Below are positions 1-32,878 of a DNA stretch of 32,878 bases, in pieces; position 1 is the first letter of the stretch, and each line of letters opens with the position of its first letter. Source of the stretch: an uncultured SAR86 cluster bacterium. Lineage in GTDB: Bacteria > Pseudomonadota > Gammaproteobacteria > Magnimaribacterales > Magnimaribacteraceae. The notes under the pieces were generated by a model, which saw only the letters and a program-made list of their open reading frames with translations, made no database searches and was not told the origin of the DNA. The translations under genes were made by a program, and so were the position numbers. The stretch spans positions 1 to 32,878 of the forward strand of contig CALIUO010000025.1 of NCBI GenBank assembly GCA_938048695.1, written 5' to 3'.

Positions 1-127
1 TACTAAAAGGCAAATTGCAATTTGCAATACTTCCAGGAACCTTACATATACAAAATACAGAATGAAATTCACTCTTGCGCACAAAAACGTTAAAGTGGAT
101 GGTTTGAAATGGGGAATTAATTCATGA
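1..127 (+). other. Left-edge region, possibly the 3' end of an upstream gene
   Basis: No complete gene is visible here. Two plus-strand frames are open from the window edge. One runs to TGA at 63-65 and would end in the residues FAILPGTLHIQNTE. The other runs to TGA at 125-127 and overlaps the start of the next gene as ATGA. Within the latter, an ATG at 62 would give a 21-codon ORF. Either may be the tail of an upstream gene, and the sequence alone does not decide. A perfect 16-bp palindrome lies at 10-25. A GGGGA ribosome-binding site at 111-115 serves the gene at 124. Confidence 0.3.
10..25. repeat. Perfect 16-bp palindrome
   Basis: GCAAATTGCAATTTGC equals its own reverse complement. It lies about 100 bases before the oxygenase start at 124. 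A loose promoter pattern (TTGCAA at 22-27, CATATA at 45-50, 17-base spacer) overlaps its right half, so it could be an operator. It could equally lie inside the tail of an upstream gene. Confidence 0.35.
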
Positions 128-1332
128 CGACAGTATCAGAAAATAGGGCAAGTAACCTTGAATTGCCCGAAGTAGATTGGTTGGATAGAAAATTAAATCC
201 TGATAAGTTTTTTGATGATCTCTCTTACGCATTGTCAGAATTCGGATTTATGGTTTTGACTAATGCACCAGGACTGTCTGATGAATTTCAGCAACATGCA
301 TTTCGTGAAGTACGTGGATTTTTTGATGCTCCTATAGATTTAAAAAAAACCGCACATATATCAAATACACCTTATTTTCGTGGGTACAGCCTGCCAACTC
401 CAGCCGACCGAGGATTTGGTCAAGTGATTGAAGCTTTTCAGTATGGCTTCGAACAAGAGCCTTTGTGCGATTATGACGATAAAACTAAACCAATTCATCA
501 CCGACTTTTTCGAGGACCCAACACATGGCCAGATGGCAATTCACTACCTGGTTTTCGTCCTTTAATAAACGACTTGAATGACCGCTATCATCGTCTTACT
601 CATGAATTGGGCGAAGCCATTGTTGAGTCTCTAGGTGAAGATGTAATGGCATTTCGAGAGTACTTTGATTTTGAAAACCCCGACTTGGCGGCAAGTTTAA
701 ATCATAATTATGGTTTACAGGCCTTTGCGGAAGAAAACCGCGAGAATGTTAGAAAAGAATATAAAAAATTTGCTAGCGAAAAAGTGGGCGCACATATCGA
801 TGGACCTCCATTTATTGCATTATTGATTAACGATCGACCGGGATTACAAGTAGTTGCAGCAGAGGGGCAATGGATTGATGCACCCGTAACTTGTCGAACA
901 GCGCCGGGGAATTACCACGTACCCGTAATTCCAGGTTCGGTCATTGTGAACACCGGAGGGACATTAATGCACTTAAGTGAGGGCAGATATTCGGCTACAC
1001 TTCATCGAGTGAACACCACTCTGATACCCGAAGGCGAAACTAGAGTCTCTATGCCTTACTTCCTATTGCCTAAAATGGAAGGAGATTTAGTTCCTTTTGG
1101 TAAATCTGAAGCTGACTTGGTAGGTGCTGCTGGCTACGAGTCTGGACGCGACAGAGGGGCCAATGCAAGCGTTAATCGAATGGGAACTTTTCCTCAGGTT
1201 ACACGACGCTGGTGGGTTGAAGAATACGAAGAGTTACGTCAAAAGCAAAGAGATGAGGTAGAGGCCGAAACTCAAGCCGCTTTTAAGCTCGCTAAAGAGC
1301 GAGGTGAGCGTTTTAAAAAACAATTAAATTAA
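124..1332 (+). CDS. Fe(II)/2-oxoglutarate-dependent oxygenase, isopenicillin N synthase-like
   Basis: This 402-residue cytosolic protein should oxidise an unidentified substrate using O2, Fe(II) and probably 2-oxoglutarate. The C-terminal half carries the jelly-roll motif set: HID at 224-226 and His294 as the facial triad, and RVS at 307-309 as the usual 2-oxoglutarate carboxylate site. The N-terminal part (about 15-130) resembles the DIOX_N cap, with GFMVLTNAP near 41-49. GGGGA sits 8 bases before ATG 124. The next gene, a dienelactone-hydrolase-like enzyme, follows after 12 bases and is probably co-transcribed. This family ranges from beta-lactam to hormone and natural-product chemistry, so the substrate cannot be named. 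The C-terminus is long, charged and probably helical (about 365-402). Confidence 0.85.
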   Translation: MTTVSENRASNLELPEVDWLDRKLNPDKFFDDLSYALSEFGFMVLTNAPGLSDEFQQHAFREVRGFFDAPIDLKKTAHISNTPYFRGYSLPTPADRGFGQVIEAFQYGFEQEPLCDYDDKTKPIHHRLFRGPNTWPDGNSLPGFRPLINDLNDRYHRLTHELGEAIVESLGEDVMAFREYFDFENPDLAASLNHNYGLQAFAEENRENVRKEYKKFASEKVGAHIDGPPFIALLINDRPGLQVVAAEGQWIDAPVTCRTAPGNYHVPVIPGSVIVNTGGTLMHLSEGRYSATLHRVNTTLIPEGETRVSMPYFLLPKMEGDLVPFGKSEADLVGAAGYESGRDRGANASVNRMGTFPQVTRRWWVEEYEELRQKQRDEVEAETQAAFKLAKERGERFKKQLN

Positions 1333-1344
1333 GCCTAAAACCAC

Positions 1345-2277
1345 ATGAATCATCATAAATTTCAATCTGGTGATGAAGGCCTAGTTTCTTATAAGTCTTC
1401 TAATCCTTTTGAGTTTTTTCATATTTTGAATTCTACAAAATGCGATGAACAGGATATGTTTGGCTCTCTAATTTTTCCAGACGAAAAGAAAGATAAATAC
1501 CCTCTGGTTATCTGCATGCATGGAAGCATGGGGTGGAGAGGACATCACCATGAGCACTCGGTTAATTTTCTAAATAATGGCTTTGCTATATTTAGAGTAA
1601 ATAGTTTCGATGCCAGACAAGTTACATCAATCGTTGAAGATCAAATACAGGTGACGTTAGCAACAGTTATGTCCGACTGCTTCAATGCCTTGAAGATTTT
1701 GTCCAAACATCCAGACATAGATGGCTCAAAAATTTTTATTGCAGGATGGAGCCTTGGAGGCAGTACTGCAATTTATTCAGCATGGGAGCCTCTTGCAGAG
1801 AAATTGGCTCCCGATGGAGAAAGGTTTGCTGGACACTTGGCTTTCTATCCAGGTGCATTTATGTGGCCTGAAGAGATGCGCTGGAGCAAAGCACCTATCA
1901 TGACTCTTATTGGAGCTGACGACGACTATACGCCAGCTATTCTCATAGAGAAACTTTCACCCGCAATCAATGAAAATGGTGGTAACAGCAAAGTAATTAC
2001 TTATGAAGACAGCCATCACTCTTTTGATTCAATAGATCCTGTCGTTTATGTGCCTAATGCTATTGCGGTTGGACGAAGACACACTTTTGTCGGAAGAGAT
2101 GGTTCTCATTATCATGAAGACATAGAGGGCAAAAGAACGCTAATGAATGAACCACACGAGAGAACTCAGATATTCAAAGATCGGGCTAAAATTGGTGCAC
2201 ATCTAGGAAGGAACTGGCAGGCCAGAAGAGAATCTATGAAAGATTCAGTTGATTTCCTTTTATCCAATATAGATTAA
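1345..2277 (+). CDS. Dienelactone hydrolase-like alpha/beta hydrolase
   Basis: This 310-residue soluble alpha/beta hydrolase shows the oxyanion-region sequence CMHGSMGWRG (57-66) and the nucleophile elbow GWSLGG with Ser136. Asp192-194 in GADDDYTP is the likely acid, and His224 or His225 in YEDSHHSFD the base. This order matches the dienelactone hydrolase family, which opens lactone or ester bonds. Length is about 60 residues above minimal dienelactone hydrolases because of an insertion and a C-terminal tail after residue 240. It lies 12 bases downstream of the 2OG oxygenase, so it may act on that enzyme's product; this is inference. The substrate is unknown. Confidence 0.82.
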   Translation: MNHHKFQSGDEGLVSYKSSNPFEFFHILNSTKCDEQDMFGSLIFPDEKKDKYPLVICMHGSMGWRGHHHEHSVNFLNNGFAIFRVNSFDARQVTSIVEDQIQVTLATVMSDCFNALKILSKHPDIDGSKIFIAGWSLGGSTAIYSAWEPLAEKLAPDGERFAGHLAFYPGAFMWPEEMRWSKAPIMTLIGADDDYTPAILIEKLSPAINENGGNSKVITYEDSHHSFDSIDPVVYVPNAIAVGRRHTFVGRDGSHYHEDIEGKRTLMNEPHERTQIFKDRAKIGAHLGRNWQARRESMKDSVDFLLSNID

Positions 2278-2289
2278 TTATAATAATGA

Positions 2290-2868
2290 TTATTTATGAG
2301 CCTGGATGCAATGCATTACAAGACCAAAGGTCATTTCAATCCAGGGTTTAAAATTTCCAGTAACACCTCTTCTGCCTAGTTGCTCTGCTATCCCGCCCAC
2401 TAAGGCAACAAGGTATTGCGACAAGAAAGTGTCTGCCTGTTCATCAATATATCCATTTAACCTTAAATAAGAGTCAATGCTTATACTTATTCTATTTAGC
2501 TGAGCGGAATACTTTAAATCTGAACTAAAAGGAATTTCGTAGAGTGAAGATTCTGTAAGAAAGAAATATTCGATAGCCTTATAAAGGCGTTGTTCTGGTT
2601 TAAATTTATCATCAAAAAGAAGTTTTTCTACATTTTCTATCATTTCGTTAACTGCTCTTATTTCTAATTCCAGTAGTATTGATTGCTTATTAGGAAAGTA
2701 CTGATATAGCGATCCGACGCTTACTCCTGCCTCCGCCGATACCCGGTTGGTGGTAAATTTCTCATAGGGATGTTTTTTCAAAACGCGAATAGATGCTTCA
2801 ATTATATTATCAACCATTAGTCTTGACCTTGTTTGCTTGGGTTTTTTTCTTAAAAGAGCTGCTTTCAT
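2290..2868 (-). CDS. TetR-family transcriptional regulator
   Basis: This 192-residue protein has an N-terminal TetR helix-turn-helix (about 17-65). The recognition stretch FTTNRVSAEAGVSVGSLYQY leads into FPNKQSIL, which is highly typical of TetR_N. The remainder is a helical ligand-binding and dimer domain with no recognisable ligand. It is divergent from the exported amine oxidase gene, and the 60-base gap holds a 9-bp-arm inverted repeat that reaches its own start codon. Autoregulation and control of the amine oxidase are therefore likely. It converges with the dienelactone hydrolase gene, with 12 bases between the stops. Confidence 0.9.
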   Translation of the reverse strand: MKAALLRKKPKQTRSRLMVDNIIEASIRVLKKHPYEKFTTNRVSAEAGVSVGSLYQYFPNKQSILLELEIRAVNEMIENVEKLLFDDKFKPEQRLYKAIEYFFLTESSLYEIPFSSDLKYSAQLNRISISIDSYLRLNGYIDEQADTFLSQYLVALVGGIAEQLGRRGVTGNFKPWIEMTFGLVMHCIQAHK

Positions 2869-2904
2869 AATGCGAGTTTCTATTGCGAATAATTGCTCGT
2901 ATTA
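2868..2904. promoter_or_regulatory. Inverted-repeat operator candidate in TetR/amine-oxidase divergent promoter
   Basis: TAATGCGAG at 2868-2876 faces CTCGTATTA at 2896-2904. These are 9-bp arms with one mismatch and a 19-base centre. On the minus strand a perfect TATAAT (2906-2901) lies about 32 bases before the TetR start. On the plus strand TATTAT (2900-2905) lies about 24 bases before the amine oxidase ATG. Both -10 boxes overlap the right arm, as expected for a TetR-type repressor blocking both genes. No good -35 is visible for either. Confidence 0.45.
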
Positions 2905-2928
2905 TATTGCTAATGGGGAGGTTTGGTT

Positions 2929-4290
2929 ATGAAACTGTTTAATTTATTTTTATTATTAATTTTATCTATATTTTCAAGTGTGACTTATACAGAATCGCAG
3001 CACAATCAAGTAATTATTGTAGGTGCTGGAATAGCCGGGCTGGGAGCCGCAAAAGAACTTCATGACTCAGGCTATAGTGTAACTGTCCTCGAGGCAAGTG
3101 AACGAATCGGAGGAAGAATTTACACCGATAGGTCTCTAGGATTTCCTGTAGAGAGAGGTGCAAATTGGATTCACAGCAATAAATTAGACAGTAATCGCTT
3201 AATGGGACTGAAAGATCAGTTAAATATAAAAACAAATATTACACCATTGAGCCCCATGGGCTTTCAACTCTTTAACAAAGATGGCGATTCTGTAAGCTTG
3301 ACTGAAGCAGAGTTCAATAAAATTGATACAAGAATAGGCTTAGCCGCTTATGCAGCTTCCTTTTTTCTGCCCTCTAGCACGCTTAAGGACATTATAGATT
3401 CCTTGAGAAATATGGGCCTATTATCCTTCGCCCCAAATGTTGTCCTTCAAGCTTATCTTCAGAACATAGAGCTTAGTGCTGCAGAGGATATTGAAAAGCT
3501 ACCTATAGGTGCTCTAATAGCTGAAGCTGAGTATATGGAAATCGCTGGAGAGGACGAAGAAGTTTTCGGAGGCTTTGATCAATTTACAAACCACCTATCC
3601 CAAGGTTTAGACATAAGGCTTAACAATCCAGTTACAAAGATAGACTACTCTTCCGATAGGGTTGACGTGTATGTAAAAGATATCAAATATTCCGCCGATG
3701 CTGTTATTGTCACGGTTCCCTTGGGAGTATTGCAACAAGGAATGATTAAATTTCTTCCGGAACTCACATCGGCTAAGCAAGAAGCAATTAATGGCATAAA
3801 TTGGGGAAATGTTAATAAAGTTGTATTTCAATTTCCTTATAATTTTTGGGGTGAATCTAAGAACATTTTTATTGAGAGAGAAGATCGTCATGCTTTTACC
3901 ACCTGGCTTAGCAATGAGGTTATATCTGGAAAACCTATTCTTTATTCGTTTTATTCAGGAGATTTTTCAAGGGCAATGGAAGATCAACCTGATGAATTTA
4001 TTATTGAGAAGGCAATGAATTCTCTGCGTTCAGCATATGGTCAAGAAATACCCAATCCTGAAAACTATCTAATAACAAGATGGGGCAAAGAGCCTTATAT
4101 CCTTGGATCTTATTCAAGTGCTGGGCATAATCAAGACGATGAGAAATTACGAACAGAGTTAGGACGCCCACTTGTTAACAAAGTTTTTTTTGCCGGAGAG
4201 GCTACAAGTCTTGACGAATATGGCTTTGCTCATGCCGCTCTTTTCACAGGTTTAAGAGAGGCTGAAAAGATTAAAGTCATTTATCCCTAG
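2929..4290 (+). CDS. Exported flavin-containing amine oxidase
   Basis: The start is placed at ATG 2929, because GGGGAGG at 2915-2921 gives a 7-base spacing. The in-frame TTG at 2923 would be only one base from it. The 453-residue product begins with a hydrophobic signal peptide (about 1-20). A Rossmann FAD-binding motif VGAGIAGLGAAKEL follows, then the GG motif ASERIGGRIYTD and GANWIHS. The C-terminal FFAGEATS...GFAHAALFTG segment is the FAD-contacting motif of the monoamine/polyamine oxidase superfamily. The reaction is oxidative deamination of an amine with H2O2 release, probably in the periplasm. Spermine oxidases and LSD-type enzymes share these motifs, so the amine is not identifiable. 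The divergent TetR gene probably regulates it. Confidence 0.85.
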   Translation: MKLFNLFLLLILSIFSSVTYTESQHNQVIIVGAGIAGLGAAKELHDSGYSVTVLEASERIGGRIYTDRSLGFPVERGANWIHSNKLDSNRLMGLKDQLNIKTNITPLSPMGFQLFNKDGDSVSLTEAEFNKIDTRIGLAAYAASFFLPSSTLKDIIDSLRNMGLLSFAPNVVLQAYLQNIELSAAEDIEKLPIGALIAEAEYMEIAGEDEEVFGGFDQFTNHLSQGLDIRLNNPVTKIDYSSDRVDVYVKDIKYSADAVIVTVPLGVLQQGMIKFLPELTSAKQEAINGINWGNVNKVVFQFPYNFWGESKNIFIEREDRHAFTTWLSNEVISGKPILYSFYSGDFSRAMEDQPDEFIIEKAMNSLRSAYGQEIPNPENYLITRWGKEPYILGSYSSAGHNQDDEKLRTELGRPLVNKVFFAGEATSLDEYGFAHAALFTGLREAEKIKVIYP

Positions 4291-4353
4291 TATAGAAAAG
4301 ACACGCCTTTCTTCAGGAGAGAAGATATAACAATAGTTTGTATTATTTACGCT

Positions 4354-4359
4354 TATAAT
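4354..4359 (+). promoter_or_regulatory. Perfect -10 box candidate before MerC-like gene
   Basis: TATAAT lies 28 bases upstream of ATG 4388 in the 97-base gap after the amine oxidase gene. No convincing -35 lies 16-18 bases upstream, so the call rests on the -10 hexamer and its position. It would give a 5' leader of roughly 20 bases. Confidence 0.3.
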
Positions 4360-4387
4360 TTAAAGTTCTTCGCCCCAAGAAGAAATT

Positions 4388-4786
4388 ATGAGACTATCAC
4401 AAGAATATTCTGACAAAACAGCGATTAGCTTATCGGCGCTATGTTTAGCGCATTGCCTCCTTGTGCCGTCTTTTTTAGTTTTTCTATCTGGCTATGTATC
4501 ACTTTCATACAATAACGAGTTAATACACTACGCTATTTTGTTTATTGCAATTCCCGTGAGTCTTTATGCTTTAATAACTGGAGTAAGAAATCATGAATCT
4601 TATGCATATTTATATGCAGGTCTCGTTGGCATTGCCGTCCTTATTTTGGCAGTTACTCTTGGAGCCCAAATCTGGGGTGAAACCGGCGAAAAGGCTCTGA
4701 CCGCTGTAGGCGCGATATTGGTAGCTATTTCACATTTTAAAAACTACAGACTCTGTAGAGAAGTAGAGTGCGATAACTGCCATTAA
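4388..4786 (+). CDS. MerC-domain small membrane protein
   Basis: This 132-residue inner-membrane protein has about four hydrophobic segments (roughly 13-34, 44-63, 70-91 and 102-117). The first contains SALCLAHCLLVP with Cys19, His22 and Cys23, the signature of the MerC family, whose founding members carry Hg(II) across the membrane. The C-terminus ends in CREVECDNCH, adding Cys123, Cys128 and Cys131 as a possible metal-binding tail. No MerR, MerA or MerT is nearby, so mercury resistance should not be assumed. Such stand-alone members are widespread and their cargo is uncertain. It has a weak AAGAAG ribosome-binding site and a good -10 box upstream. Confidence 0.7.
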   Translation: MRLSQEYSDKTAISLSALCLAHCLLVPSFLVFLSGYVSLSYNNELIHYAILFIAIPVSLYALITGVRNHESYAYLYAGLVGIAVLILAVTLGAQIWGETGEKALTAVGAILVAISHFKNYRLCREVECDNCH

Positions 4787-4876
4787 AGGTTAAGGGCTAC
4801 ATACTCTCCATTTCTTCAGCAATAATTAATTTGTTATTCACCTCAATCAAGAGCTAATATGTCTCTAGGAGGAGAA

Positions 4877-5398
4877 ATGAGAAGAATCATAACCGGACAT
4901 AATGAAGATGGAAAATCAGTTGTTTCAATTGAAGGTCCGCCATCAAGGTCGCTAGGAGAGGATGCTGGGGGATTATACGAAATATGGAATACTGATGGAG
5001 GGGGCTTTGACACTAAGTCTCTAGAAGATAGGGCAGATATAGACGTTGTATTATCACCTTCTAAAGGGGGCACCAAGATTAGATATTTTCAAATTAACCC
5101 AATCCCCGAAGGTGTTCCACCTGAAGTAATAGAGGCATCTACAGCAGCAGCTTTTGAGAAGATGGGCGCTGCACATCATCGAGTTGATACTTCACGAAAT
5201 GCCGCTATGCATGAAACAGATACCATTGATTACATTATCTTACTCAAAGGCGATGTGACTTTGGTGCTTGATGAAGAAGAGATTAAGGTAAATCCTCATG
5301 ATATCGTGGTGCAAAGAGGCACCAATCATGCATGGGTCAATAACGGCACTGAACCAGCTTTGTTAATAGCTGTACTAATAGATAGTAGTCTCGTCTGA
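4877..5398 (+). CDS. Cupin-domain protein
   Basis: The start is chosen at ATG 4877 because AGGAGG at 4867-4872 precedes it. The upstream in-frame ATG at 4859 lacks a site and would place the ribosome-binding site inside the gene. The product is about 173 residues and opens with MRRIITGHNEDGKSV, typical of this cupin group. The double-stranded beta-helix core lies in the C-terminal half: MHETDTIDYIILLKGDVTL, then HDIVVQRGTNHAWVNN. The histidines in these stretches are likely metal ligands. The family includes small-molecule dioxygenase or isomerase-like proteins, but the reaction here is unknown. It is followed after 12 bases by a small membrane-protein gene. Confidence 0.75.
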   Translation: MRRIITGHNEDGKSVVSIEGPPSRSLGEDAGGLYEIWNTDGGGFDTKSLEDRADIDVVLSPSKGGTKIRYFQINPIPEGVPPEVIEASTAAAFEKMGAAHHRVDTSRNAAMHETDTIDYIILLKGDVTLVLDEEEIKVNPHDIVVQRGTNHAWVNNGTEPALLIAVLIDSSLV

Positions 5399-5410
5399 TA
5401 AAACGGCTTG

Positions 5411-5830
5411 GTGACTAAATACTTAACAACTATATGTTTGTTAGGAGGGGGCGTCCTTCCTATATTGGTTGATGTCAATACCTCGCATTTGTTAAATCCT
5501 GACTGGGACTCTCATGCTCGAGTTCATGAAGCATGGAGACTATCCACTAACTTTTTAATATTTTCCTTGGGAGTCTATTTATTATGGAAGAAAGATAAGG
5601 AGATCCTTGGAGGTTTGATGAGTCTTTGCATTCATTCTGGTTTTGTTATCGGCGCATTATTGATGCCCTTGTATGGCGGAGATCCTGTAGGTGAAGGCAT
5701 CCCTGAACCAGAGATTTTGATGGTGCCATTAAATGTATTCTTTTTTAGCTTTATGTTCCTCATGCAAAGCATGGTTATAGCGTTAGTGATGAAAAAAAAG
5801 AATAAGTCTCTAGCTGGAGAGCTGGGCTAA
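5411..5830 (+). CDS. Small polytopic membrane protein, function unknown
   Basis: The protein has about 139 residues and begins at GTG 5411 or the adjacent TTG 5408. No clear ribosome-binding site is present, so translation may depend on the cupin gene that ends 12 bases earlier. Four hydrophobic segments are evident. Between the first two is a conserved-looking stretch HLLNPDWDSHARVHEAW, probably on one membrane face, whose His, Asp and Arg residues could be functional. A lysine-rich segment (MKKKNK) near the C-terminus should be cytoplasmic. I do not recognise a characterised function. It converges with the DUF885 gene with 8 bases between stops. Confidence 0.65.
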   Translation: MTKYLTTICLLGGGVLPILVDVNTSHLLNPDWDSHARVHEAWRLSTNFLIFSLGVYLLWKKDKEILGGLMSLCIHSGFVIGALLMPLYGGDPVGEGIPEPEILMVPLNVFFFSFMFLMQSMVIALVMKKKNKSLAGELG

Positions 5831-5838
5831 GAAATGAA

Positions 5839-7665
5839 CTAATCGCTAACTTCTGCTTTTATCCATTCATCAATCAAATCTTCCAATATAAATAAAGGCA
5901 CTATCCCTTGATTTAAAACTAAGGAGTGAAATTTTTTTAGGTCAAATTTATCACCCATTTTATTTATCGCCCTATCCCTAAGCTCTAAAATTTTAAGCAT
6001 ACCCATTTTGTAGCTGGTAGCTTGAGCCGGCCAGACTATATATCTTTCTATTTCAACCCTTACTTCGGTATCAGACATTCCAGTCGTTTTCTTCATATAT
6101 TCCATGGCTTTTTCCCTTGTCCACTTCTTATAATGCAAGCCTGTATCAACGACTAGTCTGTTTGCCCTGAACATTTCACTTTGAAGAACCCCCAATTCAT
6201 CGTACAAGTCCTTTGTCATACCTACCTCTACAGCCAATTGCTCGGAGTATAGAGCCCAACCCTCAGTAAATGCAGACGTCCTGTAGCCAAGCCTTCTGTA
6301 TAAGGTCAAATCTTCGTTTTCAAGATTAAGGGCAATTTGAAAATGATGTCCTGGCACCGCCTCATGAAATGTTAGTGTTCTCATTCCAAATTTAGGAGTT
6401 TGTTTTATGTCATAAAGATTTGCATAAAACACTCCTGGACGAGACCCATCTAAACTTGGAGATTGATAATATCCCCCTGCAGCAGTTTTTTCCGAATATT
6501 CTGGCACCGCCCTTACTTCAACAGGGCTTTTCGGGAATTCTTCAAAGTAGGGCCTAACATCTTGTTCGGCTTCCTTAACCATTTGATTGTAGTCACGAAT
6601 GACAATCTCTTTTCTGTCCGGCGTATCTTCATATAAAAATTTGGGATCCTCATTTAGATCATTCATCATTTCGCCAATTGGTTTATTCACCTCATAACCA
6701 AGCTCTACGAATATTTCCTTCATTCTATTGCCAATTCTCGCCACCTCTTCTAAACCTATTTTATGAATTTCTTCAGCCGAGTAATCGGTGGTGGTGTAAG
6801 ACTTAAGCCTTAAGTTATAGAAATCATCACCTTCAGGAAGAGACCAGACACCATGATGCAAGTTGGCGTTCTCGTAGTTTTTTAACATGAATTCCAAGAT
6901 TAATTTAAAACCTAACTTAACTTCCGTCTCAATAGTTGTGCTCAGGTCTTGTAAAAGTATATTTTTTTCAGCTTCTGATATATCAATTTCACTTATTTTT
7001 TTTATAAATATTTGCATTAGTGGATTCTCAGAATCTTCGTAGCCAATAAGCTCTCTAAGCTGTCCTATTACATGGTCAAAAACAAATCTAGGAGCGAATA
7101 TTCCCAGTTTTTTTTGTTCTTCAAGCCAAATAAGGTTGGCTTTCAAGGCATCATCAAACATCTTAACTCTAGCAATATAGTCTTCCGCTTCTCGTCCATT
7201 TCTGATTGGGTGCGTATCTGTCATGAATTCAACAAGATTTAAGTGATTGCCACTGATCTGATTAAAGGGATAGCTGTGGTATCTAAATCTTTCAAATCTT
7301 TCAATATCTAACTCAGTATCAAATACAGCTATTTTGTGAGTAATTTTCTGATTTGAACTCAGTTTATTAACTTTATAGCTTTTTAGAGTATCCAGGCGCT
7401 GTAAGTTATCTCTATAATTCTTTTCATCATCTTCTAGGCTAGAGATGGATAGTTTTTGATTATGTCCAAGTATGGGGCTGAAGTCATCGAATATACCTAG
7501 ATAGGTCATATATTCAGGTGAATCAAAGACGCCAACGATCAATTCTTTGGCTAGAAAATGATCAAGTGAATAAGGCTTTTTAGAGAACAGATTCATAAGA
7601 TAAAGTGAAGACATCACCAATATAATAAAAATCAGGTATCCGAAATATTTAAGAGTCCTTTGCAT
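5839..7665 (-). CDS. DUF885-family membrane-anchored metallopeptidase-like protein
   Basis: This 608-residue protein has one N-terminal hydrophobic segment (about 8-27), acting as an uncleaved anchor or signal peptide, so the body should be periplasmic. The diagnostic motif is TFHEAVPGHHFQ, the HExxPGH zinc-site signature of DUF885. Downstream GWALYSEQLA fits the glutamate-bearing helix of the family. DUF885 proteins are thought to be zinc-dependent peptidases distantly related to thermolysin-like enzymes. Length matches the family. GGGAG precedes ATG 7665. It stands alone on the minus strand between two plus-strand blocks, and no substrate can be inferred. Confidence 0.85.
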   Translation of the reverse strand: MQRTLKYFGYLIFIILVMSSLYLMNLFSKKPYSLDHFLAKELIVGVFDSPEYMTYLGIFDDFSPILGHNQKLSISSLEDDEKNYRDNLQRLDTLKSYKVNKLSSNQKITHKIAVFDTELDIERFERFRYHSYPFNQISGNHLNLVEFMTDTHPIRNGREAEDYIARVKMFDDALKANLIWLEEQKKLGIFAPRFVFDHVIGQLRELIGYEDSENPLMQIFIKKISEIDISEAEKNILLQDLSTTIETEVKLGFKLILEFMLKNYENANLHHGVWSLPEGDDFYNLRLKSYTTTDYSAEEIHKIGLEEVARIGNRMKEIFVELGYEVNKPIGEMMNDLNEDPKFLYEDTPDRKEIVIRDYNQMVKEAEQDVRPYFEEFPKSPVEVRAVPEYSEKTAAGGYYQSPSLDGSRPGVFYANLYDIKQTPKFGMRTLTFHEAVPGHHFQIALNLENEDLTLYRRLGYRTSAFTEGWALYSEQLAVEVGMTKDLYDELGVLQSEMFRANRLVVDTGLHYKKWTREKAMEYMKKTTGMSDTEVRVEIERYIVWPAQATSYKMGMLKILELRDRAINKMGDKFDLKKFHSLVLNQGIVPLFILEDLIDEWIKAEVSD

Positions 7666-7823
7666 TTACATCTCCCGAGTTGAGAACTTTTCAAGGAAAA
7701 CCAGTTGCCCATTCATAAAATTCTTTTTACTAACTCATTTAATCTACTGCTTTATTATAGAATGAAAGGACTCTTTAATAAGAAATTGCATTATGAACTT
7801 TTGATTTAACCATTGAGGTATAT

Positions 7824-8219
7824 ATGAAATATTTAGTTTTTTTAATTTTTTCCTTTTCAATCTCCTTGAAGGCAGACATCTATGAGATAAGAGATTATAC
7901 GATCGAAGAAGAATGGTTTGACGCCTATGTTTACTGGGCTGAAAACCATTTTATGCCCTATGGAAATGAGCGCATCGAAATAATAGATTTTTGGGTAAGC
8001 ACAGGTGAAGACGCAATAGTCGAAGGAACAAACCCAATTGTATCTCCCAACGGACAGCCAAATGTTACCTGGGTTGCTAAATACAAAAATAGAGCTGAGA
8101 GAGATGCTTTCTTTGCAAATTTAGATGTAGATCCTGAGTGGGAGAAAGTGTGGTCTAAGCATCCAAACCCAGATGCCTATATTCACTCTAATGCTAGATT
8201 TTTCGTTTCAGTGAAATAA
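7824..8219 (+). CDS. Exported NIPSNAP-like protein
   Basis: The 131-residue protein starts with a signal peptide (MKYLVFLIFSFSISLKA, cleavage near 17). The mature part, IYEIRDYTI...W, then VTWVAKYKNRAERDAFFANL and a DPEWEKVW stretch, follows the layout of the NIPSNAP ferredoxin-like (dimeric alpha-beta barrel) family. NIPSNAP proteins have no single agreed activity. A periplasmic location is unusual for the fold but recurs in the ABM-type protein two genes downstream. It is first of six same-strand genes with short gaps. GAGGT upstream of ATG 7824 is a reasonable ribosome-binding site. Confidence 0.65.
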   Translation: MKYLVFLIFSFSISLKADIYEIRDYTIEEEWFDAYVYWAENHFMPYGNERIEIIDFWVSTGEDAIVEGTNPIVSPNGQPNVTWVAKYKNRAERDAFFANLDVDPEWEKVWSKHPNPDAYIHSNARFFVSVK

Positions 8220-8230
8220 TTAAATAATTT

Positions 8231-8860
8231 GTGATTTGCCCAATCTGTTCGGGAACTAATGTTTTTTCTTTTCAGCTAATTGGCTCTATAGAATATTTTA
8301 GATGTAAAGCCTGCCTGGGGTTATTTACAGATCCTAAAAGTAGACTAAGTCCTCAGGAAGAAAAAGAAAGGTATTCTTTGCACAATAACGATGTCGAAGA
8401 TCCTGAATACAGAAAATTTCTTTCAAAATTATATGATCCCCTTATCAAAAAACTTAAGAAAAAATCTAGAGGCCTGGATTACGGTTGTGGCCCAGGTCCC
8501 GCCCTGGCTTCTATGTTAAGGGAAGAGGGTTTTTCGGTTGATATATACGACCCTTACTTTTTTCCTGATGAATCTTACAGGGACAAAGAATATGACTTTA
8601 TTACTTGTACAGAAGCAGCAGAGCACTTTTATGAACCGCAGAAGGAGTTTAATAAATTAGATCAAGTGCTTGCCGATAAGGGCATTCTCGGGGTTATGAC
8701 TAATTTTTATGAAGACACTATAAACTTTGAAGAATGGTACTACAGGAAGGATCCCACTCATGTCGTTTTTTATACCGTAAAGACTCTGCAGTGCATAGCC
8801 GAAGAGAGATCCTGGAAGGCAGACATTCAAAGCAAGAATGTTGTTTTTTTTAAAAAATAA
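8231..8860 (+). CDS. Zinc-ribbon class I SAM-dependent methyltransferase
   Basis: This 209-residue cytosolic protein starts at GTG 8231, 11 bases after the previous stop and without a clear ribosome-binding site. Cys3/Cys6 and Cys25/Cys28 (CPIC, CKAC) form an N-terminal zinc ribbon. The AdoMet-binding motif I is GLDYGCGPG (81-89), followed by motif II around VDIYDPYFF and the EAAEHF stretch near 128-133. This is the Methyltransf_23 arrangement, often used on small molecules or sugars. The C-terminus is short and ends in a basic stretch. The methyl acceptor is unknown; the neighbouring small-molecule genes suggest a metabolite rather than a nucleic acid. Confidence 0.75.
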   Translation: MICPICSGTNVFSFQLIGSIEYFRCKACLGLFTDPKSRLSPQEEKERYSLHNNDVEDPEYRKFLSKLYDPLIKKLKKKSRGLDYGCGPGPALASMLREEGFSVDIYDPYFFPDESYRDKEYDFITCTEAAEHFYEPQKEFNKLDQVLADKGILGVMTNFYEDTINFEEWYYRKDPTHVVFYTVKTLQCIAEERSWKADIQSKNVVFFKK

Positions 8861-8900
8861 ATATGCTTGAATCTATTCATCATTAATACAAGGAGATGTA

Positions 8901-9776
8901 ATGAAAAAGACTTTGTTAATACTTTCTATGATTTTTCCCCTGTCCTTCGTGCAATCCATGCAAGGCGAGGCTACAAGCGGCGAAAATCCCTTCCTTTTAA
9001 TTGCAAGAATTCAAGTAAAAGAAGGGCGGGTAGAAGATTATTTAGATATTGCCGATACAGTAGATCAAATTACACAAGCAGAAGAGCCTGGAATGCTTTT
9101 CCATAATTTTGATCAAGACCCATCTGACCCATTAAGATTTACATGGAGTGAAATATACGAGAACAGTGATGCCTTACTTGTCCATTTTGGAGCATCCTAT
9201 GCGGCCGATTATGTTGCTAAGAGCAATGAACTTGCTGATAGTTTTGAGATAGAAATTTATGGAAATTTATCAAAAGAGGCAGAAGAAACCGTCAGGTCTT
9301 TTGGATTTCCATTCAAGCATTTTAAGACAACAAGAGTTGGGTATTCCAGGGATGAGATCTTGAATAATAACCGCAGCAGAAATATATCACTTGCCAAGGA
9401 ATTTCTAGACACTGCCTTTACTGATCCTGAAAGAGCCAAATCACTCTTGCATAATGACTTCTCCTTTCAGTTCATGGGCATATGTACACTCTGCACAAAA
9501 GAAGATGCTGATAGCTTCTTTGATGAATTTCTTCCTGAGGTTGGCAGGCTTATCCCTGAAGGTATAGCTTTAGATATTACCGATGAAATTGGAGACAGCA
9601 ATAATGTTGTCTTGAGGGTTTCTGGTACCGCCCAAGGAATTAACGGCTCTTATAATAATAATTATGCTATGGTTTATACTTTCAGAGATGGAAAAATTAT
9701 AGCTCTCAATGAATACAATAGTGATCTATTGGCAGAAACGAGGCTTTATAAAAAACAAGTTGTACCAACTAACTAA
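8901..9776 (+). CDS. Exported ABM (antibiotic biosynthesis monooxygenase)-SnoaL-like fusion protein
   Basis: The 291-residue product has a signal peptide (about 1-22). It is followed by an ABM-like ferredoxin-fold domain (about 30-120: FLLIARIQVKEGRVEDYL, LRFTWSEIYENSDALLVHF). The second domain (about 150-285) looks like a SnoaL/NTF2 cone: helices with FLDTAFTDPERAKSLL, then strands ending VYTFRDGKIIALNEYNSDL. AAGGAG lies just before ATG 8901. ABM domains include cofactor-free quinone-forming monooxygenases, and SnoaL folds include polyketide cyclases, so a fused exported enzyme acting on an aromatic or polyketide-like compound is conceivable. Both folds are also common in uncharacterised proteins. 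CTLCTK at about 197-202 offers a Cys pair. Confidence 0.65.
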   Translation: MKKTLLILSMIFPLSFVQSMQGEATSGENPFLLIARIQVKEGRVEDYLDIADTVDQITQAEEPGMLFHNFDQDPSDPLRFTWSEIYENSDALLVHFGASYAADYVAKSNELADSFEIEIYGNLSKEAEETVRSFGFPFKHFKTTRVGYSRDEILNNNRSRNISLAKEFLDTAFTDPERAKSLLHNDFSFQFMGICTLCTKEDADSFFDEFLPEVGRLIPEGIALDITDEIGDSNNVVLRVSGTAQGINGSYNNNYAMVYTFRDGKIIALNEYNSDLLAETRLYKKQVVPTN

Positions 9777-9785
9777 GGGGGAAAA

Positions 9786-10178
9786 ATGTACAGTCACATA
9801 ATGGTAGGAGCGAACGATATTGAAGAGTCTAAGAAATTCTATGACAGCACTTTTGCTGTTCTAGGAGCTGAGCCGGGAGTGCTATCAGTTAATCCAACTG
9901 GTCATAAGCGCTACATGTATTTTCTTAATGGGAATGTATTTTTAATATCTGAACCGATTGATGATCAAGAAGCTACACACGGCAATGGAAGTACAATAGG
10001 TTTTGCGGTTGAAAGTCCTGAGCAAGGAGATGCATGGCATGAGGCCGGTATTAATAGCGGAGGAACTACTTGCGAAGATCCTCCAGGAATGAGAGAAGGG
10101 ATGGGAATGAAACTATATTTAGCATACCTTAGAGACCCATCAGGAAATAAGCTTTGCGGTATTCTTAATCTAAGTTAG
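9786..10178 (+). CDS. Vicinal oxygen chelate (glyoxalase/bleomycin-resistance/dioxygenase) family protein
   Basis: This 130-residue cytosolic protein has two beta-alpha-beta-beta-beta halves. It opens with YSHIMVGANDIEESKKFYDS, where His4 is the usual first metal ligand. THGNGSTIGFAV carries the central His, and the end reads YLRDPSGNKLCGIL. The last ligand position, commonly Glu, falls at or near Cys here, as in several lactoylglutathione-lyase-like proteins without glyoxalase activity. GGGGG lies 4 bases before the ATG, a strong ribosome-binding site. It lies 9 bases after the ABM-SnoaL gene and 4 before the hydrolase, so it is in the operon. Substrate unknown. Confidence 0.8.
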   Translation: MYSHIMVGANDIEESKKFYDSTFAVLGAEPGVLSVNPTGHKRYMYFLNGNVFLISEPIDDQEATHGNGSTIGFAVESPEQGDAWHEAGINSGGTTCEDPPGMREGMGMKLYLAYLRDPSGNKLCGILNLS

Positions 10179-10182
10179 ATTT

Positions 10183-10914
10183 ATGGAATTAGAGCTTGAT
10201 CAGGCCAAGCTATATTTCAACGTAAAAGGTAATAAAAGCAATCCGCCCTTAGTGCTTTGGCATGGGGCGGGATGCAGTTCGAGGATGTGGGACGTTGTCA
10301 TAGAAGAACTGCAAAGAGATTTTTACTCTATTACTTTTGATATCAGAGGGGCAGGTCGTAGTGTCAATTACAGTCAAGATAAAGCATCCTATACCTTTAA
10401 AAGATATTCAGAGGATTTAAACAAAATCCTAGATTATCTCGATATCGAAAAATTTCACCTATGGAGCATGGCTTGGGGAACTAGAGCGGCCATTGCCTAT
10501 TCTTCTATGTATCCTGATAGAGTTATCTCTGCCGTATTTAGTGATGCCAGCATAGGACATGCAGATGTTGAGGCTCAAAAGTCAGGTCTGAAAGAAGCTC
10601 TCAAAGAGCAAGAAAAATTGGGTATCGCGCGATATGAGATGCCACAAGGCTGGAATGAGCACTTAGATGCTGAAAGCGCAAGATTGTCTTTGGGTGCTGC
10701 CTCATTATTTGATTTGAATAAAGCCTTCAAAAAAATTTCATTCCCATTTTTAATTATGACCGGTGACTATGATCCCAACTTAACTTCCAGTCGAGACATG
10801 ATAAATAATTCTGATGAGGGGGAATTGAGGGTCTTAGAAAATGTAGGTCATGGATCTGTTTTACAGAGACCAGACTTAACTTTAGAAAACTTTTTAGATT
10901 GGCACGGAAAGTAA
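10183..10914 (+). CDS. Alpha/beta-hydrolase-fold protein lacking the usual nucleophile serine
   Basis: The 243-residue protein has clear alpha/beta hydrolase landmarks: LVLWHGAGCSSRMW (oxyanion region, 24-37), FDIRGAGRS (52-60), the acid in MTGDYDPN (Asp195/197) and His223 in VGHGSV. The nucleophile elbow reads SMAWG (95-99) instead of GxSxG. Alignment by the preceding HL, the +2 Gly, +6 Ala and +14 Pro of YPDRV puts Ala97 at the serine position. If so, classic ester hydrolysis is unlikely, and a non-hydrolytic, cofactor-free or binding role is possible. The cap is short. It starts 4 bases after the VOC stop with no ribosome-binding site, suggesting translational coupling. Confidence 0.75.
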   Translation: MELELDQAKLYFNVKGNKSNPPLVLWHGAGCSSRMWDVVIEELQRDFYSITFDIRGAGRSVNYSQDKASYTFKRYSEDLNKILDYLDIEKFHLWSMAWGTRAAIAYSSMYPDRVISAVFSDASIGHADVEAQKSGLKEALKEQEKLGIARYEMPQGWNEHLDAESARLSLGAASLFDLNKAFKKISFPFLIMTGDYDPNLTSSRDMINNSDEGELRVLENVGHGSVLQRPDLTLENFLDWHGK

Positions 10915-10927
10915 TAACGAGATTGAT

Positions 10928-11638
10928 ATGCTGAAAGACAAGACTATTTTAATAACAGGCGCGGCGAGTGGACTAGGCAAGGCTTGGTCAAAAAAATTCT
11001 CTGAAGAGGGCGCAAGAGTTTTCGCATGCGATATTAATGAAGAGGGCTTAACAGAATTGAAAGATTTAGGTATTGATACTCAAGTTATAGATGTTTCTAG
11101 CGCAGCTCATGTCCAGTCCTTTATTGAATCAGCCATTACTGATACCGGAAAAATAGATGTCTTATTCAACAATGCCGGTATGGGCTTTGGATATAAACTA
11201 GATAGTTTTCCAGATGGTGCATTTGAACATCATGTCTCGGTACATTTATTTGGAACAGTTTATGGAATGCGATATGCACTTCCTTTGATGCAAGGACAAG
11301 GATATGGTCGAATTATCAACACTATATCAAGGAATGCAGAAACCAATGCAGAGGGAACCTCCGCTTATTCGGCAGCCAAAGCTGCAATATGGTCTGCAAC
11401 TAGAGTTGCTGCAAAGGAAAATATTGATCACAACATTCTGATCAACATGATCATTCCCGGCCCAACCAATACCAATATTTGGGGAAAGGATATGCCGCAT
11501 CTTCAAAGCCCAGAAAATACTTATCCTACGGCTAGATTATTGGCCTGCCTTGAGGAAGGTGGGCCTACAGGAAAAGTTTATTGGGACGAGAAAGAATATC
11601 CTATGTTCAACCAGGAAAATTCAATCCTAAAAGGCTAA
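10928..11638 (+). CDS. Short-chain dehydrogenase/reductase (SDR)
   Basis: The 236-residue classical SDR shows the cofactor motif TGAASGLGKAW, an acidic residue at the end of strand 2 (FACDINEE, which favours NAD(H)), the structural NNAG motif and the catalytic YSAAK pair. The active-site Ser is probably in NTISRNAE. The reaction is a reversible alcohol/carbonyl redox step on an unknown substrate. It is the last gene of the 7824-11638 cluster, 13 bases after the hydrolase-fold gene. A hairpin starting at its stop codon probably ends the transcript. Confidence 0.88.
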   Translation: MLKDKTILITGAASGLGKAWSKKFSEEGARVFACDINEEGLTELKDLGIDTQVIDVSSAAHVQSFIESAITDTGKIDVLFNNAGMGFGYKLDSFPDGAFEHHVSVHLFGTVYGMRYALPLMQGQGYGRIINTISRNAETNAEGTSAYSAAKAAIWSATRVAAKENIDHNILINMIIPGPTNTNIWGKDMPHLQSPENTYPTARLLACLEEGGPTGKVYWDEKEYPMFNQENSILKG

Positions 11639-11665
11639 ACGGCCGGCGTTTATGCCGACCGTTTA
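11636..11665. terminator. Hairpin between convergent genes, probable bidirectional terminator
   Basis: TAAACGG (11636-11642) pairs with CCGTTTA (11659-11665), and CGGC (11644-11647) with GCCG (11654-11657). There is one C/A mismatch and a 6-base loop. It begins at the SDR stop codon and lies 7 bases from the end of the convergent small exported-protein gene. The U-tract is weak on either strand, so efficiency is uncertain. Confidence 0.6.
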
Positions 11666-11672
11666 AATGCGC

Positions 11673-12119
11673 TTAATTTACCTCGAATACTTCAAATTTT
11701 AGAGTACCAGCAAAAAGGTCAACTTTGCCTTGAGCGTGATTAATGACCCCATTATTGAGAGTATCAAAAGAATACATCGTTACTATTGTGCCCTCTCTAC
11801 TCCATGAGCCTTGAAGAGAAGCATATTGCAACTCGCCATCTTGATTGATAGTTCTTGCTTGTCCTGTAAATTCTCCAGACATTCCATCATCAGTGCTTAC
11901 GGTGAAATTATGTGTTAAGTAGACTTTACCATAGCCTTCTCCCACCACTCCTTCTGAAGTAATTGTGCTCTTACCGTCACCTGCAGTCCAAGAGGTCATT
12001 TTAAAGTTAGCTGGGAAACTCTCCCCGCTAACATCGAAAGTGAATGCGTTTTGCGACATCACAACAAAAAGTGAAGCCAGAGCTCCAATTGCAATCTTAT
12101 TTTTTATAATTTTTAACAT
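11673..12119 (-). CDS. Small exported protein, paralogue of the 12914 gene
   Basis: The 148-residue product begins with a signal peptide (about 1-27, ending near QNAFT), so the mature protein should be periplasmic or outer-surface. It is Gly/Ser/Thr-rich with short alternating segments, suggesting a beta-sheet fold. The central and C-terminal portion (GYGKVYLTHN, GSWSREGTIV, NNGVINH) matches segment by segment the protein encoded at 12914-13336, so the two are paralogues. No known family is recognised. It is preceded by AAAGGAT and is on the opposite strand to its relative. It has no cysteine in the mature part. Confidence 0.75.
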   Translation of the reverse strand: MLKIIKNKIAIGALASLFVVMSQNAFTFDVSGESFPANFKMTSWTAGDGKSTITSEGVVGEGYGKVYLTHNFTVSTDDGMSGEFTGQARTINQDGELQYASLQGSWSREGTIVTMYSFDTLNNGVINHAQGKVDLFAGTLKFEVFEVN

Positions 12120-12200
12120 AATATTATCCTTTAGGTTTAATAAGTTAGTTCACTCTAACTCGTACATACTTTAATCGGTCTATATTTATTCACAACAAAA

Positions 12201-12226
12201 AAAATAGGCCTTATGGCCTATTTTTT
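12201..12226. terminator. Strong intrinsic terminator
   Basis: AATAGGCC (12203-12210) pairs with GGCCTATT (12215-12222) across a TTAT loop. An A-run lies on the left and a T-run on the right, so it can work in both directions. Its place 16 bases beyond the 3' end of the minus-strand gene at 12242-12850 makes it that gene's terminator. It isolates that gene from the next minus-strand gene. Confidence 0.85.
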
Positions 12227-12241
12227 ATTAATGTTTAGTAG

Positions 12242-12850
12242 TTATTTCGGCTCTGCGCTTGGCTGATAGTCGTAGTAACCATCTGTAGGTATCATCAAGT
12301 GAACATAAGGAGAACCTTTGAACATTACATAAGGCGCCCCTGTATCAAAATCAGTTGTTTGAGTATCTAAACTTTTAGGATCTTTGGGGAGCAACATTAA
12401 ATGAGGGCCAGATTCAATGAAGTGAATAGGATTTGATCCCTCTCTATCACCTTCAGAATATGCCCTAAAATTATCAACTCCAGTATCACCATGTAACATC
12501 CACAGCCATCCGTCACTTTCCATTTCAGGAATAGTATTGTTCATATAAGCATCAACCCAGGCAAGAGAAGCCGCATCTCCACACGCAGGATTTGCATCAT
12601 GAGGTGTATTAAAACCCCCTGCAGGCATAGGATTAAAGGCAACGCAAACCCAGCCATTTGTTCCTTCTCGAAGCACCTCTCCATTTGCTCCCTTAACAGT
12701 AGCAAAATCTCCAATAAAGTCTGGTGCAGCAGTGGAGTAAGCCCAAATCTGCCATTCAGCTGTATTGTGTGCAACCTTCGGTTCATCTGCAAAAGTAAAA
12801 TTAACAGCTAAGAAACTGACAACACTAATTGCTATATATTTTTTTAACAT
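12242..12850 (-). CDS. Exported protein of unknown function
   Basis: The start is set at the ATG at 12850 because GGAGAAGAA precedes it and a signal peptide follows directly (MLKKYIAISVVSFLAVNFTFA). The longer frame to 12895 adds 15 charged residues ahead of the signal and has no ribosome-binding site. The product has about 202 residues and is rich in Trp, Gly, Pro and acidic residues. It has a Cys pair (GWVCVAF and NPACGD) that could form a disulphide, and motifs EWQIWAYSTAAP, GWLWMLHGD and SGPHLMLLP. I do not assign a family. It is divergent from the 12914 gene across 63 bases and followed by a strong terminator. Confidence 0.7.
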   Translation of the reverse strand: MLKKYIAISVVSFLAVNFTFADEPKVAHNTAEWQIWAYSTAAPDFIGDFATVKGANGEVLREGTNGWVCVAFNPMPAGGFNTPHDANPACGDAASLAWVDAYMNNTIPEMESDGWLWMLHGDTGVDNFRAYSEGDREGSNPIHFIESGPHLMLLPKDPKSLDTQTTDFDTGAPYVMFKGSPYVHLMIPTDGYYDYQPSAEPK

Positions 12851-12913
12851 TTCTTCTCCAATGATTATTTTGTTAAGGTCAGTATATCTTTTCATTTAAA
12901 AAAGGAGAATATT
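12851..12913. promoter_or_regulatory. Divergent promoter region between two exported-protein genes
   Basis: This 63-base AT-rich gap must hold both 5' signals. AAGGAGA lies before ATG 12914 on the plus strand, and GGAGAAGAA before ATG 12850 on the minus strand. AGTATATCTT in the middle could supply -10 elements, but no clear -35 can be picked. No palindrome stands out. Confidence 0.35.
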
Positions 12914-13336
12914 ATGAAATTTATTAAATATGGCCTAGCGCTAATGCTGTCAGGAATTTTTTCTTTATCAGTATTGGCTCATGATCCAAAAGGTGAATCA
13001 TTTTCATTATCCGGCAAAATAACGTCTGTTGAACTTACCGACGACGGAGGAACTATAACCGTTTCTTCGGAGGCTGGAAGATATGGAAAAGTTTTCTTAA
13101 CTTACAATGTGAAATTAAATCCAGCCTTACCAGATCAAGGTTACTTTTCAGGAAGAGGAGTCGGATTTAATGACGGAGTAAGGCAAGCAGGATCTAGACA
13201 GGGCGTTTTTAGAAGGGAAGGGGCCATAATGAAATTTTGGTCTTTAGATGACGTGACTGATGGCAATATGAACTATTGTGAGACCGTCATGAATTTAGAA
13301 ACAGAAACTGTAGAGATGACCTTTTATCCTTTTTAA
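12914..13336 (+). CDS. Small exported protein, paralogue of the 11673 gene
   Basis: The 140-residue product has a signal peptide (about 1-22, ending near VLAHD). The mature region contains RYGKVFLTYN, GVFRREGAIM and TDGNMNY, aligned in order with GYGKVYLTHN, GSWSREGTIV and NNGVINH of the minus-strand protein at 11673-12119. The composition suggests a small beta-rich domain. One Cys (MNYCETV) is unpaired within the protein. Family and function are unknown. AAGGAGA gives a strong ribosome-binding site, and a strong terminator follows 15 bases after the stop, so this is a single-gene transcript. Confidence 0.75.
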   Translation: MKFIKYGLALMLSGIFSLSVLAHDPKGESFSLSGKITSVELTDDGGTITVSSEAGRYGKVFLTYNVKLNPALPDQGYFSGRGVGFNDGVRQAGSRQGVFRREGAIMKFWSLDDVTDGNMNYCETVMNLETETVEMTFYPF

Positions 13337-13344
13337 TTTTTTTT

Positions 13345-13374
13345 AAAAAAGCCCTCCTAACGGAGGGTTTTTTT
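13345..13374 (+). terminator. Strong intrinsic terminator after the 12914 gene
   Basis: CCCTCC (13352-13357), a TAAC loop and GGAGGG (13362-13367) are followed by seven T. The A-run at 13345-13350 extends the stem and makes it potentially bidirectional. It ends only 15 bases before the start of the next plus-strand gene at 13390, leaving little room for a downstream promoter. Confidence 0.88.
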
Positions 13375-13389
13375 ATATAAGGTAAATTT

Positions 13390-13989
13390 ATGGGTGCAAA
13401 TGATTTATTAGAGATCGGAACTCTCTTGAAAATAATTCTATGGATTGAAGTTGTTGTATATCTAGGTATTGGAATATTCGAAATACTAGATTCTTTCTCA
13501 GATGAGAAGCCTTGGAATTTAAGAAATGGGAAGGTGAACAGCTACTTAGCAATGCGTGAGGTTGTAAGTTATAAGATGCACGCTGCCGTATGTTTTTTGC
13601 TTGGATTTATTGCATTGAATGGTCTTATAGAAGGATCAATAACTCGATTTGAGTTGGAGCTCATATTTTTGAGCCTTGCTTTAATAATGATGCTTTTATG
13701 GATGGTCGCTCTTCCAGGCAGGCTTGGTTTTATAGTGATTTTTCTTACTAAGCCAGAAACAAGCTTGCAAATAGTCATGTTTATTTTCTTTGCTGATTTA
13801 ATAAGACCATGGGTATTGTATTTATGTATTTTCTTGAACTTATGGGGATTGGTTGTTTACTTCATCCAAACGAGAAAAAAATCAATTTACCCCTATGATT
13901 ATTCAACCGTTAGACAAGATGCCTTAGATGCAGGACTGGAAGTCTCAAAGGTTGAGGCTATGGACAAGGCCGCTGGCTATCCTAAGTGA
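13390..13989 (+). CDS. Membrane protein of unknown function, coupled to PMT gene
   Basis: The 199-residue protein has several hydrophobic segments (about 13-33, 60-80, 90-110 and 122-163) and a soluble C-terminal tail of about 35 residues. That tail includes YPYDYSTVRQDALDAGLEV and an amphipathic end. An Arg/Lys-bearing stretch (RNGKVNSYLAMREVVSYK) lies between the first two segments. I recognise no family. Its TGA overlaps the GTG of the PMT gene by 4 bases (GTGA), so the two are translationally coupled. A role near protein mannosylation or lipid-linked sugar handling is possible from context only. TAAGGT precedes the ATG. Confidence 0.7.
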   Translation: MGANDLLEIGTLLKIILWIEVVVYLGIGIFEILDSFSDEKPWNLRNGKVNSYLAMREVVSYKMHAAVCFLLGFIALNGLIEGSITRFELELIFLSLALIMMLLWMVALPGRLGFIVIFLTKPETSLQIVMFIFFADLIRPWVLYLCIFLNLWGLVVYFIQTRKKSIYPYDYSTVRQDALDAGLEVSKVEAMDKAAGYPK

Positions 13990-15335
13990 CCAAATTGATT
14001 GATATCAAGACCCATTGGCAAATTTTAGTAATTCTCTTAGTAGGGTCTATTTTAAGGTTTTTAAACTTAGGACTTATTCCTGGACCTATTTTTGATGAAG
14101 TCTTTTATCCTGTTTTTGCTCTTAATTACTTAAGTGGAGAGACCTTTTTCTCGGTACATCCTCCACTTGGGTCTTATATCCTCACGTTAGGAATATATCT
14201 ATATGACATTTTACCTTGGACAGAGAATATCAACTTTTTCCTTGCCGAGGTTCAAGATATAGACCCTCTTTCTTACAGATGGACAGGGGCTGTTTCTGGG
14301 ACTGCATTAATTTATGTAGGCTACAAACTGGCCTTGGAGTTATTCGAGCATAAGCGTTTTGCCTTATTAGTGGCTTTCTTTTTTATGTTAGATGGATCTT
14401 TATTAGTAGATTCGCGCTTGGGTTTGATTAATGTTTTCTTCTCGCTTTTCGGATTTATGGCCGTGTTATTTTTCTTAAAAGGAAATAAGAGTAAAAATAT
14501 AGGCCATTTTCTGATTTCAGGTTTGATGCTGGGAGCGGCATTTTCTGTCAAATGGAATGGATTAGGATTTTGGTTAACTCTTTTAAGCTTTTCGTTCTTA
14601 TTTCTCGTTTTCTATAAATTGGATTTGAACTTTAGATCTGAATACGAAAGACGCAGTTCAATGAAATCTTTATGTCTCTTCATATTTCCATTTTTTATTT
14701 ATTTAATTTTTTGGATACCTGAACTTATTCATAATGAAAATTCACTTATTGATAAACATGCTCAGATGATTGGTTATCATTTTGATGCTTCAGATTCAAA
14801 AGCACATCCCTACAGCTCTCCTTGGTATACATGGCCTTTAATGATAAGACCTATAGGATATTTCTTTGATGCCCAAACAGTAACCGGGCCTGGTGGGGAT
14901 GTTGAAATTTTTACATCAATACATCTATTTCCTAATCCCGCACTGAGCTTGTTTGCATTTATTGCCGTAATAATCCTGACTTTTAAATGGATAGAGTCTT
15001 TGGCTAAATCAATTGGTGCAAAAAAAGTAAGCGAAGATGCATATGTAATAAGCCTTATATTGATTGGTTTCTATGCTAACTTTTTGCCTTGGGCGGTAGC
15101 CTCTAGATCAACGTTTATTTACCACTATCAACCTTCGGCATGCTTCTCTTTCATGGCTTTAGCCTTTCTTCTTTATAAGCTTACCACTAAAAAGAAATCT
15201 GAAAATATGGCCGTATATTATATGACTTTAATTCTTATTTTAATTTCAGCTGTATACTGGCTACCCTTACAACTAGGCCTTGAGATAACCAGTGATGGCT
15301 TCTATTCAAGGATGTGGTTCGATACGTGGATATAG
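13986..15335 (+). CDS. PMT-family (GT39-like) polyprenyl-phosphate-mannose:protein mannosyltransferase
   Basis: This 449-residue integral membrane glycosyltransferase has about 11 hydrophobic segments. The first outer loop carries the catalytic acidic pair in FDEVFYP (Asp37-Glu38) and HPPLG (58-62), followed by SYRWTG with Arg98; all are typical of protein O-mannosyltransferases. Later HPYSSPWYTWPLM (274-286) and LPWAVASRSTFIYHYQP (367-383) match the C-terminal four-TM PMT block. The enzyme should transfer a hexose, mannose in known members, from a polyprenyl phosphate to Ser/Thr of exported proteins. GTG 13986 overlaps the preceding stop. The next gene encodes the donor synthase, which supports the role. 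PMTs are well known in actinobacteria and uncommon in Gram-negatives. Confidence 0.85.
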   Translation: MTKLIDIKTHWQILVILLVGSILRFLNLGLIPGPIFDEVFYPVFALNYLSGETFFSVHPPLGSYILTLGIYLYDILPWTENINFFLAEVQDIDPLSYRWTGAVSGTALIYVGYKLALELFEHKRFALLVAFFFMLDGSLLVDSRLGLINVFFSLFGFMAVLFFLKGNKSKNIGHFLISGLMLGAAFSVKWNGLGFWLTLLSFSFLFLVFYKLDLNFRSEYERRSSMKSLCLFIFPFFIYLIFWIPELIHNENSLIDKHAQMIGYHFDASDSKAHPYSSPWYTWPLMIRPIGYFFDAQTVTGPGGDVEIFTSIHLFPNPALSLFAFIAVIILTFKWIESLAKSIGAKKVSEDAYVISLILIGFYANFLPWAVASRSTFIYHYQPSACFSFMALAFLLYKLTTKKKSENMAVYYMTLILILISAVYWLPLQLGLEITSDGFYSRMWFDTWI

Positions 15336-16453
15336 ACTCGCTTAATAATAATTTAAAAATCTGTTTTGTACTCCCTACATATAATGAAGAGGAGAACATA
15401 GAAAATATAATTAAACAGATTTTAGAAGAGGAAAGGGTTCAAAGCACAGATACATTTTCTATATTAGTAGTTGATGATAATTCTTCTGATGAAACACAAG
15501 ATATTGTAAAAGGCCTAATTTCTCTAAATCAGAAGATTCATTTAATCACCGGCCCAAAGAAGGGTTTGGGGGATGCCTACAAGCGAGGTTTTGAATTTGC
15601 TATAGATGAACTTAACGCCGACTTAATTTTTCAAATGGATTCTGACGGGCAACACGATGCTTCTTTAATTCCTAATTTCATAAATTATATAAAAGAGGGT
15701 AAAGATGTAATCATAGGTTCACGATTTATAGAAGGAGGAACCACACCAGATTTTTCGTTCTCCAGATTATTCATGAGCAAAGTGGGAAATTTACTGGTTA
15801 GATATGTTGGAGGTATAACTCAAGTTAAAGACTGTACGTCTGGTTACCGAGCAATTCGTACTTCTTATCTAAAAGAGCTAGATTTCAGCTATCTGTCCAC
15901 AAGAGGTTACAGTTTTCAATCTTCGTTACTAAGTGATTTGGCATGGAGGGGCGCAGATATATTTGAAATACCAATTGAATTTTCTTCTAGAAAAGGAGGA
16001 GACTCTAAGTTGGCGCTAAGAGATCAGATTGAATTTCTTTTGAACATTCCTAGATTAGGATTCCGAAACACGAAAGATTTCATTAAATATTCTTTAGTAG
16101 GGATGTCTGGTGTATTTGTGAACCTTGGACTCTACACATTACTTACAAGATATTATGAAGTATCTGAACTACTGGCGCCGTTAATCTCTATTGAATCAGC
16201 ACTGATTTCTAATTTTATACTTAATAATTTCTGGACTTTTGGCAAAAGAACAACTCAAAGCAGAATTAGAGTTAAATTCCTTAAGTTTCATTTAGCCAGT
16301 GGATTTTCTGCCCTAATAAACTATGCGGTATTTTTAACTCTCTTTTTAGTTTTTCAACTCTATGATATTTTGGCCAACTTGCTTGGCATAGCGCTGGCCG
16401 CAATAGTTAATTATCTCATCAACTCTAACTGGACATGGAAGGACAATAAATGA
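15314..16453 (+). CDS. Polyprenyl-phosphate hexose synthase (GT2, DPM1-like) fused to GtrA
   Basis: The 379-residue protein begins at GTG 15314 or GTG 15326, both overlapping the end of the PMT gene. The GT2 domain (about 15-240) has PTYNEEENI, VVDDNSSDET and the DxD in MDSDGQHD (109-111), then GSRF, CTSGYRA and GYSFQ, matching dolichyl-phosphate mannosyltransferases. From about 257 a GtrA domain with four hydrophobic segments follows (KYSLVGMSGVFVNLGLY, SNFILNNFWTF). It should build a polyprenyl-phosphate sugar from a nucleotide sugar and help place it across the membrane. Next to PMT it is the obvious donor supplier. It ends in an ATGA overlap with the lipoprotein gene. Confidence 0.87.
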   Translation: MVRYVDIDSLNNNLKICFVLPTYNEEENIENIIKQILEEERVQSTDTFSILVVDDNSSDETQDIVKGLISLNQKIHLITGPKKGLGDAYKRGFEFAIDELNADLIFQMDSDGQHDASLIPNFINYIKEGKDVIIGSRFIEGGTTPDFSFSRLFMSKVGNLLVRYVGGITQVKDCTSGYRAIRTSYLKELDFSYLSTRGYSFQSSLLSDLAWRGADIFEIPIEFSSRKGGDSKLALRDQIEFLLNIPRLGFRNTKDFIKYSLVGMSGVFVNLGLYTLLTRYYEVSELLAPLISIESALISNFILNNFWTFGKRTTQSRIRVKFLKFHLASGFSALINYAVFLTLFLVFQLYDILANLLGIALAAIVNYLINSNWTWKDNK

Positions 16454-17181
16454 ATTTAAATAGAATCAGTTTGGTTTTCTCGTTTGGTTTGCTGATGTCT
16501 TGCAGCGAGTTGAAAGAAGCATCGTTAAATAATTTTGCTATTGAAGATGATGTTTTTGAATCAGGAAAATCTTTAGTTGCTCTCACATACGGTCTGCATA
16601 ATCTAGAAGAGGCCAATCTAGATCAGACAACTCTTTTGATAGGAGTCCATGGTAGTAATAGCAGGGGCTATGAATGGGTATATCCTTTACAGAAACTGAA
16701 CCAAGATAAGAATCTGGTTTCATTTTACCGCTGGAACGATGATGCTTGTCCTGACTCATCTATGACTTCTTTGCATAGTTTGATAAAAACTAAGCTCGAA
16801 GATAGTCAAAATATTAATAAAGTTATCATAGTAGGCCATAGCTATGGTGGTCTTTTAGTGGCCTCTTTTACGGATAAATGGGATATTGATATCTCCTTAG
16901 AGGTTCATTCTGTGGCAGCGCCTTTAAAAGGAATGGGAATGCTTGATAGAGCTTGTAATTATCAAGTCCCCACTTCTATTGGCTCTGATATTAAATTTTA
17001 TCAATGGAGAACAATTAAAGAGCTAGATGGCGCGTTTAAAGACTTGGACTATGATCCACAAGTACTAGAAATTGAAAATAGTATCGTCATAAGGTTACCC
17101 GAAACTTACAAAGGAAATAAATTGGGTCATAATTGGTCTATCAGTTGGGTAGCCGATGAAATCAAACAAAATCTTCAATAA
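16450..17181 (+). CDS. Lipoprotein alpha/beta hydrolase
   Basis: The 243-residue product has a lipoprotein signal: a hydrophobic stretch ending LLMSC with Cys18. The absence of Asp at +2 (Ser follows) suggests outer-membrane sorting. The hydrolase body shows LLIGVHGSNSRGYEW (oxyanion region), VGHSYGG with nucleophile Ser131, and a late LGHNWS as the likely His. The acid is probably in the region around DLDYDP. It could be a lipase, esterase or peptidoglycan/glycan-related esterase; the substrate is not apparent. ATG 16450 overlaps the stop of the GT2-GtrA gene, so it belongs to the glycosylation operon and may act on or near its products. Confidence 0.78.
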   Translation: MNLNRISLVFSFGLLMSCSELKEASLNNFAIEDDVFESGKSLVALTYGLHNLEEANLDQTTLLIGVHGSNSRGYEWVYPLQKLNQDKNLVSFYRWNDDACPDSSMTSLHSLIKTKLEDSQNINKVIIVGHSYGGLLVASFTDKWDIDISLEVHSVAAPLKGMGMLDRACNYQVPTSIGSDIKFYQWRTIKELDGAFKDLDYDPQVLEIENSIVIRLPETYKGNKLGHNWSISWVADEIKQNLQ

Positions 17182-17200
17182 AGATTTATAAAAGAGAAAT

Positions 17201-18427
17201 ATGAGAACTATTGAAAATTTTTTTCAGGATAGAGACATTAACTATGGTTGGGTCATGGTTCTTGTAGTTTTTGTATTAAGCGGACTTGCTTTTGGATCAA
17301 TGGCATCAATCTCAGTGTTTCTTAAGCCTGTATCTCTTGAGTTCGGCTGGTCCAGAGGTCAAACTTCTTTTGCCTACAGCATAGCGTCCTTCGCTTCAGC
17401 TGCTTTTGGAGTAATTTGGGGTCAGGTTGCAGATAAATATGGCACTAGGTGGTTTGGCTTTGCTGGTGCCATCTGTATGAGTTTAGTTCTGTTTGCTTTA
17501 AGCAGCCTAGACTCAATATTTCAGTTTTACCTCTTATATTTTTTATTTGGGGCAATGGGAAGTGCGCTTTTATTTTCCCCGCTTTATGCCAATGTAGGCT
17601 TTTGGTTTAGGGAGAACCCCGGGCTTGCATTAGGTCTCGCAGCATCTGGGGGAGCCATAGGACAGGCATTTATCCCGCATTTGAGTGGTATTTTAATTGA
17701 AACCTCAGGATGGAAAGCTGCCTATATTGATCTGGCTATAATTTATATTTTAATTGCGCTCCCCATTTCTTTCTTGATTAAGGAGTCGCCTTGGAGAATA
17801 AGTGCAAGGACTGATTCTGAGCAGGAGGAGACGGATTTTCCCCTTTCGGAGAAAGAAGTAGTTGCGTGGATTAGTTTTGCTGTAATTTTCTGTTGTGTAT
17901 GTATGTCTATTCCGATCATGCATTTGGTGCCCCTCCTTACTGATAAAGGATTTTCAGTGGAGTTTGCTACTTCCGTATTGATGTTGCTAATGTTTTGCGG
18001 TGCTTTCGGCCGAATCCTCGGTGGAATGCTTGGAGACTATATCGGTGCTTTACCGGGTTATATTTTAATGTCGTTAGGACAAACAGTTTTTGTTATATGG
18101 TTCCCTCATCTTATCTCTCCTTCTACTATTTATATAATGGCGGCACTATTTGGTTTCACTTACTCAGGAGTTATGTCGAGCATCTTGGTATGCACCAGGA
18201 TGATGGTCTCAGCAAAGTACGGAGCAAGAGCAATGAGCCTGACCTCATTTTTTGGTTGGATAGGTATGGGCCTCGGAGGATTTTTAGGGGGTTATTTCTT
18301 TGATATTTATGGTGACTATAGCTGGGCATTTACATTTGCAGGAATAATGGGAGTTATTAACTTACTCATACTTTCCCAGTTTTGGTTAAGAATTAGAAAG
18401 GTTAATAAAGATCCTCTGAATACTTAA
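17201..18427 (+). CDS. Major facilitator superfamily transporter (monocarboxylate/oxalate-formate type)
   Basis: This 408-residue polytopic inner-membrane protein has about 12 hydrophobic segments. The N-terminal INYGWVMVLVVFVLSGLAFG and FGWSRGQTSFAYSIASF resemble the OFA/MCT group, and GQVADKYGTRWF is the MFS motif A between helices 2 and 3. The central cytoplasmic loop contains EQEETDFPLSEKEV. The likely role is import or export of a carboxylate-type small molecule. It starts 19 bases after the lipoprotein hydrolase stop and may be the last gene of that operon, though its functional link to glycosylation is unclear. Confidence 0.82.
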   Translation: MRTIENFFQDRDINYGWVMVLVVFVLSGLAFGSMASISVFLKPVSLEFGWSRGQTSFAYSIASFASAAFGVIWGQVADKYGTRWFGFAGAICMSLVLFALSSLDSIFQFYLLYFLFGAMGSALLFSPLYANVGFWFRENPGLALGLAASGGAIGQAFIPHLSGILIETSGWKAAYIDLAIIYILIALPISFLIKESPWRISARTDSEQEETDFPLSEKEVVAWISFAVIFCCVCMSIPIMHLVPLLTDKGFSVEFATSVLMLLMFCGAFGRILGGMLGDYIGALPGYILMSLGQTVFVIWFPHLISPSTIYIMAALFGFTYSGVMSSILVCTRMMVSAKYGARAMSLTSFFGWIGMGLGGFLGGYFFDIYGDYSWAFTFAGIMGVINLLILSQFWLRIRKVNKDPLNT

Positions 18428-18504
18428 CCTTAATTACTTTAAAAGAGTATACTGCGTGCGCATTTTCTATGAAGCTTACCTTTAATTGAACTATTTCAGT
18501 ATTA

Positions 18505-18532
18505 GTTGGCAAATTTCATCTTGGAGGCCAAC
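18505..18532 (+). promoter_or_regulatory. Leader hairpin around the rhlE ribosome-binding site
   Basis: GTTGGC (18505-18510) can pair with GCCAAC (18527-18532), enclosing most of GGAGG (18523-18527). A small alternative hairpin TTGG-AGG-CCAA also covers that site. GGAGG is 17 bases from ATG 18545, longer than normal, so the structure may tune translation. A TATACT about 100 bases upstream of the ATG is the best -10 candidate. Confidence 0.35.
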
Positions 18533-18544
18533 AAAAAAAATAAT

Positions 18545-19831
18545 ATGTCATTTAACAAACTAGGCCTTTCTCCTGCACTTCTTAAAGCTATTCAAGATAA
18601 GGGATATACCAAACCCTCTCAAATCCAAAAAGAGGCAATACCCGAAATTTTAAAAGGAAATGATATTTTGGCAGGAGCCCAAACAGGAACAGGTAAGACA
18701 GCTGCCTTTGCCTTGCCACTTTTACACATATTACAAAATGCAGAATCAAAAAGACGACGGGTTAGAGTTTTAGTGCTCGTTCCAACAAGAGAACTCGCCT
18801 CCCAAGTTGGAGAAAGTTTTAGAGAGTACGGCATTAATTTAAGGTTTAAGACATCTACCCTTTATGGCGGTGTGAGTATCAACACCCAGATAAATAAAAT
18901 TAAAAAAGGAGTAGACATAGTTGTTGCTACGCCTGGAAGGCTGCTTGACCATCTCAATCAAAAAACTTTGAATCTTTCTGAGCTAGAAACCTTTGTTTTA
19001 GATGAAGCGGACAGAATGTTGGATATGGGATTTATACGTGATATCAAGAAGATATTGAAATATTTACCGGAAGAAAAACAAAATCTTCTTTTTTCAGCAA
19101 CATTCCCCAATGAAATAAAGTCTCTAGCAGATAATCTTTTGAATTCTCCAAAGAGAGTCCAGGTAAAATCTAATAATTCAACAGCGGATAAAGTGGAACA
19201 GGTTGTTTACCCTATTGATAAATCTAGAAAAAAGGAACTATTAGCCTATTGCATCAAGGAAGAAAATTGGTTTCAGGTATTAGTATTTTCTAGAACAAAA
19301 CACGGAGCTAATAAATTGGCTCAACAATTAAATAAAGAAGGTATAAACGCTGATGCATTTCATGGAAATAAATCTCAGACACAAAGAACAAGGGCTCTCA
19401 GCGATTTTAAGGATTTAAAAACACAGGTTTTAGTAGCAACTGATATTGCTGCACGCGGCATAGATATAAGTCTTTTACCCCATGTAGTAAATTTTGATCT
19501 ACCTTATGTACCAGAAGATTATATCCATCGTATTGGAAGAACGGCACGAGCAGGCCAAGAAGGAAAGGCAGTTTCTTTAGTGAGTGCAGATGAACATAAG
19601 TTATTATTTGATATTGAGAAGCTCCTTAAGTCATCTATACCTAAAGAGATTATTGTAGGTTTTGAGCCAGCCCAGAATCTCAGTACAGATGCATTAAAGC
19701 CTAGAGAGGCGGCAAGAAAGAAGAATAAGAGCTCGAGGGCATCAAAAAAACAAACTTCGCCTAGAAGAAAGTCATCATGGAATAAGAGAGGTAATAAAAA
19801 CAAATCTTCAAAAAATAATCGAAGATCCTAA
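18545..19831 (+). CDS. rhlE: DEAD-box ATP-dependent RNA helicase RhlE
   Basis: The start is placed at ATG 18545 (MSFNKLGLS), the family-typical N-terminus. The longer frame from TTG 18506 adds 13 residues without precedent. The 428-residue protein has every DEAD-box motif: Q motif (SQIQKEAIP), AQTGTGKT, PTRELA, TPGRLLDHL, DEADRMLD, SAT, VFSRTK, ATDIAARGIDI and HRIGRTARAG. The C-terminal roughly 60 residues are Lys/Arg/Ser-rich and disordered, typical of RhlE RNA-binding tails. It unwinds short RNA duplexes in ribosome assembly and RNA decay, often at low temperature. The leader contains an SD-sequestering hairpin candidate. rlmN follows after 51 bases. Confidence 0.92.
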   Translation: MSFNKLGLSPALLKAIQDKGYTKPSQIQKEAIPEILKGNDILAGAQTGTGKTAAFALPLLHILQNAESKRRRVRVLVLVPTRELASQVGESFREYGINLRFKTSTLYGGVSINTQINKIKKGVDIVVATPGRLLDHLNQKTLNLSELETFVLDEADRMLDMGFIRDIKKILKYLPEEKQNLLFSATFPNEIKSLADNLLNSPKRVQVKSNNSTADKVEQVVYPIDKSRKKELLAYCIKEENWFQVLVFSRTKHGANKLAQQLNKEGINADAFHGNKSQTQRTRALSDFKDLKTQVLVATDIAARGIDISLLPHVVNFDLPYVPEDYIHRIGRTARAGQEGKAVSLVSADEHKLLFDIEKLLKSSIPKEIIVGFEPAQNLSTDALKPREAARKKNKSSRASKKQTSPRRKSSWNKRGNKNKSSKNNRRS

Positions 19832-19844
19832 CTTTATTTTTTTC

Positions 19845-19875
19845 GTTAAAAACCTGCTGTATTATGGGTTTTAAC
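19845..19875. repeat. Inverted repeat just upstream of rlmN
   Basis: GTTAAAAACC (19845-19854) and GGGTTTTAAC (19866-19875) form 10-bp arms with one mismatch and an 11-base loop, in the 51-base gap between rhlE and rlmN. The right arm ends 7 bases before the rlmN ATG. No U-tract follows, so a terminator is not favoured. It may affect rlmN translation initiation or bind a protein. Confidence 0.4.
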
Positions 19876-19882
19876 TTGTGAA

Positions 19883-21004
19883 ATGAACAACGAAATAGCC
19901 AAATCAAAGATTAATCTTATGGCTCTTAGTAAAAAAGAGCTTGAAGATTACTTTATTTCTATACAAGAAAAACCTTTTAGAGCAACTCAAATTATAAAAT
20001 GGGTCCATCAAAGAGGTGTCTCAGATATTTCCAAAATGACTGATCTTTCAAAAAACCTTCGAGATAAACTCAATGTCACTTGCGAAATCAAAGTGCCGGA
20101 GGTGGTCTTTGAACAAACCTCTAAGGACGGCACAAAAAAATGGGTCATTAAGGTAGGTGAGAAAGATTTAATTGAAATGGTCTTGATACCGGAGAATAAC
20201 AGATCAACTTTATGCGTTTCATCACAAGTAGGTTGTGCAGTGGATTGCAGTTTCTGTGCAACTGGCAAGCAGGGATTTTCACGAAACCTGAGCCTCGATG
20301 AGATCATAGGACAGGTATGGGTGGCGGCAAATTCTTTTGGATTACCAAGAGATCCTAATTCTAGACATATCACCAATGTTGTGATGATGGGGATGGGAGA
20401 GCCTTTGTTGAATTTTGAGCCTGTTGTAGAGGCAATGAACCTTATGGTTGATGATAATGCTTATGGTCTGTCAAAAAGAAAAGTCACTTTGAGTACTTCA
20501 GGGATAGTTCCCAAGATTGATGAACTCAGCAAAGTCACGGATATTGCACTTACGATTTCTTTGCATGCTCCAAATGATGAATTAAGAAATGAATTAGTTC
20601 CTATTAATAAAAAATATCCAATTCAGGAATTATTAGATTCTGTGAATCGTTATGTAGCTTCCTGCAATGATAAAAGAGTAACAACAATAGAATACATACT
20701 CATCGATGGAATAAATGATGGATTGGATCATGCAGAACAACTCAGTAAGTTGCTAGAACAGTTACCAAGTAAAATAAATTTGATTCCATTTAATGCTTTC
20801 GAGGGGTCTAACTACCTAAAACCTTCAGGCAATAGAGTGAAGAGATTTCAAAGGCACCTTCAGGATAGAGGGTATGTAACAACAATCAGATCTACTCGAG
20901 GCGATGACATTATGGCAGCCTGTGGCCAACTTGTAGGCCAAGTAAATGATAAAACCCGTCGAAAAGAGAGGTCTAAGAATCAAATTAAAACTAAGGCATT
21001 ATAG
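19883..21004 (+). CDS. rlmN: Dual-specificity 23S rRNA/tRNA methyltransferase RlmN
   Basis: The 373-residue radical-SAM enzyme methylates C2 of A2503 in 23S rRNA and A37 in some tRNAs. The 4Fe-4S ligands are Cys118, Cys122 and Cys125 (CAVDCSFC). The methyl-carrying Cys347 lies in RSTRGDDIMAACGQL. The N-terminal helical accessory domain (about 12-85: ELEDYFISIQEKPFRATQI) and MMGMGEPLLN complete the family pattern, and length is normal. The C-terminal tail is very basic (RRKERSKNQ), suited to RNA contact. Its TAG shares one base with the GTG of the next gene (TAGTG). Confidence 0.96.
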   Translation: MNNEIAKSKINLMALSKKELEDYFISIQEKPFRATQIIKWVHQRGVSDISKMTDLSKNLRDKLNVTCEIKVPEVVFEQTSKDGTKKWVIKVGEKDLIEMVLIPENNRSTLCVSSQVGCAVDCSFCATGKQGFSRNLSLDEIIGQVWVAANSFGLPRDPNSRHITNVVMMGMGEPLLNFEPVVEAMNLMVDDNAYGLSKRKVTLSTSGIVPKIDELSKVTDIALTISLHAPNDELRNELVPINKKYPIQELLDSVNRYVASCNDKRVTTIEYILIDGINDGLDHAEQLSKLLEQLPSKINLIPFNAFEGSNYLKPSGNRVKRFQRHLQDRGYVTTIRSTRGDDIMAACGQLVGQVNDKTRRKERSKNQIKTKAL

Positions 21005-22161
21005 TGCGAGTAGGGGTAGTTGGTGCTGGTATTGCGGGACTCACAGCAGGTTACGCTCTCAGCAAGCAGGGGATAGAAGTAAATTTATTTGAACGGTCAG
21101 ACTCTATTACAGAATTTGGTGCGGGAATAACTCTTTCTAAAAACGCGACAATCCTGTTAAGAGATTTGGAACTATTCGATTCTATAGCCGGTAGTGGTTT
21201 TCATCCCAGGAAATCTTTCATAAGAGACTATAAAAATTGCAGCGTCCTTAATTCAATGGAACTTGATGATAATTTCTTAACATTAGATCGAAGAGATCTC
21301 GTAGAGCAGCTGGATTTAAGATTCAAAGAAGCACAAGGAAATATTCACACAAACAAAGAAGTAACCTCTATAAGTCCCTCAACAGGTACTTTAAGTTTTG
21401 CAAACCATCCAGATGAAACTTATGACCTTGTATTGGTTTGTGATGGAATTAGATCGTCACTGAGAGATTCTAATTTTGAAGGTCAAGAACCTAGATTTAC
21501 AAATTATATTGCCTGGAGAGGGATGACTCAGATCACTCAACTTCCTAGGTTTGAAGATAGCGATAAAGTGAATGTATATTATGGGCCTGGGTCGCATTGG
21601 GTACATTACCCCACCGGAAGGGATGAGATGGTCAATTTTGTAGCTGTTGAAAACAATCCCAGGTGGTCAGAAGAGTCTTGGAAAGTTGAGGGGTTTAAAA
21701 CAGATTTTTTAGAAAGCTTTGAAGGATGGAATGATGATCTAATTTCAATGGCTATGTCGTCAGATAGACTCTATAAGTGGGGCATCTTTGAGCGTCCTCT
21801 TCCAAAGACTTTATATAATGGAAGAGCAATTTTATTAGGGGATGCAGCACATCCTATGGTCCCTTTTCTTGGACAAGGCGGATGCCTAGCGATCGAAGAT
21901 GCTTATTGTTTGTCATCACTTATCAACCAAGTCGCAGACCTTGAAGAGGTGCTAAGTATTTTTGATGAAATGAGAAACAATAGAAGTAGATGGATTCAAA
22001 AAAGATCAAGACTACAGGGAAGCTTCAATCATATCTCCAATCCATTACTTATACCTATTAGAAATATTTTTGCAAAAATATTTATGAAGAAGAGTGTTCA
22101 AAATCTTCATTCTTATAATCTCAATGCAGAGCTATCTTTGAAGTTACAAGCAAGACTTTAA
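21004..22161 (+). CDS. FAD-dependent aromatic-ring hydroxylase-type monooxygenase
   Basis: This 385-residue protein belongs to the PHBH/UbiH superfamily. It has the N-terminal dinucleotide motif VGVVGAGIAGLTAGYAL, the middle DG motif LVCDGIRSSLR and the GD motif GDAAHPMVPFLGQGG followed by AIEDAYCLS. It uses NAD(P)H and O2 to hydroxylate an aromatic substrate; salicylate/6-hydroxynicotinate-type monooxygenases look most alike. UbiH/F-type ubiquinone roles are less likely by motif style but not excluded. The C-terminus (about 335-385) is helical and basic. GTG 21004 overlaps the rlmN stop by one base, so it is translated from the rlmN message despite an unrelated function. Confidence 0.85.
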   Translation: MRVGVVGAGIAGLTAGYALSKQGIEVNLFERSDSITEFGAGITLSKNATILLRDLELFDSIAGSGFHPRKSFIRDYKNCSVLNSMELDDNFLTLDRRDLVEQLDLRFKEAQGNIHTNKEVTSISPSTGTLSFANHPDETYDLVLVCDGIRSSLRDSNFEGQEPRFTNYIAWRGMTQITQLPRFEDSDKVNVYYGPGSHWVHYPTGRDEMVNFVAVENNPRWSEESWKVEGFKTDFLESFEGWNDDLISMAMSSDRLYKWGIFERPLPKTLYNGRAILLGDAAHPMVPFLGQGGCLAIEDAYCLSSLINQVADLEEVLSIFDEMRNNRSRWIQKRSRLQGSFNHISNPLLIPIRNIFAKIFMKKSVQNLHSYNLNAELSLKLQARL

Positions 22162-22217
22162 GCCTTGCTTAAAATACTCTTAAAATATACTCTAAGTTAG
22201 TTTCTTTGGAGGAGAAA

Positions 22218-22274
22218 ATGAGTTACGCGAAATACAAAAAGATTATTTTACATGATGACCTTAAGGGGTCTTAA
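22218..22274 (+). CDS. 18-codon small ORF with strong ribosome-binding site
   Basis: ATG 22218 is preceded by GGAGGAG (22208-22214), the best ribosome-binding site in this part of the window. It encodes MSYAKYKKIILHDDLKGS before TAA 22272-22274. Its last codons and stop form the left arm, loop and part of the right arm of a perfect 7-bp hairpin. The transporter start lies 11 bases further on. It may be a regulatory leader peptide or a small protein of its own. The strong SD before so short a frame is the evidence; expression is unproven. Confidence 0.4.
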   Translation: MSYAKYKKIILHDDLKGS

Positions 22275-22276
22275 GG
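22259..22276 (+). promoter_or_regulatory. Hairpin between small ORF and transporter start
   Basis: CCTTAAG (22259-22265), loop GGGT and CTTAAGG (22270-22276) pair perfectly. The right arm contains AAGG, the only plausible SD for the transporter TTG start at 22286. A ribosome finishing the 18-codon ORF would melt the hairpin, which suggests translational coupling. It lacks a U-tract, so it is not an intrinsic terminator. Confidence 0.4.
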
Positions 22277-22285
22277 CAATAACCT

Positions 22286-23656
22286 TTGATAGAAAAAAGC
22301 GCTAAGGCTCCTCTAGGAACCACAATCTCATACGGAATGCCAGCCATAGGGGCAGGGTACATGTACCTTTTAATGAGCCTCTACGTGATGAAGTTTTCCA
22401 CCGATGTTCTTCTGATTGCTCCTGCAGTCATGGGAGCTATTTTTAGTATATCTAGAATATGGGATGCTATTTCAGATCCTATTGCAGGTTATCTTAGCGA
22501 CAGAACGACCTTTAAGTTTGGAAGAAGAAGGACCTGGATGTTGCTTAGTTTTATTCCTATTGCATTTGGGTTTTTAGCTGTCTTTTCTCCACCAGAGTCC
22601 ATGCAAGGTCAGTCACTTGACCTCTGGATGATGATAGCAATCTTAAGTTTCTATTCCGCAATCACTCTTTTTAATGTTCCGCACATGGCTTTGGGAGCTG
22701 AACTTTCAGAAGACTATCATGAAAGAACAAGACTTTTTGGGGTAAGACATATAGGTTTCACACTAGGTTCAATTTTATCTTTGGTTTCAATGAGCCTGTT
22801 GATTAGCGAGGAAAATAATCCAACTGGTAACGTTAGAGAGTTAGCAAGCAACCTAGCGCTTTTTGCGGTTGCCGTTATGTCTTTAATGATATTTTTCTCA
22901 GTTTCTAGACTCAAGGAAAATCCTGATTTCCAAAATAGAGTAAATAAAAACCCATTTAAGGCCTTTAGAGATATATGGGTTAACCCTCATGCAAGAATTT
23001 TGATAATTGTTTTATTTATTGAGAATCTTGGAGGCGCAGTAATTGGAGTACTTACTCTTTACGTAACACAATATATTGTGGAAGCTCCAGCATGGGCACC
23101 TTTAATTATTTTTGCATACATGCTGCCCTCTGCTTTATCTGTACCACTTTGGATACCACTATCAAGAAAGTTTGGAAAGATAAGATTATGGGTATTTAGT
23201 CTTGCTTTAACCGGAATTTCTTTCGGTGGAATTTTTATTATTCCTTTTCTGGATTCTGTGAGTGAGAGATTAATCATAATGTTTCTCGGAGCTGCATTAG
23301 GCGGGATGGCCGCTGGCTGTGGGGGCGCAATAGGTCCCTCAGTAAAAGGTGATGTCATTGATTACGATGAATATCTAACGGGAGAAAGAAAAGAAGGCTC
23401 TTACTTTGCTGCTCTTAATTTCGTTTTTAAAAGTGCCACAGGGATTATGCTTCTTGTCACAGGCTTTGTTCTTCAGTTCTCCGGATTTATTCCAAATCAA
23501 CCTCAAACTATGGAAGTCAAAATTGCTTTGATTAGCCTCTATGGTTTAGTGCCCTTAGTTTTTTATAGTTTAGGCGCATACCTTTTATATAAAAAGTTTA
23601 CATTTGGTGAAAAAGAACACGCTGCTATAAAACAACAGATTAACGAAAGAGCTTAG
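22286..23656 (+). CDS. GPH-family (glycoside-pentoside-hexuronide) cation symporter
   Basis: The 456-residue inner-membrane protein has about 12 hydrophobic segments. ISRIWDAISDPIAGYLSDRT followed by FGRRRTWM in the first half is the GPH/MFS_2 signature. The corresponding second-half stretch reads GGAIGPSVKGDVIDYDEYLT and ERKEGSYFAA, also characteristic. Such carriers import sugars, glycosides or other small molecules with Na+ or H+. The start is probably TTG 22286; the first ATG in frame lies 18 residues in, after part of the conserved N-terminus. AAGG at 22273-22276 is the SD candidate and sits in a hairpin. Substrate unknown. Confidence 0.85.
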   Translation: MIEKSAKAPLGTTISYGMPAIGAGYMYLLMSLYVMKFSTDVLLIAPAVMGAIFSISRIWDAISDPIAGYLSDRTTFKFGRRRTWMLLSFIPIAFGFLAVFSPPESMQGQSLDLWMMIAILSFYSAITLFNVPHMALGAELSEDYHERTRLFGVRHIGFTLGSILSLVSMSLLISEENNPTGNVRELASNLALFAVAVMSLMIFFSVSRLKENPDFQNRVNKNPFKAFRDIWVNPHARILIIVLFIENLGGAVIGVLTLYVTQYIVEAPAWAPLIIFAYMLPSALSVPLWIPLSRKFGKIRLWVFSLALTGISFGGIFIIPFLDSVSERLIIMFLGAALGGMAAGCGGAIGPSVKGDVIDYDEYLTGERKEGSYFAALNFVFKSATGIMLLVTGFVLQFSGFIPNQPQTMEVKIALISLYGLVPLVFYSLGAYLLYKKFTFGEKEHAAIKQQINERA

Positions 23657-23665
23657 ATTATTAAT

Positions 23666-24556
23666 TTAGGGTTTGAGTATGCCTATAGACTCCCTCTTAG
23701 GATCGAACTCTGCCGGTGAAACACTGGAGCCATCATGTCCACCGAGGGTACCAAAAGAACTAAAGCCCAAAATGTGTTTTTGTTTATCAGTTATCTTCTC
23801 AAGTACCTCATCTCGAATACTATACTGGTGATTCTCTTGCGGCTTAACCCAGGGCTGTAAAAAAGCTGTTGAGATGTTGCTCCTAATAGAACCGGATCTA
23901 TTTAGTCCATTGCCATGCCATAGTCTTCCTTCCCAAACGATTGCTGTACCCTTAGGTGCGGTTAGTGACACTGCCATTTTCTGTATTTCTTCACCATTTG
24001 CAGTTCTGTAGTCAATCAAAGGCCACTTATGCGATCCTGGTATCAGTCTTGTACCTCCATTCTCAGGCGAGTTGTCTGATATTAAATACATAACATTTGC
24101 CATAAAGGGAAAATCCATTGGGTGAGGTACTAATGGCCATTGATCTTGGTGCAGAGCCATCTTTTCATTACCACTTCCATTCATATGAGCTCCCATTGAA
24201 CACAGAGAAACTCTTTCGCCGATTAAATGTTGAATAAGAGGCAATATCTTTGGGTGATCAATGAGCTTTAAAAAACAATCACCTTTATTTATAAGGTTCC
24301 AAACCAGCCTGCTAACTTTATCCTCTTCAGTAGATTCCTTTCCAAGACCTTCATCACCTCGAACTTTTGATCCAACCTTATATTTCTCCTCTCCTAAAAA
24401 TTGTTCATTAAGTCTTTTGTCCATTTCCTCAACTTCATCTTTATCTAAGACATTGGCAATTAAAGCCATGCCGTATTCATCAAGATGTGTTTTAGCTTCT
24501 TCCAGATCCTCTGTTAAGGGTGGATACTCCAAAGTTTTTAGCTCAGTATTATTCAT
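23666..24556 (-). CDS. Phytanoyl-CoA dioxygenase (PhyH)-family oxygenase, copy 1
   Basis: The 296-residue Fe(II)/2OG oxygenase has HQD at 136-138 and His214 (GRLWHGNG) as the iron triad, with Arg225 as the 2OG carboxylate ligand. NGGTRLIPGSHKWP is a hallmark of the PhyH family. It hydroxylates or otherwise oxidises an unknown small molecule. Its ATG overlaps the stop of the upstream PhyH gene by 4 bases (ATGA), so the two are co-translated. It resembles that neighbour throughout the core and is a tandem paralogue. It converges with the GPH transporter with 9 bases between stops. Confidence 0.87.
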   Translation of the reverse strand: MNNTELKTLEYPPLTEDLEEAKTHLDEYGMALIANVLDKDEVEEMDKRLNEQFLGEEKYKVGSKVRGDEGLGKESTEEDKVSRLVWNLINKGDCFLKLIDHPKILPLIQHLIGERVSLCSMGAHMNGSGNEKMALHQDQWPLVPHPMDFPFMANVMYLISDNSPENGGTRLIPGSHKWPLIDYRTANGEEIQKMAVSLTAPKGTAIVWEGRLWHGNGLNRSGSIRSNISTAFLQPWVKPQENHQYSIRDEVLEKITDKQKHILGFSSFGTLGGHDGSSVSPAEFDPKRESIGILKP

Positions 24557-25542
24557 TGTTTTTTATTAGAAGGTTTCAGTTCTTTTATTCTTTCAGGTTC
24601 AATGTCTATTAAATAATCCATAGAGCTTTCAATCCTTCCATAAGCATTCCACACTTTAAAGCCCAATCTCGATTTTAATTTTTCAGAACAAGACTCCCAA
24701 AGATCTCTGTCGAGACCAAGAGTTTGGTTTTCTTGTTGTCTAAATTGAGGAGAGCAGAAAGTTGTAAGTACGCCTAATCTATCTGTATTTCCTGTGTTGG
24801 CTCCTGTTCCATGCCAAAGCCTTCCATCAAAAACCATTAAAGATCCTGCTTTAGCCTCAGGCTGATTTATGGGGTAAGAGCTTTGATCTTCTTGATTAGG
24901 ATGCGCACCTGTTAAGTGAGATCCAGGAACAACTTCTGTAGCTCCATTGGTTGGAGAAAAATCAGATAGCATCCACATACAGTTGGCTACAACTGGTGGA
25001 GAAATACCGAGAGACAAATCTGGTTCTACAAAGCCTGTGTCAGCCTTTCTAGATATTTCGGAGGGTCTTATATAATTTTCCCCTGCTTTAACTGGTTGAG
25101 GCATCCACCACTGATCAGTATGTAGTCCCATTCTAACGCCACCAGGTTTGGCTATATTTGCCGAATGGGTAGATAAAATGAAATCATCACCCAAAATATG
25201 CCCAACGAGTTCGTCCACTAAGGGGTGAGTGACCATATCCCTAAAACATTCACCTTTATTAGCAAGCATCCAGAGTCTTTGATTAACCCCTCCATTATCT
25301 GTACTAAAGGAGGTTTTATCTACTCTCCCATCTTTAAGCTTAATTTCTTGATTAGCTCCACCGTCCCTGAAAGATAATCCAAGCTCTTCTTCAGCTTCGG
25401 CTTGCTCGAGTAGTCTTTTTTTAGAAATCTCAATTTCAGAGTCGCTAAGTACCTCAGGAATTATGCAATAACCAAATTTACTTAAGTCTGCTTTAGCTTG
25501 AGATATATCTTTTGTATGTGTTGGGCCATGTTCTAGAATCAT
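24553..25542 (-). CDS. Phytanoyl-CoA dioxygenase (PhyH)-family oxygenase, copy 2
   Basis: The 329-residue enzyme has HTD at 141-143, His244 (GRLWHGTG) and Arg256 as Fe/2OG ligands, and NGATEVVPGSHLTG as the family signature. Compared with copy 1 it has a longer N-terminal segment and a 25-residue insertion after the first His motif (about 150-175), which probably shapes the substrate pocket. It is the first gene of a two-gene minus-strand operon. The cytosolic enzymes could act in series or as a heteromer; the substrate is unknown. A TetR or other specific regulator is not adjacent. Confidence 0.87.
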   Translation of the reverse strand: MILEHGPTHTKDISQAKADLSKFGYCIIPEVLSDSEIEISKKRLLEQAEAEEELGLSFRDGGANQEIKLKDGRVDKTSFSTDNGGVNQRLWMLANKGECFRDMVTHPLVDELVGHILGDDFILSTHSANIAKPGGVRMGLHTDQWWMPQPVKAGENYIRPSEISRKADTGFVEPDLSLGISPPVVANCMWMLSDFSPTNGATEVVPGSHLTGAHPNQEDQSSYPINQPEAKAGSLMVFDGRLWHGTGANTGNTDRLGVLTTFCSPQFRQQENQTLGLDRDLWESCSEKLKSRLGFKVWNAYGRIESSMDYLIDIEPERIKELKPSNKKQ

Positions 25543-25590
25543 ACTAATCAGATGTTAGCATGAACAAATTGATTACTTCAATTTATCGAA

Positions 25591-25803
25591 TTAAGGCAAT
25601 TTAAACAGATCTTCTACGTTGCAATTTAAAGTCTTTGCAATCTTCAATGCTAGAACAGTTGAAGGGACATAAACACCATTCTCAATAGCATTAATGCTTT
25701 TTCTAGAAACCTCTGCACTTTCGGAAAGTTCCTGTTGTGTCAAACGAGCAGCTTTCCTGAGCTCTTCTAGATTATTTAAAAGATTTTGGTGATTTTTGCC
25801 CAT
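25591..25803 (-). CDS. Small XRE (Cro/C1)-type transcriptional regulator
   Basis: The 70-residue protein is almost entirely one helix-turn-helix domain: LRKAARLTQQELSESAEVSR, then KSINAIENGVYVPSTVLALKIA and NVEDLFKLP. This is the compact stand-alone type often encoded beside a small membrane protein, as here (25829-26218). AAGGA precedes the ATG, and the gap to the membrane-protein stop is 25 bases. It probably represses its own operon. The repeated GTTACA/TGTAAC words upstream of the membrane-protein gene are candidate operators. Confidence 0.88.
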   Translation of the reverse strand: MGKNHQNLLNNLEELRKAARLTQQELSESAEVSRKSINAIENGVYVPSTVLALKIAKTLNCNVEDLFKLP

Positions 25804-25828
25804 TGCAAATCCTTTTCATCTTTAGCTT

Positions 25829-26218
25829 CTATTTCTCTTCAAAGTCTTCAACAGCTTTTGTTATTTCTTCACTAGTATTCGGATAAATATAACCTGCTGC
25901 CATTGTTCCAATACCTATAAAGGCAACCAATAATCCTACCCCCTCAAAAAAAGATCCCATAGCAACTAAACCTAAGAAATAAATTCCAACACCTACAAAG
26001 ATAGTTATTAGACCTCCTCTACGATAGTCAACTGGTTCTTTCTTTCTTTCATCAAAAATACCTAACAACCGTTCCAGCTTAGTCGGATCTTCAAGATTTT
26101 TTGATATCTCTAAAATAGTTTCATTTTTATGTTTAGTTTCATGATACTGCCAAAAAAAGACTGCTAAAGGCACAATGATGCCAACAGAGATAGCAGCAAG
26201 AGGTATTAAGTTTTCCAT
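25829..26218 (-). CDS. Small membrane protein paired with XRE regulator
   Basis: The 129-residue protein has an N-terminal hydrophobic segment (3-24). A charged cytoplasmic stretch follows (about 25-68: HETKHKNETILEISKNLEDP, then RKKEPVDYRRGG). Two closely spaced hydrophobic segments (about 69-90 and 93-112) and an acidic tail complete it. The layout resembles DUF6249-type proteins, but I would not insist on the family. It is the first gene of a two-gene operon with the XRE regulator. A membrane-sensor role for the pair is conceivable but untested. Confidence 0.65.
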   Translation of the reverse strand: MENLIPLAAISVGIIVPLAVFFWQYHETKHKNETILEISKNLEDPTKLERLLGIFDERKKEPVDYRRGGLITIFVGVGIYFLGLVAMGSFFEGVGLLVAFIGIGTMAAGYIYPNTSEEITKAVEDFEEK

Positions 26219-26239
26219 TATTATTCCTAAAAATTTTTA

Positions 26240-26303
26240 TGTAACGTAAACTTAACATTTATACATTGTGAAGTAAAGGTTACATTAAAATTAATCTGTT
26301 ACA
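26240..26303. promoter_or_regulatory. Repeated TGTAAC/GTTACA sites in divergent promoter region
   Basis: TGTAAC occurs at 26240-26245 and its complement GTTACA at 26279-26284 and 26298-26303. The last two lie in direct orientation with 19-base spacing. They fall in the 120-base gap between the divergent membrane-protein operons. TACAAT at 26300-26305, a near-consensus -10 for the gene at 26339, overlaps the last copy. They are candidate binding sites, possibly for the XRE regulator. Confidence 0.3.
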
Positions 26304-26338
26304 ATACCCGATCATAAAAACATTAGGAAAAATCAATA

Positions 26339-26824
26339 ATGCCAGAAATGACTTTATTAGGATGGTTCCACACTATCTTGGGTATATTTGCTGTATTGAG
26401 CGGGTTTTATACTATCTACAAATATAAAGTGATTGCATATGGAGTTAGCTCCGGAAAATTATATGTTTTAGTAACTCTTCTTGTTGCTGGTTCAGCTCTT
26501 GGCATATACAACCAGGGAGGTTTCGGAGTAGCTCATATTCTGGCGGTCCTTACTTTGATTGCTCTTGCGGGTGGATACATAATGGAACGATATAAGTGGT
26601 TCGGATCTTTCTCAAAGTACTTTCAAGCACTAGGCTATACCTCTACATTGCTTTTCCACATGATTCCAGCCATTACAGACTTTCTAAGAAGATTGCCTGT
26701 TGGAGATCCATTCATAGACTCTTTCGAAGACCCTTTATTATTAAATTTCCATATGGCATTTTTGATCATTTATGTGCTTGGGATTATCGCCCAAATGATT
26801 TGGCTTAAGACACAAGTTAATTAA
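26339..26824 (+). CDS. Polytopic membrane protein (DUF2306-like), function unknown
   Basis: The 161-residue protein has about five hydrophobic segments. Histidines occur in or near several of them (GWFHTILG, GVAHILA, LLFHMIPAITD, LNFHMAF), a pattern seen in haem- or metal-binding membrane proteins. This resembles the DUF2306 group, but similarity is judged by eye only. AGGAAA lies 8 bases before ATG 26339. It is the first of four plus-strand genes leading to the carotenoid oxygenase and metallo-hydrolase, and the next gene follows after 10 bases. Confidence 0.65.
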   Translation: MPEMTLLGWFHTILGIFAVLSGFYTIYKYKVIAYGVSSGKLYVLVTLLVAGSALGIYNQGGFGVAHILAVLTLIALAGGYIMERYKWFGSFSKYFQALGYTSTLLFHMIPAITDFLRRLPVGDPFIDSFEDPLLLNFHMAFLIIYVLGIIAQMIWLKTQVN

Positions 26825-26834
26825 CAAAATAATT

Positions 26835-27818
26835 ATGCAACAAAGGCAATTTAAACCTTTTGACTCAGTAAGTGCTCTTACTCTAGGTGGCGGAGGACTG
26901 GGTCAGGTATGGGGTGAGACTTCAAGAGAGGAAGCAGTTGCGACTGTTAATCTTGCCATTGAAAAGGGTATAACTCACCTCGATGTTGCACCAATGTATG
27001 GAAAAGGAGAAGCCGAGAGAGTTGTTGGTGAAGTTTTTAAAGGGAAAGATTTAGCGGATGTAAAAATTACTACAAAATGTAGATTAGGAACATTGCCAGA
27101 TGACGAAGTGTATGAGCGCTTAATTTCTTCTCTTAATAAAAGCCTTGATAATCTTAATATGGAAAGGGTTGATCTTTTTTTACTGCATTCACAGTTACGA
27201 CAGGATGATTTCAAGCTATACACACTCAATGAATATAGAGATACTAATACAACATCACTTTCTTGTTATTACAACGCAGTTATTCCAGCCTTTGAAAGAT
27301 TAAAAAAAGAAGGCAAGATCGGTAGCTGGGGTATAGGCGGGTTAGGCCAAACTCAAGCAATCCTTGAGGCCTTAAATAATGACATTCAACCCGAAGCTAT
27401 TCAGTGTGTTGTTAACCCTTTGAATTCAGCCGGTGCCATAGGATATGTTGATCAAGATTTCGACCCTCAAAAAATTCTCAATGAAAGTCAGAAAGTTGGA
27501 GTGCCAATACTAGGAATTAGGGCGGTTCAAGCTGGGGCTTTAACTTTAGAAATGGATAGAGAACCTCACCCATCGGGCTTTGATATAAAAGATTTTGAAG
27601 ATTACGATAAAGCCGAACCTTTCAGAAAGTTAGCTTCCGAATGGAATATGAATCCATCAATTCTTGCACACAGATATGCTCTTAGCGCCGAAAAAGTGTC
27701 GTCTGTAATACTAGGTGTAAAAAATAGGGAAGAGCTTTTAGAATGCATAGAAGCAGAATCGCTCGGAGAACTCAACCAAGATCAAATTAGCGCAATAGAT
27801 ACAGCTTTATCAAGATAA
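26835..27818 (+). CDS. Aldo/keto reductase
   Basis: The 327-residue TIM-barrel oxidoreductase shows GITHLDVAPMYGKGEAE (catalytic Asp and Tyr), a Lys in VKITTKCRLG and the His in VDLFLLHSQ. These complete the AKR tetrad. The C-terminal half has the NADPH-binding pattern (SSVILGVKNREELLE). It reduces aldehydes or ketones with NADPH in the cytosol. It lies 10 bases after the membrane-protein gene and 4 before the carotenoid-oxygenase gene. An apocarotenal or other cleavage aldehyde is therefore an attractive but unproven substrate, limited by the oxygenase being exported. Confidence 0.87.
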   Translation: MQQRQFKPFDSVSALTLGGGGLGQVWGETSREEAVATVNLAIEKGITHLDVAPMYGKGEAERVVGEVFKGKDLADVKITTKCRLGTLPDDEVYERLISSLNKSLDNLNMERVDLFLLHSQLRQDDFKLYTLNEYRDTNTTSLSCYYNAVIPAFERLKKEGKIGSWGIGGLGQTQAILEALNNDIQPEAIQCVVNPLNSAGAIGYVDQDFDPQKILNESQKVGVPILGIRAVQAGALTLEMDREPHPSGFDIKDFEDYDKAEPFRKLASEWNMNPSILAHRYALSAEKVSSVILGVKNREELLECIEAESLGELNQDQISAIDTALSR

Positions 27819-27822
27819 CACA

Positions 27823-29199
27823 GTGAACAGAAGAAAGTTTTTAAAAGTTTCTGGTCTAAGCCTTGGCGGGTTGGCTGTTGCAGGAATAGGAGTCGATATG
27901 TCGGGAATTACAACAAAAAAGAATTATTACTTGCAGGGAAATTATGCCCCTGTAAAAAATCTTATTTCTGAGACAGGACTTAAGGTGACAGGACAAATTC
28001 CCAAAGACTTGTCAGGTCTCTTTGTAAGAAATGGTCCAAATCCAATGTCTTCAGTAAATGAAAAAAAACATCATTGGTTCTTAGGAGAAGGAATGCTTCA
28101 TGGCATTAGATTAGATTCCGGAAATGCACTTTGGTATAAAAATAAACTTGTAGATGGCAATGATTCTGTTGCTAATACGAGTGTTATCTCTCATGCAGGA
28201 AAAATTTATGCCATAGTTGAGGCCGGTGGTTACTCTGTAGAAATTGATCAGGATCTCAACTCGCTCAATACCAAACCTTTTTACGGAGACAGAAACGCGG
28301 GCTTCACAGCTCATCCCAAGCTTGATCCAGATACTAACGAGTTGCATGCCATGTGTTATGACTACGCAAATAATTTTGACACTGTTGACTATGTAGTAAT
28401 TGATCAAAATGGGTCGCATAAGAAAACTCAATCTATACCTTTTGAGTCTAGGTCTATGTTGCATGAATGTGCGATTACTAAAAACTATATGCTGGTTTTT
28501 GATCTGTCGGTTGTTTTTGATCTTTATAAGCTCGGAAGAGGGTATTTCCCTTTTTCTTGGGATGACAATCATCAGTCTCGAATAGGTTTGTTGAGCAGAA
28601 ATGGAGAATCAGATACAGTGCAGTGGTTTGACATTGATAGAACATATTTTTTTCATACATTTAATGCTCATGAAGATTCAAATGGTAATGTAATTGTCGA
28701 AGCTGCAGCTTATGACAGGCTATTCGATACTGATTGGAATGGACCTTTTTCGGAATCTTCTCCTCAATTTACAAGGTGGAATTTAAATACAAGATCTGGT
28801 CAAGTAACTTCAACTAAGCTGGATGACAGGGCTGTTGAGTTTCCAAGAATAAATCCCAATCTTGTAGGAAAATCTTATCAATATGCTTATGCGTTAGCAT
28901 CCTCGAATACTCTTGAGCCTGACTTTAAAGAGATTGTTAAGTACGATTTAAAAAATGACACCTCTGAAGTTTGTGAATATGGATCTGGAAGGTTCGGTGC
29001 TGAGCCAGTATTTGTGCAAGCTGAAGGTGCTCAAACGGAAGATGAAGGCTACTTATTATCTCTTGTGTATAACCAAGAAACTGATAAGAGTGATTTGATA
29101 ATTCTAAATGCTCTGGATCCAAAATCAGGTCCATTGGCCACAGTACACTTACCTCAAAGAGTGCCCTTTGGGTTCCATGGGGAATGGGTAAGTACTTAA
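27823..29199 (+). CDS. Tat-exported carotenoid oxygenase (RPE65/lignostilbene dioxygenase family)
   Basis: The 458-residue product starts at GTG 27823 with a twin-arginine signal (NRRKFLK, then a hydrophobic stretch SGLSLGGLAVAGIG), so a folded enzyme is sent to the periplasm. The mature protein is a seven-bladed propeller family member. GLFVRNGPNP is the N-terminal hallmark, and the four iron-binding histidines fit His164 (FTAHPKLD), His214 (MLHECAI), His278 (FFHTFNAHED) and His452 (PFGFHGEW). Such Fe(II) enzymes split C=C bonds of carotenoids, apocarotenoids or stilbenes with O2. A periplasmic one may act on membrane carotenoids or lignin-like phenolics. It is operonic with AKR upstream. 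Confidence 0.88.
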   Translation: MNRRKFLKVSGLSLGGLAVAGIGVDMSGITTKKNYYLQGNYAPVKNLISETGLKVTGQIPKDLSGLFVRNGPNPMSSVNEKKHHWFLGEGMLHGIRLDSGNALWYKNKLVDGNDSVANTSVISHAGKIYAIVEAGGYSVEIDQDLNSLNTKPFYGDRNAGFTAHPKLDPDTNELHAMCYDYANNFDTVDYVVIDQNGSHKKTQSIPFESRSMLHECAITKNYMLVFDLSVVFDLYKLGRGYFPFSWDDNHQSRIGLLSRNGESDTVQWFDIDRTYFFHTFNAHEDSNGNVIVEAAAYDRLFDTDWNGPFSESSPQFTRWNLNTRSGQVTSTKLDDRAVEFPRINPNLVGKSYQYAYALASSNTLEPDFKEIVKYDLKNDTSEVCEYGSGRFGAEPVFVQAEGAQTEDEGYLLSLVYNQETDKSDLIILNALDPKSGPLATVHLPQRVPFGFHGEWVST

Positions 29200-29224
29200 G
29201 TTAAGATTTAGAATAAGAAACTTA

Positions 29225-30196
29225 ATGAAAAGATTTATTCTTCTATTATTGTTATTCCCAAGCTTAACCATGCCAAATGAGAGATTTAAAAATACAGAAG
29301 AGGATGCTGCAGGAAAGTCCTTTAGGGAATTTTTAAAATGGTCTTTCACTAATAAAAAACCTGAACTTGTAGCGATTGATTCATCTGATCAGTGGAAAGA
29401 GCTAACTCCTAGCTCAACCGATTATCTCGTTTGGATTGGGCATGCAACGTATCTTATTAACAAAGATGGGTTAACTATTATTACCGATCCTGTTTTCTCA
29501 AAAAGAGCTTCTCCTGTACGATTTGCGGGACCCAAAAGGCTAATTCCACCGGCAATTCCCATAGATAAGCTTCCTAAGATAGACGTCATTACAGTTAGCC
29601 ATAATCACTATGATCATTTGGATTTAAGAAGTCTCAAGAAGATCTATAAAGCAAATCCTAATGCAATATTCTTGGTTCCCAAGGGAGATAAGAGGAGACT
29701 GGAAAGAAGAGGCATAGAGAACGTTAAAGAGTTTCTTTGGTGGGAAGAAATTGAAATCAACGGATCAAAATTTACTTTTACCCCGGTTCAACATTGGTCT
29801 GCAAGGGGTATTGCTGACAGAAATAAAAGCCTATGGGGCGGTTGGTTTATGGAACTCAAAACAGAGTCTATCTACCATGCTGGAGACACAGGGTATTCCG
29901 GTGATTTTATTGAAACAAAAAAACGATTAGGTTCTCCTTCTCTTAGTTTAATTCCTGTAGGGGCTTATGCCCCCCGTTGGTTCATGAAAACAAATCATGT
30001 AAATCCACCTGAAGCAATTCAGGTAGCTCTAGATCTTGAATCTAAAAGGAATTTTGGAATGCATTGGGGCACTTTCCAGTTAACAGATGAAGAGATCATG
30101 GAACCTCCAGAACTTTTAAAACAATCCCTTAAAGAACTAGGTTTATCTGAAGAATTCTTTCGAGTTTTAACGCCTGGAAAGGTTGTAGAGTTTTAA
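29225..30196 (+). CDS. Exported metallo-beta-lactamase-fold hydrolase, NAPE-PLD/RomA-like
   Basis: The 323-residue protein has a signal peptide (about 1-16). The zinc site is HNHYDH (126-131), with His218 and Asp221 in YHAGDTGYSGDF and a late His in FGMHWGTFQL. PVQHWSARGIADRNKSLWGGW is the stretch that groups it with N-acylphosphatidylethanolamine phospholipase D and the RomA/UlaG-like proteins. It should hydrolyse a phosphodiester or similar bond in an envelope lipid or small molecule. It begins 25 bases after the carotenoid oxygenase stop with a weak ribosome-binding site. Its TAA overlaps the convergent hemJ stop within TTAA. Confidence 0.84.
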   Translation: MKRFILLLLLFPSLTMPNERFKNTEEDAAGKSFREFLKWSFTNKKPELVAIDSSDQWKELTPSSTDYLVWIGHATYLINKDGLTIITDPVFSKRASPVRFAGPKRLIPPAIPIDKLPKIDVITVSHNHYDHLDLRSLKKIYKANPNAIFLVPKGDKRRLERRGIENVKEFLWWEEIEINGSKFTFTPVQHWSARGIADRNKSLWGGWFMELKTESIYHAGDTGYSGDFIETKKRLGSPSLSLIPVGAYAPRWFMKTNHVNPPEAIQVALDLESKRNFGMHWGTFQLTDEEIMEPPELLKQSLKELGLSEEFFRVLTPGKVVEF

Positions 30197-30618
30197 AATC
30201 TGGGTTGAAAGACAACCAGTATTACTATTATTAGTAACAGTATCGTCGGTATTTCATTTATAACTCTAAAAAACTTTTCCGATTTTGTGTTGGAATCGGC
30301 CTCAAAACTTACCTTGAGAAAATTAAGATAAAAGTGAAAAAGAGTCATGCCCATGACAAGAAACATTTTTAAAACCAGCCAAATTTCTAAACCTTTGTAG
30401 CTCAGAAGGGCTAGGCCTGAGATCCAAACCAGAATGAGAGACGGATTAGCAATGATTTTTAGTAACTTAGACTCCATCACTTTAAAGGTTTCAGAAGCAT
30501 CTGAGCCTATTTCCTTGGTGGAGTGATATACAAATAGTCTTGGAAGATAGAATAGGGCAGCCATCCAGGTAATTACCGAGATTATATGAATGGTTTTAAA
30601 AATTAAGTAGGTATTCAT
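30193..30618 (-). CDS. hemJ: Protoporphyrinogen IX oxidase HemJ
   Basis: The 141-residue inner-membrane protein has four hydrophobic segments. His11 (FKTIHIISVITWMA) and the LPRLFVYH, FKVMESKLLKIIANPS and LKMFLVMGMTLFHF stretches match HemJ, the haem-b-containing enzyme oxidising protoporphyrinogen to protoporphyrin. The ATG abuts the TAG of hemF with no gap, and the order hemB-hemE-hemF-hemJ supports the call. No hemG or hemY is in this window, so HemJ probably serves as the sole penultimate enzyme. Length is typical. Confidence 0.88.
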   Translation of the reverse strand: MNTYLIFKTIHIISVITWMAALFYLPRLFVYHSTKEIGSDASETFKVMESKLLKIIANPSLILVWISGLALLSYKGLEIWLVLKMFLVMGMTLFHFYLNFLKVSFEADSNTKSEKFFRVINEIPTILLLIIVILVVFQPRF

Positions 30619-31431
30619 CTAATCCCATTTGGCAGTAGGCGGCATAGACATCAATATAGCATCCGAATTACCCCCAGTTTTTATGCCAAACGCAGTTCCT
30701 CTGTCCCAAAGCAAATTAAACTCAACATAACGACCTCTTTTGATAAGTTGCTGCTCTTTTTCCTGGTCCGTCCATTCCTCATCTTTAAGGTTTCTGATAA
30801 TTGTTGTAATCGCTTGTAAGGTGGATAAACCTACTTCTTTTATAAAGCTAAAATCTTTATTCCAATCGTCTGTTTTTAAATGATCAATAAATATCCCACC
30901 TTCACCTCTGGCTTCTGACCTGTGGGGAAGATAGAAATATTCATCACAAGCCTTTTTATATCTATCGTAATAATCTGGATCAGCCGAATCACAAGCTTCT
31001 TTCATGCATTTGTGAAAAAATTTAATTTCGTCTTCTTTTTTAATTGTTGGGGTTAAATCTCCTCCACCTCCAAACCAGGAATCTCCAGTGACTATATATC
31101 TCGTATTAAAGTGAAATGCCGGTACTTTGGGTGATTGCATGTGGGCTACAAGACTGATGCCACTTGCCCAGTAGTTAGGTGCTTCCTCTGTGCCCTTAAC
31201 TTCAGATTTAAAATCATTATCAAATTTTCCAGATACCGTAGATATGTTTACACCAACCTTTTCAAAGACTTCACCTTTCATGAGGCTCATCTCTCCGCCT
31301 CCTTCAAATTTATGATCCCAGTTTTTTCTTTCAAAACTCCCACCATCTATATCTGCAAATTCTTCACAGAACATATCTCTTAGCTCTCTAAACCATGACG
31401 AAGTTAAGGATTTTTTTTCTTCAATATCCAT
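30619..31431 (-). CDS. hemF: Oxygen-dependent coproporphyrinogen III oxidase HemF
   Basis: The 270-residue cytosolic enzyme converts coproporphyrinogen III to protoporphyrinogen IX using O2. It shows HMQSPKVPAFHFNTRY, WFGGGGDLTP and SEARGEGGIFIDHL, and near the end KRGRYVEFNLLWDRGTAFGI, all invariant HemF blocks. It is about 30 residues shorter than the E. coli enzyme, mainly at the N-terminus, but the catalytic core is intact. It starts 3 bases after the hemE stop and is followed without gap by hemJ. Use of HemF rather than HemN implies aerobic haem synthesis. Confidence 0.95.
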   Translation of the reverse strand: MDIEEKKSLTSSWFRELRDMFCEEFADIDGGSFERKNWDHKFEGGGEMSLMKGEVFEKVGVNISTVSGKFDNDFKSEVKGTEEAPNYWASGISLVAHMQSPKVPAFHFNTRYIVTGDSWFGGGGDLTPTIKKEDEIKFFHKCMKEACDSADPDYYDRYKKACDEYFYLPHRSEARGEGGIFIDHLKTDDWNKDFSFIKEVGLSTLQAITTIIRNLKDEEWTDQEKEQQLIKRGRYVEFNLLWDRGTAFGIKTGGNSDAILMSMPPTAKWD

Positions 31432-31434
31432 TCT

Positions 31435-32454
31435 TTAAAAGGATGCTCTAATTCTTTGTACAAATTCTTTGACGTTTTCCTGAGGCGTTGTTTTCAGAAC
31501 TCCATGGCCTAGTCCACAAACCCAACCCGATCTTTCTTCTGGTGATAGCACTGACATTTGTTCTATGAAATTATCCAATTTTGGTAAGAATTCTTCATGG
31601 GGGAGGGTTAAGAAATGCTCACTAAAATTACCTTGTACGAAGCCATTTGAAGTTTTTTTAAAGTAATCTCTTAGATCGACATTAGAGTCTATACCCATTC
31701 CTGCTAGGTTTATTTGAGGGTTGTCTTGTTTCGCAATTATAGTTTCGTAGTTAACCCCATCTTTTGCATAGTAGCCAACCTTATTGGGAAATTCTTTGAC
31801 TAACATATTGAAGGTCTTGCCTAGGTAGATATTTAAGTCTTCTTCTGCGAGCTGATGTGCAGTGGAATCAAAGATCATTACGACTTCGGCTCCAGCATTC
31901 AATTGCAATTCCACATTCTCTTTTAGAAGTGGAAGAATCACGTTATCTAAAAGTCCTATTTGAAAATTATTTAAATGAATATCACTAGAATCTCTACTGA
32001 TATTGCATGCATAAGCTATCAAAGTCCAAGGTCCGCCAACAAATCCTATTAATGATTTTTCATTGGGCAGTCTCTCGATAGTTCTTTCTATCGCTTCACC
32101 CTGAAATTCCATAAAGTTTATAGGGTTTTGGTTAATGATTAAGCTTTCAGCATTATCCTCGTTTAAGTGAAGGCCAAATTGAGGCCCAGGGTTATAAGAT
32201 AAGTCCATGCCAAGTGCTTCAAGGGGAAATAATATATCGCTGAATAGAATTGCAACATCAAAATCAAATTCGTTAATAGGCCCCATAGCAGTTTCAGCAG
32301 CAAGTTTTGGTTTTTTACAGAGCTCTTCGAAAGTGTGATCTTTTTTTAAGTTTTGATAGTGGTCGTGATATCTCCCTGCTTGACGCATTAGCCATATAGG
32401 AGGACAGGCCTGCGGCTTTCTTTCTATAGCATTGATGAATTTTTTATTAGGCAA
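31435..32454 (-). CDS. hemE: Uroporphyrinogen decarboxylase HemE
   Basis: The 339-residue cytosolic TIM-barrel enzyme decarboxylates the four acetate arms of uroporphyrinogen III to give coproporphyrinogen III. The signature PPIWLMRQAGRYHDHY near residues 18-33 carries the substrate-binding arginines. GFVGGPWTLIAY is the second hallmark, and the family Asp is in ILFSDILFP. Near the C-terminus SGWVCGLGHGVLKTTPQENV fits the family. Length is typical of the family. It follows hemB after 4 bases and precedes hemF by 3 in one transcription unit. Confidence 0.95.
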   Translation of the reverse strand: MPNKKFINAIERKPQACPPIWLMRQAGRYHDHYQNLKKDHTFEELCKKPKLAAETAMGPINEFDFDVAILFSDILFPLEALGMDLSYNPGPQFGLHLNEDNAESLIINQNPINFMEFQGEAIERTIERLPNEKSLIGFVGGPWTLIAYACNISRDSSDIHLNNFQIGLLDNVILPLLKENVELQLNAGAEVVMIFDSTAHQLAEEDLNIYLGKTFNMLVKEFPNKVGYYAKDGVNYETIIAKQDNPQINLAGMGIDSNVDLRDYFKKTSNGFVQGNFSEHFLTLPHEEFLPKLDNFIEQMSVLSPEERSGWVCGLGHGVLKTTPQENVKEFVQRIRASF

Positions 32455-32458
32455 GGCT

Positions 32459-32878
<420 letters not shown>

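Follow-up and report, generated by a model that had tools for sequence, protein, structure and literature searches.

Two overlapping genes at positions 13986–16453 of a contig from a draft SAR86 marine gammaproteobacterial genome probably constitute a periplasmic protein O-glycosylation system, as judged from sequence comparison and a predicted structure. The pair comprises a putative protein O-mannosyltransferase (PMT) of family GT39 and a GT2 polyprenyl-phosphate-mannose synthase (DPMS), and lies within a stretch of 32,878 nucleotides. To our knowledge, protein sugar-tagging of the PMT type has experimental proof among bacteria for actinobacteria only. The SAR86 genes offer a candidate system of compact size in a marine group that is both abundant and uncultured, with related pairs in other Pseudomonadota. 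Two genes are easily moved to a laboratory host, so that donor, flipping and acceptor become directly testable and, if active, the pair would be a candidate minimal tool to O-mannosylate secreted proteins in Gram-negative hosts. A 2025 paper describes bacterial protein O-mannosylation as apparently restricted to Actinomycetota (PMC12331936), and a literature search of partial coverage, combining SAR86 with O-mannosylation and GT39 with Proteobacteria, found nothing.

The PMT gene (13986..15335, forward strand) starts with GTG and encodes 449 amino acids without a MIR domain. The DPMS gene follows on the same strand (15326..16453), with an alternative GTG start at 15314 giving a 379 aa reading, and the overlap between both genes amounts to 10 bases for the former start and 22 for the latter. 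The start at 15326 is preferred, since the third codon of the longer reading is a stop in AG-447-A08. As the overlap recurs in relatives, it is no chance feature of one genome.

Assignment of the 13986–15335 product to GT39, proposed by the original prediction, was borne out by sequence, motifs and fold. Both Pfam domains of the family are matched above their curated cut-offs, namely PMT (PF02366; 83.9 bits, 1.7e-23, cut-off 22.7) and PMT_4TMC (PF16192; 107.2 bits, 1e-30, cut-off 32.4), while the NCBI protein O-mannosyltransferase model gives only 48 bits against a cut-off of 800. Sequence matches in the PDB are PMTs only (Pmt1, Pmt2, Pmt4). The predicted model (pLDDT 81) contains the EL4 beta-hairpin, and its best five fold matches are all PMTs (Z 29.2–32.6, 403–413 residues aligned, rmsd 3.3–3.6), headed by Pmt4 at Z 32.6. 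ArnT reaches Z 23.4–23.9, lower than every PMT, and does not occur among the PDB sequence matches, ruling out the ArnT-like placement that the original prediction had named as evidence against itself. The PMT has a dN/dS of about 0.1, and values of 0.07–0.27 indicate purifying selection.

Actinobacterial PMTs of GT39 (M. tuberculosis Rv1002c/MtPMT, C. glutamicum Cg1014) are likewise MIR-less, combine the PMT and PMT_4TMC domains and have the DE motif, R-x2-[YF] and EL4 beta-hairpin in common with the SAR86 protein, which differs from them in an Asn in place of D176, an extra acid at position 142 and a gene overlapping that of its putative donor synthase. The yeast Pmt1/Pmt2 and Chaetomium Pmt4 agree in fold with the model along almost its entire length (Z 29–33), whereas the SAR86 PMT lacks the MIR domain, belongs to a bacterial inner membrane and is encoded by a single gene.

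Alignment places D37/E38, the catalytic pair, at Pmt1 D77/E78 and MtPMT D74, and R98 at Pmt1 R138; the HPP motif lies at H58. In loop 5, R374-x2-F377 corresponds to MtPMT R441-x2-Y444 and Pmt1 R649-F652, so that the loop-1 DE motif, the conserved Arg and R-x2-[YF] are all present. The classical second carboxylate (MtPMT D176, Pmt1 D189) is replaced by N149. Asn occupies this position in 23 of 23 marine gammaproteobacterial and cyanobacterial PMTs, in contrast to the Asp or Glu of the other bacterial PMTs aligned, and the same 23 proteins bear a new acidic residue 7 positions earlier (D142 here). In the M. tuberculosis enzyme the D176 carboxylate is essential and D176N is inactive; activity or mechanism may therefore differ in the clade that carries Asn. 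The exchange of Asp for Asn with an added acid nearby is a new point and a probe of the real role of the second carboxylate, which D142 may supply in this subfamily. D176 is a mechanistic feature tested in MtPMT rather than a definition of GT39.

The adjoining gene encodes a synthase fused to a GtrA domain, as had been predicted, and is identified as DPMS-type by its Pfam domains (Glycos_transf_2, PF00535, 3e-27; GtrA_DPMS_TM, PF04138, 2e-25, at 258–375 of the 379 aa reading) and by a full-length match to the Pyrococcus furiosus enzyme (PfDPMS, 5mlz; E 1.8e-50). Both share the GT2 plus GtrA-like transmembrane architecture, together with the D-x-D-x-QH motif (D105-D107-Q109-H110, numbering of alignment A2) and the acceptor-loop R222 and K228, described as features of the DPMS relation (PMC5526996). 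The sugar-site F177-K178 of PfDPMS reads Y195-S196 in the SAR86 DPMS, which is bacterial and whose gene overlaps that of the PMT.

By homology, undecaprenyl phosphate would be charged on the cytoplasmic side by the GT2 domain with a hexose, for which mannose taken from GDP-mannose is the likeliest candidate. The lipid-sugar would then cross the membrane, perhaps aided by the fused GtrA domain and perhaps via another protein; this domain is at most a candidate flippase, since it also forms part of PfDPMS, a synthase. On the periplasmic side the PMT, to judge from fold and motifs, would transfer the sugar to Ser/Thr of proteins leaving the translocon, with D37 acting as the base and the second carboxylate displaced from its classical place (N149), possibly to D142.

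The sugar itself is uncertain, because de novo GDP-mannose synthesis was undetected in this draft and in most PMT-positive SAR86 drafts, a second new point, and mannose, as originally proposed, therefore lacks this backing in the source genome, where neither the de novo route nor ManC was detected in the incomplete assembly. The same machinery could instead use a sugar that SAR86 always makes, such as GlcNAc, with the PMT carrying out O-HexNAc or O-glucosylation, although we consider this unlikely. It is favoured by the PF00483 nucleotidyltransferases of this genome, which are limited to one of GlmU size and one MurU-like enzyme, the latter beside an AmgK-like kinase; by ManC-like genes that do not track PMT (about 5 of 15 PMT-positive and 7 of 20 PMT-negative genomes); and by two PMT-positive Porticoccaceae genomes in which no ManC-like gene was found. 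However, the GT2 domain alone scores 97 bits to PfDPMS, a GDP-mannose enzyme, against about 40 to the UDP-sugar enzymes GtrB and ArnC, and the only near-complete PMT-positive genome (G177) possesses a full ManC. No GDP-mannose pyrophosphorylase was found in about 10 of the 15 PMT-positive SAR86 genomes, but these are mostly drafts of 50–88% completeness whose sugar-nucleotide genes could sit in poorly assembled islands, several of them lacking even a GlmU-sized match, and the missing ManC is thus not accepted as proof against mannose. On sequence, GDP-mannose is favoured as the donor.

Wherever a SAR86, SAR92 or Porticoccaceae locus offers enough sequence, PMT and DPMS are neighbours, and in these groups they form a conserved overlapping pair. 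Further Pseudomonadota also have a PMT next to a GT2-GtrA synthase, there in other orientations, including the opposite one. Carriage by phage or plasmid was rejected, as viral contigs held no relative, phage records gave no DNA match and plasmids yielded only distant actinobacterial PMTs. Breakpoints and a mosaic genome indicate that the pair comes and goes at a single chromosomal site, through recombination between the conserved genes on either side. DNA identity between PMT-positive G176 and PMT-negative G171 is 97.5% up to the end of the left flank gene, which encodes a secreted protein (12914..13336, forward strand), stops there and resumes inside the hydrolase gene downstream of DPMS; in the mosaic genome (G159), membership of its PMT in the clade of its own genus is rejected (p 5e-71). 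On the flank tree PMT presence requires 8 changes, against mostly 7–8 in shuffles, and is as scattered as chance. A possible transfer of the pair between SAR86 G153 and Porticoccaceae is favoured in one tree (98/98), but monophyly of SAR86 was not rejected (p 0.24).

Such gain and loss at one site suggests a cell-surface change under diversifying selection, and its rapidity resembles serotype switching, which raises the question of a surface polysaccharide or lipid target, of the kind that GtrABC O-antigen systems and ArnT modify. The three-step logic is shared with GtrB-GtrA-Gtr O-antigen systems (PMC11127046); these and CsbB-GtcA-YfhO likewise combine a lipid-phosphate-sugar synthase, a GtrA-family protein and a GT-C transferase. 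In SAR86, however, the GT-C role falls to a GT39 of the protein type, and the synthase and GtrA components are fused into a single protein. Both PMT-specific Pfam domains, the exclusively PMT matches in the PDB, the fold (Z 29–33 to PMTs against 24 to ArnT) and the PMT motifs, including the EL4 hairpin, make a non-protein target improbable. A broader proposal may tentatively be made: marine gammaproteobacteria and cyanobacteria would hold a distinct PMT subfamily with the second carboxylate moved from N149 to D/E142, which in SAR86 would join its own synthase in a protein-glycosylation cassette swapped at one site, like O-antigen or serotype genes elsewhere, probably altering what phages or grazers see.

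The unit is the two genes 13986–16453, and both neighbours are excluded. All four open reading frames of the original prediction exist at the coordinates it gave, joined by the overlaps it described (GTGA at 13986, ATGA at 16450, and that between PMT and DPMS). The upstream neighbour (13390..13989, forward strand) is a 199 aa membrane protein with no Pfam or NCBIfam match, and the downstream one (16450..17181, forward strand) a 243 aa esterase/lipase-like alpha/beta-hydrolase lipoprotein with lipobox LMSC, whose predicted model matches lipases and esterases and whose S131 and H227 are invariant. That these overlaps make 13390–17181 a self-contained four-gene operon and glycosylation module, its hydrolase acting on the product, is very hard to maintain, as the hydrolase is a resident gene kept at the same site in 8 PMT-negative SAR86 genomes (G166, G168, G171, G172, G173, G175, G157, G158), could not be detected at SAR92 and Porticoccaceae loci, nor in G153, and has a tree that does not follow PMT presence, while most PMT-positive loci lack the membrane protein, which is retained together with the hydrolase but without PMT in G172. 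What the original prediction called portable and expected to stay linked in relatives thus holds for the PMT-DPMS pair, exchanged at a fixed site, and not for the four-gene set.

The same-strand run appears to start directly after an inverted repeat at 13352..13374 (CCCTCC-TAAC-GGAGGG followed by T7, read directly from the sequence and assigned to neither strand), likely a terminator parting the unit from gene 12914–13336; the terminator scan listed the reverse strand only, and terminator and promoter scans gave no excess over shuffles, the terminator count lying near the shuffle mean. The run continues past 17181 into the gene that bounds the exchange site on the right, an MFS transporter (17201..18427, forward strand) that starts 19 bases further on and is present at the site in PMT-positive and PMT-negative genomes.

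The protein encoded at 13986-15335 (+) is a GT39 transferase of the PMT type. PF02366 and PF16192 each match it above cut-off, its only sequence relatives in the PDB are yeast Pmt1 and Pmt2 and Chaetomium Pmt4, and its AlphaFold model (pLDDT 81, pTM 0.86) aligned best to Pmt4 and Pmt2 chains (Z 29–33), ahead of OST (~25) and ArnT (24), so the PMT identity put forward in the original prediction held when the fold was checked against ArnT. D37E38, R98 and R374-x2-F377, residues that matter in yeast or Mycobacterium tuberculosis PMT (MtPMT), are kept. MtPMT has a WW-like element, and the model predicts a beta-hairpin (292–314) at the corresponding place.

The active site is altered. D176 of MtPMT corresponds to D189 of Pmt1; the D176A variant is almost inactive and D176N completely inactive. 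In a gap-free alignment to Pmt1, the window PMT carries N149 in this column. N149 together with an acid at 142, which is D in the gammaproteobacterial and E in the cyanobacterial sequences, occurs in 23/23 PMTs from SAR86, SAR92, Porticoccaceae, Simiduia and cyanobacteria, whereas a comparison set of 28 rows from other Pseudomonadota and three actinobacteria (27 different sequences, one locus, L050, being entered twice) has D or E at 149 throughout and an acid at 142 in only one. Since the 23 sequences may descend from one change, they stand for one or two events rather than 23. From this alignment we hypothesise that D142 takes over the role of the second carboxylate.

The adjoining gene encodes a GT2-GtrA synthase (DPMS, 15326-16453 (+)), which matches the Pyrococcus furiosus enzyme PfDPMS (5mlz) along its full length (E 1.8e-50) and retains its metal and phosphate residues as well as the acceptor loop (compared with PMC5526996). 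Taken by itself, its GT2 domain reaches 97 bits against PfDPMS and ~40 bits against UDP-sugar enzymes. GtrA domains are often called flippases; however, PfDPMS, a synthase, has the same domain, and the flippase role is for this reason putative. Because of the synthase, mannose is the first guess for the donor sugar. The window belongs to a draft genome of 1.33 Mb, 85% complete, in which the GDP-mannose model found no match; the only PF00483 enzymes there are a MurU-like gene and a GlmU-sized gene. Among the incomplete drafts of the family, a ManC-like gene, recognised from the length of its frame and from overlap with another search's matches, is present in about 5/15 PMT-positive and 7/20 PMT-negative genomes; the near-complete PMT-positive genome G177 has a full ManC. 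The MurU-like gene lies beside an AmgK-like one (L048:1183-2861), a pair of cell-wall sugar recycling, and a nucleotidyltransferase of MurU-like size occurs in nearly all family genomes surveyed for ManC.

Every SAR86, SAR92 and Porticoccaceae locus with enough sequence has PMT and DPMS side by side (L002-L018; L017 breaks off inside DPMS). In the phylum sample, eight loci of other Pseudomonadota (two Pfam-checked) have a GT2-GtrA protein beside PMT on the opposite strand, and one gammaproteobacterium has a distant PMT facing a GT2 synthase and a GtrA-like protein that are separate from each other (L050:25-429, 450-1412, 1423-2781), the same three functions being spread over three genes. This recurrent adjacency is the best evidence that the two proteins work together. 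The unit is PMT plus DPMS, rather than the four-gene operon originally proposed: eight SAR86 genomes that lack PMT still have the lipoprotein hydrolase (16450-17181 (+)) at this site, and the membrane protein (13390-13989 (+)) is optional. On the hydrolase tree PMT presence requires 5 changes, and shuffles mostly 5–7, which is indifferent. Three-component systems comprise a synthase, a GtrA protein and a GT-C; the pair would represent the same architecture in two genes, with a GT-C of predicted protein type. Annotated GT39 genes are known from more than 3,800 bacterial species (PMC11727336), so their Gram-negative presence is not new as annotation; experimental bacterial O-mannosylation has been described as restricted to Actinomycetota (PMC12331936).

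The positions of the four reading frames and their junctions were borne out on the window sequence. For DPMS, the start at 15326 (10-base overlap with PMT) is preferred over the longer reading from 15314, since a stop codon interrupts the latter in SAR86 AG-447-A08, the closest relative. An inverted repeat with a T-run (13352-13374) separates the upstream gene from the same-strand run, which has no natural end at 17181, as the MFS gene (17201-18427 (+)) starts only 19 bases past the hydrolase gene.

By best tblastn segment, the closest protein matches are in SAR86 cluster genomes (AG-447-A08 at 79%), followed by SAR92/Porticoccaceae (44–49%), then Simiduia and cyanobacteria (~31–34%; one partial match 40%). 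PMT occurs in 15/203 SAR86-order genomes, all within one family, and above cut-off in 4/369 genomes of the sampled class and 22/398 of the sampled phylum. Comparing the window with AG-447-A08 gives a dN/dS of ~0.1 for PMT, and closer pairs give 0.11–0.27; the gene is therefore maintained. In two gammaproteobacteria (G312 and G526), PMT ends a ~1250-aa open frame with an N-terminal extension (L051:1354-3396 (-)).

Comparisons of SAR86 genomes point to exchange of the PMT-DPMS pair at a single chromosomal site. PMT-negative G171 and PMT-positive G176 share 97.5% DNA identity up to where the left flank gene (12914-13336 (+)) ends, and identity resumes, at 94%, from within the hydrolase gene, divergence being confined between these points. 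G159 is a mosaic: its flanks resemble its own genus, while its left flank gene, PMT and hydrolase resemble the window's genus, and its PMT is excluded from its genus's clade (tree test, p 5e-71). A tree built from three flank genes requires 8 changes to account for where PMT occurs, no fewer than with shuffled labels. In G153 the PMT-DPMS pair follows the MFS gene instead. The site has further optional genes: a 487-aa putative M20-like peptidase (labelled by eye), absent from the window and located between the hydrolase and MFS genes in some SAR86 (L057:3102-4565, L063:2726-4189), and an rhlE-like helicase (window 18506-19831) between the MFS and rlmN-like genes, missing there in L002, L007, L015, L059 and others. 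Two classes of allele (~80% and ~60% identity) exist for the secreted protein at 12242-12895; their distribution cuts across genera, which also points to recombination at this locus. Around the 12242-12895 gene, on opposite strands, lie two small secreted paralogues (11673-12119 and the left flank gene; ~31–38% identity).
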